From NCBI RefSeq assembly GCF_000143885.2, contig NC_018581.1:3472001-3536000 (forward strand): DNA of 64,000 bases, written 5' to 3'. The position numbers were made by a program, and so were the translations under genes. Source of the DNA: Gordonia sp. KTR9. GTDB taxonomy: Bacteria > Actinomycetota > Actinomycetes > Mycobacteriales > Mycobacteriaceae. Positions 1 through 64,000 of this stretch are shown one piece after another. The stretch's first letter is position 1; each line of letters begins with the position of its first letter. The notes under the pieces were generated by a model. The model saw only the letters and a list, made by a program, of their open reading frames with translations, searched no databases and had not been told where the DNA came from.

Positions 1-1585
1 CGAGGATCTCCGGTCCCTGCATGGTGATGTCACCCGCGCCCAGGGTCAGGACGACGTCGCCGGAGCGTGCCAGCCGGGCGACCTGCGCGGACAGACGTGA
101 CAGGTCCGGGGCGAAGATGCCCGGTACCGTCAGCTTGTCCGAGATCGTCCGCCCGCTGACCCCGGGGATCGGGGCCTCGCGGGCTCCGTAGACGTCGGCG
201 ACGACGACCGCGTCGGCGAGGTCGAGGGCCGCGGCGAACTCGTCGGCGAACTCGACGGTGCGCGAGTAGAGGTGCGGCTGGAACACGGCGATGACACGCC
301 CGCGCGAGCCGTCCGGCCCGCCGCGCGCGGAGACCATGTCCCGCGCCGCCGACAGCACGGCGCGCACCTCGGTCGGATGATGGGCGTAGTCGTCGATGAC
401 CTCGACACCGCCGCGCTGTCCGCGGAACTCGAAACGCCGGTGGACGCCACCGAACGAGCCGATCCCGGCGAGGATGCCGTCGAACCGGCCCGGGGCACCG
501 GACCCCGCGTCGGCGGCCGGTGCGCCGACGCGAGCCGCGCCGATCACCGCGGCGATCGCGTTGAGCGCCATGTGCTCTCCGGGAAGCGGAAGGAGCAGCC
601 GGCGGTCCTCGACATCCGGGCGGAGCGGGGAGGTGAAACGGACCGTTGCCGATCCCCCGGACCCGCGCGGTTCCCACGCCAGCATGGTCGCGACGTTGGG
701 GACGGTCGGCGCCAGCGCGGCATGCGTCCCGCGTCCGTATCCGAGGACCTCCACCCCGCGCGCGGTGAGCGACTCGGCGACGCGGCCGGCCAGGGCCGCC
801 GACCCCGGGTCGTCGAGGCACACGATGAGCGAACCGCCTGTCGTGATCCGCGCGGCGAATCGGTCGAACACCTCGACATAGGCCTCGATCGAACCGAAGA
901 AGTCGAGATGGTCGGCATCGATGTTGGTGACCGCCACGACGTCGGGCGTGTACTCGAGCAGCGAGCCGTCGCTCTCGTCGGCCTCGGCGACGAAGACCGG
1001 ATCACCACCGTGATGGGCGTTGGTCCCCGATTCGTTCAACTCGCCGCCGATCGCGAACGACGGGTCGGTTCCGGCGTGTTGCAGCGCGACGACGGCCATC
1101 GAGGTCGTGGACGTCTTGCCATGGGTACCCGCGATCAACAGGCTGCGACAGCCCGCCATCAGCTGGGCCAGCACGCGCGGACGCAGGAGCACCGGGATGC
1201 CGCGCGAGCGTGCCGCGACGAGTTCGGGATTGGTCTTCGGGATCGCGGCGTGCGTGGTCACCACGACCGACGGGCCACCGGGGATCTGGTCGAGCGCCGA
1301 CGGGTCGTGTCCGACCTGGACCCGGGCTCCACGGGTGCGGAGTTCGAGGATGCCGCGACTGTTCTTGGCGTCCGACCCCGAGACCTGACCACCGCGGGCC
1401 AGCAGGATGCGTGCCAGTCCCGACATCCCGGCGCCGCCGATGCCGACCATGTGCACACGTCTCAGCTGATCCGGCAGCGCCCCCGACGCCGACGCCGTCT
1501 CGTCGCTCACCGTCTCGACGCTCACTGTCTCGTCGTTCGCTGTCTCGTCGTTCGCTGTCTGGTCGTCCGTCGTCTCATCGCTCAC
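1..1585 (-). CDS. murC: UDP-N-acetylmuramate--L-alanine ligase MurC (3' end outside window)
   Basis: Cytoplasmic Mur ligase that adds L-alanine to UDP-MurNAc using ATP, the first amino-acid step of peptidoglycan precursor synthesis. From the GTG at 1585 the frame reads a hydrophilic extension of about 36 residues, then the nucleotide-binding start [12 protein letters not shown] and the ATP loop AGTHGKTST. At the left edge it reads [13 protein letters not shown], close to the normal end of MurC, so only a few residues should be missing. The start overlaps the 3' end of murG by 11 bp, which suggests coupling within the dcw operon. The extension is built of DET/ANDET repeats. An alternative start nearer the core is possible but has no better signal. 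Confidence 0.95.
1501..1570 (-). repeat. Short tandem repeats encoding the MurC N-terminal extension
   Basis: A perfect 15-bp direct repeat (CTCGTCGTTCGCTGT on the plus strand) lies at 1529-1543 and 1544-1558, flanked by degenerate copies. It encodes ANDET-like units at the MurC N-terminus. All units are multiples of three, so length changes would stay in frame. Confidence 0.75.
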
Positions 1586-2765
1586 GGGACGACCTCCCGC
1601 CCCGACGGCGACCGGCACGGAAATTCCGCGCGAGTTCGATCGCGGCGGTGGCCACCGCCGACGCGGCGTCCCGGTGTCCGGTACCCGCGGCGGCGACCGA
1701 CATCTGTTGCAGCCGCGCCGAATCCTTGAGCAGCGCGGGCACTTCGCGGGCGACCCAGTCGGCATCCACCGTCGAGTCGTCGACGAGCAGTCCCCCGCCG
1801 GCCTCCACGACGGGCAGTGCGTTCAGTCGCTGTTCACCGTTCCCGTGCGGCAGCGGGACGTAGATCGCGGGCAACCCGGTCGCCGACACCTCGGCGACCG
1901 TCATCGCACCCGAGCGACACATCACCAGATCGGCGGCGGCGTACGCGAGATCCATGCGCTTGAGATATCCGACGGCGCGGTAGGGCGGCGCGTCGTCGAC
2001 GACCGCGGGGTCGATCGAGTTCTTGGGGCCATAGGCGTGCAGCACGCCGATGCCGGACCTGCCCAGCGTCTCCGCAGCGCCGGACACCGCGTCGTTGAGT
2101 CGTTGCGCCCCCTGCGAGCCGCCGAAGACGAGCAGCGTCGGCGCATCGTCGTCGAGTCCGAAGTAATGGCGTGCCTTGGCGCGCAGCGCCGGCCGGTCGA
2201 GTTCGGCGAGCACGCCACGGACGGGGATCCCCACGACCGTCGCGTCGAGACCCGAACCGTCGACGGCGGCCAGGACGCGGTCGGCGAACCGGGCACCGAC
2301 CTTGTTGGCGATGCCGGCCGAGGCATTGGCCTCGTGGATGACGATCGGGATCCGATTGCGCCGGCGCAGGTGCATCTGCGCCGCCAGGTATGCGGGCACG
2401 GACACGTAACCACCGAAGCCGATGACCACGTCGGCGTCGACCTCGTCGAGCACCTTGCGGGTGGCGGCCACCGAACCGAGCAGGCGGCCGGGGGTACGGG
2501 CCAGATCGAGGCCGGGTTTGCGCGGCAACGGAACCGGCGGGATCAGCTTCAGGTCGTATCCGCGTTCCGGAACGAGATCGACTTCGAGGCCCCGGCTGGT
2601 GCCCAGCGCGGTGATGCGGGCGGTCGGGTCGAGTCGGCTGACCGCGTCGGCGACGGCGAGGGCGGGTTCGATGTGACCGGCCGTGCCGCCGCCGGCGACG
2701 ACCACCGACAGCGGACGGCCGTTCGGCCGCCCTGTCGTATCAGCGTGTACTGCACCCGAACTCAC
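1575..2765 (-). CDS. murG: Undecaprenyldiphospho-muramoylpentapeptide beta-N-acetylglucosaminyltransferase MurG
   Basis: Membrane-associated GT28 glycosyltransferase that adds GlcNAc to lipid I to make lipid II. It shows the [16 protein letters not shown] acceptor-side loop near the N-terminus, and [10 protein letters not shown] followed by the donor-binding half. The GTG at 2765 gives 396 residues and has GGAG about nine bases upstream. An in-frame GTG at 2777 is too close to that GGAG, and the open frame extends to 2843 without family-like sequence. It sits between ftsW and murC, with its 3' end overlapping the murC start. Confidence 0.95.
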
Positions 2766-2858
2766 CGGCGTCGTCACTCCATTCAGCCTTTGATCACATC
2801 TGCGCGGGACCCGCGTCCGGCGGGTCTCCGGCGGCAGTCGCATGTCCGCGCCGCCGTG

Positions 2859-4754
2859 TCACCAGCGACCCGCGCCTCGTCCGCTCGCGCCGCGGTAGTC
2901 ACTCCGCCCGCGGTACTCACTCCGCCCGCGGTACTCACTCCGCCCGCTCGCTCCGCTCCCGGCGCGGGCACTCCCCCGATACCCGACACCGTAGTCCACG
3001 CCGCCCCGCGGAGACGGCCCAGGTCGGGCACGTCCCGCGCCACCGCCGCGTCCGGCGGCCGTCGATCGGGCGCCCCCGGTGCTGCCGCCGCCAGCGCGCG
3101 GGAACGACCGGCCGTGACGGCGATCGCCGGGCGGGGACTGCGTCGTCTTCGCGGCCCGTTTCCAGGGCAGCGGGAAACGTCGTCGGCCGCGACCGGCGTC
3201 CGCCGATGGCGCCCGTCCGCTCGGTGGCCGGCGACGCGTCACCGGTCCTCGAGCACTGTGACCGGCGCCGGCGGCCGCACGCGGGCCTCCCGTGCGTCGC
3301 TGGTCCAGTCGGTCGCGCAGCGACTCCGCACGCGTCTGCCGGTAGGCAACCGGCGTCGGGAGACGCAGCCACCGTGCGACGCGGCTCGGTGATCCGCCGG
3401 TGAGGGTCGCCACCGCCTCGGGTTCGTGTCTGGCCGCGTTGGCGAGCAGCCCGAGCATCGCGAGGACCGTCAGCGTCGACGTGCCGCCCGCCGAGACCAG
3501 CGGCAGCTGGATTCCGGTCACCGGAAGCAATCCGATGACGTACCCGATGTTGATGAAGGCCTGCGCGATGATGAGCACCGTGATGGTCGCCGACATCAGG
3601 CGCAGGAACGGATCGGTCGAGCGGTGCGCGATGCGGAAGCCGATGTAGGCGAGGACGACGAAGAGGAACACCACCATGAGGCCGCCGAGCAGCCCGAGTT
3701 CCTCGCCGATGATCGCGAAGATGAAGTCGTTGTGCGCGTTCGGCAGATAATTCCACTTGGCACTCGACTGGCCGAGTCCCACACCGAAGACCCCGCCGTT
3801 CGCCAGCGCGTAGGTCGCCTGGCGCGCCTGATAACCCGCGCCCTGCGGGTCGTCGACGTTGCCGAGAAAGCTCATCACGCGCTGGGACCGATAGCCCTCG
3901 GCGAGGGCGAGGATCACGGCCAGCACGATGCCGGACACCGCGAACGACGCGAACACCTTGATCGGCAGACCCGCGAACCACAGCAGCGCGCCGACGATGA
4001 TCGCGATGGTGATCGTCGTCGAGAGGTTCGGTTCGAGGATGATGAGCAGGCACACGAGCATGGCCACCGGAACGAGCGGAACCAACAACTCACGCAGCGA
4101 GGCGTTGTCCCGCCGCCGGGAGGCCAGCAGGTGCGCACCCCAGATGCACAGCGCGACCTTGACCAGCTCGGACGGCTGCACCGACAGCCCGTAGATGACG
4201 AACCAGCGCCGCGCGCCCTGACTGAGCGTGCCGACGCCGGGGATGAGGACCAGGGCCAGCAACACCACCGCGACGAACATGGCGGGGGCGGCGAACCGCC
4301 GGAGGAGCCGCACCGGGACGCGCAGCATCAGATAGAACACCACGAGTCCCAGCAACGCGAAGATCACCTGGGTGGCGAACAGACCGTACGCCGACCCCTC
4401 TTTGGAGTAGCCCTCGACCGACGACGCCGAGAGCACCATCACCAGACCGAATGTGGTGAGCAGGAACGACATCGTGAGGATGAGCTGATACGACGCGAGC
4501 GGTCGGGCCAGCAGATTGCGGATCGCCTCTGCGACGATCGCCGGGACCGACGCGGCGGCCGCAGCACCCGCGGCACCCGCCGATCGGCTCGAGGCGTCAC
4601 CGGTCGCCGACGCGGTGCCGGCCGCGCGCTTGGTTCCCCGCCGTTCGGCCTTCGTGCCGGTGTCGGTGTCGGTGCCGGCCTCGGTGTCCTCGACGCCGGT
4701 GACGCCGTCGGCATCGTCGGGGTCGTTGTCCGCGGCCGGGGTCCGGCTGCTCAT
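2859..4754 (-). CDS. ftsW: Peptidoglycan glycosyltransferase FtsW
   Basis: SEDS-family septal peptidoglycan polymerase that works with the class B PBP encoded upstream. The middle of the protein is a multi-helix membrane domain with the family motifs QPSELVKVAL and NAHNDFIFAIIGEELG. About 85 residues of acidic then basic cytoplasmic sequence precede the first helix. A long Arg/Gly/Ser-rich tail of roughly 150 residues follows the last helix and ends in RSEYRG-type repeats. The 631-residue product is longer than most FtsW because of these tails. The ATG at 4754 lies 5 bp after the murD stop; a GTG at 4763 forms a GTGA overlap with that stop and is an equally good start. Confidence 0.93.
   Translation of the reverse strand: MSSRTPAADNDPDDADGVTGVEDTEAGTDTDTGTKAERRGTKRAAGTASATGDASSRSAGAAGAAAAASVPAIVAEAIRNLLARPLASYQLILTMSFLLTTFGLVMVLSASSVEGYSKEGSAYGLFATQVIFALLGLVVFYLMLRVPVRLLRRFAAPAMFVAVVLLALVLIPGVGTLSQGARRWFVIYGLSVQPSELVKVALCIWGAHLLASRRRDNASLRELLVPLVPVAMLVCLLIILEPNLSTTITIAIIVGALLWFAGLPIKVFASFAVSGIVLAVILALAEGYRSQRVMSFLGNVDDPQGAGYQARQATYALANGGVFGVGLGQSSAKWNYLPNAHNDFIFAIIGEELGLLGGLMVVFLFVVLAYIGFRIAHRSTDPFLRLMSATITVLIIAQAFINIGYVIGLLPVTGIQLPLVSAGGTSTLTVLAMLGLLANAARHEPEAVATLTGGSPSRVARWLRLPTPVAYRQTRAESLRDRLDQRRTGGPRAAAGAGHSARGPVTRRRPPSGRAPSADAGRGRRRFPLPWKRAAKTTQSPPGDRRHGRSFPRAGGGSTGGARSTAAGRGGGAGRARPGPSPRGGVDYGVGYRGSARAGSGASGRSEYRGRSEYRGRSDYRGASGRGAGRW
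2891..2944 (-). repeat. Three 18-bp tandem repeats in the ftsW 3' end
   Basis: Three consecutive 18-bp units (2891-2908, 2909-2926, 2927-2944) differ at a single position (G versus C). They encode RSEYRG/RSDYRG hexapeptides in the cytoplasmic tail of FtsW. Confidence 0.9.
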
Positions 4755-4759
4755 CCGAC

Positions 4760-6343
4760 TCACCGTCCGGCGGTGGAAGAGCCGGCGATCCGGCATGCGG
4801 CGGCGGCGAAGGCGTCGCCGCGCGCTCCGTAACCGGCGAACATGTCCAGCGAGGCCGCCGCGGGGGCGAGCAGCACGGCGTCGGGGGCGGGTGAGCTCGC
4901 GACGGCGAGCGCCCAGGCCTCCTCGACGGCCCGGTCCATGACCGCCACCGATGCCGAGGAGCCCGTACCCGGGAGATCAACCGCTGAGGTGTGGGGACCG
5001 GCCTGTCCCGGACGATGCACGTTCACCGTGCCATCGTCTCCTGTGAATACTGTGACTGTTGGGACTTCTGGGGCGTGTCGCGCGATCGCCTCGATCACAA
5101 GGTCGCGGTCGCGCCCGATGGCGACCACGCCGACCAGCCGAGCACCCACCGCCGAGAGCATCTCGTCCATCGACGCACCCTTCAGCAGGCCGCCTGCGAT
5201 CAGGACGACCCGGTCGAAGGCGGCCACGGCGGCTTGTGCGGCGTGCGGATTGGTGGCCTTCGAGTCGTCGACGAAGGCGACACCGTCCCGGGACGCGACG
5301 ACCTCACCGCGGTGGCCGGCCGGCCGGAAGGCCGTCAGGCCGGCCCGCACCGCGTCGGGTCCGATGCCGACCGCGAGCGCCAGCGCCGACGCGGCCAGCG
5401 CGTCGGCGACACCCGACGGGCCGGCCGGCCGCACCGCATCGGCGTCGAACAGGTGGCCGGCGTCGAAGGCGCGGTCGGTCAGCTGCCCGTCCACGACGCC
5501 GAGCTGGCCGGGCCGAGGCTCGCCGAGCGTGAAACCGATGCGTCGACCCGTGGCGGGCAGCCCGGACGCGACCGGGTCGTCGAGGCCGACGACACTCACC
5601 GCGCCGCGCAGCGCACCCGCCTTGGCGAGCGCATACGCCTCGAACGTACCGTGCCAGTCGAGGTGGTCCTCGGCGACGTTGAGCACGACCCCGGCATGCG
5701 GACGGATCGACGGCGCCCAGTGCAGCTGGAACGAGGACAACTCGGCACACAGCACGTCCACCCGCGGCTCGGCCTGCATCGCGTCGAGAACCGGGAGACC
5801 GATGTTGCCGCAGGCAGCGCCCGCACGACCGGAGGCCTCGACGATCCCGGCCAGCATCGAGGTGGTCGTCGTCTTGCCGTTGGTCCCGGTCACCACGAGC
5901 CAGGTGCGTGGTTCGCCCAGCAGACCCGCCGCGTCGACGCGCCAGGCCAGTTCGACCTCGCCCCAGACCGGGACGCCGACGTCGGCCGCCGCCCGGACCA
6001 GATGGTGGGTCGGCGCGAAGCCGGGCGACACGATGACCACCGCGGCCCCAGCGAGCCGAGCGGGATCGGCGAGCAGATCCGACACGGCGATCGCCTCGAC
6101 GCCGCGCGACACCAGTTCCGCCACCCCGGCGACCGCGGCCGTCGCCGCCTCCCGATCGGCCGGGGACGCCTCGCGGGCGGCGAAGCGGTCGTCGGCGAGC
6201 AGCACATCGGCGCCGAGCGTCACCAGGAACCGGGTGGCCGACAGGCCGGCGGTCCCGGCACCGCCGACCACGACGGTCCGGCCGGCCAGGTCGCGTGCGT
6301 CGGGTCCGAGCGGGTTCGGATCCGGCACCGGGCGATCAGGCAT
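4760..6343 (-). CDS. murD: UDP-N-acetylmuramoylalanine--D-glutamate ligase MurD
   Basis: Cytoplasmic Mur ligase that adds D-glutamate to UDP-MurNAc-L-Ala. Visible features are the N-terminal binding sequence [14 protein letters not shown], the ATP loop [14 protein letters not shown] and the C-terminal [10 protein letters not shown] signature. The product has 527 residues, somewhat longer than the usual 450-490, mainly through inserts and a hydrophilic N-terminus. The ATG at 6343 overlaps the end of mraY by 8 bp, and the stop abuts ftsW, consistent with one transcript. Confidence 0.95.
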
Positions 6344-7433
6344 TGGTGGTCAGGAACTCGCCGTAGAACAGGGACAGCCCGAGGGCACAGGCGATGGCAG
6401 TGAGCAACCAGAACCTGATGATCACCGTGGTCTCGGCCCAGCCACCGAGTTCGAAGTGGTGGTGGAAAGGCGCCATCCGGAACACGCGTCGCCCGGTGGT
6501 CCGGAAGAAGGCGATCTGGATCACCACCGACATGATCTCGGCGACGAACAGCGCGCCGATGACGACCGCGAGCAGCTCGGTGCGCGTGGTGATCGACAGG
6601 CCCGCGAGCATCCCGCCGAGGGCGAGCGAGCCGGTGTCACCCATGAAGATCTTGGCGGGTGCGGCGTTCCACCAGAGGAAGCCGAGGCACGCCCCGCCGC
6701 CGGCCACCGCGATCAGCGCGAGGTCGAGCGGGTCGCGCACCTGATAGCAGCCGGTGGTGATCTCGCTGGGCGGCTTGGCGCCACCCGCGCAGGCGTTGAC
6801 GAACTGGAAGAAGGTGACCAGGACATAGGAGCCCAGGACCATCGCCATCGACCCGGCGGCCAGGCCGTCGAGTCCGTCGGTGAAGTTCACCGCATTCGAC
6901 CACGCCGCCACCACGAGCCAGCAGAACACCACGAAGACCACCGAGCCGAGCGTGATCGCGTCGATGTCGCGAACGTAGGACAGGTTGGTGCTCGCGGGCG
7001 TGTAGCCGTAGTCGTTGCGGAACTGCAGCACCAGGATGCCGAAGAGGATGGCCGCGACGAACTGACCGATCGATTTCGCGGTCTTGTTCAGACCCAGGTT
7101 GCGGTGCTTGCGGATCTTGATGATGTCGTCGAGGAAGCCGACGACGCCCAACGCGGTCGCCAGTCCGAGGACGAGCAGGCCGGAGGCGGTCGGCCCGTTC
7201 CCGGCGTCGGTGAAGACCCCGACGAGATGGGCACCGAAGTAACCCGCCCACAGCGCGGCGAGGATCGCGACACCGCCCATCGACGGGGTTCCGCGCTTGG
7301 TCTGGTGACTCTTCGGACCCTCGACCCGGATCTCCTGCCCGAATCCCTGCCGGGAGAACACCTTGATGAGGACCGGCGTCAGCAGGATCGACACCGCGAT
7401 CGCGATCGCGCCCGCGAGGAGTATCTGTGTCAC
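6336..7433 (-). CDS. mraY: Phospho-N-acetylmuramoyl-pentapeptide-transferase MraY
   Basis: Integral membrane enzyme that transfers phospho-MurNAc-pentapeptide to undecaprenyl phosphate to form lipid I. The family signatures are intact: [39 protein letters not shown] and [11 protein letters not shown]. The GTG at 7433 ([15 protein letters not shown]) has GGAGAGG upstream and gives 365 residues, the normal length. In the operon it directly follows the shortened murF-like gene, with a 127-bp gap that holds no recognisable MurF sequence. The substrate it needs is made by MurF, so a complete murF must exist elsewhere. Confidence 0.96.
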
Positions 7434-7560
7434 CGCGTTGCCCCCGCATCCTCTCCGTACCCGACCGGAATTCTGTCCTCGACCACGATCGTCTCCCCGA
7501 ACCTGTCCTGTGCCCCGAGCCGGTGTGGTGTCGCCGACCTGCTCGTCCCCGCCCCGCGGG

Positions 7561-8046
7561 TCACGGTGCCGCCTCCTCGCCGGTCGTCGCGTCGACGACC
7601 CGCCATCCCCCGCGCTCCGACCACGCGGCGATGACCGCATCGAGGTCGGCGGTCGCCGTCGCCAGCAGGATCACGTCACCGGCGGCGGGACGCCAGTCCT
7701 GGTCGATGTCGGCGAGACCCGCGGCCTCGTCGGCGGTCGCGACGATGCGCGCCTCGTCACCCCAGGAACCCTCCATGACCGCGCCCTGATGGAGGGCGTG
7801 AACCGATCGTGAGTCACCCACGCAGAGAGTCTTGTCGACGGCCAGCCGGACCGCCAGGCGACCCAGCAGATCGTGTTCGACGACCCGCTGGTTCTCGGTG
7901 AGGCCCGCCGGTGAGGCGAGTTCGGCGATGACCGCCCAGGTACGCCCCGCGCCGGCGGACTCGGCGAGGCGCCGGAGCAGCAGGCGGGCGTCGTCGACCG
8001 AGACCGGCGGGTTGCCACGGATGACCGTGACCGATGGCGTCGTCAT
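7561..8046 (-). CDS. MurF-like protein reduced to a C-terminal Mur ligase domain
   Basis: This 161-residue frame occupies the murF position between murE and mraY. Its sequence resembles only the third (C-terminal) domain of Mur[19 protein letters not shown] aligns with the usual 'DaYNANP-S--aA' entry. RTWAVIAEL, the [14 protein letters not shown] helix and a [14 protein letters not shown] strand-helix follow. The UDP-MurNAc-tripeptide and ATP-binding domains (about 320 residues) are absent. The DAYNANP motif is reduced to IRGNPP, and the usual KASR after GDV is ATAT. The ATG at 8046 overlaps the murE stop (TGATG), so it is translationally coupled and open throughout. It could be a decayed remnant or a retained non-catalytic protein. 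Ligase activity is not expected. Confidence 0.8.
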
Positions 8047-9713
8047 CACCGCTCCTCGGCCGCCGCGTCGGGGCCGCGGGTGGTCCCCGTCGCCCGCGAT
8101 GTCGCCGCGCGGGACTCCAGCGCACGGGCGACGACCTCGCGGTCGTCGAACGGATGCTTCACGCCGTTGATCTCCTGACCTGCTTCGTGTCCCTTGCCGG
8201 CGACCAGCACGATGTCACCGGGCTGCGCCCACGCGATCGCCGCCTCGACGGCCGCGGCGCGATCGCCGATCTCCCGGACGGGTTCGGCGTCACGGGGTCG
8301 CTCGGTCACCGGCACGGCGTACGCCCCGGCGAGCACCTCGGCGCGGATCGCGCCCGGATCTTCGGTGCGGGGGTTGTCGTCGGTGACGACGACGAGTTCG
8401 GCGCCGCGCGCGGCGGCCTCCCCCATCAGCGGACGTTTCCCGGTGTCCCGGTCGCCGCCGGCACCGATGACGATGGCGACCCGTCCGGTCGACTGCCCGC
8501 GCAGCGTCGTCAGCACCGCGTCGACCGCTCCCGGTTTGTGCGCGTAGTCGACCAGGGCCAGGAAGGGCTGCCCGCGGTCGATGCGCTGCAACCGTCCCGG
8601 CACGCTCACCGACGCCACCGCCTCGAGCGCCGTCGGCACCGACACCCCCGCGGCGTGCGCGACGGCGACGGCGAGCAGACCGTTGGCCACGTTGTACCGG
8701 CCGGGCAGCGGGATGCGGAGCTCGTGGGTTCCGTCCGGCTCGGAGAACGGTGTGCGTGACGAACCGTCGGGATCGAGCGACGACTCACCGGCGTGCCAGT
8801 GGGCCGGCGTCGGCCCGGTGGACACCGTGACCGGCTGCAGATGGGCGGACTCTCCCGGCCGCCGGGCGAGCTCGGCCATCCGTCGACCCCACTCGTCGTC
8901 GACGCAGACGACCGCCCGGACGGCATGGGTGGGGGCGGACGGGACGAACAGCTGCGCCTTGGCGTCGAAGTAGGCGCGCATCGTCTGGTGGAAGTCGAGA
9001 TGGTCCTGCGAGAGGTTGGTGAACGCGCCGATCGCGAAATGCGCACCGTCGACTCGGCCGAGCGCCAGCGCGTGACTCGACACCTCCATGACCACGATGT
9101 CGACGCCGTCCTCGAGCATCGCCGCGAGCAGGGCCTGCAGGGTCGGCGCCTCCGGGGTGGTCAGCGAACTCGGCTGGGCGACGCCGTTCACGCGCGTCTC
9201 GACGGTGCCGATCAGTCCGACGGAGTGGCCGGCGGCCAGCAGGGCGGCCTCGACGAGGTAGGACGTGGTGGTCTTACCCGACGTGCCGGTGACACCGATC
9301 AGCTTGAGCCGCTGCGACGGGTTGCCGTAGACGCGCGCACTGACGTTGCCGAGGACCGTGCGCGGCGCGGGATGGATGAGGACCGCGACGGCGGTCTCCG
9401 GCGGCAGCACGCGGGCGAGCTCGGCCCGGCCGGCGGGATCGGTGAGGATGGCCGACGCACCGGCCGCCACGGCCTGGTCGGCGAATCGCGCGCCATGCGT
9501 GCTCGACCCGGGCAGCGCGGCGAACAGATCACCGGGCCGGACCTCCTGGGCACGCAGCGTCACCCCGGTCACGGTCGACTCGGCGTCGGCGCCGCCGACG
9601 AGGTCGAGCCTGGCCCCGGTGGCGGTGGACAGCACGGACACAAGTGTCGGCGTGACCTCGCTGGGACGGATGGGTCCACCACGCGGGTCTTGTGATCGTC
9701 GACGAGACGCCAT
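8046..9713 (-). CDS. murE: UDP-N-acetylmuramoyl-tripeptide synthetase MurE
   Basis: Mur ligase that adds the third stem residue. The DNPRTED motif in the C-terminal domain is the signature for meso-diaminopimelate as substrate, as expected in mycolata. The ATP loop is GVTGTSGKTTTSYLVEAALL. The ATG at 9713 (MASRRRSQ) has GAGGAG upstream and gives 555 residues. The frame stays open for another 110 residues upstream, but that stretch is low-complexity arginine-rich noise. The 3' end overlaps the murF-like start by one base. Confidence 0.95.
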   Translation of the reverse strand: MASRRRSQDPRGGPIRPSEVTPTLVSVLSTATGARLDLVGGADAESTVTGVTLRAQEVRPGDLFAALPGSSTHGARFADQAVAAGASAILTDPAGRAELARVLPPETAVAVLIHPAPRTVLGNVSARVYGNPSQRLKLIGVTGTSGKTTTSYLVEAALLAAGHSVGLIGTVETRVNGVAQPSSLTTPEAPTLQALLAAMLEDGVDIVVMEVSSHALALGRVDGAHFAIGAFTNLSQDHLDFHQTMRAYFDAKAQLFVPSAPTHAVRAVVCVDDEWGRRMAELARRPGESAHLQPVTVSTGPTPAHWHAGESSLDPDGSSRTPFSEPDGTHELRIPLPGRYNVANGLLAVAVAHAAGVSVPTALEAVASVSVPGRLQRIDRGQPFLALVDYAHKPGAVDAVLTTLRGQSTGRVAIVIGAGGDRDTGKRPLMGEAAARGAELVVVTDDNPRTEDPGAIRAEVLAGAYAVPVTERPRDAEPVREIGDRAAAVEAAIAWAQPGDIVLVAGKGHEAGQEINGVKHPFDDREVVARALESRAATSRATGTTRGPDAAAEER

Positions 9714-9979
9714 CGGTGCTCCTCGCCTCCTCGGTTCTTCTCTCGCGGTTCTGCGCTGCGCGAGCGGGTGTGCTCGCCGGTGCTGGTCGGGCGTGACGGA
9801 TCGGTGCCGGGGTCGGTGGTGCGACATCGGATGGGGCGGGCCGCACGATGCGTCGGCCCTCTCCGGGGGCACGGAATCGCACTCACGATACCGACCCGCC
9901 CGGACGGTCCCGGCACACGGTGCGCCCGCGGCCACACGTGTCCGGATCGCCCGACCGGTCGGCGGCGGACGCCGCCGGA

Positions 9980-11905
9980 CTACCGCGCGGTCAGGGTCAG
10001 TCGCGGTGTCGGCGCCGACAGCGGCACCTGGGCGCGCTGGAGCATCCACGAGGTGATGGTCGAGAACAGCGGAGCGGCCGACTGACCGCCCGACCCGTCG
10101 GAACTACGCCGGGGGTTGTCGAGCATGATCCCGACGACGTAGCGCGGGTTGTCGGCCGGGGCGATGCCCGCGAACGTGATGTTGTAGCGCGAGTTCGAGT
10201 AGCAGCCGCACGCCGGATCGACCTGCTGCGCGGTGCCGGTCTTGCCGCTCACCTGATAGCCGTCGACGGCCGCCTTGGTGCCGGTGCCCTGCTGTTCACC
10301 CGTCGGATCGTCCTGCACCACCGACCGGAACATGTCCCGCACGGTGCGCGCGGTGGACTCGCTCACGACCCGGACCGGCTGGGGCCGCGCCCGCTGGTCG
10401 GGTGTCGACCCGTCGCGCTGTTCGGAGGACAGAATCCGCGGCGGGATACGCAGCCCGTCGTTGGCGATCGCCTGGTACATGGCGGTCATCTGCAACAGCG
10501 ACATCGAAAGCCCTTGCCCGATGGGCAGGTTGGCGAACGAACCGCCCGACCACTGACTCAGGGCCGGGACCTCCCCCGCGCTCTCCGCCGGCAGTCCCAC
10601 CCCGGTCCGCTGTCCGAGACCGAACCTCTTGACCATGTCGGCGAAGCGCTCCTCACCGATCCGCTGCGCGAGCATCAGGGTGCCGACGTTCGACGACTTA
10701 CCGAAGATCCCCGTGGTGGTGTACGGCTCGACCCCGTGCGGCCACGCATCGCGCACGGTCACACCGGCCATCTGGATGCTCCCGGGTACCCGATGAACCG
10801 TCTCCGGCCGGGTGATCCCGTATTCGACGGCCGCCGCGGCAGCGATCAGCTTGTTGACCGAGCCCGGCTCGAAGGGGGACGTGACGGCGGGGTTGCCCAA
10901 GTCGGCATCGGGCTGCTCGGACAGCGGGATCGACGCGTTGAAGGTCCCGTCGTTCGCCATCGCCAGCACCTCGCCGGTCCTCGCGTCCAGTACGACCGCC
11001 GACGCACCCTGCGCACCAGATGCCTGCTTGGCCTTCATGATCTGACTCTGGACGAACCACTGGATGTCGGAGTCGAGGGTGAGCCGCACCGTCGCACCGT
11101 TGAGCGCCGGATGCACGTTGCGCATGCTGCCGGGGATGATCGCGCCGTCCGATCCGCGGTCGTAGGTCCGCGAACCGTCGGTTCCGGACAGGATCGAGTC
11201 CAGCGACGCCTCGAGCCCGATGAGGCCGTTGCCGTCGTAGTTCACGTCACCGACCACGTTCGCGGCCAGCGACCCCCCGGGGTAGAGACGGATGCTCTGC
11301 GGGTCCGCGCCGACCTCGGGGAACTCCTCAGTGATCCGTGACGCGACATCGGGGCTCACCGAGCGGGCCAGGTACACGAAAGTGTCCTCGCCGGTGACCT
11401 TCTCGAGCAGATCCGCTTCGCTGATCGACCCGCCCAGGGCCACCGACACCCCCTTCGCGATCTCCTTGAGCCTGGTCTCGACGTCCGGCAGAGCCGGATT
11501 CTTGCGATGCTCTTCGTCGATCGTCTTGCGAACGGCCTTGGGCAGGAACGTCAACGATCTGGCTTCGTCGGTGTAGGCGAGCGGCCGCCCGTTGCGGTCG
11601 AGGATCGCTCCGCGTTTGGCGGTGAGCACCTGGGTGTACTCGCGCTGCTGCGCGGCTTCGGCGGAGATCGCCCCGGCCTGCACGGTGTGCACGACGATCA
11701 TCTTGACCGCGACCGCGAGAACCACGAGCAGTACCAGTACTCCCGCCGCGCGCGCACGGAACACGAAGGTCTGCGGTCCCCGGCCGTTCCGTCCGCCGGT
11801 CCCCGGACGCTTCGGTCCCCCCGACCCCGCGGCGGGCCGCCGCCCGGGGCGGCGTCCCGGTCGTGCCGGCCCCGCGCCGAGCCGCTCGAAGGTCGCACGT
11901 GTCAT
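9980..11905 (-). CDS. pbpB: Class B penicillin-binding protein (FtsI/PbpB), septal transpeptidase
   Basis: DD-transpeptidase that crosslinks septal peptidoglycan with FtsW. A basic N-terminal tail of about 55 residues and one transmembrane helix (VLVLLVVLAVAVKMIVV) precede the PBP dimerisation domain. The transpeptidase domain has the catalytic SVNK (SxxK, after FEPG), SSN and KTG (VSGKTGTAQQV) motifs. The ATG at 11905 gives 641 residues; a TTG three codons upstream is also in frame. The next gene, murE, follows after 266 bp. Confidence 0.95.
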   Translation of the reverse strand: MTRATFERLGAGPARPGRRPGRRPAAGSGGPKRPGTGGRNGRGPQTFVFRARAAGVLVLLVVLAVAVKMIVVHTVQAGAISAEAAQQREYTQVLTAKRGAILDRNGRPLAYTDEARSLTFLPKAVRKTIDEEHRKNPALPDVETRLKEIAKGVSVALGGSISEADLLEKVTGEDTFVYLARSVSPDVASRITEEFPEVGADPQSIRLYPGGSLAANVVGDVNYDGNGLIGLEASLDSILSGTDGSRTYDRGSDGAIIPGSMRNVHPALNGATVRLTLDSDIQWFVQSQIMKAKQASGAQGASAVVLDARTGEVLAMANDGTFNASIPLSEQPDADLGNPAVTSPFEPGSVNKLIAAAAAVEYGITRPETVHRVPGSIQMAGVTVRDAWPHGVEPYTTTGIFGKSSNVGTLMLAQRIGEERFADMVKRFGLGQRTGVGLPAESAGEVPALSQWSGGSFANLPIGQGLSMSLLQMTAMYQAIANDGLRIPPRILSSEQRDGSTPDQRARPQPVRVVSESTARTVRDMFRSVVQDDPTGEQQGTGTKAAVDGYQVSGKTGTAQQVDPACGCYSNSRYNITFAGIAPADNPRYVVGIMLDNPRRSSDGSGGQSAAPLFSTITSWMLQRAQVPLSAPTPRLTLTAR

Positions 11906-12014
11906 GGTCGTCAATTGTTCACCGCTTCAACGTGGTTACACCGGATTTGACCCCGGCGGGTTGGAGATGACGCCGGAGACCCGGCGCACGTTGCGTGCCG
12001 GGCCGCCGATGAAC

Positions 12015-12863
12015 TCACGGGGCGGGCACCACATTCGGCGCGGGAGTCGGCGTCGACGACGCGGCCGGCGGAACCACGCTCGTTCCCTCCGGCACCGAAT
12101 CGGTCCCGGACGGCAGCGGATTCGCGCCGGGCGGGGCGGTTTGCGACGGTGCGGGTTGCGACGGCGCCGGTTGTCCGCCGGTCGGTTGCGATGGTGTGGG
12201 CTGCGGGGTGGTCGTCGGACCCGCGTCTGGCCCGTCCGAACCCGACCGTCCACCCAGACCGATCGAGTCATCGACCCGGCTCGGGTCGACCTGGTCCGCG
12301 GGATCCGGTGCGGTGTCGGGGTTCAGACTCCCCATCGGCCGGCCGGAGGCCGGTACCGGCTTGCCCACCACTCGCGGCCGCCGAGGGTCGTCGACGATCA
12401 TGCGGGCGGGGTTGTCGGCCGGGATCATGCCGAGACGCGCTGCCTTGTCGGACAATTCGGGCGCCGAATTGCCGGATTCATAGGTGCGCTTGAGGGCGTC
12501 GCGTTGATCGATGAGGGACTGATTCTGTGTGCGCTCGATTCCCAGCTTGTAGGAGTCCTGCGCCGCCTTGGTCGACAGCCACAGGCTGAGGCCGAGGCCG
12601 AGCACCAGCAGAGCGATGACCGGTACGACGAAGGGGGTGTGCTGCAATCGCTCTCGCAGGGACACCCCGGTCATCGACAGTCCACCGCCGGTACGACGCG
12701 ACGGTGCGGCACGACCTGCCGCGGTGCGGCGGTGGCGCCGGTCGAGTGCGCGTTGGGCGGCGCGCGACCGGGTCGCCCGCTCGGACTCGATGCGGGTCCG
12801 GCGTGACCGTCGGGAGTCGCGGTCGTCGTCGGCACGCGACGGGGCCTCGTGCAGGATGGTCAT
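12015..12863 (-). CDS. ftsL: FtsL-like cell division membrane protein
   Basis: Small bitopic division protein in the canonical ftsL slot between rsmH and pbpB. A very basic cytoplasmic segment of about 80 residues is followed by one transmembrane helix (VVPVIALLVLGLGLSLWLS) and a short coiled-coil-like stretch with KAAQ and LIDQRDAL. The LGMIPADNPA element typical of actinobacterial FtsL proteins comes next. A Pro/Thr/Gln-rich extracytoplasmic tail of about 110 residues ends the protein and has no recognisable domain. The ATG at 12863 starts two bases after the rsmH stop. The assignment rests on position and topology, since FtsL is poorly conserved. Confidence 0.85.
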   Translation of the reverse strand: MTILHEAPSRADDDRDSRRSRRTRIESERATRSRAAQRALDRRHRRTAAGRAAPSRRTGGGLSMTGVSLRERLQHTPFVVPVIALLVLGLGLSLWLSTKAAQDSYKLGIERTQNQSLIDQRDALKRTYESGNSAPELSDKAARLGMIPADNPARMIVDDPRRPRVVGKPVPASGRPMGSLNPDTAPDPADQVDPSRVDDSIGLGGRSGSDGPDAGPTTTPQPTPSQPTGGQPAPSQPAPSQTAPPGANPLPSGTDSVPEGTSVVPPAASSTPTPAPNVVPAP

Positions 12864-12865
12864 GC

Positions 12866-13852
12866 TCAGCCCTTCTTCTCGACTCGTTCGATCGCGCGGA
12901 CACGAACCGGCGCCGAGCGCGGGTTGGTGGCCAGTTCGTTCTCGTCCGGCCGTTCGGCGCCGCGGGTGACGAGACGGAATTCTGGTGCGGTACCGGGCAA
13001 TTCGACCGGCAGCCCGGGAGGCGACGTCGATGACGTGCGCGTGGCGAACTCGCGCTTGACGATCCGGTCCTCCAGCGACTGATAACTCATCACGGTGACC
13101 CGACCGCCGACCACGAGCGAGTCCAGCGCCGCGGGCAATGCCTCACGCAGGACGTCCAATTCGTGGTTGACCTCGATGCGCAACGCCTGGAAGGTCCGCT
13201 TCGCCGGATGTCCGCCGGTCCGCCTGGTGGCGGCGGGGATCGCGTCGTAGAGCAATTCGACGAGACGCGCACTGGTCGTGAACGGCTCCTTGTCACGCTC
13301 CCGCAGCACCGCCGATGCGATCCGCCCGGCGAAGCGCTCCTCCCCGTAATCGGAGAGGACACGGGCCAATTCGCCGTGCGAGTACGTGTTGAGCACGTCG
13401 GCGGCGGTGAGCGGATCGTCGGCGTTCATCCGCATGTCCAGCGGCGCGTCCACCGCATAGGCGAATCCGCGTCCGGCCTGGTCCAGCTGCATCGAGGACA
13501 CGCCGAGATCGAACAGCGCGGCGTCGAGAGCCGATTCTCCCGCCGCGTCCATCACTTCGCGGATCTCGTGAAACGTCGCCTGGTGCAGCGAGATCCGGTC
13601 GGCGTAGGGGCTCAGTCGCTCACGAGCGATCTCGAGCGCCGAGGCGTCCCGGTCGATGCCGACCACCCGGACGTTCGGAAACGACTCGAGAACGAGCTGA
13701 CTGTGTCCGCCGGCGCCGAGGGTGGCGTCGAGGAAGATCCGCGGATCGTCGGAATCCAGGGCCGGGGAAAGCAGTTCGACGATGCGAGCGCCCATCACCG
13801 GTACGTGCCCGAACTCGCCGGACCGGCGCGGTTCGTCACCTGCATCGACCAT
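12866..13852 (-). CDS. rsmH: 16S rRNA (cytosine(1402)-N(4))-methyltransferase RsmH
   Basis: SAM-dependent methyltransferase acting on C1402 of 16S rRNA, encoded in the dcw cluster of most bacteria. Diagnostic stretches are [27 protein letters not shown] (SAM-binding), [17 protein letters not shown] and [14 protein letters not shown]. The 328-residue length is normal. The ATG at 13852 is the only start that keeps the N-terminal HVPV block. It is followed after two bases by the ftsL-like gene. Confidence 0.96.
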
Positions 13853-14110
13853 GATGAAGACCCCCCATCGGCATGTGTGCGGTATCGGCGGTGGGCGGTT
13901 GCTTCGGGTCGGCGAGAGCAGGCGGTCGGATGGAGCGGGGTCCCGACCCGATCACGCACCTGGCGTTGGGGAAGTACGCCAGGGTCGCCACCGGGCCGGG
14001 GCCTCGTGCCACCCGAAGCCTCTGGGCACCGAACTCGCCCATCGGTTGCTGTCTCTTCGGTCTGTGTCTCTTCGGTCTGTCTCTTGTCGGCAACCGGCGC
14101 AGGTGTCCGG
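13853..14110. other. Intergenic stretch between mraZ and rsmH with a 15-bp tandem duplication
   Basis: These 258 bp have no convincing gene. A perfect 15-bp duplication (GTCTCTTCGGTCTGT) sits at 14051-14065 and 14066-14080, followed by a partial third copy. No clear terminator was seen, so mraZ and rsmH are probably cotranscribed. Confidence 0.7.
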
Positions 14111-14551
14111 CTACAGGACCGCGTTCAGTGCCGCGGAGTTTGCGGCCGAGAAGTTCTCCTCGTGCCGGGTCTGGTATTCGTTCCACGCGGCCGAATCCCA
14201 GATCTCGAGGTGATCGAAGCTGCCGAACACCACGCACTCCTTCGACAGTCCCGCGTATACGCGATGGTCGGCGGACAGGCTGATCCTGCCCTGACCGTCC
14301 GGTCGCTGCTCTTCCGAACCGGCGAAGAACGTTCGCTGAAACGCACGCAGATCGGGGTCGTTTCGGGACGCCTCGACGATCCGTGCCGCTATCGCATCGA
14401 ACTCCTCGGTCCGGTACACCGACAAGCTGTGATCTTGGCCTTTGGTGACCACTACCCCTCCTGCCAGTGCATCGCGGAACTTGGCGGGCAACGTGAGCCG
14501 CCCTTTGTCATCCAATTTGGGCGTGTAGGTACCGACGAATCGCACGGACAC
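14111..14551 (-). CDS. mraZ: Transcriptional regulator MraZ
   Basis: AbrB/SpoVT-like DNA-binding protein and first gene of the dcw cluster. In other bacteria it binds short repeats in its own promoter and controls the cluster. The N-terminal half shows [20 protein letters not shown] and the second half [11 protein letters not shown], the two swapped-hairpin units. The GTG at 14551 has AGGAGG seven bases upstream and gives the usual length of 146 residues. MraZ-box-like repeats and a -10 element lie 70-100 bp upstream, consistent with autoregulation. Confidence 0.95.
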
Positions 14552-14620
14552 GTCGACACCTCCTGCCCACCGGGATCTGCGCTTCCTGCGCTGTGGTGGA
14601 CCGCTTCACCCAGTGATGCC

Positions 14621-14653
14621 ACAGTACCCCACTTTCCACCACTTTCCACCCCC
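14621..14653 (-). promoter_or_regulatory. mraZ promoter -10 with adjacent MraZ-box-like repeats
   Basis: On the minus strand, 10-bp-spaced repeats TGGAAAGTGG, TGGAAAGTGG lead into GGGTACTGT. TACTGT (14626-14621) fits the actinobacterial -10 pattern TANNNT. MraZ proteins elsewhere recognise TGGGN or AAAGTG-type direct repeats with a 10-bp period, and these repeats have that geometry. Binding is inferred. Confidence 0.65.
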
Positions 14654-14823
14654 AGCACCCCCCGATTCCCCCACGCTCAACAAATTCGCAGTTCAGAGCA
14701 GTGAAACGCGGCAAGTGAAGCACGTGTCGCGGCGCGTCGCCGGCGGAATTCTGCGCTCGTACCCGTGACAAGGGGCGTCTGGCGTTACCAGAGGGGCTGG
14801 AATGACCGGGACAAATGCGAAGG

Positions 14824-14892
14824 TGGGGCATAGTGGGGCGCGCGTGTGGGGAGAAGTGGGGAACGCCGGTGGGGCGTCGTGGGGACCGTCGA
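14824..14892 (+). repeat. Three-unit 23-bp array of paired TGGGG motifs
   Basis: TGGGG begins at 14824, 14834, 14847, 14857, 14870 and 14880, so spacing alternates 10, 13, 10, 13, 10 bp. The array can be read as three 23-bp units, each holding two TGGGG motifs 10 bp apart. The sequence between the motifs is not conserved, which suggests that the motif spacing is what is maintained. Confidence 0.8.
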
Positions 14893-14951
14893 CCGTGCGC
14901 CCGAATCCGTCGACTGGGCGTCCGGATCCGTCGACTGTGCGCCGCGTGATC
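14887..14951 (+). repeat. Three degenerate 21-23-bp tandem repeats
   Basis: Units begin at 14887, 14908 and 14929 and share CGTCGACYG-GCG and a closing ATC. The first two are 21 bp and the third is 23 bp. Function unknown. Confidence 0.7.
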
Positions 14952-14989
14952 CGTCCGGTGCCCAGGCGGTGAACGGAAGCATGAAAGAG

Positions 14990-15012
14990 CCGCGTACCCG
15001 TGGGGTACGCGG
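14990..15012 (-). terminator. Intrinsic terminator hairpin downstream of the DUF3040 gene
   Basis: A perfect 10-bp stem, CCGCGTACCC / GGGTACGCGG, has a 3-base loop. Read on the minus strand it is followed by CTCTTTC. It separates the DUF3040 gene from the dcw transcript. Confidence 0.75.
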
Positions 15013-15101
15013 CCCTTGTCGTATGCGGTTGGCGCGGTGGCGACGCGGTTGTAACCGGGGTCGGTCAGCCGATCGACGAACGCGGAGTCGAGATCAGCGG
15101 A

Positions 15102-15506
15102 TCACTCCTGCTCGAACCTGCGATTGAATCGCTCTTCCATGCGTTCCGACAGCTTCCGCTTGCCGCCGCCCGACGGCCCGGATTGCTTCTTCCCGGCCCT
15201 GGGCGCCGACGAACCGGAGTCTGCGGTGCCGCTGTCCCCCCAGAGAGCGAAGAGGCCGGCCCCGAACATCACCAGGAAGCCCAGCAGGCTCACTATCGGA
15301 AACCCGCCGATGGTGATGTCGACGATGAGTCCGCCGACCAGCATCACCAGGCCGACGACGAAGACCGCTGCCGCCTGCAGGCGACGACGACCGCTCGACC
15401 TCCCAAGACGTCGACGCTTGACACTGGACGCAAACTTGGGGTCTTCCGCGTACAGCGCGCTCTCGATTTGTTCGAGCATGCGTTGCTCGTGCTCCGAAAG
15501 TGGCAC
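15102..15506 (-). CDS. DUF3040 domain membrane protein
   Basis: Small conserved actinobacterial membrane protein, equivalent by position and pattern to Rv2169c. It begins VPLSEHEQRMLEQIESAL, the DUF3040 signature, then has a basic stretch, two transmembrane helices (about residues 48-65 and 70-88) and a hydrophilic basic tail. The GTG at 15506 is supported by AGAAGGAGG just upstream; the longer open frame to 15659 has no such support. Function is unknown. A hairpin terminator follows the gene. Confidence 0.88.
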   Translation of the reverse strand: MPLSEHEQRMLEQIESALYAEDPKFASSVKRRRLGRSSGRRRLQAAAVFVVGLVMLVGGLIVDITIGGFPIVSLLGFLVMFGAGLFALWGDSGTADSGSSAPRAGKKQSGPSGGGKRKLSERMEERFNRRFEQE

Positions 15507-15671
15507 CGACCCTCCTTCTACTGATCCGTGACGCCGACGAAGGTCACCCGCGACCGGAAAGGCGTCTGCGCCTATATCGTCCCATGATACGAGGTGAAAT
15601 CGACCGCGACCACCATTACTCGCCGTTGCGGATGACCGGCCGGTGCGATAGACGACCAAGTGTGGCCGGAT

Positions 15672-16145
15672 TCACGCCGTCGCCCCGATCTGAAGGGCCT
15701 CGGAACCGAGTTTTCCTTGCTCGTAGGCGATGACCATCGTCTCGACCTGTCGGAGGAAATCGAGTACGAGCAGTCGCATCCCCGCCACACTGTCGGGATC
15801 GACCGTGCGGATGATCCCGGACTCGATCTTCATCCGAACCGGGGAGAGCGAGGCGAACCGGGCGGCGATCGGCGCCAGCTCTGGTGCGACCACGCCGATG
15901 CGGGTCCAGGCGTTCGACGTCTTGCGCCGGATGGTCCCCACCGGCTCATGGACGGCGAGGGCCGCACCCGATGCGCGGAGGGCCACCAGATAGAGCTGAC
16001 GGAAACGTTCGGCGCCGTCTTCGACGCCGTCAGCGTTGTCGAGGAGCAGGTGCGCACGCTCGAGGAGGTCGCGGGCGCGGCCGACCATCACCGGATCGAC
16101 GGGTACCGCGTGGGTGAGAGCTGTGGCGCTGCGATGCCTGGCCAT
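15672..16145 (-). CDS. SAV_6107-family HEPN domain protein
   Basis: A 157-residue, mostly helical protein that matches the SAV_6107 HEPN family of actinobacteria: ARDLLERAHLLLDNADG near the start, FRQLYLVALRASGAALAV in the middle, and a long C-terminal helix. HEPN domains are often nucleic-acid or nucleotide binding, but this family has no assigned role and I do not see the RxxxxH ribonuclease motif. The ATG at 16145 has GAGGAGGAG upstream. It is divergent from the acetyltransferase gene. Confidence 0.8.
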   Translation of the reverse strand: MARHRSATALTHAVPVDPVMVGRARDLLERAHLLLDNADGVEDGAERFRQLYLVALRASGAALAVHEPVGTIRRKTSNAWTRIGVVAPELAPIAARFASLSPVRMKIESGIIRTVDPDSVAGMRLLVLDFLRQVETMVIAYEQGKLGSEALQIGATA

Positions 16146-16518
16146 GGCGTTCTCCTCCTCGTGCGTGATGTTTGTGTCCGGCGGCAGACGCTTCCCTCGT
16201 CCACCGCCGGACCGTGTCGTGGATGTGCGCGAACAGCTTGCGGAGGCACATTCATCGAACATCCGTTCGACAAGTTCAATATAGCTAGCCCGGCGTCGGT
16301 GTTCAAGACATCTGTGACCCGAAACCGCCGCCGCGAAGTACAACGCCACCACCTGCGACCCGATTCCTGCCGAGTGTGCATCATCGATAGGACAATTCCC
16401 GGAAGTGGCCCGCCATGCGATGCCCGGGAGAGGACGGCGCCGCCGCCCCCGCGCCGGCGACCGGCGTACGCGGGTCGACGACGCCCCACAGGATGACGAC
16501 GCAGAGAACGGGAGTCCG
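16146..16518. other. Divergent intergenic region, HEPN gene / acetyltransferase gene
   Basis: This 373-bp region holds the minus-strand promoter at 16278-16306 and is locally AT-richer than its surroundings near 16265-16290. In-frame ATG and other codons from 16405 precede the acetyltransferase and could extend it, but they encode arginine-rich sequence with no domain. Confidence 0.6.
16278..16306 (-). promoter_or_regulatory. Consensus-like sigma-70 promoter upstream of the HEPN gene
   Basis: On the minus strand TTGAAC (16306-16301), a 17-base spacer and TATATT (16283-16278) form a near-consensus promoter. It points toward the HEPN gene, whose start is about 130 bp downstream. Confidence 0.6.
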
Positions 16519-17193
16519 TTGACGATCCGTCTGGTGAGCCTGACCGGCCAGGACGCCCGGGCCTGGCTCGAGCCCGCACTGGAGATCTACGTGACCGCGA
16601 TGAACTATCCGCGCGGCACCGAGATCCACCGCGCCGGGCTGTGGCGCGAGCACATGGCCCGGCCCGGATGGCGTGCGGTGGGCGCGGTCGAGACCGTGAG
16701 CCCGTACGAGGCGCGGACCATGCCGGCCGCGCGACGTCGGGTCGGTCCGCCGGTCGGCTTCGGACCCGACGACCTGCTCGTCGGGATCGCCTACGGCTAC
16801 ACCGGCGCGACGGGCCAGTGGTGGAATCAGCAGCTGCGGCTCGGCCTCCGCCAGACGGGCCGGCCGCCCGAGACGATCGAAGTGATCGCCCGCGACTACT
16901 TCGAACTCACCGAGCTACACGTGCATCCGACCGCCCAGGGACGAGGGATCGGACAATGGCTGCTCGCCCGGCTCCTCGCCGACCGCCCCGAGCGCCACGT
17001 CCTGCTCTCGACACCGGAGATCCCCGCCGAGGACAACCGCGCATGGTCGCTGTACCGGCGGATGGGATTCACCGACGTCCTGCGTCACTTCACCTTCACC
17101 GGTGACCCACGTCCGTTCGCTTTCCTCGGACGCCCGCTCCCGCTGGAGCTGCAGCCACCGGCCACGGCCCGACGCACCGGAACCGGGAGCTAG
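16519..17193 (+). CDS. GNAT-family N-acetyltransferase (Rv2170-like)
   Basis: Acetyl-CoA-dependent acetyltransferase with the GNAT acetyl-CoA loop TAQGRGIGQWLLARLLA after a TELHVHP strand. The C-terminus has the typical AWSLYRRMGFTDVLRHFTF. It occupies the position of M. tuberculosis Rv2170. I chose the TTG at 16519 because GGGAG lies just upstream and the family sequence begins there, giving 224 residues. The frame is open back to an ATG at 16405, which would add a 38-residue basic leader. The substrate cannot be read from the sequence. The flavoprotein gene follows after 2 bp. Confidence 0.82.
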   Translation: MTIRLVSLTGQDARAWLEPALEIYVTAMNYPRGTEIHRAGLWREHMARPGWRAVGAVETVSPYEARTMPAARRRVGPPVGFGPDDLLVGIAYGYTGATGQWWNQQLRLGLRQTGRPPETIEVIARDYFELTELHVHPTAQGRGIGQWLLARLLADRPERHVLLSTPEIPAEDNRAWSLYRRMGFTDVLRHFTFTGDPRPFAFLGRPLPLELQPPATARRTGTGS

Positions 17194-17195
17194 CG

Positions 17196-18815
17196 ATGCA
17201 CGGCATGCGGCGCGACGCCGTCGTCATCGGCGGGGGCCACAACGGTCTGATCGCCGCGGCCTATCTGGCGCAGGCCGGGCGGGAAGTGGAGGTCCTCGAG
17301 CGGGACGAGATCCCCGGCGGCGCCGTCTCGACCGTCGAACGGTTCCCCGGGCACCGGGTCGACCGCGGGTCGTCGTCGCACCTGATGATCCGGCACTCCC
17401 CCGTCCTCGACGATCTCGACCTGGCCGCGCACGGCCTGCGATACGTCGACTGCGATCCGTGGGCATTCGTCCCGGCGACCGAGACGGCCCCGCCGATCAT
17501 CTTCCGGAGTGACCTCGACGCAACCTGCGCGTCGATCGAGAATGCCTGTGGCGCAGCCGATGCCGCAGCCTACCGGCGGTTCGTCGCGACGTGGACGCCG
17601 CGTGCGCGGGCGGTCATGGACGCGTTCTACCAACCCGCGACGCTGGGCAGATTCGGCCGTGCCTTCGGCGGCCTCGGCGGCACCGCCACCACGGCGCGCA
17701 CCGGGATCTTCGGCCGGCGGGGCGGCCGGGTGCTCAACCTCACCGCCGAACTGATGGCCTCGGGCGATTCCCTGCTCGACGAGTACTTCGACTCCGAGCA
17801 GCTCAAGGCCGGACTCGCGTGGTTCGGCGCCCAGTCGGGTCCGCCCATGAGCGCGCCGGGCACCGCACCGATGATCGGCTTCGCCGCACTCATGCACCGG
17901 ATTCCGCCCGGTCGCGCGATCGGGGGCAGCGGCGCCCTCACCGATGCGCTCGTCCATCGGATCGGCGCGGACGGCGGCGTCGTCTCGTGCGGCGACCCCG
18001 CGGTCTCCGTCGCCCGTTGCGGTGACCACTGGCGAGTGGTCACCCGCAGCGGCGAATCCCGCTGCACCGGGACCGTCATCAGCGCCTGCCACGTGCTGAC
18101 CACTCTGGATCTGCTCGCCGCCGGCGGTTACGACGCCGGCATCATCGACCGGTGGCGACGCTCCATCGTCGTGGGCAGCGGAATCGGGATGGCCGTGCGG
18201 CTCGGGACGACGAGCCTGCCCGACTACCGGGATCTGCCCGGCGACCTGCCCGAGCACGGTGTCCATTCTGCTCTCGGACTGCTGGTCACCGACCGCGCCC
18301 ACCTCACCAGGGCCCACGCTGCGGCGTCGGTGGGCGAGCTCCCGCCGCGTCCGGCCGTGGTCGCGATGAGCTATTCGGCGATCGACCCGACGCTCGCACC
18401 GCCGGGCCGCTCCGTCATCAATCTCTGGGCACAGTGGCATCCGTACCGGCTGGCCGAGGGCGACTGGCCCGCCGCGGCCGACCGCGCCGCGAAGGCGGTC
18501 TGCGACGAGGTCGACCGCCACGCACCCGGTTTCGCCGAGTCGATCGCGCACCGGTACATCCAGACGCCGAGAGACCTCGCCGACGAACTGGGTCTGATCG
18601 GCGGCAACATCATGCACGTCGAGATGTCCATCGACCAGATGTTCATGTGGCGCCCGACCCCCGACCTCTCGGGCCACCGCGTCCCCGGTGCCGACGGCCT
18701 GTTCCTCGCCGGCGCGTCGACACACCCCGGTGGAGGTGTCACCGGCGCCAGCGGGTACATCGCCGCCCACGCGGTCCTGCGACGCGGGCGACGGGGGTTC
18801 GGCCGTCGGTCCTAA
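17196..18815 (+). CDS. Phytoene-dehydrogenase-like FAD-dependent oxidoreductase
   Basis: A 539-residue flavoprotein of the phytoene desaturase/PYROXD2 group. The N-terminal dinucleotide-binding motif is VVIGGGHNGLIAAAYLAQAGREVEVLERDEIPGG, in pieces GGGHNGL and VLERD. The C-terminal FAD closure reads GADGLFLAGASTHPGGGVTGASG. No carotenoid synthase or other crt gene is nearby, so a carotenoid role is not supported here. The substrate is unknown. It is probably cotranscribed with the upstream acetyltransferase (2-bp gap). Confidence 0.85.
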   Translation: MHGMRRDAVVIGGGHNGLIAAAYLAQAGREVEVLERDEIPGGAVSTVERFPGHRVDRGSSSHLMIRHSPVLDDLDLAAHGLRYVDCDPWAFVPATETAPPIIFRSDLDATCASIENACGAADAAAYRRFVATWTPRARAVMDAFYQPATLGRFGRAFGGLGGTATTARTGIFGRRGGRVLNLTAELMASGDSLLDEYFDSEQLKAGLAWFGAQSGPPMSAPGTAPMIGFAALMHRIPPGRAIGGSGALTDALVHRIGADGGVVSCGDPAVSVARCGDHWRVVTRSGESRCTGTVISACHVLTTLDLLAAGGYDAGIIDRWRRSIVVGSGIGMAVRLGTTSLPDYRDLPGDLPEHGVHSALGLLVTDRAHLTRAHAAASVGELPPRPAVVAMSYSAIDPTLAPPGRSVINLWAQWHPYRLAEGDWPAAADRAAKAVCDEVDRHAPGFAESIAHRYIQTPRDLADELGLIGGNIMHVEMSIDQMFMWRPTPDLSGHRVPGADGLFLAGASTHPGGGVTGASGYIAAHAVLRRGRRGFGRRS

Positions 18816-19005
18816 AGTCTCCGACCATCCGATCCGAAAAGCGCCCCGGACAAGCGCCCCGGGTAAGTGCCCTACGCGAGACCGCCGACAACGATATGAC
18901 ACCGCTGCGCTCGTGCGGGGCGTATCGCCGGGGTGGTTTCCGGGCCGGAGGCCCGACGCGGCGCGGCGCGATCGGTGACCCGCGCTCCGGGCGGGGTCTG
19001 GCACG

Positions 19006-19983
19006 ATGAGCACCGTGCGTTCGTCGAATCCCGTACCGGGTGCGCCCGGGTCCCGCCGTGCCCGGCGACTGCTGCCGTCCGCGGTGGCCGTCGCCCTCGT
19101 CGCCCTGTCCCCCCTGATGGCCGGTTGTCTCGAGCGGTCGACGACGGTCGGCGACCGCTACTCGGGGAGCGTGGTCGTGGCGACCACCCCGGACAATCCG
19201 CGCGGGACACCGCAGTTCGATCTGCCCGAGTCGATGGTCGGGCAGGTCTCGGTGACCGACTACCGGCAGGCGCCCGAGCGACCCGACGACCCGTCGTCGA
19301 CTCCCGGCGCCGGACCCGAGGACACGGCCGAACCGGAATCCCCCTCCCCCTCCGAGACCGCCGGGAACGACGACGCCGGCGCGGAGGGGAACCCCGACGA
19401 GGACGATCCCGCCACCCGAGTGGGCGCGCGGGCAACGTTCAGCGATCTCACCGCGGGACAATTCGCCCAGCTCGGCGACATCGTGGCCGATGCCTACGGC
19501 GACACCTCGCTGACGATGGACCTCACCGCCAAACGCAGCGGTGAGGTGGTGCGTTTCCGCGGTGACACCGACCTGACCGAGCTCGTGCCGAACCGCGACT
19601 ATGTTCAGCTGACCGTCACCTTCGGCGGGCCGGTGACCGCGACGAACGGCGAGCAGGTCGGCGAATCGACCGTGACCTGGACACCCGCACCGGGCGAGCC
19701 GTCGGACTTCAGCGCCGACGCCACCTATCCGGATCCGGCGACCGCCGCGGTCAGCAGCTGGTCGTGGTTCGTCGCGCTGTTGTGCGTCGTGGTCGTCCTG
19801 GTGATCGTCCGGATCGCCTACACCAAGCGCTACCGCGGACCACGCCCCGGACGTCCGGTCCCGACGACGACAGCTCCGTCGACGATCTCGGGCGAGGGAC
19901 TCGCCGCTGCCGCCGATCCCGCGTCGGGTCCGGCCTCGGGAACGTCGGCACCGGACCGGACGGCACCGCCCGCCGACAAGTGA
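19006..19983 (+). CDS. lppM: LppM-family lipoprotein
   Basis: Predicted lipoprotein of the LppM family, linked in mycobacteria to phagosome trafficking and envelope glycolipids. It has a basic N-terminus, a hydrophobic core and the lipobox LMAGC with Cys41. The domain start is RYSGSVVVATTP, and a C-terminal transmembrane helix (WFVALLCVVVVLVIVRIAY) is followed by a Pro/Thr/Ala-rich tail. An acidic, proline-rich insertion of about 45 residues (positions about 88-130) makes the protein longer than M. tuberculosis LppM (Rv2171). It converges on metF. Confidence 0.85.
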   Translation: MSTVRSSNPVPGAPGSRRARRLLPSAVAVALVALSPLMAGCLERSTTVGDRYSGSVVVATTPDNPRGTPQFDLPESMVGQVSVTDYRQAPERPDDPSSTPGAGPEDTAEPESPSPSETAGNDDAGAEGNPDEDDPATRVGARATFSDLTAGQFAQLGDIVADAYGDTSLTMDLTAKRSGEVVRFRGDTDLTELVPNRDYVQLTVTFGGPVTATNGEQVGESTVTWTPAPGEPSDFSADATYPDPATAAVSSWSWFVALLCVVVVLVIVRIAYTKRYRGPRPGRPVPTTTAPSTISGEGLAAAADPASGPASGTSAPDRTAPPADK

Positions 19984-20031
19984 TCCCGGGCGGCCGCGTC
20001 GAAGCCGGCGCGGCGGGACGGGTCCTCCCGA

Positions 20032-20982
20032 TCAGGCCGAAACGTGCAACGCGGCGTCGACGTCCACGCCGAGGCGGCCCAGTACCTCTGTCGTGGCCTT
20101 GGCGAAGTTGAGGCTGCAGAAATGCAGGCAGGGCGCACCTTCGGCGATGAGGCGCTGCGCCATCTCGGTGGCGAAGTCGATGCCGACGGCGCGGACCGAC
20201 GCGCGGTCCTCTTCGGCGCCGTTGCCCGCGGCCTTGGCGAAGCGTTCCTCGACGTCGGGCGGGATCACCGAACCCGACAGCTCGACCATCCGTCGCACGG
20301 TGGCCAGCGAGGTCACCGGCATGATGCCGGGGATGATCGGCTTGCTTCCCTGCTCGGGATCGGCGGCCGCGACGCGGTCACGGAGTCGCAGGTAGTGCTC
20401 GACGTCGAAGAACATCTGGGTGATGGAGTACTCGGCTCCGGCTCGTAGCTTGTCGACGAGCGTGCGGGTGTCGTGATCGATGTCGGGCGACCGGTGATGG
20501 GTCTCCGGGAACGACGCCACTCCCACGTGGAAGTCGCCCAGCGTGTCGATGAGCCGGACGAGCTGCTCGGCATACTCGACGCCGTCGGGATGGGCGACCC
20601 ACTCGCCGAGCGGGTCACCGGGCGGGTCGCCGCGAAGCGCGAGGATGTTGGTGATGCCCTGGTCGGCGTAGGCGCCGACCAGCGCCCGAAGTTCCGCAAC
20701 GCTGTGGTTGACCGCGGTCAGATGGGCCACCGGCAGCAGCGTGGTCTGCGCGGCGAGCTCGCCGGTGATACGCACGGTGCGGTCTCGGGTGGAACCGCCG
20801 GCGCCGTAGGTCATCGAGACGAATGCCGGGGACAACCGCTCGAAGATGCGCACCGCGCGCCAGAGCCGGGACTCGGCCTCGGCGTCACGCGGGGGGAAGA
20901 ACTCGACGGAGAACGGGACCGGACCGCGGTGTGGAGCGGACAGGCGTTCGACGATCGAGGGTGCGGGAGCGGTTGGGGTCAC
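20032..20982 (-). CDS. metF: Methylenetetrahydrofolate reductase (MetF-like)
   Basis: Flavin-dependent reduction of methylenetetrahydrofolate to methyltetrahydrofolate for methionine synthesis. The TIM-barrel family features are FSVEFFPPRD, VSMTYGAGGSTRDRT, NILALRGDPPGDP and ITQMFFDVEHYLRLRD. The GTG at 20982 (VTPTAPAPS) lies six bases after TACACT on the minus strand, the layout of a leaderless transcript. GTG at 20988 and ATG at 21009 are also in frame but would overlap the divergent idsA2 promoter. M. tuberculosis has the equivalent gene Rv2172c in this place. Confidence 0.92.
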   Translation of the reverse strand: MTPTAPAPSIVERLSAPHRGPVPFSVEFFPPRDAEAESRLWRAVRIFERLSPAFVSMTYGAGGSTRDRTVRITGELAAQTTLLPVAHLTAVNHSVAELRALVGAYADQGITNILALRGDPPGDPLGEWVAHPDGVEYAEQLVRLIDTLGDFHVGVASFPETHHRSPDIDHDTRTLVDKLRAGAEYSITQMFFDVEHYLRLRDRVAAADPEQGSKPIIPGIMPVTSLATVRRMVELSGSVIPPDVEERFAKAAGNGAEEDRASVRAVGIDFATEMAQRLIAEGAPCLHFCSLNFAKATTEVLGRLGVDVDAALHVSA

Positions 20983-21023
20983 TCGCACAGTGTACGGAGC
21001 TGGTCGCATAGCCTGGCAGGGTG
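20980..21023. promoter_or_regulatory. Compact divergent promoter pair for metF and idsA2
   Basis: TACACT (minus, 20994-20989) ends six bases before the metF GTG, and TAGCCT (plus, 21009-21014) ends six bases before the idsA2 GTG. Both transcripts would begin at or next to their start codons. The two -10 elements are only 14 bp apart and point in opposite directions. Confidence 0.7.
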
Positions 21024-22163
21024 ACCTCCACGATCCCCACGCCCACCTCGCTCGATGCGGTCCCGGGCGCCGTCGAGGCCGAATTACGTGCTTTCTTCGC
21101 CGACGCGGTCCCCGCCACCGCCGCGATCGCGCCGGTGGTCGGCGAGGCCGCCGAACTGATCCGGGAGTTCGTCCTGCGCGGCGGCAAGCGCATCCGGCCG
21201 GTCTTCGTCTTCGCCGGATGGCGCTGCGGGACATCGTCGTCGGACCGCACCCCCGTCGGGGACGACTCACCCGGCCCGCGTGACGCACTGCGGGTCTGCG
21301 CGGCACTCGAACTCGTGCAGGCCTGCGCGCTCATCCACGACGACATCATCGACCGGTCCGACACCCGGCGCGGGCATCCGACGCTGCACCGGGAGTTCGA
21401 GTCGCGCCACGCGGACGCCGCGTGGGCCGGGGACCCCGGCGCGCACGGGGTCGCGGCCGCGATCCTCGCCGGCGACTTCGCGCTCGCGTGGGCGGACGAC
21501 CTGGTCCACGGGCACCGGCCGGGGGTTTCGACCGAGACCGGCGTCCATCGTCGGTTGCCCGTCGACGTAGGCGCGACGTGGGCGGCGATGCGGACCGAGG
21601 TGCTCGGCGGCCAGTTCCTCGACATCGTGAACGAGGCCGGCGGCGACGACTCGACCGAGGCCGCGTACCGGGTGATGGAGTTCAAGACGGCTGCCTACAC
21701 CGTCGCGCGACCACTCGAACTGGGTGCACGGATGGCGGGTGCGTCCGAACAGCTCGTGTCGAGCCTGCGTTCGATCGGGCACGATCTCGGGGTCGCGTTT
21801 CAGCTCCGCGACGATCTGCTCGGCGTCTTCGGCGATCCGGATCGGACCGGGAAACCGTCCGGCGACGACCTGGTCTCCGGCAAGCGCACGGCGCTGCTGG
21901 CGACCGCACTGCAGCGAGCCGATGCAGCCGACCCCGACCTCGGCGCCCGCCTGCGTTCCTATCTCGGGCGCTCCCTGGAGGCCGACGAATTGGACTCCGC
22001 GCGAGCCATTTTCGTCGAGGTCGGCGCGGTGGACGAGGTGGAGAACTCGATCGACGAGCTGTTGCGGTCGGCGTTGACCGCCCTCGACGCCGCCGACATC
22101 GGCGAGGACATCAGGGCCGAGCTGATCGCGGTCGCGCATCGCGTCGCGCACCGCGAGGCGTGA
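21021..22163 (+). CDS. idsA2: Polyprenyl diphosphate synthase (IdsA-like, GGPP/FPP synthase)
   Basis: Head-to-tail isoprenyl chain elongation. The first aspartate-rich motif is LIHDDIIDRSDTRRG; GGKRIRP precedes it; the second region is QLRDDLLGVFGDPDRTGKPSGDDL. The length is 380 residues, partly from a small insertion after FAGWRCG and another before VAAAILAGD. The start is the GTG at 21021, six bases after TAGCCT. The gene overlaps mptA by 4 bp (GTGA), as in the idsA2-mptA pair Rv2173-Rv2174, suggesting a supply of polyprenol carrier for lipoglycan synthesis. Product chain length cannot be read here. Confidence 0.9.
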   Translation: MTSTIPTPTSLDAVPGAVEAELRAFFADAVPATAAIAPVVGEAAELIREFVLRGGKRIRPVFVFAGWRCGTSSSDRTPVGDDSPGPRDALRVCAALELVQACALIHDDIIDRSDTRRGHPTLHREFESRHADAAWAGDPGAHGVAAAILAGDFALAWADDLVHGHRPGVSTETGVHRRLPVDVGATWAAMRTEVLGGQFLDIVNEAGGDDSTEAAYRVMEFKTAAYTVARPLELGARMAGASEQLVSSLRSIGHDLGVAFQLRDDLLGVFGDPDRTGKPSGDDLVSGKRTALLATALQRADAADPDLGARLRSYLGRSLEADELDSARAIFVEVGAVDEVENSIDELLRSALTALDAADIGEDIRAELIAVAHRVAHREA

Positions 22164-23755
22164 ACGCTCCCGTGACGCGCGCCGCCGCCGGTGGCGCCGG
22201 CCGGGGCGATCTCGTCCTCGGTGCGATCGGGTCTGTGCTCGTCTGTCTCGGCAGCTTCGGCGTCGGCGACCCGCCGCGCAACTCCGCCCTCCTCTCCGAC
22301 CTGGGCCTGAGCTGGATCACCTACGGACACGGAAAGAACGTCTTCGGCACCCTGTTCTGGCTGGGCGTGTTCCTGATGGTGTTCGGCTGGGTCCGGATGG
22401 GTCGTCGGATCATCGAAGCGAAGCGCGCCGCCGATCCGGACCCCGTCGCAGACACGACGGACGCCGTGCCGACGACCCGGGTGCTGCGCCGGTGGGTGCT
22501 GGTGTGGGCCGCCCCGCTGCTCGTGGCGGTGCCGGTGTACTCCCGCGACGTCTACGCCTATCTGGCGCAGGGCGCCGTGTTCGGTGCCGGTTTCGACCCC
22601 TACGCCGACGGTCCCGCTCATGTTCCCGGTCCACTCGTGGACAGTATGGCGCAGGTCTGGGCCACGACGACCGCCCCGTACGGCCCGTTCTTCATGGGGA
22701 TGCTGCGCGTGGTCACCGAGATCACCGGCGATCACGTGATCCTGGGCGTCCTGGCCATCCGGCTCGTGCTGCTGCCCGGACTCTTCTTGTCGCTGTGGGC
22801 GATCCCGCGACTGGCCGAACGGTTCGGGGCCTCCCCCCAGGCCGGACTCTGGCTGGTGCTGTTCAACCCGATGGTGCTGATCCACCTCGTGGCCGGGCCG
22901 CACGTCGAGCTGCTGATGATGGGCGTCCTCGTCACCGGGATCGTCCTTGTGGTCGACGGCCGGCACGTGCTGGGCACGTCGGTCCTGGCGCTCGCCGTGT
23001 CGATCAAGATCACCGCCGGGATCGCGTTGCCGTTCGTCCTGTGGATCTGGCTGTCGCACATCCGCTCTCGTCGGCCCGTGACGCCCCGCGACGTCGTGAC
23101 GGTGTTCGTGTCGATCGTCGGGATCGCGGTGGCGGTGTTCGGGGTGTGGACCCTGGCGATCGGTCTGGGACTCGGCTGGCTCACCGGCCTGGGGTGGGCC
23201 GACGTCATCATCAACTGGTTCACCATCCCGACCCTCGCCGCCCATCTCGTGACCCTGGTCGCCGCACCGTTCGTCGCGCTCAACCTGCAACCGGTCCTCG
23301 AGGTCACGCGGGCGATCGGTTCGGTCGTCCTCGCGGTGACACTCGTCGCGGTGTGGTGGCGGCACCGGCACGACGTCCGCGATGCGGTGGCCGGAATGGC
23401 CTGGGCGATGCTGGCCGTACTGCTGCTCGAACCGTCGACTCTGCCCTGGTATTACACGTGGGTGCTGGTGATCGTGGTGGCCTTCGACCTGCCCGTGTGG
23501 GTGCGGGCGACGGTCGTAGGAGCTTCGACGTTCCTGCTGATCGTCTTCCAGCCCGACGACGCGATCGTCTTCTACAAGCCGGTCGAGGTGGCGCTGGCAG
23601 CAGCACTCGCGGGACTCGCGGCCTGGTCGCTGTCCCATCGGGACCCGTTGCGGCTGAGCCGGTTCGGGCGATGGGCCGGGGTGAGCGGTGGGCCGCCGGA
23701 CGCATCGGGCGCGAACGGGCACACGGTGCGGGACGGGACAGGTCAGAAGGCCTGA
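22160..23755 (+). CDS. mptA: Polyprenol-phosphate-mannose-dependent alpha-(1,6)-mannosyltransferase MptA
   Basis: GT-C integral membrane mannosyltransferase that extends the alpha-1,6-mannan core of lipomannan/lipoarabinomannan. About 12-13 hydrophobic helices are visible. The first extracytoplasmic loop carries the acidic VYSRDVYAYLAQG motif, typical of MptA/MptB proteins. The GTG at 22160 overlaps the idsA2 stop, giving 531 residues. The last 13 bp overlap the convergent Rv2175c-type gene. Confidence 0.92.
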   Translation: MNAPVTRAAAGGAGRGDLVLGAIGSVLVCLGSFGVGDPPRNSALLSDLGLSWITYGHGKNVFGTLFWLGVFLMVFGWVRMGRRIIEAKRAADPDPVADTTDAVPTTRVLRRWVLVWAAPLLVAVPVYSRDVYAYLAQGAVFGAGFDPYADGPAHVPGPLVDSMAQVWATTTAPYGPFFMGMLRVVTEITGDHVILGVLAIRLVLLPGLFLSLWAIPRLAERFGASPQAGLWLVLFNPMVLIHLVAGPHVELLMMGVLVTGIVLVVDGRHVLGTSVLALAVSIKITAGIALPFVLWIWLSHIRSRRPVTPRDVVTVFVSIVGIAVAVFGVWTLAIGLGLGWLTGLGWADVIINWFTIPTLAAHLVTLVAAPFVALNLQPVLEVTRAIGSVVLAVTLVAVWWRHRHDVRDAVAGMAWAMLAVLLLEPSTLPWYYTWVLVIVVAFDLPVWVRATVVGASTFLLIVFQPDDAIVFYKPVEVALAAALAGLAAWSLSHRDPLRLSRFGRWAGVSGGPPDASGANGHTVRDGTGQKA

Positions 23756-24108
23756 GCCTGGGCCCTCCGGATGACCTCACGCGCGGAGTGGGTGTGCAGC
23801 GCCGCGGCGGGATGGAGGCCGAGGTCGTCGTGCTCGGTGAACAGCCACGACATCGCCTCGTCGCGGGTGAATCCGCCGTCGAGGAGCACCTCGACCAGAC
23901 CGTAGAAGTGCTTGACGACCCCGTCGTCGTCGAAGAACACCGCCGGGATCACCGGATGACCGTTGCGGGACACGGCGAGCAGGTGGTGATCGCGGATGAG
24001 TGTCCGGACCCGGTTTGTCGACACGTGTAGCCGGTCGGCGACGTCGTCGACCGACAGCACCTCGAGATCGGCGGGCAGCTTGTCGGGCGAGAGAGGTAGG
24101 GAACCCAC
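23743..24108 (-). CDS. Rv2175c-type winged-helix DNA-binding protein
   Basis: A 121-residue regulator with a helix-turn-helix core (VDDVADRLHVSTNRVRTLIRDH) followed by the conserved GLVEVLLDGGFTRDEAMSWLFTEHDDLG segment of the Rv2175c family. In M. tuberculosis that protein is a substrate of PknL, whose homologue is the adjacent divergent gene here. The GTG at 24108 lies six bases after TAGGCT (24120-24115). The tail-to-tail overlap with mptA is 13 bp. Confidence 0.9.
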   Translation of the reverse strand: MGSLPLSPDKLPADLEVLSVDDVADRLHVSTNRVRTLIRDHHLLAVSRNGHPVIPAVFFDDDGVVKHFYGLVEVLLDGGFTRDEAMSWLFTEHDDLGLHPAAALHTHSAREVIRRAQAQAF

Positions 24109-24212
24109 GCCGAAAGCCTAGCGGGTCATCGGGGTCGGGTGAAACCTGCGGCGTGACGTGCACCGCGTTGCCTGCCCCCGACCGTCCCGGGCGGCAGGTA
24201 GATTCGTACACC

Positions 24213-25427
24213 GTGAACTCTCCCGTCGACGCCATGCTGGGGGCGGTCCTTGAGGACCGGTACCGGATCGACGCGCCCATCGCGCGCGGCGGCATGTCGG
24301 CGGTCTATCTCGCGGTCGACCTGCGGCTGGGACGCGACGTGGCGGTGAAGGTGATGGACTCCCGGTACTCCGGCGACCCACAGTTCTTGCGCCGCTTCGA
24401 GTTCGAGGCACGCGCGGTCGCCGGTCTGAAGCATCCGGGGCTCGTCGCCGTGTACGACCAGGGCATCGACAACGGCATCGCGTTCCTGGTGATGGAACTG
24501 GTCGACGGGGGCAGTCTGCGAGAACTGTTGCGTGAACGCGGCCCGATGCCGCCCCATGCCGTCGTCGCGGTGGCCGCGCCGGTACTGGGCGGGCTCGGCA
24601 CCGCACACGCCGCGGGCCTGGTCCATCGCGACGTGAAACCGGAGAATGTGCTCATCTCCGACGAGGGCGAGGTCAAGGTCGCCGACTTCGGACTGGTGCG
24701 GGCGGTCGCCGAGGCGGGGGTCACCTCGGCGAGCGTGATCCTCGGGACCGCCGCCTACCTCTCCCCCGAACAGGTCGAGTCCACCCACGCCGATGCCCGC
24801 AGCGACGTCTACTCCATGGGCGTGATGATGTTCGAACTCCTCACGGGCAGAACACCTTTCTCCGGCGACTCGCCGCTCGCACTCGCCTACCAGCGCCTCA
24901 GTTTCGACGTCCCGGCGCCCGGTGACGTGATCGCCGGGGTGCCCGAGGAGTTCGACGAGATCGTGCTGCGCGCAACCGAACGCAACCCCGCCGACCGGTA
25001 CGTGGACGGCTTCGACATGCAGCGGGCGCTGCTCACGGTCGCCGACGAACTCGATCTCCCGCCGTTCACGGTGCCGGCCCCGCGCCGGTCGGCCGAACGA
25101 CAGACGATGTCCCGCTACCGAGGCCACGATCCCGCCGGGCACGGCACACGGGTGCAGTCGGTACCCGGTCCGCACACCCCGGCGTCCGAGCCGGTGCGGC
25201 CGGCGACCGCCGACACCCCGGTCGAGCAACCGGCGGCGGACCGCGACGACCTCGCACCGCCGTCTCGTCCGGTGAGTCGCCGCAGCCGGCCCGAGGTCGT
25301 GGAGCCCGAACTCGTCGGCGGCAGCCGCCTGGGAGCGGTGCTGTGGATCGTCGTCGTGCTGCTGCTGACCGCCGGGCTCGGCGCCGTCGGATTCTGGGTC
25401 GGCAGCACGTTCCTGGCCATCGGCTGA
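24213..25427 (+). CDS. pknL: Serine/threonine protein kinase PknL
   Basis: Membrane-anchored Hanks-type kinase. The kinase domain covers residues about 12-280, with the glycine loop ARGGMSAVYLA, the catalytic lysine in VAVKVM, HRDVKPENVL and DFG (VADFGLVRA). GTAAYLSPEQ and SDVYSMGVM follow. A Pro/Arg-rich juxtamembrane segment of about 95 residues leads to one C-terminal transmembrane helix with only a few residues outside, so there is no sensor domain. The GTG at 24213 gives 404 residues and lies eight bases after TAGATT. Its neighbour encodes the likely substrate. Confidence 0.95.
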   Translation: MNSPVDAMLGAVLEDRYRIDAPIARGGMSAVYLAVDLRLGRDVAVKVMDSRYSGDPQFLRRFEFEARAVAGLKHPGLVAVYDQGIDNGIAFLVMELVDGGSLRELLRERGPMPPHAVVAVAAPVLGGLGTAHAAGLVHRDVKPENVLISDEGEVKVADFGLVRAVAEAGVTSASVILGTAAYLSPEQVESTHADARSDVYSMGVMMFELLTGRTPFSGDSPLALAYQRLSFDVPAPGDVIAGVPEEFDEIVLRATERNPADRYVDGFDMQRALLTVADELDLPPFTVPAPRRSAERQTMSRYRGHDPAGHGTRVQSVPGPHTPASEPVRPATADTPVEQPAADRDDLAPPSRPVSRRSRPEVVEPELVGGSRLGAVLWIVVVLLLTAGLGAVGFWVGSTFLAIG

Positions 25428-25482
25428 CCCACTGCTCTACGCCGCCTGACCCGCCGGTCGCGGGCCCGGACCGAAGCGAGGT

Positions 25483-27400
<1,918 letters not shown>

Positions 27401-27487
27401 GGGTCAAGATTCACACACCCTCGCGCCGACCCGCGCACCGCGCACCGTTTCGCCATACCGCCCTCCGGCTGTCTACCCTGGTATTTC

Positions 27488-29074
27488 GTGCGCTCCAGGT
27501 CTGTGCTGGCGACCGCTCTCCTGGCGGCGTCGATCATCGCGCGGCTCGTCTGGGACACGCTGACCGTGAACGGCAGGAACTTCGTGGACCTGCACGTTTA
27601 CCGCGACGGTTCGGCGGGTCTCGCCGACGGGTCGCTCTATGTCTTCACCTACGCCGGTGAGACCGACTTCGCGCTGCCCTTCACCTATCCCCCGTTCGCG
27701 GCCGTCGTGCTGTACCCGCTGTCACTCGTGCCGTGGGACCTGGTGGCGATCGGCTGGCAGCTCGCGACCTTCGGCGCGTTGTACGCCTGCATCGTGCTCG
27801 CGTTGCGCCTGTGCGGATCGACCACCGACGTCTACGCCATGGCCGCGTTGTGGACCGCGCCCGCGATCTGGTGCGAGCCGGTGCGGGTCACCCTGGACTA
27901 CGGCCAGATCAACGTCTTCCTGATGCTGGGCACCCTGCTGGCGGTGTCGTGGGCGCGCAGCGATCGCGGGGTGCTGGCCGGCGGCGCGCTCATCGGTCTG
28001 ATGGCGGGCATCAAGCTGACCCCGGCGATCACCGGTCTCTGGTATCTGGCCGCCCGCAAGCCCCTGGGTGCGGTGGCCGCCGCGGGCGCGTTCGTGTTCA
28101 CGGTCCTCGGGTGCCTGCTGCTCTTCCCGGACATCACCCGCACCTATTACGGAACCCTCTTCGGCGACGCCGAGCGCATCGGTCCGGTCGAGGCGGTGAT
28201 CAACCAGAGCCTGCGCGGCACCCTGTCCCGCTTCGTCGGCTTCGACGTGGGGACGGGCTGGATCTGGATGGTCGGCGTCCTGATCGCGCTCGTGGTGGCC
28301 GTGTTCGCCTGGCGGTCGGTGTCCGACGCGCTGGGCATCCTGCTCGTCGTGCAGTTCTTCGGGCTGCTGATGTCGCCGATCTCGTGGGTGCATCACTGGG
28401 TGTGGGTCATCCCGCTGGCGATCTGGCTCGTCCACGGCGCCGGATCGCGGCGTCGGGGTGCGCGGGTCGTGCTCGCGATGTGGGTGGCGGTCGCCGGACT
28501 CGGCATCCCGTGGCTGCTGCGCGTCACCATCGAGTACGGTCCTCATCCCCCGGCCGCACTCGAGGCGATCTTCGGGGCCGCGTGGCCGGTCGCCACCTTC
28601 GTCACCTTCGCCTGGATGATCGCGACTCGCGCCGCGCGCGACGACACCGCGGGCACCCGACCGCTCGACGTGGTCGCCGCGGCGATCATCGTCGACGGCC
28701 GGTTGCTCCTCGCGCAGCGGTCGCGCCCGGCCGAACTCGCCGGTCGCTGGGAACTACCCGGCGGCCGCGTGGAGTCGGGGGAAACGCATGCGGCGGCGCT
28801 GGTCCGGGAGATCCGCGAGGAACTCGGCGCCGAGGTCGAACCGGCGGAGGGGGTGGGCTCCCCTGTGGCGCTGCCCGGTGACCTGACCCTGCACGCCTAT
28901 GTGGCACGGCTGCGTTCGGGGACGCCGACGGCGCTCGAACACCTCGACGTGCGGTGGTTCTCCGCCGACGAACTACGACTCTTCGACGTCGCCGAGATCG
29001 TCCCGGCCGATCGCGACTGGATTCCGGAGTTGTGCGCCGTCCTCGACGGCACCCCCGTGGGCGACACCGGCTGA
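27488..29074 (+). CDS. mptC: MptC-type GT87 mannosyltransferase fused to a Nudix hydrolase
   Basis: Residues 1-390 form a multi-helix GT87 mannosyltransferase with FVDLHVYRDG, FTYPPFAAVVLYPLS and MAGIKLTPAITGLWYL, as in Rv2181 (MptC), which adds alpha-1,2-mannose branches to lipomannan. Residues about 395-520 are a complete Nudix domain with the box G426-x5-E432-x7-R440-E441-x2-E444-E445-x-G447, preceded by LLLAQRSRPAELAGRWELPGG, as in MutT-type (d)NTP pyrophosphohydrolases. The junction has no stop, and no Shine-Dalgarno sequence precedes the internal GTG at 28670. The Nudix part would lie on the side of the last membrane segment, presumably the cytoplasm. The start is the GTG at 27488, eight bases after TACCCT. 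Confidence 0.9.
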   Translation: MRSRSVLATALLAASIIARLVWDTLTVNGRNFVDLHVYRDGSAGLADGSLYVFTYAGETDFALPFTYPPFAAVVLYPLSLVPWDLVAIGWQLATFGALYACIVLALRLCGSTTDVYAMAALWTAPAIWCEPVRVTLDYGQINVFLMLGTLLAVSWARSDRGVLAGGALIGLMAGIKLTPAITGLWYLAARKPLGAVAAAGAFVFTVLGCLLLFPDITRTYYGTLFGDAERIGPVEAVINQSLRGTLSRFVGFDVGTGWIWMVGVLIALVVAVFAWRSVSDALGILLVVQFFGLLMSPISWVHHWVWVIPLAIWLVHGAGSRRRGARVVLAMWVAVAGLGIPWLLRVTIEYGPHPPAALEAIFGAAWPVATFVTFAWMIATRAARDDTAGTRPLDVVAAAIIVDGRLLLAQRSRPAELAGRWELPGGRVESGETHAAALVREIREELGAEVEPAEGVGSPVALPGDLTLHAYVARLRSGTPTALEHLDVRWFSADELRLFDVAEIVPADRDWIPELCAVLDGTPVGDTG

Positions 29075-29102
29075 TCCGCGGCGGCCCGGCGTCGGGTGCG
29101 CC

Positions 29103-29813
29103 TCAGGCGGCGGCGTCGGCCGCCGGCGGATCGACCGGCGGTGCCTGGTTCTTGAGGCTCGCGGCGTAGACGTCGACATACTGCTGACCCGACAGCTGCA
29201 TCAGCTCGTACATGATCTCGTCGGTGACCGCTCGTTCGATGAAGCGGTTGCCCTCCATGCCCTCGTACCTCGAGAAGTCCAGGGGCTTGCCGATGCGGAC
29301 CGCCACCCGGGTGGGTCGCGGGAGGACACTGCCGGGCGGGTTGAACTTGTGGGTGTCGATCATCGCGACGGGAATGACCGGAACCCCGGTGTCCATGGCC
29401 AGCCGGGCGAGCCCGGTCTTTCCCTTGTAGAGGCGTCCGTCGGGCGATCGGGTGCCCTCGGGATACATCCCCATCAGCTTGCCCTTGTCGAGCTGGCGGC
29501 GTGCCGCGGTGAGTGCGCCCTCAGCCGCCTGCGCTCCGGATCGGTCGATCGGAATCTGTCCGACGGCGGTGAAGAACCAGCGCTGGAATCTCCCCTTGAG
29601 TCCGGTGCCGGTGAAGTACTCGCTCTTCGCGAGGAAGTAGATCCGTCGGTTGACCATCAGCGGGAGGAAGAAGCTGTCCATCACCGCGAGGTGATTGCTG
29701 GCCAGGATCGCCGGACCGTCGGTCGGGATGTTCTCGTGCCCTTCGATGGACGGCCGGCCGAGGACCCGCAGGACCGGGCCGATGAAGATGTACTTGAACG
29801 CCCAGTACCACAT
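29103..29813 (-). CDS. 1-acyl-sn-glycerol-3-phosphate acyltransferase family protein (PlsC-like)
   Basis: Membrane-associated acyltransferase with the catalytic NHLAVMD (H-x4-D) motif, the glycerol-phosphate binding FPEGTRS-type sequence GMYPEGTRSPDG, and IPVAMIDT. It is equivalent by position to Rv2182c. The ATG at 29813 (MWYWAFKYIF) has GAGGAG upstream and gives 236 residues. It likely makes phosphatidic acid or acylates a related lipid; substrate preference is unknown. Confidence 0.9.
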   Translation of the reverse strand: MWYWAFKYIFIGPVLRVLGRPSIEGHENIPTDGPAILASNHLAVMDSFFLPLMVNRRIYFLAKSEYFTGTGLKGRFQRWFFTAVGQIPIDRSGAQAAEGALTAARRQLDKGKLMGMYPEGTRSPDGRLYKGKTGLARLAMDTGVPVIPVAMIDTHKFNPPGSVLPRPTRVAVRIGKPLDFSRYEGMEGNRFIERAVTDEIMYELMQLSGQQYVDVYAASLKNQAPPVDPPAADAAA

Positions 29814-29967
29814 GAGATTCTCCTCGCCGCGCACACCGACCCGATGACCATCCGCCGGCCGATCGACCCGCGGAGACCGCGGAACCGACGGGTGGCCCGA
29901 CGCCAAGACCTTACCCGCGTCGAACTCTACCGCCCGGCCGGGACCGGCCGTGGCCTCGCCGGCAAGC

Positions 29968-30975
29968 TCAGAGCCCGGAGACCGGACGCGACTCGGGGCC
30001 GGGTTCGGCGAGGGAGCGGGCGGTCGCCCGGATCGCCTGGCGCGCAACCTCTGCCGCGCCGACGACGCCGGCCGTCTCGCCGAGTTGGGTACCGCGGATG
30101 CGAGCGAGCTGGCGGTGCCCGGCGCCGGTGACCTGCCGGGCGTAGTGTTCCCGGGCCTCGTCGAGGAACAGACCCGACGCCGCGCCGACACCGCCGGCCA
30201 GCACGATGAGGTCGGGGTCGAAGATGTCGGCGATCATCGCGAGCCCCTGGCCCAGCGACGTCGCGAACCGTCCGAACGCCGCCAGCGCCACCGCGTCCCC
30301 GTCGGCGGCGGCCCGGGCGACCCGCCGGCCGGTCAGCGACCCGGGATCGGCCGCGACGTCCGCCGCGAGTTGACTGCGTCCCCAGTCGCCGTCGGCCAGC
30401 AACTCCACGACGGTGTCCACCAATGCGGTCCCGCTGCAGTACCGCTCCCAGCAGCCGCGTTTGCCGCAGGCGCAGGCACGCCCGTCCGGGACGATCGTCA
30501 GATGTCCGAGTTCCGGTGCCACCCCGTAACTTCCGCGGTAGATCTCCCCGTCGATGACGAATCCCGCACCGATTCCGGTACCGATCGCAAGGACGACGGT
30601 GTTGTGACCGCGCGCAGCCGCGCCGAATCGCCATTCGGCCACCGCGGCGGCATTGGCGTCGTGTTCGGCGTAGACCGGGATGCCCACGCGCCGGGTCATC
30701 TCCTCGGCCACCGGCGCCTCACGCCAGGGCAGGTGCGGCGCGAACCGGACGATCCGGCGGTCGGTGGTGAGGAAACCGGCGATCGCGAGCCCGACGGCCT
30801 TCGCGTCCCACCGGGAGGTCAGCTCGCCGACGAGCCGGTCCAGGCAGTGTTCGAGCGCGGCCGCGGTGGGCGGGGTCTGCGCACGGAGCGTGTCGAGCAT
30901 CGTCCCGCGGTCGTCGACCACCGACGCGCGCACGCTGGTGCCGCCGATGTCGATGCCGATCGTCAGATCGCCCAT
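29968..30975 (-). CDS. ROK-family glucokinase
   Basis: Sugar kinase of the ROK family. It shows the N-terminal phosphate-binding GIDIGGTSVRASVVD, the EHDANAAAVAEW segment, the zinc motif CACGKRGCWERYCSG and GTGIGAGFVIDGEIYRG. Glucose is the most likely substrate for this subgroup. The ATG overlaps the stop of the upstream gene by one base (TGATG), and 154 bp separate its stop from the acyltransferase start. Confidence 0.9.
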   Translation of the reverse strand: MGDLTIGIDIGGTSVRASVVDDRGTMLDTLRAQTPPTAAALEHCLDRLVGELTSRWDAKAVGLAIAGFLTTDRRIVRFAPHLPWREAPVAEEMTRRVGIPVYAEHDANAAAVAEWRFGAAARGHNTVVLAIGTGIGAGFVIDGEIYRGSYGVAPELGHLTIVPDGRACACGKRGCWERYCSGTALVDTVVELLADGDWGRSQLAADVAADPGSLTGRRVARAAADGDAVALAAFGRFATSLGQGLAMIADIFDPDLIVLAGGVGAASGLFLDEAREHYARQVTGAGHRQLARIRGTQLGETAGVVGAAEVARQAIRATARSLAEPGPESRPVSGL

Positions 30976-31478
30976 CAGTTCTCCTGCCCGGGACCGGGTT
31001 CGGGGGGCGGCGTGGCCCGTCGCGGTGTGTCACCAGGATGCGGCGCCGCGGCGTCGCGACCTGCCGGGGCGTTGAATCGCACCGCGATCGGCTCGTACTG
31101 GCGTGGCGCCGCCGACGCGGTGGGTGAGGATCGCAGCGCCTCGGCGACGGCCTCGAGCACGGCGATCACCGCCGCGATCAGCCGGGCGACGAGGTCGCCG
31201 ATCTCCGCGAGCAGCGAGGTGATCTCCCCCGATGCCTCGGCGAGAGCGTGTCCGAGCGGGCCACCGTCGGCGAAGGCCGCGAAACCGGGCCGGGTCCCGG
31301 CCGCAGTCCCACCGCCGGGGGCGGCCGTCTGCGGGGCAGGCGCGAAGAGCGCGGCCAGGTGGTCGATCTGGGTGGCCAGTCCGAGCAGCAGGTCACGCAC
31401 CGGGTCGGCGGATTCGTCTCGACGCTCGTGCGCAGACCCCTCACCGGCCTGGCGGAACGTCTCGTCGTCCGTGCCCAT
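30975..31478 (-). CDS. Conserved hypothetical protein (Rv2183c-like)
   Basis: A 167-residue protein of unknown function. It has a charged N-terminus, a helix around RDLLLGLATQIDHLAALFA, a second long helix of Ala/Leu/Ile residues (ITSLLAEIGDLVARLIAAV and onward) that may pack on membranes or self-associate, and a proline-rich tail. Its position between the glucokinase and the ArsA-like ATPase matches Rv2183c. It is translationally coupled to the glucokinase. Confidence 0.7.
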   Translation of the reverse strand: MGTDDETFRQAGEGSAHERRDESADPVRDLLLGLATQIDHLAALFAPAPQTAAPGGGTAAGTRPGFAAFADGGPLGHALAEASGEITSLLAEIGDLVARLIAAVIAVLEAVAEALRSSPTASAAPRQYEPIAVRFNAPAGRDAAAPHPGDTPRRATPPPEPGPGQEN

Positions 31479-31542
31479 CGCGAACTCTCCCCTTCTCCTG
31501 GCCCCGCGGGTACACCCACCCGCATGTCTGTCGTCCGGATCA

Positions 31543-31562
31543 CCGGCACCGTACCGTGCCGG
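31543..31562 (-). terminator. Candidate hairpin downstream of the ArsA-like ATPase gene
   Basis: A 7-bp stem, CCGGCAC / GTGCCGG, with a 6-base loop lies in the 166-bp gap after the ATPase gene. No clear T-run follows, so confidence is low. Confidence 0.4.
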
Positions 31563-31644
31563 GTCACTCGGTGCGGTCTGGCGAACGTACCCCGCTCGGG
31601 CGGATCCATTCCACCATCGCCGTTCCGCGCCGAGAGTGACCGGA

Positions 31645-32874
31645 TCAGTTCTGGGGCCGGGGCCAGACCGACGGATCGGGGACGAACCCGATGCCCAGGT
31701 TCGTTCCGTCCCAGTCGGCGTCGACCACCGTGCATCGCCGCAGCACCGACGGCAGGCGCACCGGGTGGCGGAAACCCGCGATCGTCACCAGCAGGTCGTC
31801 TCCGCTGCGCCCGAGGGCCAGCGAATCCGGATCGGGTAGGCGCTGCGGCCACGACAGCCGATACACCGGGCCGGCCGGTCCGCCGCCCACGCGTCCCTGC
31901 CCCGCCTCGACCTCGGCCGCGGCCGACCCCCGCGGCATGCCGTGCGGCGCCGGCAGCGACACCGCGAGCTTGCGGAGCCGGGCCATGCGATCGATCGTGT
32001 CGGCCGACTTCTCGACGACCTGGACGCGGACGGATGGGGAGCCGTCGGCAGCCGCGAGTTCGGCCTGCACCATCTCGGCGATCTCGGCCACGGGCTCGGC
32101 GCCGACGCCACCGTTGACCTGGACCGAGGCCAGGGGCAGCCCCATGAGGTCGGCGGCGGCGAGGTGATGACCGGTCAGTCGCCGGCTCCGGTCGTCGGCG
32201 GCGAGCACGAGGTGCACCGCCACCGCGTGGGGGTCGGCGAACAGTTCGGCGATGTCGAGGCAATCGCGGTCGATGGCGTCGACGGCGGCCGTCAGCTGGG
32301 CGACCACCGGACGTTCGGCGGCCATCGCGAGACGGCGGTGCCGCGGCCAGAACCGATTCAGCGCTTGGCTGAGAACCGCTCCGCCGCGCAGGAATTGCAG
32401 TGGGTCACCACACCCGGAACAGTCGACGACGATCCGCTGCCACCGGCCGCTGACCGCCTCGTCCCGGATACGCCGCAGCAGGAGGAAGTCGTCGATCCCC
32501 GGCAGCGAGGTGAGCTCGGCGGCGTCGATCCCGGCCAGCGCGCCGACCCCGGGCAACATCGTCTTGCTGCGGCTCACCGTGTGCTCGAGGACGTCGACGA
32601 AAGCCGACCACGTGCGTTCGGTGAGGTCCAGCCGGTCCAGGCTCAGCAGGTGGAGGTACTTGGAGACCACGACGGGCTCCCCGGGCCGGCGATACACCCG
32701 TGCCCACTCGTGCACCGGCGACCAGCGGTCGACGGTGATGAGGAGGGTGTCGGATTCGGCGGCGGCGAGGCCCGATCGGGGCGAGGGTCGCGCCGCCCGG
32801 TTCGCGACGGGGCGCTGGGTCGCGCCGGCGGCTGCGATCGCGGAGACACCAGAGCCCCCCGGACCGAGCACCAC
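31645..32874 (-). CDS. ArsA/Rv2184c-like ATPase-fold protein with atypical P-loop
   Basis: A protein of about 409 residues in the Rv2184c position, with an ArsA/MinD-like layout: N-terminal GPGGSGVSAIAAA, a VDCSGCGDPLQFL strand after a regulatory helix region, and a C-terminal all-beta segment. The P-loop lacks the usual lysine of GKGGVGKS-type loops, so ATP binding is doubtful. The first GTG (32874) leaves almost nothing before the P-loop. The frame is open upstream to a CTG that would overlap the previous stop (LIDLTPIHVVLGPGG), so the real start may be non-standard. Confidence 0.75.
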   Translation of the reverse strand: MVLGPGGSGVSAIAAAGATQRPVANRAARPSPRSGLAAAESDTLLITVDRWSPVHEWARVYRRPGEPVVVSKYLHLLSLDRLDLTERTWSAFVDVLEHTVSRSKTMLPGVGALAGIDAAELTSLPGIDDFLLLRRIRDEAVSGRWQRIVVDCSGCGDPLQFLRGGAVLSQALNRFWPRHRRLAMAAERPVVAQLTAAVDAIDRDCLDIAELFADPHAVAVHLVLAADDRSRRLTGHHLAAADLMGLPLASVQVNGGVGAEPVAEIAEMVQAELAAADGSPSVRVQVVEKSADTIDRMARLRKLAVSLPAPHGMPRGSAAAEVEAGQGRVGGGPAGPVYRLSWPQRLPDPDSLALGRSGDDLLVTIAGFRHPVRLPSVLRRCTVVDADWDGTNLGIGFVPDPSVWPRPQN

Positions 32875-32894
32875 GTGGATGGGTGTGAGATCGA

Positions 32895-33332
32895 TCAGCC
32901 TTCGACCCTCTTCTTGAGGTCGTTCAGCGCAGCATCGGTGATGGCCTTCTCGGCGCGCCGTTTCAGCTGTCCGATCATCGGCACCTGCAGGTCGACCATG
33001 AGTTCATAGGTCACCTTCGTCGATCCCGGAACCTGTTGAGTGAGTACGTAACGCCCGCGCTGATCCTTCTGCAGATCACTCGACACCAGGCGCCACGAGA
33101 CCGCTGTGGTGTTCGGATCCCATTCGTAGGCAAGCACATACGTGTCCTGCAGGACTCCGGCGTCGAGCATGAACCGGACCTCGGTGGCGCGGCCGGACTC
33201 ATCGGTGCGCAGCACCTCGACCTCGCGAGCCGCGGTCACCCACTCGGGATAGTGCTCGAAGTCGGCGATGACGGCGAGGATGGCGTCGGCGTCGGCGCCG
33301 ATGACGATGTCGCGTTCGGTGTGGTCGGCCAT
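32895..33332 (-). CDS. SRPBCC-family protein (Rv2185c/TB16.3-like)
   Basis: A 145-residue START/Bet v1-type fold protein, beginning with DIVIGADADAILAVIADFEHYPEWV and ending in a long C-terminal helix, as in Rv2185c. Such proteins bind hydrophobic ligands in a central cavity; the ligand is unknown. The ATG overlaps the stop of the upstream SRPBCC gene by one base (TGATG), so the two are coupled. Confidence 0.88.
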   Translation of the reverse strand: MADHTERDIVIGADADAILAVIADFEHYPEWVTAAREVEVLRTDESGRATEVRFMLDAGVLQDTYVLAYEWDPNTTAVSWRLVSSDLQKDQRGRYVLTQQVPGSTKVTYELMVDLQVPMIGQLKRRAEKAITDAALNDLKKRVEG

Positions 33333-33790
33333 CACCGTGTCCCGGCCGCGGACGCGTCTCGTCCTGGTGCGGCGGCCTCGTGCCCGGCCGCCGGCCCACC
33401 GATGACACGGCCGTCCTCCAGCAGTCTCTTGACCTCGAAGGAGACGTCCTTGCCCGTCACCCGACGCTGCTTGTTCACCTCGGCCAGCACGTCGGCCCGG
33501 GCTCGCGCGTCCTCGGGCAGCGGGCCGGTGGGCTCGGCGTGGAGAAAATAATGAAGGACGAAGCCGTCGAGGACCGCCTCGTTCCAGATCTCCATCGTCC
33601 CCGACACCGGACCCTCGACCCGCCAGCGCACGCCCTGCTCGCCCCGGTCCTCGGTGACCGCCAGACGGAGGTCCGGCCACCATTTGCGCCAGTTGGCGGG
33701 GTCGCCGATCACGGCGGCTGCCGACGGCGGTGCCGCGGCGACGAAGACCTCGTCGGCCACCTGGATGCTCGTCACGCCCACTAGCTTCAC
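33332..33790 (-). CDS. Second SRPBCC-family protein (Rv2186c-like)
   Basis: A 152-residue protein with the SRPBCC start VADEVFVAAAPPSAAAVIGDP and a W-rich beta region (NWRKWWPDLRL, then GTMEIWNE). Its placement beside another SRPBCC gene matches Rv2186c. The GTG at 33790 is used; a GTG at 33775 (VTSIQVADE) would give a better-centred N-terminus. The C-terminal 20 residues are low complexity. It is divergent from fadD15. Confidence 0.82.
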   Translation of the reverse strand: MKLVGVTSIQVADEVFVAAAPPSAAAVIGDPANWRKWWPDLRLAVTEDRGEQGVRWRVEGPVSGTMEIWNEAVLDGFVLHYFLHAEPTGPLPEDARARADVLAEVNKQRRVTGKDVSFEVKRLLEDGRVIGGPAAGHEAAAPGRDASAAGTR

Positions 33791-33898
33791 ATACTCGCGT
33801 CGACGCAGGGTAGTGCACCCGAAACCGACGTCGCGATCAGTCCCGTTCAGCAGCGGGGATACGATTCGGTCACTGATGTCTACTGGAGGGTAACCACG

Positions 33899-35707
33899 AT
33901 GGGTGAGTACAGCGTGCCCGCGAAGTTCTCGATCGCCGACGACGAGAACTGCACGAACATCATCTTCGGCCTGGCGGAGCGGTCACCGCAGCACATCGTG
34001 TTCCGCCACAAGCAGGGCGACCGGTGGGAACCGGTGACTGCCGCCGACGCCGCCTCCCGGATCTCCGCGATCGCCAAGGGGCTGATCGCATCCGGCGTCA
34101 ATCCCGGCGACCGGGTGGCGCTGCTGTCGCGCACCCGCCTCGAGTGGAACCTGTTCGACTTCGCGATCTGGTCGGCCGGCGCGATCACTGTTCCGATCTA
34201 CGACTCCTCCTCCGCGGGTCAGATCGAGTGGATCATGCAGGATTCCGGTGCCGTGGCGATCGTCCTCGAGGACGACGGACATCGCGCCGAGTTCGAGTCC
34301 ATCGATTCCCTCACCGCGCCGGTCACCGTCTTCCAGATCGACCGCACCGGCGCGCCGGGGGCCGTCGACGAGCTCGTCGCGGCGGGCGCCGACGTCCACG
34401 ACGACGAGGTCGCAGCCCGCCGGGCCACCGTCAAGGCCGCCGACCCGGCGACCCTGATCTACACCTCGGGCACCACCGGACGCCCGAAGGGCTGCGAGCT
34501 CACCCACGCGAACATGCTGTCCGAGGTACGGGCGGTTCTGGCCGGCGACATCCTCGACAAGGTCATCGCCCGCGACTCCAAGCGCCTGCTGATGTTCCTC
34601 CCCCTCGCCCACGTGCTCGCCCGGGCCATCACGCTCGTCGCCATCGAAGCCGGCGCGGAGGTCGGGCACACCAGCGACATCCCGAACCTGGTGGACGAAT
34701 TCGCCGTCTTCAAACCGTCGCTCATCCTGTCGGTGCCGCGCGTCTTCGAGAAGGTCTACAACACCGCACGCCAGAAGGCCCACGACGGCGGCAAGGGCAA
34801 GATCTTCGACGCCGCGTCGGACACCGCGATCGCCTACTCGCAGGCGAAGGAGAAGGGGCAGGTCGGCCTCGCGCTGAAGGTCAAGCACGGCGCCTTCGAC
34901 GCGCTCGTCTACAAGAAGCTCCGCGCCGCCCTCGGCGACGAATGCCAGATGGCGATCTCCGGTGGCGCTCCGCTCGGCGCCCGCCTGGGCCACTTCTTCT
35001 CCGGCGTCGGCGTGCCCGTATTCGAGGGTTACGGGCTGACCGAGACCACCGCGGCCTTCAGCGTGAACACCCCGTCGGCATCGAAGATCGGCAGCGTCGG
35101 GAAGCCGTTGTCGGGCAACGCCGTTCGGATCGGGGACGACGGCGAGGTGCTGCTGCGCGGCGGAGTCGTCTTCACCGAGTACTGGCAGAATCCGGAGGCC
35201 ACCGCATCGGCGGTCGTCGACGGATGGTTCCACACCGGCGACCTCGGCACCGTGGATGCCGATGGATTCATCACCATCACCGGCCGCAAGAAGGAATTGA
35301 TCGTGACCGCGGGCGGCAAGAACGTCTCCCCCGCCGGACTCGAAGACGTCATCCGCGCCAATGCGTTGATCTCGCAGGCGACCGTCGTCGGTGACGCGAA
35401 ACCGTTCGTGGCCGCACTCATCACGATCGATCCCGAGGCGTTCCCGGCGTGGAAGGAACGCACCGGCAAGCCGGCGTCCGCGACGGTCGCCGATCTCGCC
35501 GACGACACCGACCTGCGGGCCGAGGTGCAGTCGGCCGTCGACCTCGCCAACAAGACGGTGTCCAGCGCCGAGTCGATCAAGAAGTTCCGGATCCTGCCGA
35601 CCGATTTCACCGAGGAGACCGGCGAGATGACGCCGACCCTCAAGGTCAAGCGCAACGTCGTCGTGCAGAAGTTCGCCGGCGACATCGAGGCGATCTACCA
35701 GCGCTGA
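33899..35707 (+). CDS. fadD15: Long-chain fatty-acid--CoA ligase FadD15
   Basis: AMP-forming acyl-CoA synthetase. The AMP-binding loop is LIYTSGTTGRPKGCELTH; further family motifs are GYGLTETTAAF, WFHTGDLGTVD and the hinge sequence GRKKELIVTAGGKNVSP. The 602-residue length is normal. The ATG at 33899 has GGAGGG upstream, and TACGAT about 30 bases before it could be the -10. It is equivalent to Rv2187 and is convergent with pimB'. Confidence 0.95.
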   Translation: MGEYSVPAKFSIADDENCTNIIFGLAERSPQHIVFRHKQGDRWEPVTAADAASRISAIAKGLIASGVNPGDRVALLSRTRLEWNLFDFAIWSAGAITVPIYDSSSAGQIEWIMQDSGAVAIVLEDDGHRAEFESIDSLTAPVTVFQIDRTGAPGAVDELVAAGADVHDDEVAARRATVKAADPATLIYTSGTTGRPKGCELTHANMLSEVRAVLAGDILDKVIARDSKRLLMFLPLAHVLARAITLVAIEAGAEVGHTSDIPNLVDEFAVFKPSLILSVPRVFEKVYNTARQKAHDGGKGKIFDAASDTAIAYSQAKEKGQVGLALKVKHGAFDALVYKKLRAALGDECQMAISGGAPLGARLGHFFSGVGVPVFEGYGLTETTAAFSVNTPSASKIGSVGKPLSGNAVRIGDDGEVLLRGGVVFTEYWQNPEATASAVVDGWFHTGDLGTVDADGFITITGRKKELIVTAGGKNVSPAGLEDVIRANALISQATVVGDAKPFVAALITIDPEAFPAWKERTGKPASATVADLADDTDLRAEVQSAVDLANKTVSSAESIKKFRILPTDFTEETGEMTPTLKVKRNVVVQKFAGDIEAIYQR

Positions 35708-35730
35708 GCCCAGCGCCGGCGGCGTGGGCC

Positions 35731-35768
35731 GCCTACGCCGGTTGCTCCTCAGAGCAACTGGCGTAGGC
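35731..35768. terminator. Bidirectional hairpin between fadD15 and pimB'
   Basis: A 17-bp stem with one mismatch (35731-35747 with 35752-35768) has a 4-base loop, CTCA. The right arm is part of the last codons of pimB', so the hairpin would serve both convergent genes. Confidence 0.75.
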
Positions 35769-36873
35769 GGGCCGCCATCTGGCTCCACTGCCAGTTCTCG
35801 ACGACGTATCGCCGTCCCGCCCGGCCCATCTCGGCGGCTGCGGCGCGATCACCGAGGATCGACAGGGTCGCCAGGGCGACGGCGTCGACATCGGTGCCGT
35901 CGACGGCGGTGCCGGTGACCCCTTCCTCGATGGTCTCCGGGGCACCCCCGGACAGGCCCGCGACAACGGGCACGCCGGACGCCGACGCCTCCAGGTAGAC
36001 GATGCCCAGCCCTTCCACGTCCAGACCACGACCCCGCGTGCGGGACGGCATCGCGAACACGTCCGCGATGTTGTGGTAGGCGGCGAGCTCGTCGGCGGGC
36101 ACCGAACCGGTGAAGATCACCTCACCCGCCACCCCCGTGTCGGCGGCGAGGTCGCGCAAGGTCTTCGCATAGGGACCACCGCCGACGATGACGAGCGTGG
36201 CGTCGGGAATCGTGCGCCGGATCAACGGCAACGCGCGGATCAGGACATCCTGACCCTTGCGCGGCACAAGTCGCGACAAACAGAGGATCGTCGGCCGCTC
36301 CCCCAGGTCGAGACGTTCACGAAACCGCTGACGCAGCACCGGATCCGGGGCGAAACGTTCGGTGTCGACGCCTGGGGGCAGATGTTCCAGGGCCGCGCGG
36401 GCACCGAAGGCCGATGCGAAACGGCCGCGGGTGTAGCGGCTGACGAAGGTGATCACATCGGTGTGGCGACCGATGTGACCCAGCACCTGTCGCGCGCCCG
36501 GGAGCATCGACCAGCCGACCTCGTGACCGTGTGTGCTCGCGACGATCCGCTGCGCGCCCGCACGACGCATCGCCGGCGCCAGGACGGCCAGCGGTGCGGC
36601 CGCCCCGAACCACACCGTCGAGATCTGTTCTCGGCGCACGATCTCGGCGGCGCGCCGCGCGACGAACGGAGTGGGCAGCATGAGGGTCGTCGGGTGCCGG
36701 TACACCCGGTATGCCGCCGCCGCGTCGAACTTCTCGTGCGAGTCGCCCCGCCACCGAGGCGCGTAGACGACCACATCCTCCGGGGGCAGCAGCTCCACGA
36801 GATTCTGGAGGTAGGACTGGATGCCGCCGGGCCGGGGCGGGAAATCGTTGGTGAGCAGCAACGTCCGGGCCAT
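35749..36873 (-). CDS. pimB: GDP-mannose-dependent PIM mannosyltransferase PimB'
   Basis: GT4 glycosyltransferase that transfers the second mannose to phosphatidylinositol monomannoside. Visible are the N-terminal TNDFPPRPGGIQSYLQNL acceptor loop, STHGHEVGW, the SRLVPRKGQD donor-binding motif and the EGLGIVYLEASASG (E-x7-E) signature. The ATG at 36873 gives 374 residues and overlaps the upstream lipoprotein stop. It corresponds to Rv2188c and works at the inner face of the membrane ahead of the mptA/mptC-type enzymes also found here. Confidence 0.94.
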   Translation of the reverse strand: MARTLLLTNDFPPRPGGIQSYLQNLVELLPPEDVVVYAPRWRGDSHEKFDAAAAYRVYRHPTTLMLPTPFVARRAAEIVRREQISTVWFGAAAPLAVLAPAMRRAGAQRIVASTHGHEVGWSMLPGARQVLGHIGRHTDVITFVSRYTRGRFASAFGARAALEHLPPGVDTERFAPDPVLRQRFRERLDLGERPTILCLSRLVPRKGQDVLIRALPLIRRTIPDATLVIVGGGPYAKTLRDLAADTGVAGEVIFTGSVPADELAAYHNIADVFAMPSRTRGRGLDVEGLGIVYLEASASGVPVVAGLSGGAPETIEEGVTGTAVDGTDVDAVALATLSILGDRAAAAEMGRAGRRYVVENWQWSQMAARLRQLL

Positions 36874-38276
36874 CAGCCGGCCTGCCGTACCAGCCAGCGC
36901 TGCCACCCGGCGAGCAGTTCGGCACGCGTCAGCCCGAGGCTCGAGGCGATCGCCGCGTCCTGGGCCGTGGGCACGGCCGACGCCGCGACCCCCACGTACA
37001 TCTTCTTCAGTCGGACCTCGTCGAACCGATCGGCGACGTAGGCCGCCAACGACCACGCACTCTGATAAGCCACCTGTGAAGTCTGCCCGTCCATCGCGAA
37101 GTCGGCGTCGGCGGGTGGGCCCGCGGGGACGGCGCCGGCGCGCACGGTCGCGGTCAGATCGGGAGCGGCGTCGGCGAACCGCGTGTAGGTGCCCTTGCGG
37201 CCGACGTACTCGGCCACCCCCTCGGTGATCCACAGCGGCGCGTCGAGCGCGGTGGAGGTGCGGGCGGCGACGTGCGTCAGCTCGTGCCGGAGCACCACGG
37301 CGAGTGTCGGAGGCGCGAGTTCCCGGATCGCCGGGGTCAGGATGATCCGCTGTCCGGTCGCGGTGCGCTGCACCAGGTCGACACTGCTGTACACCGTCGC
37401 GGCCGCCGCCGTGTCGGTGGCCGCGCGCCCGTCGGGCACCAGCGCGCTGAACTCGACGTCGGTCGCGGTCGCCACGATGACGGCACGGCGATCCCAGGAG
37501 TCGCCCCAGAAGTCACTGACGGCATCGACCGCGGCCGGCAGCTCACGCCGAAGCGCCGTCACCGCCGGTCCGGTTCGCGGGTACGACGCGACCACCGACG
37601 TGCCGCCCGCGGTCGCGGTGTCGGCGACCTGGAGACCGGGCAGCTCCCACATCTGGGTGGGCGACGGGTCACGACCCAGCGCCTCGGCATCGGCGACGAG
37701 GCGCCACTCGTCGCCGTGGCGGGCGACCACGAACTGGGTGCCGACGACCACCTCGGCCTCGGCGATACCCGGAACGGTCTCGCCGCCGAGCGCGTAGCGC
37801 AGCTCCACCGGTGCCACCCACGAGTCGGAACTCCCCCCGGCGTCGAGGAGTTCTTGGAGCTCGCCGGGGACGAGGACCTCCGCCTCCTCGGTGGGCGCGA
37901 GCTGATACCGGAACCCTGCGAACCGCAGAGTGCCGGAACGATCGTTGCGCGGCGTGAACCGGCGGGGCGCGAACGTGCTGGTCGCGGTGAGGAATCTGTT
38001 CTTGAACGCGGGGGTGGCGGCGGTGTCGAACAGGGTCCCGATCGCCCGTATGTCGCCGGAACGCACGGTCTCGGTGAGCGAGTCGAGCAGCCTGGTCACC
38101 CCCGCGGCACGATCACGCTCGTAGACGTTGACCTCGGAACTCGGCGTCGACTCCGCTCCTGCCGATGGGCTCGCTCCCCCCAGCGGATCACCCGTGCCGC
38201 ATCCGGTGAACGTGCCGACGACGACCAGCGCGACGACCGCCGACGACAGGCCGGCACGCCGACGCCGCGAGATCAC
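36873..38276 (-). CDS. Putative lipoprotein metallopeptidase-like protein
   Basis: A 467-residue exported protein. It has a basic start, a hydrophobic core and the lipobox FTGC with Cys26. The C-terminal third has LRHELTHVAAR (HExxH) and, 20-odd residues later, WITEGVAEYVG, whose glutamate could be the third zinc ligand of a gluzincin peptidase. The middle resembles a large ligand-like beta domain with no clear family. The GTG at 38276 lies 6 bp after the upstream stop, and the 3' end is coupled to pimB'. The position is that of Rv2189c. Substrate unknown. Confidence 0.8.
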   Translation of the reverse strand: MISRRRRAGLSSAVVALVVVGTFTGCGTGDPLGGASPSAGAESTPSSEVNVYERDRAAGVTRLLDSLTETVRSGDIRAIGTLFDTAATPAFKNRFLTATSTFAPRRFTPRNDRSGTLRFAGFRYQLAPTEEAEVLVPGELQELLDAGGSSDSWVAPVELRYALGGETVPGIAEAEVVVGTQFVVARHGDEWRLVADAEALGRDPSPTQMWELPGLQVADTATAGGTSVVASYPRTGPAVTALRRELPAAVDAVSDFWGDSWDRRAVIVATATDVEFSALVPDGRAATDTAAAATVYSSVDLVQRTATGQRIILTPAIRELAPPTLAVVLRHELTHVAARTSTALDAPLWITEGVAEYVGRKGTYTRFADAAPDLTATVRAGAVPAGPPADADFAMDGQTSQVAYQSAWSLAAYVADRFDEVRLKKMYVGVAASAVPTAQDAAIASSLGLTRAELLAGWQRWLVRQAG

Positions 38277-38282
38277 CGTGGA

Positions 38283-39332
38283 CTAGAACCGGCGAGCGGA
38301 GTTGTACGGGCCTGCCTCGTCGATCGGCACGACCTTGACCGGGACGCCGAAGGTCGAGGCATGGATGACATATCCGTCGCCGACGTACATGCCGACGTGA
38401 TGCGCGTCCGGGTAGTAGATGATCAGGTCGCCGGGCTTCAGATCGTTGCGGTCGACGGCGGTCCCGCCACCCATCTGCGCCTCGCTCGACCGCGGGATGG
38501 TCTTGCCCGCCTGCTTGAATGCCCAGACCATCAGGCCGGAACAGTCGAATGAGTTCGGTCCGGTGGCGCCCCACACGTACGGATCACCGATCCGGGTCAG
38601 CGCGGCCTGTACCGCGATGAGTCCGGCCGCGGTACCCCTGGGCACCAGACGCGGATCGAAGTCGAAGGTCGGTCCGCGCAGCGCGGCGAGCTGCTTTCCG
38701 GTCATGGACTTGTAGATCGCCCGGATCTGGATCGCCTGGAGCTGCAGGTCGGCCTGTTTCGTCTGCAGATCACCGCGGACCCGCTCGGCGCGGGAGACCG
38801 CCTCGGAGGCCGCCACTGCCGTCTGCTCGGCGTCTTTCTTCGCGATCTCCGTGCGTGCGCGAACCTTCTTGATGGCGGTGAGATCCGCCGACGCCTGACG
38901 CGAGATCATGTCCAGGCCCGACATCTGGTCGAGCAGTGCCTGGGGCGAGTCGCTGATCATCACCGCGTAGAGGCCACTCACGCGAGCGCCCTGGTAGCTG
39001 GCGCGCACGATGGCGTCGACGCGGTTCTGGTGCACCGCCAGCTGGGCGCGGCTCCTGTCGAGCGTCTGCTGTGCCTCGGCCGCCGCCCTCTTGGCCGTGG
39101 CCACGATGCCGCGCTGCTTGTCGTACTCGATCTTCGCGTTGTGCATCGCCTCGGTGGTCTTCTCCGCGTCGATGCCGAGCTGCTTGTAGCGGTCGAGCAG
39201 CTGATCGGCCGAGCGCGCGGGCACCGCACGGGCGTCCCCGACACCACCGGAGACCGTCGGTATGAGCACGGCGAGCGCCGACAGGACGCAGACCGCGAAC
39301 ATCAGCGGACGCGAACGCATGGGTGGCCGCAT
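38283..39332 (-). CDS. NlpC/P60 peptidoglycan hydrolase (Rv2190c/RipC-like)
   Basis: Secreted D,L-endopeptidase-type hydrolase. A signal peptide is followed by a long coiled-coil region (residues about 45-220, rich in Ala/Gln/Lys heptads) and a C-terminal NlpC/P60 domain. The domain has the catalytic cysteine in NSFDCSGLMVWAFKQAG and histidines in HHVGMYVG and VIHAST. This coiled coil plus NlpC/P60 layout matches Rv2190c, which depends on FtsX-type regulators. The ATG at 39332 gives the clearest signal peptide; a GTG at 39374 preceded by GAGGGA is the alternative. Confidence 0.9.
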   Translation of the reverse strand: MRPPMRSRPLMFAVCVLSALAVLIPTVSGGVGDARAVPARSADQLLDRYKQLGIDAEKTTEAMHNAKIEYDKQRGIVATAKRAAAEAQQTLDRSRAQLAVHQNRVDAIVRASYQGARVSGLYAVMISDSPQALLDQMSGLDMISRQASADLTAIKKVRARTEIAKKDAEQTAVAASEAVSRAERVRGDLQTKQADLQLQAIQIRAIYKSMTGKQLAALRGPTFDFDPRLVPRGTAAGLIAVQAALTRIGDPYVWGATGPNSFDCSGLMVWAFKQAGKTIPRSSEAQMGGGTAVDRNDLKPGDLIIYYPDAHHVGMYVGDGYVIHASTFGVPVKVVPIDEAGPYNSARRF

Positions 39333-39552
39333 GACGCGAGCCCGCCCCTCCCCGATCAGCACGGTCCTACTCACTCCCTCGTGTGTGCTCGTCGATCCTG
39401 AGCAACCCGGGCCTCCCGTCACCCGTGCCCCACGTCCCGTCGACCACCCTAGGGCGCCGACAGGCCCCCTGGACTGGTTCGGGCGGATCGCAATCCACGC
39501 GATCCGCCCGTCCCGAGACCCTCGTGCTCAGTCTGTCCGTGTTCGGTTGTCG

Positions 39553-40236
39553 TCAGTAACGACGGATTCCCGTCAGGGTCCACTCCTTGACGGCGTCGCG
39601 CTTGACCGGCGTGCCGTAGTTGGACGAGTGGACGAACTGGCCGTTGCCGACATAGATGCCGGCGTGGCCGCCACCGTTGAAGATCATGACGTCGCCCGGC
39701 TTGGCTTCGGAGTAGGACACCGCACGTCCGCCGCCGAGCTGGCCGTAGCTGTCGCGCGGAATGTTCTTGCCGGCCTGCTTGTAGGACCAGTAGACGAGAC
39801 CCGAGCAGTCGAATGCGTTGGGGCCGGCGGAACCGTAGGAGTACGGCGAGCCGATCTTGCTCTCAGCGGCCTTGACGGCCTTCTCACCCGCGGTCAGCTG
39901 CGGCTGGCCCAGGGGCGCGCCGCCCTGCGGACGGAACTGCTGGGGAATCTGGTCAGGGGCGATGCCCGGCACGGTGAACTGTCCAAGGTTGGGGATCTCG
40001 ACCGTGGCCGCGGGCGACTTCTTCACGGGCGTCGCCGGGGGTGCGGGCTTGGCGTCCGGGGCCTTCGCACCGGGCAGGGCCGGGATCTCGAAAGTCCCCA
40101 GCGGGGTGTGGACCGGGGCGGCGAGAGCAGGGCCGGCGGCTGCGGCGAGCGAACCGAGCGTGATCGATCCGGCGATCACCGCCTTCTTGGCGACCGTGCT
40201 GCCACGATTGGGCTGTTCCAAACGATGTTTGGCCAC
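39553..40236 (-). CDS. NlpC/P60 cell-wall hydrolase under a c-di-AMP riboswitch
   Basis: A 227-residue secreted hydrolase. The signal peptide (KKAVIAGSITLGSLAAAAG, cleavage near ALAAP) is followed by a Pro/Ala-rich linker of about 75 residues and an NlpC/P60 domain. Catalytic residues are Cys in NAFDCSGLVYWSYKQAG, His in GGHAGIYVG and His/Asn in FVHSSNYG. It is shorter than its downstream neighbour and lacks the coiled coil. The GTG at 40236 has GAAGGAGA upstream, just after a ydaO-type riboswitch, so expression is expected to respond to c-di-AMP. Confidence 0.92.
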   Translation of the reverse strand: MAKHRLEQPNRGSTVAKKAVIAGSITLGSLAAAAGPALAAPVHTPLGTFEIPALPGAKAPDAKPAPPATPVKKSPAATVEIPNLGQFTVPGIAPDQIPQQFRPQGGAPLGQPQLTAGEKAVKAAESKIGSPYSYGSAGPNAFDCSGLVYWSYKQAGKNIPRDSYGQLGGGRAVSYSEAKPGDVMIFNGGGHAGIYVGNGQFVHSSNYGTPVKRDAVKEWTLTGIRRY

Positions 40237-40590
40237 GAAGCGAGTTCTCCTTCAGATCTTCCTCTACCGCCGACCGAGTTAGCTGTCGGGTTCGGGCCGG
40301 AAGAGTGGCCCTACGCGTGTTTCGCGCATGAGGTATCCACTGGACACTCATGCGTGGCAACGCGATTCACCCCGATTCGGAACGGATTCGCTGAGACGCA
40401 TCCGTGGTGATGCGCTCCGACGAGCCCGCCCGAAGGTTGTGGTTCCCCGGTTCGCCGCAAGGGCGATTGAGCGGTGACTACTGCGGACCACTTCTGTTGA
40501 AGCGGGACGCTCCGCAAAGGTCTCAGAAAGGTTACGAAATCGGATGCGCTCTGTCCACTAAGCGACAGACAGCCAAACCTCGGCCGCTTT
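40237..40590. other. Leader and upstream region of the riboswitch-controlled hydrolase gene
   Basis: This 354-bp gap is mostly the riboswitch (40261-40480). The remaining 110 bp toward the small Cys-rich gene should hold the promoter; no unique -35/-10 pair stands out. No coding sequence was found. Confidence 0.7.
40261..40480 (-). promoter_or_regulatory. c-di-AMP riboswitch (ydaO-yuaA type)
   Basis: Read on the minus strand, the leader begins CACCGCTCAATCGCC, followed by GCGGCGAACCGGGGAACC. In the middle comes CGGGGTGAATCGCG, and it ends CCCGAACCCGACAGCTAACTC and GGTCGGCGG. The first element and the GGGTGAATC, CCGAACCCGACAGCTAAC blocks, in this order, are the conserved core of ydaO riboswitches. 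In actinobacteria these sit in front of cell-wall hydrolase genes, as here. The SD and GTG of the NlpC/P60 gene lie about 12 and 25 bases downstream. Confidence 0.93.
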
Positions 40591-40875
40591 TCAACCGGCC
40601 CTGAGGACCGTCACAGAGGCGCGTCGATCTGGTGCCTGAACTGCGGTTTTCGCCGATCTTGCAGATCGTGCAGCGCCACTCGTCACCATTGCAGCAGCCT
40701 GCAGAACGTCGATCGCGAGGTCGATCTCGGCGTCCGCCTCGACCGTCGCCGCCGTTACCGAAACTCCACCTTCGTCGGGCATATCGTCCCAGCTCGGACC
40801 GCCAAACAGCACCGTCATCATGCACCCGTCGCAAGCGACGGGACGGGCGGGGCATCGTGCACAGTCGACGTACAT
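40591..40875 (-). CDS. Small cysteine-rich conserved hypothetical protein
   Basis: A 94-residue protein starting MYVDCARCPARPVACDGCMM, giving CxxC-x6-CxxC with cysteines at 5, 8, 15 and 18, a likely zinc site. It continues with a TVLFGGPSWDD segment and a helical second half with a DLAIDVLQAAAMV stretch. The ATG at 40875 has GGAG eight bases upstream. It is not recognised as a named family. It lies between the riboswitch leader and the DnaQ-UvrC gene, on the opposite strand to the latter. Confidence 0.7.
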   Translation of the reverse strand: MYVDCARCPARPVACDGCMMTVLFGGPSWDDMPDEGGVSVTAATVEADAEIDLAIDVLQAAAMVTSGAARSARSAKTAVQAPDRRASVTVLRAG

Positions 40876-41097
40876 GGTGTGATCTCCATCTCATCTGGTG
40901 AGGCGGGGCCGTGTCGGCCCTCGTAGGGGTCGTGGTCACCGTGAGAGCACCGCATTTCTCACGTCCAGGTGGAGACTAGGAGCACCCACCGACAAATCCC
41001 GTCGAACAGTCGTCGACCCAGCAGTCACACCAGCCACAGGCCGAGTTCGCGGTGTGCCGTCATCGCGATGTCGGTGGATCGAACTAATGTTCGCCGG

Positions 41098-42900
41098 GTG
41101 ACGCAGACCAGCGTGGCCGGCTCCTCCGCGGGGCAGCTCACCTTCGCCGACCTGGAGGCCGCCGATCAGGGGGACACCGGCGAGTCGTCGAACGAGTTCA
41201 GCGACCGCTCACTCTTCGACACGACCCTCGTCGTCGTAGACCTCGAGACCACCGGCTCCGATCCGGCCCGTGACCGGATCACGGAGATCGGCGCGGTGAA
41301 GATCCGTGGCGGCGAGATCATCGGCGAGTTCGCGACCCTGGTCGACCCCGGTCGACCCATCCCGCCCCAGATCGTCACCCTCACCGGCATCACCACCGCG
41401 ATGCTGACCGACGCACCGCGGATCGAGTCGGTACTGCCCTCGTTCTTCGAGTTCGCCCGCGGCTCGATCCTGGTGGCCCACAATGCCCGGTTCGACATGG
41501 GCTTCCTGCGCCAGAACGCGATCCGGCTCCAGCTCCCGTGGACGTTCAGCCTGAGTCTGTGCACGGTGACCATGGCCCGGCGCATCCTCACGCGCGACGA
41601 GGCGCCCACAGTCAAGCTCAGCGCCCTCGCCGACCTGTTCGACGTCTCCGTGCGCCCCACGCACCGGGCACTCGACGATGCCCGCGCCACGGTGGAGGTC
41701 TTCCACCGGCTCCTCGAGCGCGTCGGCAACCAGGGCATCGCCACCGTCGGCGACCTGACGTCCTATCTGCCGCGGACCGACCCGCGACTCCGGGCCAAAC
41801 GCGGTCTCGCCGACCGCATCCCCTCGCGTCCCGGCGTCTACCTCTTCCGCGGCCCGTCCGACGAGGTCCTCTATGTCGGTACCGCGGTGGACCTACGCCG
41901 TCGGGTCCGGTCGTATTTCACCGGTGGCGACCCCCGCCGCCGCATCGCCGAGATGGTGCTCCTCGCGCAGCGGGTCGACATCGTGGAATGCTCCCACCCG
42001 CTCGAGGCTGCGGTACGCGAACTGCGGCTGCTCGGCGCACACGCGCCGGCGTACAACCGGCGGTCGACACAGCCGCACAAGGGATGGTGGGTCACCCTGA
42101 CCGAGGAGCGGTTCCCTCGTCTGAAAGTCAGCCGCACACCCACCGACGAGTCGATCGGCCCGGTCGGGAATCGCACCGGTGCGGCGACCGTCGCCGATGT
42201 GATCTCGACGGCCGCCGGTCTCCGCACGTGTACGAAGCGGCTCGGCGCCAACGGTTACCACTGGTGTCCCGATGCCGACGGGAGGCGACGCCCCGGGTCG
42301 TGCCGAGCGGCCACCGCGCAGCCGCAGACGGTCCCCGACTACTCCCCGCGGGTCACCGCGGCCCGCCGACTCATGCGGGGTGAGGCCGACGAACTCCTCG
42401 ACGGGCTCACCGCACGCCTCGCCGACCTCGCGCAGGCCCACATGTTCGAGACCGCGGCACGCCATCGGGACCGGCTCGCGCTCACGATCGACACCCTCGC
42501 CCGGTGTCAGCGACTGGCCGCGTTGTGCGCGATCGCCGAGATCGTCGTCGCGCGGCCCGATGGCGAACGGGGATGGCAGTTCGCGGTGATCCGGCACGGG
42601 CGGCTCGCGGCGGCCGGACGCGCGCGACGCGGCGTCTCCCCCATGCCCGTCGTCGACGCGCTGGTCGCCGCGGCCGAGACCGTGGTGCCCGGAGACGGTC
42701 CGCTGCGCGGCGCGCCCGCCGAGGAGGTGGGGCTCGTCTACCGCTGGATGACCGAACCGGGCGCGCGGATCGTCGCGACCAGTGAGCCGGTCGCGCTGCC
42801 GGCCTACTCGGCCGAACGACGCCTCGACTGGTCGCGATCAGCGCACGACGCGCGCACGGCCAGGCCCGCCACGGAACCTCGCGTGCGACAGGCGAGCTGA
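41098..42900 (+). CDS. DEDDh exonuclease fused to a UvrC-type GIY-YIG nuclease region (Rv2191-like)
   Basis: A 600-residue fusion. Residues about 35-200 form a DnaQ-like 3'-5' exonuclease with VVDLETTG, VAHNARFDMGFL and HRALDDARATVEVF. Residues about 245-330 form a GIY-YIG domain (PGVYLFRGPSDEVLYVGTA) as in UvrC. A UVR-like helical segment (EADELLDGLTARLADLAQA) and a C-terminal region that lacks the UvrC RNase-H nuclease motifs follow. The same fusion exists as Rv2191. A role in DNA repair is likely but not proven. The GTG at 41098 lies seven bases after TAATGT. Confidence 0.93.
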   Translation: MTQTSVAGSSAGQLTFADLEAADQGDTGESSNEFSDRSLFDTTLVVVDLETTGSDPARDRITEIGAVKIRGGEIIGEFATLVDPGRPIPPQIVTLTGITTAMLTDAPRIESVLPSFFEFARGSILVAHNARFDMGFLRQNAIRLQLPWTFSLSLCTVTMARRILTRDEAPTVKLSALADLFDVSVRPTHRALDDARATVEVFHRLLERVGNQGIATVGDLTSYLPRTDPRLRAKRGLADRIPSRPGVYLFRGPSDEVLYVGTAVDLRRRVRSYFTGGDPRRRIAEMVLLAQRVDIVECSHPLEAAVRELRLLGAHAPAYNRRSTQPHKGWWVTLTEERFPRLKVSRTPTDESIGPVGNRTGAATVADVISTAAGLRTCTKRLGANGYHWCPDADGRRRPGSCRAATAQPQTVPDYSPRVTAARRLMRGEADELLDGLTARLADLAQAHMFETAARHRDRLALTIDTLARCQRLAALCAIAEIVVARPDGERGWQFAVIRHGRLAAAGRARRGVSPMPVVDALVAAAETVVPGDGPLRGAPAEEVGLVYRWMTEPGARIVATSEPVALPAYSAERRLDWSRSAHDARTARPATEPRVRQAS

Positions 42901-42940
42901 CCGGCCGCCTGGTCCTGGGGAGCACCACTAGGCTTGCGCC

Positions 42941-43219
42941 ATGATCACTGCCATCGTCCTCATCCAGGCCGACATCCACCGCATCCCGGAGACGGCGCAG
43001 GCCGTCGCCGACATCCCCGGGGTCGAAGAGGTGTACTCCTGCGCGGGCGACGTCGATCTGATCGCGAAGATCCGGGTCCGCGACCACGAACAGATCGCGA
43101 CGGTCGTCACCGGCAAGATCAACCGCCTACCGGGCGTGCTCAAGAGCGCGACACACATCGCCTTCCGCAGCTACTCCAGCTCCGACGTCGAGGGCGGATT
43201 CTCCATCGGCGAGAGCTGA
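42941..43219 (+). CDS. Stand-alone AsnC/Lrp ligand-binding (RAM) domain protein
   Basis: A 92-residue protein consisting only of the AsnC-type effector and oligomerisation domain: AIVLIQADIHRIPETAQAVADI, VYSCAGDVDLIAKIRV, RSYSSSDV. It has no DNA-binding helix-turn-helix. Stand-alone RAM proteins may bind amino acids or partner with full Lrp regulators. The ATG at 42941 follows TAGGCT by six bases. It converges on trpD with a 7-bp gap. Confidence 0.88.
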   Translation: MITAIVLIQADIHRIPETAQAVADIPGVEEVYSCAGDVDLIAKIRVRDHEQIATVVTGKINRLPGVLKSATHIAFRSYSSSDVEGGFSIGES

Positions 43220-43226
43220 CGCACCC

Positions 43227-44297
43227 TCAGGCGGGTGCGGCGAGCTGCCGGCTGAGCTCGGCCCACCGCCGCAGCAGGTCCGCGGCGGAGCCGTCGTCGA
43301 TGGCCTCGGCGGCGCGGCCCTGTGCCTCCCCGAGCGCGTCGGTCAGTTCCGCCGAACTCATCGGCGCCTCCTGTTCGAACGCGACGATGGCGCCGGCCGA
43401 GTTGAGCAGCACCGCGTCGCGGACCGGTCCCGTGGTCCCAGCCAGCAGTTCGCGGGCGATCGCGGCGTTGACCGTGGCATCGCCGCCCTGCAGGGACGAC
43501 AACTCCACTCGGGCGATCCCCAGATCGGTGGGATCGACGGTCAGCTCGTTCACCTGACCGGCGACGACCTGCCACACCGTCGACGTCGTGGTGGTCGTCA
43601 GCTCGTCGAGTCCGTCGTCGCCGCGGACCACGAGAGCGGATCCGCCGCGTTCGGCGAAGGCCCGCGCCAGCACCGGGGCGAGGTCGGCGAACGCGCAACC
43701 GATCAGCCCACGCGACGGCGTCGCCGGGTTGGTCAGCGGCCCCAGCACGTTGAAGACGGTCGGGATGCCGATCTCCTTGCGCGGCGGGCCGGTGAACCGG
43801 AACGCGGGATGGAACACCGGCGCGAAACAGAACCCGATCCCGAGCTCGTCGACGCACCGCGCCACCGCCGCTGCGTCGAGGGAGATGTTCACGCCCAGCG
43901 CCTCGAGCACATCGGCACCACCGCTCTTCGACGACGCCGCGCGGTTGCCGTGCTTCACCACCGCGACACCCGCGGCCGCGATCACGATCGCCGTCATCGT
44001 CGAGATGTTGACCGTGTGCGACCGGTCGCCGCCGGTACCGACCACGTCGACCGCCGGACGGCTGACGTCCACGAGCGTCGCGTGCTCGAGCATCGCGCGC
44101 GACAGTCCGAGGAGTTCGGCCGGTGCCGCCCCCTTCATCTTCACGCCGACGCCGAAGGCGGCGATCTGAGCTCCGGTCGCGCTGTCGGTCATGATCTCGT
44201 TCATCGCCCAGGCGGCCTCGTCGGTGCTGAGGTCGAGGCGATCGATGATCTTGCCGAGGATCTGCGGCCAGCTGAAGTCGGACTGTGTGGTGCTCAC
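43227..44297 (-). CDS. trpD: Anthranilate phosphoribosyltransferase TrpD
   Basis: Second step of tryptophan synthesis, PRPP plus anthranilate. Motifs are [17 protein letters not shown] (PRPP loop), [33 protein letters not shown] and the acidic [14 protein letters not shown]. The length is 356 residues. It is a lone trp gene, as in M. tuberculosis Rv2192c. The GTG at 44297 lies eight bases after TAGGCT. A long imperfect palindrome lies immediately upstream of that -10. Confidence 0.96.
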
Positions 44298-44311
44298 GAG
44301 GACAGAGCCTA

Positions 44312-44384
44312 GTGGTGTGTCTCGGAATCAGGTGGCCGGTGTCGAACGCCGGAGACCAGTCGCCTGATTCTCCAGACACACCAC
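44312..44384. repeat. 73-bp imperfect palindrome upstream of trpD
   Basis: The left arm 44312-44340 starts GTGGTGTGTCTCGGAATCAG; the reverse complement of the right arm (44355-44384) starts GTGGTGTGTCTGGAGAATCAG. The arms match at about 24 of 30 positions with a 14-base loop. It could act as terminator for the upstream hypothetical gene, be an operator near the trpD -10, or be a mobile-element remnant. Confidence 0.8.
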
Positions 44385-44394
44385 CGGTTCCTGT

Positions 44395-44880
44395 TCAGCC
44401 CGGCGGACGCTGGAGGACGGCCCACTCGCGGGCGAATCCGCCGTGTCGCGAGCCGAGGCTGGCCATGCGGGATCGTTCCTGCGACAGATGCATCGCGTCG
44501 AGCAACTGGACCCGCGCCAGGACCAGGACCACGAACCCGTCCTCGAGTGCCGGCGGACTCGGCCCCCAGCGGTCGTCGTCGACGGACTCGTAACCGTCGA
44601 GCGCGGCCACCGCCGCCGCGTCGGCGCGCCGGGCGGGCGGCACCTCGACGTGGTGACGGAGGATGACCTCCTCGGCCGCGCGCCACGACGAGGCGTCGAG
44701 TGCGACCGAACTCGCGATCGCGTCGTCGTCGGACCGGGCGACCACCTCCACCCGTTCGTCCAGCGTCAGCGGCCCCGCCTCGGACCGCGGACGCAGCCGC
44801 GAACGGAGCCGCGCCAGGCGGCCCTGCTCGACCACCCGGCCGTTGAGATCGCGGGGGCCGGATGGCGCCGAATTCGACAT
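44395..44880 (-). CDS. Conserved hypothetical protein
   Basis: A 161-residue soluble protein. The N-terminus is basic (VEQGRLARLRSRLRPRSE), followed by TLDERVEVVARSDDDAIASSVALDASSWRAAEEV in segments, and a C-terminal helix LVLARVQLLDAMHLSQERSRM. No known domain was recognised. The ATG at 44880 lies six bases after TACCGT; a GTG two codons upstream is also in frame. It is divergent from the ctaE-qcr operon, so a respiration-linked role is possible but unsupported. Confidence 0.65.
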   Translation of the reverse strand: MSNSAPSGPRDLNGRVVEQGRLARLRSRLRPRSEAGPLTLDERVEVVARSDDDAIASSVALDASSWRAAEEVILRHHVEVPPARRADAAAVAALDGYESVDDDRWGPSPPALEDGFVVLVLARVQLLDAMHLSQERSRMASLGSRHGGFAREWAVLQRPPG

Positions 44881-45033
44881 GAACACACGGTAGCGAGGCG
44901 GGCCCGCAGTACGCGCTCATCGGACACGCCGACGGCCGCCCGATAGGGGCTCGGACCTGCGGCGGGAGAATTACCCGGGGGCAATTTCCGACCCGGGTGG
45001 CCACCGCTTACTACGAACCGTCATACTTCACAT

Positions 45034-45645
45034 GTGACAAGCGCTGTAGGTACCTCAGGAACAGCCATCACCTCGCGCGTGCACTCGCTGAACCGGCCCA
45101 ACATGGTCAGCGTCGGCACGATCGTGTGGCTGTCCAGTGAGCTCATGTTCTTCGCTGGCCTCTTCGCGATGTATTTCGTCGCCCGTGCCAACTCGGCGGT
45201 CGGCTGGCCGCCGCCGCCGACCGAGCTGAATCTCGCCCTCGCCATCCCGGTGACGACGGTGCTGATCCTCTCCTCGGTGACTTGCCAGATGGGTGTCTTC
45301 GCCGCCGAGCGCGGCGACGTCTTCGGCCTGCGCCGCTGGTACGTCATCACCTTGGCGATGGGCACGTTCTTCGTCTGCGGCCAGGCGTACGAGTACTACC
45401 ACCTGGTCGAGCACGGCACGACCCTGTCGTCGGACGCGTACGGTTCGGTCTTCTACATGACGACCGGCTTCCACGGCCTCCACGTCATCGGCGGTCTGAT
45501 CGCGTTCGTCTATCTGCTCATCCGGACCAAGCTGTCGAAGTTCACTCCGGCGCAGGCAACCGCCGCAATCGTTGTCTCTTACTACTGGCACTTCGTCGAC
45601 ATCGTGTGGATCGGACTCTTCGTCACGATCTACTTCATCCGATGA
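45034..45645 (+). CDS. ctaE: Cytochrome c oxidase subunit III (CtaE)
   Basis: Membrane subunit III of the aa3 oxidase, with five clear transmembrane helices. It shows the family sequences [39 protein letters not shown] and [19 protein letters not shown], each seen as shorter blocks. The 203-residue length is typical for actinobacteria. The GTG at 45034 follows CATACT by six bases. It heads the ctaE-qcrC-qcrA-qcrB operon, 55 bp before qcrC. Confidence 0.95.
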
Positions 45646-45700
45646 CACCGGCGACCTCGCATTAGAAGAACAGCCCGTCCCGCTTAGTAGAGAGTCACAG

Positions 45701-46597
45701 ATGAGTTCATCTCCACCGCGTCCGTCGGATAGCGGCACCGAGGTCGGACCCGATGCCTCGGCCCGACGCTCCTCTGCACGCGACGCCGGCCGCCGCGCCA
45801 AGACACGACGCAAGCTCCGTCGGCGCGCCACCGGCACCATCGTGTTGCTGGCCGGTCTCGTCATGGCAGGCGTCCTCGCCTCGGTCCTGACCCCCGACCC
45901 CCAGGTCGCGGTCGCCGACCAGAGCAACGCCGCGATGATCGACGACGGTCGCAAGCTCTACGAGACCTCGTGCATCACCTGCCACGGCGCCAACCTCCAG
46001 GGTGTGCCGGACCGCGGTCCCGCACTGCTCGGGGTCGGTGACGCCGCCGTCTACTTCCAGGTGTCGACCGGCCGTATGCCCGCGGCGCGCGGCGAGGCCC
46101 AGGCCCAGCGCAAGCCCGCGAAGTTCACGACCGAGCAGATCGATCAGCTCGGCGCCTACATCCAGGCCGAGGGCGGCGGACCGCAGGTTCCGCGCAACGC
46201 CGACGGAACGGTCGCGCAGGAGTCCCTGCGCGGCGAGAGCATCGGTCGGGGCAGCGAACTGTTCCGGTTGAACTGCGCGTCGTGCCACAACTTCACCGGT
46301 CGCGGCGGAGCGCTGTCCTCGGGCAAGTTCGCACCGAACCTCGACGGCGTCAACGAGGCACAGATCTACACCGCGATGCTGACCGGTCCGCAGAACATGC
46401 CCAAGTTCTCGAACCGCCAGCTTGATCCGGAAGAGAAGAAGGACGTGATCGCCTACGTCAAGTACGCGACCGAGGCAAAGCCCAGCGGCGGACTCGGACT
46501 CGGCGGTTTCGGTCCGGTCAGTGAAGGCATGGTCATGTGGTTCGTCGGCGTCATCGCCATCGTCGCGGGCGCCATGTGGATGGGATCTCGAGCATGA
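45701..46597 (+). CDS. qcrC: Cytochrome bc1 complex diheme cytochrome c subunit (QcrC)
   Basis: Membrane-anchored diheme cytochrome c of the actinobacterial bc1-aa3 supercomplex, which replaces soluble cytochrome c. It has a basic cytoplasmic N-terminus, one helix ([18 protein letters not shown]), two haem-binding motifs (CITCH and CASCH), and a C-terminal helix ending MWMGSRA. The ATG at 45701 gives 298 residues. The stop overlaps the qcrA start (ATGA). Confidence 0.96.
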
Positions 46598-47751
46598 GCG
46601 CGAACGACAAGGATGTCCCGTCGCGGGACGAACTCGACCAGATGAGCACCGACGAGCTCGTCAAACTCGGCACCAATCTCGACGGCGTCGAGATCATCCA
46701 CCGGTCCGAGCGCTACACGGTGCCCGGGACCAAGGTCGAGAAGCGCGCCGAGCGTCAAGTGGCCATCTGGTTCACCATCGCCGGTGTCTCCGCACTCGCC
46801 TGCCTCGGCATCTTCCTGTTCAACCACTGGGAGTTCGCCCTCCCCGATGACCCGAACTACTGGTGGTACACCTTCAACACGCCCCTCCTGGGCGTGACGT
46901 TCGGCCTCTCGGTGTTCGCCATCGGCGTCGCGATGATCCTCATCACCAAGAAGTTCATCCCCGCCGAGATCTCGGTCCAGGACCGTCACGACGGTGGATC
47001 GACAGAGGTCGACAAGAAGACGATCGTCGGGCTCCTGCAGGACACCGGCACCACCTCGACCCTGGGTCGTCGCAAGATGATCATCGGCTCGGCCGGTTTC
47101 GGTCTCGGCGCCTTCGCCGTCACCGGACTCGTCGCCTTCCTCGGCGGATTCATCAAGAACCCGTGGGCCGAGGGTCCCGACTCGCCGCTGTGGCACTCGG
47201 GCTGGTCGCCGATCTACAACCCGCCGGAAGCACCCAACGAGACCATCTACCTGCGGCGCGACACCGGTAATCCGTTCCAGGTCGCCCTGGTCCGGCCGGA
47301 AGATCTCGACGCCGGCGGCATGGAAACCGTGTTCCCGTGGCGTCGTTCGGACGGTTTCGGCGAGTCCGAACACTCCCGCCACCTGTTGGAGGAGGGCCTG
47401 CACCAGGTCCGAAATCCCGTCATGCTCATCCGTCTGCGTCCCGAGGACGCTGCCCGCGCTGTGAAGCGCAAGGGGCAGGAGAGCTTCAACTACGGTGACT
47501 ACTTCGCCTACACCAAGGTGTGCAGCCACCTCGGATGCCCCGCATCGCTCTACGAGCAGCGGAGCAACCGCATCCTGTGTCCCTGCCATCAGTCGCAGTT
47601 CGACGCACTCGAGTACGCCAAGCCCATCTTCGGACCGGCCGCCCGTGCCCTGGCACAGCTGCCGATCACGGTGAACAATGAGGGTTACCTCGTTGCTGCA
47701 GGCGACTTCATCGAGCCCGTCGGACCGGCATTCTGGGAGCGTAAGTCATGA
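46594..47751 (+). CDS. qcrA: Cytochrome bc1 complex Rieske iron-sulfur subunit (QcrA)
   Basis: A 385-residue Rieske protein with three N-terminal transmembrane helices, typical of actinobacteria, and an extracytoplasmic [2Fe-2S] domain with CSHLGC and CPCHQSQF. It is coupled to qcrC (ATGA overlap) and to qcrB (ATGA overlap), so the bc1 subunits are made in step. Confidence 0.96.
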
Positions 47752-49370
47752 GCATCGCCGAACGCCTCGGCACTCAAGCCGAAGAAGTCGACTCGCGATA
47801 TCACCTGGCCGCGGGCATGCGTCGCCAGATCAACAAGGTGTTCCCCACCCACTGGTCGTTCATGCTGGGTGAGATCGCGCTGTACAGCTTCATCATCCTG
47901 CTGGTCTCCGGCGTCTACCTGTCGCTGTTCTTCGATCCGTCGATGACCCGCGTCGTCTACGACGGCGCCTACCAGCCGCTCAACGGCGTGATGATGACCA
48001 AGGCGTACGAGACCACGCTGAACATCTCGTTCGAGGTGCGCGGCGGTCTGTTCGTCCGTCAGATCCATCACTGGGCAGCACTGCTGTTCGCGGCGTCGAT
48101 CATCATCCACATGCTGCGCATCTTCTTCACCGGTGCGTTCCGCCGTCCGCGTGAGGCCAACTGGATCATCGGCTGCCTCCTGCTGATCCTGGCGATGTTC
48201 GAGGGCTTCTTCGGCTACTCGCTCCCCGACGACCTGCTCTCGGGTACCGGCGTCCGCGCCGCGATGAGCGGCATCGTCCTCGGTATCCCGGTGGTCGGCA
48301 CCTGGATCCACTGGGCGCTGTTCGGCGGCGACTTCCCCGGCGTGATCATCATCCCGCGCCTGTACGTGCTGCACATCCTGCTCTTCCCGGGCATCATCCT
48401 GGCGCTGATCGGCGCGCACCTCGCGCTGGTCTGGTACCAGAAGCACACGCAGTTCCCCGGCCCCGGCCGCACCGAGAAGAACGTGGTCGGCGTCCGGATC
48501 ATGCCGGTGTTCGCCGCCAAGGCCGGCGCGATGTTCGCCTTCGTCACCGGCGTGCTCGCCGTCATGTCGGGCATCTTCCAGATCAACCCGGTCTGGAACA
48601 TCGGTCCGTACAACCCGGCGCAGGTGTCCGCGGGCTCCCAGCCCGACATCTACATGATGTGGACCGACGGCCTGATACGTCTGTTCCCGGCATGGGAGCT
48701 CTACCTGGGCAACTACACGGTGCCGATGTCGAACTGGGTCGTGCTGATCATGACGATCATCTTCGGCCTGATGTTCGCCTACCCGTGGATCGAGAAGAAG
48801 CTCACCGGCGACGATGCGCACCACAACCTGCTGCAGCGTCCGCGTGACGCACCGGTGCGGACCGCGATCGGTGCCATGGCGGTCTCGTTCTACATCCTGC
48901 TGACGATCGCATGTATGAACGACATCATCGCGTTCAAGTTCCACATCTCGCTCAACGCGACGACCTGGATCGGACGCATCGGCTTGATCATCCTGCCGCC
49001 GCTGGTGTACTTCATCGCGTACCGCTGGGCACTCTCGTTGCAGCGCAGCGACCGCGAGGTCCTCGCACACGGCATCGAGACCGGCATCATCAAGCGGCTC
49101 CCGCAGGGTGAGTACATCGAGGTCCACCAGCCCCTCGGCCCGGTCGACAGCCACGGTCACCCGATCCCGCTCCCCTACGAGGGTGCGGCTCTGCCCAAGC
49201 GGATGAACAAGCTGGGTTCCGCGGGCGCGCCGGGTACCGGTTCGATCCTGACGGCCGATCCGCCGGAGGAGCAGCTGCGCAACGTCGAACTCGAGCACGA
49301 GATCGAGGCGGGCGAACGCAAGGCTCTCCGCGAGCTGCAGGCCAAGGGCGGCTACCCCTTCGGCGAGTAG
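47748..49370 (+). CDS. qcrB: Cytochrome bc1 complex cytochrome b subunit (QcrB)
   Basis: Eight- to nine-helix cytochrome b of the menaquinol-cytochrome c reductase. It shows [15 protein letters not shown], the haem-ligand region [16 protein letters not shown], and the Qp-site region [13 protein letters not shown] with the downstream W-IH-W segment. It has the actinobacterial C-terminal extension of about 120 residues ([20 protein letters not shown]). The ATG overlaps the qcrA stop by 4 bp. A strong hairpin follows the gene. Confidence 0.97.
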
Positions 49371-49398
49371 CCACGCGCGAGAAATTCCACGCACGACC

Positions 49399-49444
49399 CA
49401 CCGCGGGCCGTCGAGCACCATCGAGTGCTCGACGGCCCGCGGTG
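49399..49444 (+). terminator. Strong hairpin terminator after qcrB
   Basis: A perfect 18-bp inverted repeat (49401-49418 with 49425-49442), extendable by two more pairs, has a 6-base loop CATCGA. It closes the ctaE-qcrCAB operon 30 bp after the qcrB stop. No long T-run follows, as is usual in high-GC actinobacteria. Confidence 0.85.
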
Positions 49445-49519
49445 CGTTTCCGGGACGTTGCACTCCCCTCCCCCACGTCACGGTCGGCGACAGGTCGTCG
49501 ATGTGGCACGGTGGACCCC

Positions 49520-51019
49520 ATGCACCGGCTACCTCCCCGAAGTTCCGGTCTGTCCCAGATCACCCGCGGGATGGGCACTCTCGACGCCGAGATCTACGAT
49601 TCGATCGCCCGCTCCCCGAGCCCCCTGCTCGACGTGACGATGCCGGCACTCACGCGCGCCGCCGACCATTCCAAACTGTGGATGGCCGTCGCCGCCGGTC
49701 TGGCCGTGTCCGGGCGTCCGTCGCTGCAGCGCGGAGCCGCACGTGGGATGGTCTCGCTCGCCGTGACGAGCCTGGTGACCAATCAGGGCGCCAAGCGTGT
49801 GCGCCGACGGTCACGCCCCGCCCACGGCCTCATTCCGGTGCCACGACAGGGCAGTCGGCGTCCGACGTCGAACTCGCTGCCCTCGGGTCACTCGGCCAGC
49901 GCTGCGGCGTTCGCGGTCGGGGTGGGCGTGGAGAATCCGCCGGCGGGCCTGCTGCTGTCCGCCCTGGCGGGGCTCGTCGGGTTGTCCCGCGTGGCGACCG
50001 GAGCCCACTACCCCGGTGACGTGGTCGCCGGGCTCGGCATCGGGGCCGCGATCGCGACCATCGGCGCGCGCGTCATTCCGCCCATCACCGAGCCGTCGCT
50101 GTCCCTGGCCGCCCCGTCCGTCGTCGACGTGGACCGCAACCCGGACGGGGCAGGTCTGGTCGTCGTCGTCAATCCGGGTTCCGCGGATGGCCGCGGGCGA
50201 CGTGTCGTCGAGACGATCCGCGGCCGGCTACCGGCCGCCGAGATCGTCGAGCTCGACGAGACCGACGACATGGCAGCCGTTTTCGCCGAAGTCGCGACCC
50301 GCGCGACGATCCTCGGGGTGGCCGGTGGCGACGGTACCGCGGCGTGCGCGGCCGGGCCGGCACTCGCCGCCGACATCCCCCTCGCCGTCTTCCCCGCCGG
50401 CACCTTCAACCACTTCGCCCGCGACATCGGGTGCGGGACGGTGGACGCCACCATCGAGGCCATCCGCGCGGGGTCGGCGTCCCGGGTCGACGCTATGTGG
50501 CTCAATGATTCCCGACTGATCCTCAACACCGCGAGCATCGGCGCTCACCCCGATTTCGTCCGGGTACGCCGGCGTCTGCAGCGGCGGATCAGCCGTCCGC
50601 TCGCGACCGCTGCCGCGGTGTTGCACGTCCTCCGCAAAGATCCCCATGTGCGCATCGAGGTGGAAGGCCGTGTGCTCGACGCGTCGCTCTTCCTCGTCGG
50701 CAACTCGATCTATCAGCCCACCGGATTCCTGCCGTCCCGCCGTGTCCGGCTCGACGACGGACTCCTCGACGTGCGCATCCTCGAGACCAGCCATCGCTGG
50801 GCGACCCTGCGGCTGCTCGGCTCGCTGGCCGTCGGACGCCTCGAACGCTCACGTCTCTACCACGAGATGCAGGTGCCCGAGTTCCGGTTCACCGCGGTAG
50901 ACGGTCCCGTCGCGGTCTCGCACGACGGGGAGGTCGAGGATTCGTACTCCCACGCCGACTTCCGCGTGGACTATCGCGCCCTCAAGGTGTTCCGGCCCGC
51001 CGCCCGCCGGCGGTCCTGA
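49520..51019 (+). CDS. Bifunctional PAP2 phosphatase / diacylglycerol-kinase-family protein
   Basis: A two-domain lipid enzyme. Residues about 20-190 form a PAP2 phosphatase with all three motifs: K-x6-RP (KRVRRRSRP), PSGH (SLPSGHSA) and SR-x5-H-x3-D (SRVATGAHYPGD). Residues about 210-499 form a DAGK/sphingosine-kinase-like domain with VNPGSADGRG, the GGDGT nucleotide motif and GTFNHFARDIG. The two activities run opposite ways on phosphatidate or lipid phosphates. The ATG at 49520 is used; GTG at 49511 is an alternative. It sits between qcrB and ctaF and has its own terminators on both sides. Confidence 0.88.
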   Translation: MHRLPPRSSGLSQITRGMGTLDAEIYDSIARSPSPLLDVTMPALTRAADHSKLWMAVAAGLAVSGRPSLQRGAARGMVSLAVTSLVTNQGAKRVRRRSRPAHGLIPVPRQGSRRPTSNSLPSGHSASAAAFAVGVGVENPPAGLLLSALAGLVGLSRVATGAHYPGDVVAGLGIGAAIATIGARVIPPITEPSLSLAAPSVVDVDRNPDGAGLVVVVNPGSADGRGRRVVETIRGRLPAAEIVELDETDDMAAVFAEVATRATILGVAGGDGTAACAAGPALAADIPLAVFPAGTFNHFARDIGCGTVDATIEAIRAGSASRVDAMWLNDSRLILNTASIGAHPDFVRVRRRLQRRISRPLATAAAVLHVLRKDPHVRIEVEGRVLDASLFLVGNSIYQPTGFLPSRRVRLDDGLLDVRILETSHRWATLRLLGSLAVGRLERSRLYHEMQVPEFRFTAVDGPVAVSHDGEVEDSYSHADFRVDYRALKVFRPAARRRS

Positions 51020-51049
51020 CCCGAGCGACACGCCCCGACTGCAGGACAC

Positions 51050-51085
51050 CGAAGCGCCCCACCGGATCACCGGTGGGGCGCTTCG
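51050..51085. terminator. Bidirectional terminator between the PAP2/DAGK gene and ctaF
   Basis: A perfect 16-bp stem, CGAAGCGCCCCACCGG with its complement, has a 4-base loop ATCA and lies between two convergent genes. Confidence 0.85.
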
Positions 51086-51117
51086 TCTCGGTTCGTGATC
51101 GCGCGGTGCGCGTGGGC

Positions 51118-51534
51118 TCAGTGCTTCTCGGGGCCGACGTGGTACTCGAAGACGAGTCCCGCCGCCGTACCCATGATCACCACCGCGGCGAAGATCGCCA
51201 GCCAGAAGTTGCCGGTGGCGAAGCCGACCGCGAAGGTCGAGGCGCCGAGCGCGATCAGGATCGGCCACCAGGAGTGCGGGCTGAAGAAGCCCAGCTCGCC
51301 TGCACCGTCCTCGATCTCGGCATCTTCGTAGTCCTCCGGGCGGATCTCGACGCGCCGCGCGACGAACCTGAAGAACGTGCCGGCGATGAGCGTCAGGCCC
51401 GCCGCGAAGAACAGGCCGACGACGCCGACCCACTCGATGCCCTTGCTGGTGAAAGCGGTGAACAGGGTGTACGCGACGCCCGTCAGAAAGAAGAAGGCGG
51501 TCAGCATCTCGAAGAGGCGTGCCTCGATCTTCAT
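51118..51534 (-). CDS. ctaF: Cytochrome c oxidase subunit IV (CtaF)
   Basis: Small actinobacterial-type aa3 oxidase subunit of 138 residues with four helices, starting [19 protein letters not shown]. The conserved [15 protein letters not shown] follows a short acidic loop. The start is two bases after the ctaC stop, so the two oxidase genes form one transcript. Confidence 0.94.
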
Positions 51535-51536
51535 CG

Positions 51537-52634
51537 TCAGCTCACTTTCTTGGTGCAGTTGGCGAGGGTCGGGTTGTCCCGGTCACCGGTCGCGCCGACG
51601 CTGCCGTCGGTGGCGCGGCGGGTGTCGAACGGCACCGTGGTCACCGCTTCGGGCGCCTGGCAGATCGCGGCGAGCGCTTCCGCGTTGGTGGCACCGGGGT
51701 TCGACTCACGGAAACGGATGTAGCTGTCGAAGTCCTCCGGGGACACCGCGCGGACCTCGAAGTTCATCATCGAGTGGTACGTGCCGCACATCTCCGCACA
51801 GCGGCCGACGAAGGCTCCGGTCCGGTCGATCGACTTGATCTGGAAGACCGGGTCGGTCGCGTTCTGCTCCGGGAACGGGAAGACGTCGCGCTTGAACAGG
51901 AACTCCGGCACCCAGAACGAGTGGATGACGTCGGCCGAGGCGATGTTGAACTCGATGCGCTTGCCGGTCGGGAGCACCAGCACGGGGATCTCCGACGACG
52001 AGCCGACCGTCTCGATCTTGTCGAACTTGAGGTAGTCGCGGATGTCGTCGTCACGACCGCCGGCCGGACCGGGAAGCTCGCCGTGCTCCCCACCCTCGTC
52101 GCTGCCGGCGTGCTCGGTCTCGGCACCGCTACCGGTCTGGGCCTGGACCTCGAACGGGTTGCCGTTCTGCTCGAAGCCGTTGTAGGTGGTGCCGTCGGAG
52201 AACTCGACCTGGTTGTAACCGAACTTCCAGTTCCACTGGAATGCGGTCACGTCGACGACGACCTTCGAGTCGTCGTTCTTGCTCTCGACGTTGTTCTGCA
52301 CGATGACCGTGAAGTAGAAGAGCACGGCGATGATCACGAACGGGATCGCCGTGTAGGTGAGCTCCAGCGGCACGTTGTACGCGGTCTGGCGCGGGAACAC
52401 GCCCTTCTTCGCGTCGTTCGCACGGTGGAACGTGATCGTCCAGAAGATCAGCGCCCACACCAGGATGCCCATGACCAGCGCCGCGATGACCGACCAGGTC
52501 CACAGGTCGACCATCTCTTTGCCATCGGGCGTGACGCCCTCGGGCCAACCGAAACGCATCGCCTCACTGGCGTCGCAACCCGACATCAGCAGTGCGCCGA
52601 GGCCGAGAGTGGCGACGAATCCCAGTCGCTTCAT
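51537..52634 (-). CDS. ctaC: Cytochrome c oxidase subunit II (CtaC)
   Basis: Copper A-bearing subunit II. It shows a lipoprotein-type signal with lipobox LMSGC (Cys20 from the ATG at 52634), two transmembrane helices, and the QWNWKFGY aromatic motif. The CuA ligands lie in [13 protein letters not shown] and [14 protein letters not shown]. An acidic Gly/Glu/His-rich insertion ([19 protein letters not shown]) interrupts the cupredoxin domain, as in other actinobacterial CtaC. An in-frame GTG at 52694 would lengthen the N-terminus by 20 residues. Subunit I (ctaD) is not in the window. Confidence 0.94.
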
Positions 52635-53037
52635 CGTCCGCGACGCTGATGAGACACGCCTCGCTCGGGGCCGTCCACCGTGTGCCAATTTCACGCCTTC
52701 CTGCTCGCTCACCGGCGCCCTTGCGCCGAGGTGAGTGCATGCCACATGACCTGCACGGGGCAAGGTCTTGCCGTCAACACACAGCAATTCTTGCACCTAG
52801 TACTACGCAGCGTAGACCAACCCGGGGACGGTGACGGAATCGGGGCGCGATCCGGTCGTGTCCTCTCGGAATCCATCCCGCACCGCTGTCGGCGACGCGC
52901 GAACGACGGCCCGGCCGCGCACTCGCCCCACCCCGCCACGTCGGCGCTCCACCGTGTGCTTCAGGCATACTCGGACGCGATCCGGCGCGGGGTGGAGAAC
53001 CTGCTGTGGACCGGCAACTGAACGGAGAGAACGAGAC
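52635..53037. other. Divergent intergenic region ctaC / asnB
   Basis: About 400 bp (343 if ctaC starts at 52694). A palindrome CTACGCAGCGTAG lies at 52803-52815 within a slightly larger dyad. No gene was found on either strand that looks real; the open frames here are upstream extensions of ctaC and asnB. Confidence 0.65.
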
Positions 53038-54963
53038 GTGTGTGGTCTGCTCGGCCTGCTGACATCCGACGGAACGGCCGCCGAGGTCGTCGAACCGGTG
53101 GCGGTGGCCTCGCACTGCATGCGGCATCGCGGACCCGACGAACCCGGCACCTGGCACGACGACGACATCGTGTTCGGGTTCAACCGCCTTTCGATCATCG
53201 ACATCGAACACTCGCATCAGCCACTCCGCTGGGGTCCGCCCGAGAATCCGGATCGGTACGCGCTCGTGTTCAACGGCGAGATCTACAACTACCTCGAGAT
53301 CCGTGCGGAACTCGCCAGGGACGAGGGCGCGCTGTTCCGCACCGAGGGCGACAGCGAGGCGATCGTCGCCGCCTTCCATCACTGGGGACCCGACGCGGTC
53401 CGGCGGCTGCGCGGGATGTTCGCGTTCGCGATCTGGGACACCGAGAACCGGTCGCTGTTCCTCGCGCGTGACCCGTTCGGCATCAAGCCCCTGTTCGTGG
53501 CGTCCGGTCCCGGCGGGCTGATCTTCGGCAGCGAGAAGAAGAGCCTGCTCGAACTGATCGAGCGCGTCGGATTGTCGTCGGAGCTCGATCCCCGCGCGAT
53601 CGAGCACTACACGGTGCTGCAGTACGTCCCGGAGCCCGAGACCATCCATGCCTCGATCCGGCGACTGGAGTCGGGCTGTCACGCCACCGCGACGCCGGGC
53701 AGTCCCCTGTCGATCCGGCGGTACTTCACTCCCCAGTTCGGTGTCCGACCCGTCACCGACGCCACCCGGCAGAAGCGCTACGACGAGATCGCCGACGTGC
53801 TCGCCGACTCCGTCGCCAAGCACATGCGGGCCGACGTCACAGTCGGGTCGTTCCTGTCCGGCGGCATCGACTCGACAGCCATCGCCGCGCTAGCGATCCG
53901 GCACAACCCGGACCTCATCACCTTCACCACCGGCTTCGAGCGCGAGGGCTACTCGGAGGTCGACGTCGCGGCCGAGTCCGCGGAGGCGATCGGCGCGCGG
54001 CATGTCGTGAAGGTCGTCGGGCCGTCGGAGTTCATCGAGGCGATCCCCTCGATCGTCTGGTACCTCGACGACCCGGTCGCCGATCCCGCACTCGTCCCGC
54101 TCTACTTCGTGGCGGCCGAGGCCCGTAAGCATGTGAAGGTCGTGCTGTCCGGTGAGGGCGCCGACGAGCTCTTCGGCGGGTACACGATCTACAAGGAACC
54201 GCTGTCGCTCGCGGCCTTCGACCGGTTGCCCCGACCCCTGCGCCGGGCGGCCGGCAAGATCTCCGACCGCATCCCCGAGGGAACCCGCGGTAAGAGCCTG
54301 CTGCACCGCGGGTCACTCACGCTCGAGGAGCGGTACTACGGCAACGCCCGCAGCTTCGACGACGCGCGGCTTCGCGCGGTGCTCCGCGATTACCGTCCGG
54401 AGTGGACCCACACCGACGTCACCGCCCCGATTTACGCGATGAGTGAGGGATGGGATCCGGTGGCGCGCATGCAGCATCTGGATCTGTTCACCTGGCTGCG
54501 TGGCGACATCCTGGTCAAGGCGGACAAGATCACGATGGCCAACTCGCTCGAGTTGCGCGTGCCGTTCCTCGATCCGGAGGTCTTCGCGATCGCCGAAGGT
54601 CTCCCCCACGACCAGAAGATCTCGCACGGCACCACGAAATACGCGTTGCGCAAGGCGCTGGAGCAGATCGTCCCGGCGCACGTCCTCCACCGCAAGAAGC
54701 TCGGCTTCCCGGTGCCGATCCGGCACTGGCTGGCCGGGACGGAGATGTTCGACTGGGCGCACGACACCATCACGCACTCGCAGACCGATCACATCTTCGC
54801 CAAGGACGCGGTGATCGCGATGCTCAACGAGCACCGAGAAGGCGTGGTGGACAACAGCCGTCGTCTCTGGACTGTCCTGATGTTCATGGTCTGGCACGGC
54901 ATCTTCGTCGAGGGCACCATCGTTCCGGAGATCATCGACCACACCTACCCGGTGCGCGTCTAG
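53038..54963 (+). CDS. asnB: Asparagine synthase, glutamine-hydrolysing (AsnB)
   Basis: ATP-dependent asparagine synthetase or amidotransferase of 641 residues. The N-terminal Ntn glutaminase uses Cys2 directly after the GTG start (V-CGLLGLL), with HRGPDEPGTW, FNGEIYN and the EGDSEAIVAAF region. The synthase domain has the PP-loop FLSGGIDSTAIA and SGEGADELFGGY. The Cys2 requirement fixes the start at 53038, with GGAG upstream. It is equivalent to Rv2201. In mycolata this enzyme can also amidate cell-wall precursors, and that role is not excluded. Confidence 0.95.
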   Translation: MCGLLGLLTSDGTAAEVVEPVAVASHCMRHRGPDEPGTWHDDDIVFGFNRLSIIDIEHSHQPLRWGPPENPDRYALVFNGEIYNYLEIRAELARDEGALFRTEGDSEAIVAAFHHWGPDAVRRLRGMFAFAIWDTENRSLFLARDPFGIKPLFVASGPGGLIFGSEKKSLLELIERVGLSSELDPRAIEHYTVLQYVPEPETIHASIRRLESGCHATATPGSPLSIRRYFTPQFGVRPVTDATRQKRYDEIADVLADSVAKHMRADVTVGSFLSGGIDSTAIAALAIRHNPDLITFTTGFEREGYSEVDVAAESAEAIGARHVVKVVGPSEFIEAIPSIVWYLDDPVADPALVPLYFVAAEARKHVKVVLSGEGADELFGGYTIYKEPLSLAAFDRLPRPLRRAAGKISDRIPEGTRGKSLLHRGSLTLEERYYGNARSFDDARLRAVLRDYRPEWTHTDVTAPIYAMSEGWDPVARMQHLDLFTWLRGDILVKADKITMANSLELRVPFLDPEVFAIAEGLPHDQKISHGTTKYALRKALEQIVPAHVLHRKKLGFPVPIRHWLAGTEMFDWAHDTITHSQTDHIFAKDAVIAMLNEHREGVVDNSRRLWTVLMFMVWHGIFVEGTIVPEIIDHTYPVRV

Positions 54964-55319
54964 CACCACCCTGCGCCGACAGCTCGTCCCGGTCTCGCAG
55001 CTGCACCGAAACCACATACCCAGATCGCGGATGCGCGCGGCGGCCTCGACGCCCCGGTCTCGCGGGCTGGCGGTTCGCCCGCATCGGGCCGGTCGGGCCC
55101 GGTCCGCCGACGAGATCCGTCCGCGCCCTCATTTCACCGTCAGTGCTGTCATCCAGTCGGCAGCAACCGACGAAATCGGTTGTCAACAACTCGATTCGAC
55201 GTTGGTGACCGGACGGTCGGCGGAACGAGGAGAACACGGGCGAGGTCCGGGCCTCGCGCGCACGTACCGCATCGAGCCCACTTCCCGCTACGTTGTCGCC
55301 GAGGCCATGACTCGTTCGG
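54964..55319. other. Intergenic stretch at the left edge of the accessory islet
   Basis: 356 bp between asnB and the truncated monooxygenase. No gene, terminator with clear stem, repeat or recombination site was recognised. The sequence is slightly less GC-rich near 55140-55200. Short open frames here are random. Confidence 0.55.
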
Positions 55320-56186
55320 TCACCCCTTGTGCCGCGCCAGGCGACTGTCCAGTCCGTACAGGGCAGGGAGTCCGAGGTTCTCACGCATGGTCGGCCGCGC
55401 TTCGGCGGGAAACAGTCCCCGATCGCGCAAGACCGGTACTACATCGTCGACGAACGGTGCGAGACCATCGTGGAGGCTGTCGACCGTCACGATGAACCCG
55501 TCGACGGCACCGGCCTCGAACCACTCCTGCAGGAGGTCTGCTGCGTCTGCTGCGGTGCCCACCGAACCGGGATAGGGATCGACGAGACCGCGGGCGATCA
55601 TGTCCCGTGGTGACCATCCGTTCTTCGCGAGATCGAGAGCATCGGACGACCGGGGGTCCATCGGGTGCGGTCGTGCCGCCGACAGTTGCCGGCTGGTGAG
55701 TGGGTCATCGGATCTCGTCGGATCCAGATCGAGCCCGAGGAGTGCGCCCAGAAGGGCCACCCGCTCACTCGCGTCGACCTTGTCATCGAGCGCCCGACGC
55801 CGGTCGAGGGCTTCGCGGACGGATTCTCCCAGGGAGAAGCTGGCGAAGGCCACGAACTTGACATCGTCCGCGTCACGACCGGCCTCGACGGCCGCCCGAC
55901 GGGTCATCTCGCGCTGGGCGCGACTGTCCTCGATCGTCAGAGGCATTCCGACCACGACGTCGGCGTACATCCCCGCCACCTGCAGTCCGTAGCCAGAACC
56001 GCCGGCCTGGAATATTACAGGCTGACCCTGTTCCGACGGCGGGATCGGCAGCGGCCCCCGCGAACCGACGTGCTGCCCCTGTAGATTGACGGCCTTCACA
56101 TGAGCCGAATCCGCGAAAACGCCGGACTGGTCAGGTTCCCCGGCCTCGTATCCCCAGCTGCCCCACAGTGCCTGGACGATCTGCAT
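55320..56186 (-). pseudogene. 5'-truncated NtaA/DmoA-type flavin-dependent monooxygenase
   Basis: A luciferase-like FMNH2-dependent monooxygenase of the NtaA/SnaA/DmoA group, of which only the C-terminal two thirds remain. The frame starts at MQIVQALWGSWGYEA, which in intact members follows about 150 residues of barrel sequence. HVGSRGPLPIPPSEQGQPVIFQAGGS is visible in pieces. An in-frame TGA at 56222-56220, 12 codons upstream, rules out extension. Intact relatives are about 430-460 residues, against 288 here. Its position in a small islet absent from the M. tuberculosis order suggests an acquired gene that has decayed. Confidence 0.75.
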
Positions 56187-56462
56187 GACCTCAACTGTCA
56201 GTAGCCGGCGCCCCTCGTCTCATGTGTCGACTGGATCATGGGCCGTCGACGCTGACGGTCTGGTTTATCATGAGGATTAGAGGTACGCGACTCTCAGACT
56301 CTCCCAGCACCGCCTGAGATCGAACCCCGACGCCCGGAACACGGGCGACAGCATGACCATCACAGCCAGCGCAGCGATTGCCCGGGTCTCGTCCAGGTAG
56401 CCCGCCTGCCGACCCGGCCAGGATGGCGCAATCGCTGCCGACTCGACTGATCAGAGGAACTC
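56187..56462. other. Gap between the truncated monooxygenase and the frameshifted dehydrogenase
   Basis: 276 bp with no MurF-, LLM- or transposase-like sequence. A locally AT-rich stretch near 56255-56285 (GGTTTATCATGAGGATTAG) could hold promoters for the divergent genes. Confidence 0.5.
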
Positions 56463-57444
56463 ATGCCTGCCACGCCGTCTGTCCTCGTCACCACCCCCAT
56501 ACCCGAGCCAGGGATGGGCATCCTGCGCGAGAATCTGCGCGTCACCGTCCTCGAAACTCCACCCGTTCACCGAGACTTGACCGAGCTCACGACGTCGGGA
56601 GAATTCGAACGTCGTCGTCTCACAGCTCGGCGATCGGTTCGACGAGGAGCTCCTCGAAGCGTCGCCGATCCGTGGAGTGTCGAACTACGCGGTGGGTTAC
56701 GACAACATCGATGTGGACGCGGCACGGCGTCATTCGATCGTCGTGGCCAACACGCCCGGCGTGCTGACCGACGCGACCGCGGATGTTGCACTGCTTCTGA
56801 TGCTGTCGACCGCGCGTCGGGTGATCGAGGCCGACGCGTTCGTGCGCGCGGGAAAATTCGACGGATGGAAACCCGAACTTCTTCTGGGAGTTGATTTTTC
56901 AGGACGCACATTGGGCCTGGCGGGATTCGGGAGAATCGCTCGGGCAACCGCGCGCCGAGCCTTGGGATTCGGTATGTCCGTTCTGTTCTGCCCCCGCCCA
57001 CCCGGCGACCGCGTGGTTACCGACGACGAGCTCGGTGAGTTCGCCGGCGTCGTCCAGCACGTCGATTGGCCGACACTGGTGGCGGAGTCGGACTTCTTGT
57101 CACTCCATGTCCCACTGTCGGAGAGCACGCACCATCTGGTCGACTCGACAGTTCTATCGGCAATGAAGACCTCAGCGATTCTGATCAACACCGCGCGCGG
57201 GCCCGTCGTCGACGAGACGGCACTGGTGACCGCGCTGAACGACGGAGTGATATCCGGTGCCGGTGTGGATGTCTATGAGAACGAACCAGCGCTGGCGCCA
57301 GGCCTGGCAGCCGCACCGAACACCGTCCTGCTTCCGCACGTGGGTAGCGCGACTATCGCCGTCCGATCCGAGATGGCCCGGATCTGCGCCCTGAACGCCG
57401 TGGAAATCGGGTACGGCCGCGAACCACTTCACCGAGTTGTGTGA
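56463..57444 (+). pseudogene. D-isomer-specific 2-hydroxyacid dehydrogenase, broken by a +1 frameshift
   Basis: Glyoxylate/hydroxypyruvate reductase-like NAD(P)-dependent dehydrogenase. The first 49 residues (MPATPSVLVTTPIPEPGMG onward) lie in one frame. From about 56610 the protein continues in another frame as VVVSQLGDRFDEELLEASPI, then YAVGYDNIDVDAA, GLAGFGRIARATA (NAD loop), NTARGPVVDE (Arg), VYENEP (Glu) and LLPHVGSAT (His). The break is at GAATTCGAACGTC (56601 onward), where removing one A restores GAA TTC GAC GTC and a continuous reading. The ATG has GAGGA upstream. It could be a real mutation or a sequencing error; everything else is intact. Confidence 0.85.
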
Positions 57445-57464
57445 TGTGATGCGCAACAAGGGCT

Positions 57465-57779
57465 TCAGTGCGCGAGCTTGAGACCGACGACTCCGCCCAC
57501 GATCATCAGCAGGAAGAACACCTTGAGCGCTGACACGGCTTGCTCACCGGTGGCCATGGCATAGACGACGGTCAGCACCGCACCGATGCCGACCCACACC
57601 GCGTAGGCGGTCCCGACCGGCAGGTCGCGCATCGCGTACGCCAGGCCGGCCATGCTGGCGACCAGCGCCGCGACGAACACGGCGGTCGGACCCAGCTTGC
57701 TGAAACCCTCCGACTTGCCCAGTGCGGTTGCCCAGACGGCTTCCAGGACACCGGACACGACCAGGATCAGCCACGACAT
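57465..57779 (-). CDS. gdx: Small multidrug resistance family transporter, Gdx/SugE type (guanidinium exporter)
   Basis: A 104-residue, four-helix SMR protein. The sequence MSWLILVVSGVLEAVWATAL with the key glutamate in helix 1, then KSEGFSKL, LPVGTAYAVWVGIGAVLT and GLKLAH, follows the Gdx/SugE subgroup rather than EmrE. Gdx proteins export guanidinium in exchange for protons as antiparallel dimers. The ATG at 57779 has GGAGGAGG upstream. The SD directly follows a guanidine-III riboswitch-like element, which supports the guanidinium assignment. It sits in the accessory islet next to adoK. Confidence 0.88.
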   Translation of the reverse strand: MSWLILVVSGVLEAVWATALGKSEGFSKLGPTAVFVAALVASMAGLAYAMRDLPVGTAYAVWVGIGAVLTVVYAMATGEQAVSALKVFFLLMIVGGVVGLKLAH

Positions 57780-57789
57780 GACGCCTCCT

Positions 57790-57834
57790 CCGGGCCGTCT
57801 TGTCGCGCACCGGGTACAGCACCCCTCGTCCGGG
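57790..57834 (-). promoter_or_regulatory. Guanidine-III (ykkC-III) riboswitch
   Basis: On the minus strand the leader reads CCCGGACGAGGGGTGCTG, TACCCGGTGCGC, GACAAGACGGCCCGG. This matches the ykkC-III core, with CCGGACGAGG at the 5' end, UACCCGGU in the middle and GACAAGACGGC at the 3' end, including the CCGG pairing and the pseudoknot strands. The Shine-Dalgarno sequence follows at once, so ligand-dependent control of translation is the likely mechanism. ykkC-III elements are mainly actinobacterial and precede SMR transporter genes. Confidence 0.88.
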
Positions 57835-57922
57835 AGCCCTCGATCGGGGCTCATCTCCAACGTCTCACGCCGGGCCGGGAGTGGCAACGTCAGACCGGTC
57901 ACCACCCCCCGGCGGACCGGGC

Positions 57923-58975
<1,053 letters not shown>

Positions 58976-59021
58976 CTACACAGACAGGTGTCCACGCTAC
59001 TCACCACCCGGCACACGACAA

Positions 59022-59048
59022 CGGCCGCACCCCCATGGGATGCGGCCG
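59022..59048 (-). terminator. Hairpin terminator downstream of the erpA-like gene
   Basis: An 8-bp perfect stem CGGCCGCA / TGCGGCCG has an inner CCC/GGG pairing. It lies 33 bp after the erpA-like stop and before adoK in the direction of transcription. Confidence 0.7.
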
Positions 59049-59080
59049 GTGCCGGAAAGCCTCTGACGCGAGTCGTCGCG

Positions 59081-59440
59081 TCAGTTGAACGAGTCGCCGC
59101 AGGCGCAACTGCCGGTGGCGTTCGGGTTGTCGATCGTGAAGCCCTGCTTCTCGATGGTGTCGACGAAGTCGATGGTGGCTCCCTGGACGTAGGGGGCGCT
59201 CATCCGGTCGACGGCAAGGGTGACCCCGCCGAAGTCGGTGGTGATGTCACCGTCGAGGGTGCGATCGTCGAAGAAGAGCTGGTAGCGCAGCCCCGCGCAA
59301 CCACCCGGCTGTACGGCGATACGCAGCGCGAGGTCGTCGCGGCCCTCTTGGTCGAGCAGCGCCTTGGCCTTGGACGCGGCAGCGTCGCTGAGGACGACGC
59401 CGGTGCTCGTGGCTGTGCTCGTTTCGTTCTGCACGGTCAT
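59081..59440 (-). CDS. erpA: HesB/IscA-family iron-sulfur cluster insertion protein (ErpA-like)
   Basis: A-type carrier of 119 residues, equivalent to Rv2204c. It has the three conserved cysteines: one in QPGGCAGLRYQL and two in the C-terminal SCACGDSF. LSDAAASKAKALL near the start is typical. The ATG at 59440 has AGGAG upstream. Such proteins deliver [Fe-S] clusters to apoproteins; the Rieske and other Fe-S proteins of the window are possible clients, by inference only. Confidence 0.93.
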   Translation of the reverse strand: MTVQNETSTATSTGVVLSDAAASKAKALLDQEGRDDLALRIAVQPGGCAGLRYQLFFDDRTLDGDITTDFGGVTLAVDRMSAPYVQGATIDFVDTIEKQGFTIDNPNATGSCACGDSFN

Positions 59441-59655
59441 GGATGCTCCTGTAAGTGGTGTGGTCCCGGTGCAATGTGGCCCGATGCCGTGGTGGGTTGC
59501 GCCCCGCACGTCGTTCGGGATTCACCCCGCTCGCCGGGAGGTCGACCGGTTGTGCCCGTGCGTACAACCGTACTCCTCCCCGTGGTATTCCCGTCCAGTC
59601 GGACGGGCGTTTCCGCAAGGTCCGCGCCGTGTGCTGGTCTCGCAGGAGCGCGAGG

Positions 59656-60753
59656 TCAGCCGCGCGCGTCCCCGAGGTCCGACGCCACCGATTCGGCGAG
59701 TGCGGCGAGCTGGTTCTCCGCGTCGGCCATCGCGACCTCGACCGAACCGGCGACGTCGACGATCGCGTGCGCGGCCGCGACACCGGCCGCGGCGATCTCG
59801 TCGGCACCCAGGGCGACCTGCCCCGCGAGGACGATCGTCGCGGCACCGGCACCACGGGCGCCGAGCGACGAGGCTGCCGAATGCAGCGCGGAGACGACCT
59901 TCCCCTGCAGCGTCTGCGAGTCGAACTTCCCCTCCCCGGTGACGACGATGTCGGCCGCGGCGACCTCGGCGGCCAGGCCGGTCGCCTCGGCGACCACGGT
60001 GGCACCGGACACGCGAGTAGCGCCGAGAGCGAGGAGCGCAGCACCGAGGCCACCCGCGGCACCGGCGCCCGGCTCGTCGGCGAGGTCCCGGCCGGCGAGC
60101 GCACCCAGGGTGCGCGACCAGTCGTCGAGTCGCCTCTCGAGGAGGGCGACGGTGTCCGGGTCGGCACCCTTCTGCGGACCGAACACGGCTGCTGCGCCCA
60201 GCGGCCCCAGGAGTGGGTTCTCCACGTCGGACGCCACGATCAGCTCCAGGCCACAAAGTCGTTCACGGGCGCGATCGCCGCCCCCGAGGGCTTCGACCAG
60301 GCCCACACCGCCGTCGGTGGAGGCACTGCCACCGAGTCCGATCACGATCCGGCCCGCCCCACGAGCCAGCGCCGCCGCGACGAGCTCACCGACACCGTGG
60401 GTGCCGGCCGCCACCGCGGTTCGCGGCGTCGGCGTGCCACCGAGCTGGTGCAGACCGCAGGCCTGCGCGCACTCGATGTAGGCGGTCGAGGGTTCATCGG
60501 GGGTGGTCGAGGGTTCGTCGAGAAGCCACCGGGCAGTGACCCCCGCACCGAGCGGCCCGGTCACCGATTCGCTGATCACGGTCCCGAACCGCGACGCCAG
60601 GACGTCGACGAATCCGGGGCCGCCGTCCGACTGCGGGGCCACGACGAGTTCGTCATCCGGCCGTGCGGCACCCCACCCCCGGGCGATCGCACGCGCGGCG
60701 ACCACCGCGGACATGGTGTCGCCGAACGAGTCCGGCGCGATCAGGATGCGCAC
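59656..60753 (-). CDS. Glycerate kinase (GarK/GlxK type)
   Basis: A 365-residue glycerate 2-kinase family protein, position of Rv2205c. It begins RILIAPDSFGDTMSAVVAARAIARG and shows APQSDGGPGFVDVL, IVIGLGGSASTDGGVG, VASDVENPLLGP and VVTGEGKFDSQTLQGK. A short DEPSTTPDEPSTAY direct repeat is present around residues 78-91. The GTG at 60753 is the start. The frameshifted hydroxyacid dehydrogenase 2.2 kb away would make glycerate if functional. Confidence 0.92.
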   Translation of the reverse strand: MRILIAPDSFGDTMSAVVAARAIARGWGAARPDDELVVAPQSDGGPGFVDVLASRFGTVISESVTGPLGAGVTARWLLDEPSTTPDEPSTAYIECAQACGLHQLGGTPTPRTAVAAGTHGVGELVAAALARGAGRIVIGLGGSASTDGGVGLVEALGGGDRARERLCGLELIVASDVENPLLGPLGAAAVFGPQKGADPDTVALLERRLDDWSRTLGALAGRDLADEPGAGAAGGLGAALLALGATRVSGATVVAEATGLAAEVAAADIVVTGEGKFDSQTLQGKVVSALHSAASSLGARGAGAATIVLAGQVALGADEIAAAGVAAAHAIVDVAGSVEVAMADAENQLAALAESVASDLGDARG

Positions 60754-60991
60754 CGGGATCCCGTCGCCAACTCCGTCGTCGTAGCACCGCGCGTCGCATC
60801 ATTTCCGGTCATGAGCACGGAGTATAGGTAGGCGGACAGAACCCGGCAGCGCTCGGCGGAGCCGGGCGGGTCCCACGGGACGACGCCGAGACCCCGGATG
60901 CCCCGCCGTCTCCCCGGCTGCGGGAGACGACCACCCAAAAGCGACGACCACGCGTTTGTCTCGCAACACCGATCACCTAGGCTCTACAGGC

Positions 60992-61681
60992 GTGAAGCTG
61001 CCATGGAAGAAGGACGACACCCAGGCGGATTCCGGCGACAGCTCGGTCTCCACCTACACCGCCGACGACGAGTCCGGCACCGACGTCGCGCCCTCCGCCA
61101 AGGGCAGCAAGTACACCCCGGGCAAGGGACGCCCGACGCCGTCTCGTCGCCAGGCCGAGAACCGGCGTCGCGGCCCGGTCGCGCCGCCGCCGACGAACCG
61201 CTCCGAGGCTCGCGCCCGTAAGAAGGAACTCAAGTCGTCGCTCTCCAAGGAGGAGAAGCGCGCACTCTCCGCCGAGCGACGCGAGAAGCGGCTCCAGCAG
61301 CGGGAACGGATGATGTCCGGCGACGAGGCCTACCTCATGCCGCGCGACAAGGGCGCCTCGCGGCGCTACACCCGCGACATCGTCGACGCGCGACGCAACT
61401 TCGCCGGGCTGTTCATGCCGTTCGCGATCCTGCTGATCGTGCTGATGTTCCTGGTCCCGCAGGCCGCCGCATTGACGAACCTGATCCTGGTCGCCTTCGT
61501 CGTGCTGATGGCCATCGACGGTGTGATCCTCGGCCGCATGGTCAACCGGCGCGTCGCCGAACGTTTCCCCGAGTCCAGCGACGGGGGCTTCAAGCTGGGC
61601 TGGTACGCCTTCACCCGCGCGATGCAGCTGCGCAAGATGCGCGCCCCCAAACCGATGGTCTCGCCGGGCGACGAAGTCTGA
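60992..61681 (+). CDS. DUF3043 membrane protein (Rv2206-like)
   Basis: A 229-residue protein with a long charged cytoplasmic N-terminus (KLPWKKDDTQADSG, then KKELKSSLSKEEKRALSAER), two transmembrane helices near residues 140-195 (FAGLFMPFAILLIVLMFLV and LILVAFVVLMAIDGVIL), and a short basic tail. It is the DUF3043 family, always next to cobT-like genes in mycobacteria, with no known function. The GTG at 60992 lies eight bases after TAGGCT. The next gene starts 3 bp later. Confidence 0.88.
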   Translation: MKLPWKKDDTQADSGDSSVSTYTADDESGTDVAPSAKGSKYTPGKGRPTPSRRQAENRRRGPVAPPPTNRSEARARKKELKSSLSKEEKRALSAERREKRLQQRERMMSGDEAYLMPRDKGASRRYTRDIVDARRNFAGLFMPFAILLIVLMFLVPQAAALTNLILVAFVVLMAIDGVILGRMVNRRVAERFPESSDGGFKLGWYAFTRAMQLRKMRAPKPMVSPGDEV

Positions 61682-61684
61682 TCG

Positions 61685-63562
61685 ATGACCGATCGCGCAG
61701 TGCGCACCCTCGTCCTGGGAGGCGTGCGCTCGGGTAAGTCCGCGCACGGCGAGTCGCTCCTCGGCGACCACCGGCAGATCCGCTACCTCGCCACCGGCCC
61801 GCTGACGTCCTCCGACGGGGACTGGATGGACCGCGTTCGGTTACATCGCGAACGCCGCGACGACCGGTACACGACGATCGAGACGACCGACCTCGGACAC
61901 GCTCTGCGCGCCGCGCCCGACATCCCGGCCCTGGTCGACGATCTGGGTAACTGGCTCACCGCGCAGATCGACGCCGTGCACGGCTGGACCTCGGGTTCGG
62001 AGATCGACCTCGACGGCCCGATCGACGACCTCTGCGACGCCCTGGCCGCCATGACCGCCGACGTGGTGCTCATCAGCCCCGAAGCCGGGCTCTCGCTCGT
62101 TCCCCCCACCCCCGCCGGACGGGTCTTCCAGGACCTGCTCGGCACCCTCAACGTCCGGGTGGCGCAGGTGTGCGAGCGCGTCGATCTCGTCGTCGCCGGC
62201 CGGGTTCTCCATCTCCCGGCCGAACCGCGGCCTGCGACGACCAGCACACCGGACGCCCCGGCGGCGGGCGTCGAGGCGCCGGGCCGGGACACCACCGAGA
62301 CGGAGACGACCGAGAAGGACACGACCGACAGCGCGGACACCCCGGCGCCGGTCGCGACGACACCGGACCGCGGCGAGCCCGCCCCGGCACCGTCGGACCC
62401 GGTCGCCGCGGCCGTTGCCACGGCGCCCGAACCCGTTGCGGGCGTGGGGCTCTCCGAGCGTCCCCGGCCGGACCCCACCGATGCCGAGGTGTTCGCGCCC
62501 GTCAGGCCGCCGGACGAGCTGGTCGCCCAGGACGCCCGCAACCGACAGGCGACGCTCACCAAGCCGCCGGGATCGCTCGGTCGCGTCGAGGAGATCGGCG
62601 TCTGGATCGCCGCATGCCAGGGCCAGTGCCCGCCCGCACCCCTCACCTCCCCCACCGTCGTCGTCTTCGCCGGCGACCACGGCGTCGCCCGCGGCGGAGT
62701 GTCGGCGTTCCCGCCCGAGGTGACCGCGCAGATGGTCGCCAACATCTCCGCGGGCGGTGCCGCGGTGAACGTCATGGCAGGACGCGTCGGCGCGGCGGTC
62801 AAGGTCGTCGACATGTCCGTCGACGCCGACACCGCACCCGAACTGTCGCGGTACAAGGTCCGTCGCAGCAGCGACGACCTCCGAACCACCGACGCGATCA
62901 CTCTCGCGGAGGCTCGCGAGGCCCTGGCCGCCGGGCGCGCGATCGCCGACGACCTGATCGACTCGGGTACCGATCTGCTGATCGCCGGTGAGATGGGCAT
63001 CGGCAACACCACCCCGGCGACGGTCCTCATCGGCGCGCTGACCCGGCGCGAACCGGTCGAGATCGTCGGTCGGGGAACCGGTGTCGACGACGCCGGATGG
63101 ATGCGCAAGACAGCCGCGATCCGTGACGGTATGCGCCGCGCGCGCAAGGTGATCCACGACCCGCTCGCCTTGCTGGCCGCCGTCGGCGGAGCCGACCTGG
63201 CCGCCACCGTCGGATTCCTCGCACAAGCGGCCCTACGCCGGACGCCGGTCATCCTCGACGGCGTGGTGATCACGGCCGCGGCCATGGTCGCCAACGAGTT
63301 CGCGCCGGGGGCGATGCGCTGGTGGATCGCCGGGCACCGGTCGGTCGAACCCGCCCATCAGATCGCGCTCGAGCACCTCGATCTGGTCCCGGTTCTCGAT
63401 CTGTCGATGCGGCTCGGTGAGGGCAGCGGCGCCGTTCTGGCGTTGCCGATCGTGCAGTCGGCCGCCGATCTGCTCGTCTCGATGGCCACCTTCGACGAAG
63501 CCGGCGTGTCCGACAAGAGCGCCCGGGCCGGGGACACCACAGACGACGCCGAGACATCCTGA
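61685..63562 (+). CDS. cobUT: CobU-CobT fusion: adenosylcobinamide kinase/GTP guanylyltransferase with DMB phosphoribosyltransferase
   Basis: A 625-residue fusion of two steps of cobalamin nucleotide-loop assembly. Residues 1 to about 182 are CobU, with the P-loop GGVRSGKS (12-19) and the RVRLHRERRDD and DDLGNWLTAQ segments. Residues about 183-265 form a Thr/Pro/Asp/Glu-rich linker (TTETETTEKDTTDSAD). Residues about 270-625 are CobT (nicotinate-nucleotide:dimethylbenzimidazole phosphoribosyltransferase), with AGDHGVARGGVSAFP, GEMGIGNTTPAT and the catalytic glutamate in RLGEGSGAVLALP. M. tuberculosis keeps cobU and cobT apart. The gene precedes cobS, whose product joins the two intermediates. 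Confidence 0.94.
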   Translation: MTDRAVRTLVLGGVRSGKSAHGESLLGDHRQIRYLATGPLTSSDGDWMDRVRLHRERRDDRYTTIETTDLGHALRAAPDIPALVDDLGNWLTAQIDAVHGWTSGSEIDLDGPIDDLCDALAAMTADVVLISPEAGLSLVPPTPAGRVFQDLLGTLNVRVAQVCERVDLVVAGRVLHLPAEPRPATTSTPDAPAAGVEAPGRDTTETETTEKDTTDSADTPAPVATTPDRGEPAPAPSDPVAAAVATAPEPVAGVGLSERPRPDPTDAEVFAPVRPPDELVAQDARNRQATLTKPPGSLGRVEEIGVWIAACQGQCPPAPLTSPTVVVFAGDHGVARGGVSAFPPEVTAQMVANISAGGAAVNVMAGRVGAAVKVVDMSVDADTAPELSRYKVRRSSDDLRTTDAITLAEAREALAAGRAIADDLIDSGTDLLIAGEMGIGNTTPATVLIGALTRREPVEIVGRGTGVDDAGWMRKTAAIRDGMRRARKVIHDPLALLAAVGGADLAATVGFLAQAALRRTPVILDGVVITAAAMVANEFAPGAMRWWIAGHRSVEPAHQIALEHLDLVPVLDLSMRLGEGSGAVLALPIVQSAADLLVSMATFDEAGVSDKSARAGDTTDDAETS

Positions 63563-63579
63563 CGCCGAACGGATCCGCC

Positions 63580-64000
63580 ATGATTCCGCCGACCCGGGCG
63601 TTCCGTACGGCCGTCAGCTGGTTGACGGTGGTGCCCGTCGGCGGACACGCGTCGGACGCGCCCGATCGGTCGCTGGGTGCGGCGGTGATGGCGTCGGTCC
63701 CGGTGGTGGGCGCGCTGCTGGGTGCCGCGTCGGCGTCCGTGGCCTTCGGGCTCGCCCACACCGGACTCCCGACCTTGCTGATCGGCGTGCTCGTCGTCGT
63801 CCTGCTCGCCGCGGCCACCCGGGGCATGCACCTCGACGGGCTCGCCGACACCGCCGACGGACTGGGGTGTTACGGGCCACCCGATCGGGTCACCGAGGTG
63901 ATGCGCAGCGGCACCGTCGGCCCCTTCGGGGTGGCCACCCTGGTCCTGGTACTCGCGGTGCAGTCGACCGGCTTCGCCGCACTCGTCGACGAGTCACAGT
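63580..64000 (+). CDS. cobS: Adenosylcobinamide-GDP ribazoletransferase CobS (3' end outside window)
   Basis: Integral membrane enzyme that joins adenosylcobinamide-GDP with alpha-ribazole (phosphate), completing the pathway served by the CobU-CobT fusion. The first 140 residues are present: FRTAVSWLTVVPVGG, then helices and the hallmark MHLDGLADTADGLGCYG, followed by EVMRSGTVGPFG. The ATG at 63580 begins MIPPTRAF, 17 bp after the previous stop. The rest lies beyond the right edge. Confidence 0.95.
   Translation, partial: MIPPTRAFRTAVSWLTVVPVGGHASDAPDRSLGAAVMASVPVVGALLGAASASVAFGLAHTGLPTLLIGVLVVVLLAAATRGMHLDGLADTADGLGCYGPPDRVTEVMRSGTVGPFGVATLVLVLAVQSTGFAALVDESQ

Follow-up and report, generated by a model that had tools for sequence, protein, structure and literature searches.

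A lone MurF C-terminal domain retained beside murE in Gordonia and its relatives after replacement of MurF catalysis by a foreign enzyme

The window, a 64,000-nucleotide stretch of contig NC_018581.1 of Gordonia sp. KTR9, holds a dcw operon that looks complete except between murE and mraY, where there is a single murF-like frame. This frame starts at the boundary of MurF domains 2 and 3, and the N-terminal UDP-MurNAc-peptide and central ATP domains are missing. Which protein performs the MurF reaction in this organism, and why has one third of murF stayed in the operon? A first-pass annotation of the sequence had described a murF cut down to its third domain with a start overlapping the murE stop, and both descriptions held: the frame encodes a lone C-terminal domain of 161 aa, and its ATG shares one base with the stop of murE. 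The features are as follows.

6336..7433, minus strand: mraY
7434..7560, unstranded: gap of 127 bp between the remnant and mraY, without an Rfam match in a search of 7300-8200 at E up to 1
7561..8046, minus strand: MurF C-terminal domain standing alone, 161 aa followed by a stop
7654..7662, minus strand: residues 129-131 of the remnant, the K-A/G-S site of full MurFs; motif lost
7753..7875, minus strand: retained patch, residues 58-98, with 17 of the 18 columns invariant in 41/41 remnants
7753-7773, minus strand: EGSWGDE, residues 92-98, the end of the patch
7996..8019, minus strand: residues 10-17 of the remnant, the NDxYNANP site of full MurFs; motif lost
8046..9713, minus strand: murE, stop sharing one base with the remnant ATG; upstream start assumed

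The remnant corresponds to the third, C-terminal domain of the MurF that was resident in the dcw operon. It scored 13.6 bits against TIGR01143 (E 0.025), below the curated cut-off of 288.6 bits, and its profile matched the resident MurF C-terminal domain at 99.9%, versus 78.9% for MurE and 21.3% for the foreign MurF described below, a far better fit to resident MurFs than to the foreign enzyme. Structure prediction returned the MurF C-domain fold as a well-predicted Rossmann-like domain, and the proposed correspondence to MurF domain 3 was thus borne out by both profile and predicted structure. A profile search of solved structures gave one chance-like match only (E 0.067). The catalytic motifs, previously noted as altered, are both gone: the NDxYNANP and KxS columns were fully conserved in 24/24 resident full MurFs and not in the 49 distinct remnants compared, a count from which two identical remnants had been left out. 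Without domains 1 and 2, and with both catalytic motifs of the C-domain gone, the remnant cannot be a MurF enzyme alone, and the loss of the motifs ruled it out as an active MurF. Automatic naming of such frames could mislead, since NF008896, the model for bifunctional MurE/MurF, matched 5 of 41 remnants at E <= 0.01.

The first-pass annotation had suggested that a full murF might lie elsewhere, and a genome-wide search found one. The sole MurF above the family cut-off in the window genome (G000:C2:396071-397294, 374.7 bits) lies on the same contig about 3.1 Mb from the dcw operon, with DAYNANP and KGSR intact. A MurF above the cut-off was likewise present in 59/59 genus genomes searched and in 7/7 genomes tested from related genera. 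In a tree built from 77 MurFs (of the 'quick' type, as were all trees here, with SH-aLRT support only), the full MurFs of the Gordonia clade and of family f3 grouped with those of families f58 and f43, which belong to another class within the phylum (support 98), and the resident MurFs of the order formed a separate group (support 99). This placement outside the resident clade ruled out a relocated resident murF and indicated that the full MurF is a foreign replacement. The foreign MurF was 49-58% identical to f58/f43 sequences and 43-53% identical to resident MurFs of the family, although such percentages say less than the tree about its origin. The f3 rows were nested inside the Gordonia-clade rows with supports of only 86-88, so any order of transfers read from the tree is tentative.

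The foreign murF travels with a divergent ddl, which adjoined it in 19/19 foreign-MurF regions read and in 30/30 same-genus loci (the ddl match being cut by the locus end in 3 of the 30); ddl also adjoined murF in 10/10 f58/f43 loci. The Ddl of the window genome, the only one there above cut-off, was 47-60% identical to the 10 f58/f43 Ddls and 41-43% identical to the two from family members that keep a resident murF. In two f58/f43 genomes tested, the ddl-linked MurF alone exceeded the cut-off, and the pair therefore looks native in that class. The simplest reading of these comparisons is that the ddl-murF pair was probably transferred and displaced both resident genes, with its direction inferred. 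One relative (G091, contig C26) carried two Ddls above cut-off, of which the first adjoins the foreign murF and the second lies at a separate site. In the window genome, the flank of the foreign murF opposite ddl holds a putative glutamate decarboxylase frame (L001:2762-4195, minus strand), which was unmatched in the other 19 regions compared.

The remnant is shared across the Gordonia/Williamsia/Jongsikchunia clade as a whole. Related loci were recovered for 80 of 111 relatives, among which Gordonia lacunae was the nearest named relative of the remnant frame (91% identical); one of the six peptide search patterns holds MEGSWGDE, so motif counts from these loci are biased. As in the window, the remnant lay between murE and mraY, without room for more of murF, in 40/40 named loci (Gordonia 33, Williamsia 6, Jongsikchunia 1). 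The other 40 loci returned comprised 39 with a murF frame of at least 496 aa between murE and mraY and one contig end (L118). By profile search, the remnant was found in 59/59 genus genomes, with no stop inside any match, and in 20/20 sampled same-family genomes of other genera with the foreign MurF; these 20, with 10 genus genomes, were all the strong foreign-MurF genomes among 151 drawn. One genome, G095 (66% complete), was set aside. That the domain stands alone was seen directly in the loci and, elsewhere among the 59 genomes, is taken from the single MurF above cut-off. In a tree of MurE and MraY, from which L210 was left out, a branch with support 100 parted the 52 remnant rows from the five with a full murF. 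Family f3 showed a different arrangement: the foreign MurF was present in 4 of 5 genomes examined and the remnant was absent in 5/5; in all five loci read (L205-L209) mraY comes immediately after murE, and nothing of murF is left in between. As f3 has the foreign MurF and lacks the remnant, the function of the remnant is dispensable, replaced or absent there. In one f3 genome (G237, contig C5, ~12079-15466), the top-scoring MurF and Ddl matches (158 and 167.7 bits) adjoined one another and both fell below their cut-offs.

The remnant is under purifying selection. Its dN/dS across relatives was 0.082-0.353 (Nei-Gojobori, 40 pairs chosen for closeness, not independent, and some with dS near saturation) and not near 1. 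Eighteen columns were invariant in 41/41 remnants: D59, G62, R63, V66, R67, G77, R80, Q87, G88, M91, E92, G93, S94, W95, G96, D97, E98 and D124, the last being the one outside residues 58-98. In the wider set of 49, M91 was conserved at 98% and D97 at 94%, and QG[AT][VI]MEGSWG[DE]E was present in 44/44 genus genomes found by profile or protein search, these being the best-scoring ones. Mean column identity outside the patch was 36%, and the rest of the domain evolves fast. The patch was conserved alike in remnants and in the 24 resident full MurFs, whereas the catalytic columns were conserved only in the latter. Under the strict pattern, the motif occurred in 19/24 resident MurFs of the family and 5/16 of the order, 40 sequences picked by hand by family or order and not by motif; it is thus not universal. 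It occurred in 0/34 foreign MurFs and 0/10 ddl-linked f58/f43 MurFs, and remnant residues 76-88 had no counterpart in 16/16 foreign MurF rows. By the order of strands and helices in the predicted model, the EGSWGDE loop comes before a strand, and it would therefore be expected at the sheet edge farther from the one where such folds usually have their active site.

Across the clade the remnant is tied to MurE. Of the 49 distinct remnants, 37 were separate frames and 12 were in one frame with MurE. In 32 of the separate loci the start overlapped the murE stop by 4 bases and in 4 by 1 base, and in the remaining one it lay 6 bases past the stop; the start nearest the murE stop had been taken by script, a choice that favours overlap. 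All 12 fused rows fell within one 16-row group (support 94) of the MurE and MraY tree, which needs at least three changes between the fused and separate states; the fused and overlapping forms have therefore interchanged. The distance from remnant to mraY ranged from overlap to ~160 bp. In a model of a fused MurE-remnant chain (pLDDT 79.4, pTM 0.59, 8 natural sequences), the domains were visible and their arrangement was unsettled.

The MurE fusion, the conservation and the displaced catalysis suggest that the remnant does a second, non-enzymatic job. We lean towards the reading that it is a non-catalytic docking (adaptor) subunit of MurE, kept after the foreign MurF took over catalysis. By this account, the foreign ddl-murF pair elsewhere in the genome would have assumed the MurF reaction; the C-terminal domain of the resident MurF would have stayed in the dcw operon and lost its catalytic residues; and the remnant would be translated, in its separate form too, coupled to or fused with MurE. 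The invariant patch may then keep a contact once made by the resident MurF and impossible for the foreign one. PMC3605390 scored DdlA, the NamH homologue, PknA/B, FtsW, FtsQ, FtsZ, SepF and Wag31 as partners bound by the MurF of M. tuberculosis, which indicates that resident MurFs do make protein contacts and supplies candidate partners. The same paper records no contacts among Mur ligases, and an ancestral MurE-MurF contact is therefore not favoured. The partner of the patch would probably be a protein of division or growth, a kinase, or a further member of the Mur pathway. Several observations weigh against docking: f3 lives without the domain, some resident MurFs lack the motif, evolution outside the patch is fast, and the model of the fusion gives no fixed domain orientation to rely on. 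The earlier suggestion of a regulatory or scaffolding partner of MurE or MraY stands in part, since the fusion, seen in one clade, favours MurE and nothing points to MraY; the role itself is one the remnant may have.

Coupling and fusion to MurE, together with the well-predicted Rossmann-like domain, would also suit an allosteric or ligand-sensing regulator of MurE, but the substrate-handling residues of MurF (DxYNANP, KxS) are lost and the conserved patch lies elsewhere than those, and we regard such a regulator as unlikely. Somewhat more doubtful is an action in trans with the foreign MurF, either supplying its missing segment or recruiting it to the dcw complex. The gap at residues 76-88 in every foreign MurF row and the joint presence of remnant and foreign MurF in 20/20 same-family non-genus genomes tested would fit this reading, but the C-domain of the foreign enzyme is complete, catalytic motifs included, and that enzyme serves f3 without a remnant; in the loci read, the remnant was seen fused to MurE and never to the foreign MurF. 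It is very improbable that translational coupling or murE-mraY spacing, and not the protein, is what preserves the frame: the start overlaps the murE stop in 36/37 distinct separate loci, but the strong amino-acid constraint, the in-frame MurE fusions and the variable distance to mraY argue otherwise, and the lack of an Rfam match in 7300-8200 ruled out an RNA element. That the remnant is a decaying pseudogene or an assembly error is scarcely credible. The lost catalytic motifs and two missing domains would suit it, but the frame recurs in every one of the 59 genus genomes without internal stops, with dN/dS well below 1 and with a near-invariant patch; presence and dN/dS together ruled out both decay and the assembly deletion envisaged in the first-pass annotation.

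The docking reading can be extended, and here we are more tentative: the actinobacterial MurF C-domain might carry a second function separable from catalysis, selection having discarded the rest of the resident enzyme once the foreign ddl-murF pair took over, kept that module and attached it to MurE. If this is true, the invariant patch would mark the docking surface for a hitherto undescribed contact in the wall synthesis of actinobacteria. PMC3605390 and PMC6420597 discuss the open question of whether, and by which surfaces, Mur ligases assemble into a working complex. A whole clade in which MurF catalysis is split from the retained part narrows that question to a specific patch and makes it testable in laboratory Gordonia.

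Enzymes turned non-catalytic subunits are a known kind of protein. A MurE-like subunit of the plant plastid RNA polymerase (8qma_O, 9epc_Q and 8ras_Q, which we take to be PAP11/MurE-like) resembles the remnant as a Mur-ligase protein serving as a structural subunit; it differs in Mur family, organism and complex, and is a precedent only. The remnant shares third-domain profile, fold and operon position with the MurF C-terminal domain (TIGR01143; PF02875), and unlike MurF itself, the UDP-MurNAc-tripeptide--D-Ala-D-Ala ligase, it lacks domains 1 and 2 and the C-domain catalytic motifs. The Bordetella MurE-MurF fusion likewise joins MurE and then MurF sequence in one chain, but according to PMC6420597 both of its enzymes are complete, active and bifunctional, whereas here only a non-catalytic C-domain is attached. 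The open-licence PMC literature, as far as its accessible text goes, yielded no description of a MurF C-domain remnant, and within that literature a solitary Mur-ligase C-domain that stays conserved after foreign replacement of its enzyme and becomes fused to the adjacent ligase appears to be new.

Elsewhere in the window, the ftsW frame (2859-4796, minus strand, 645 aa) has a long repetitive R/G/S-rich C-terminal tail (RSEYRGRSEYRGRSDYRG).
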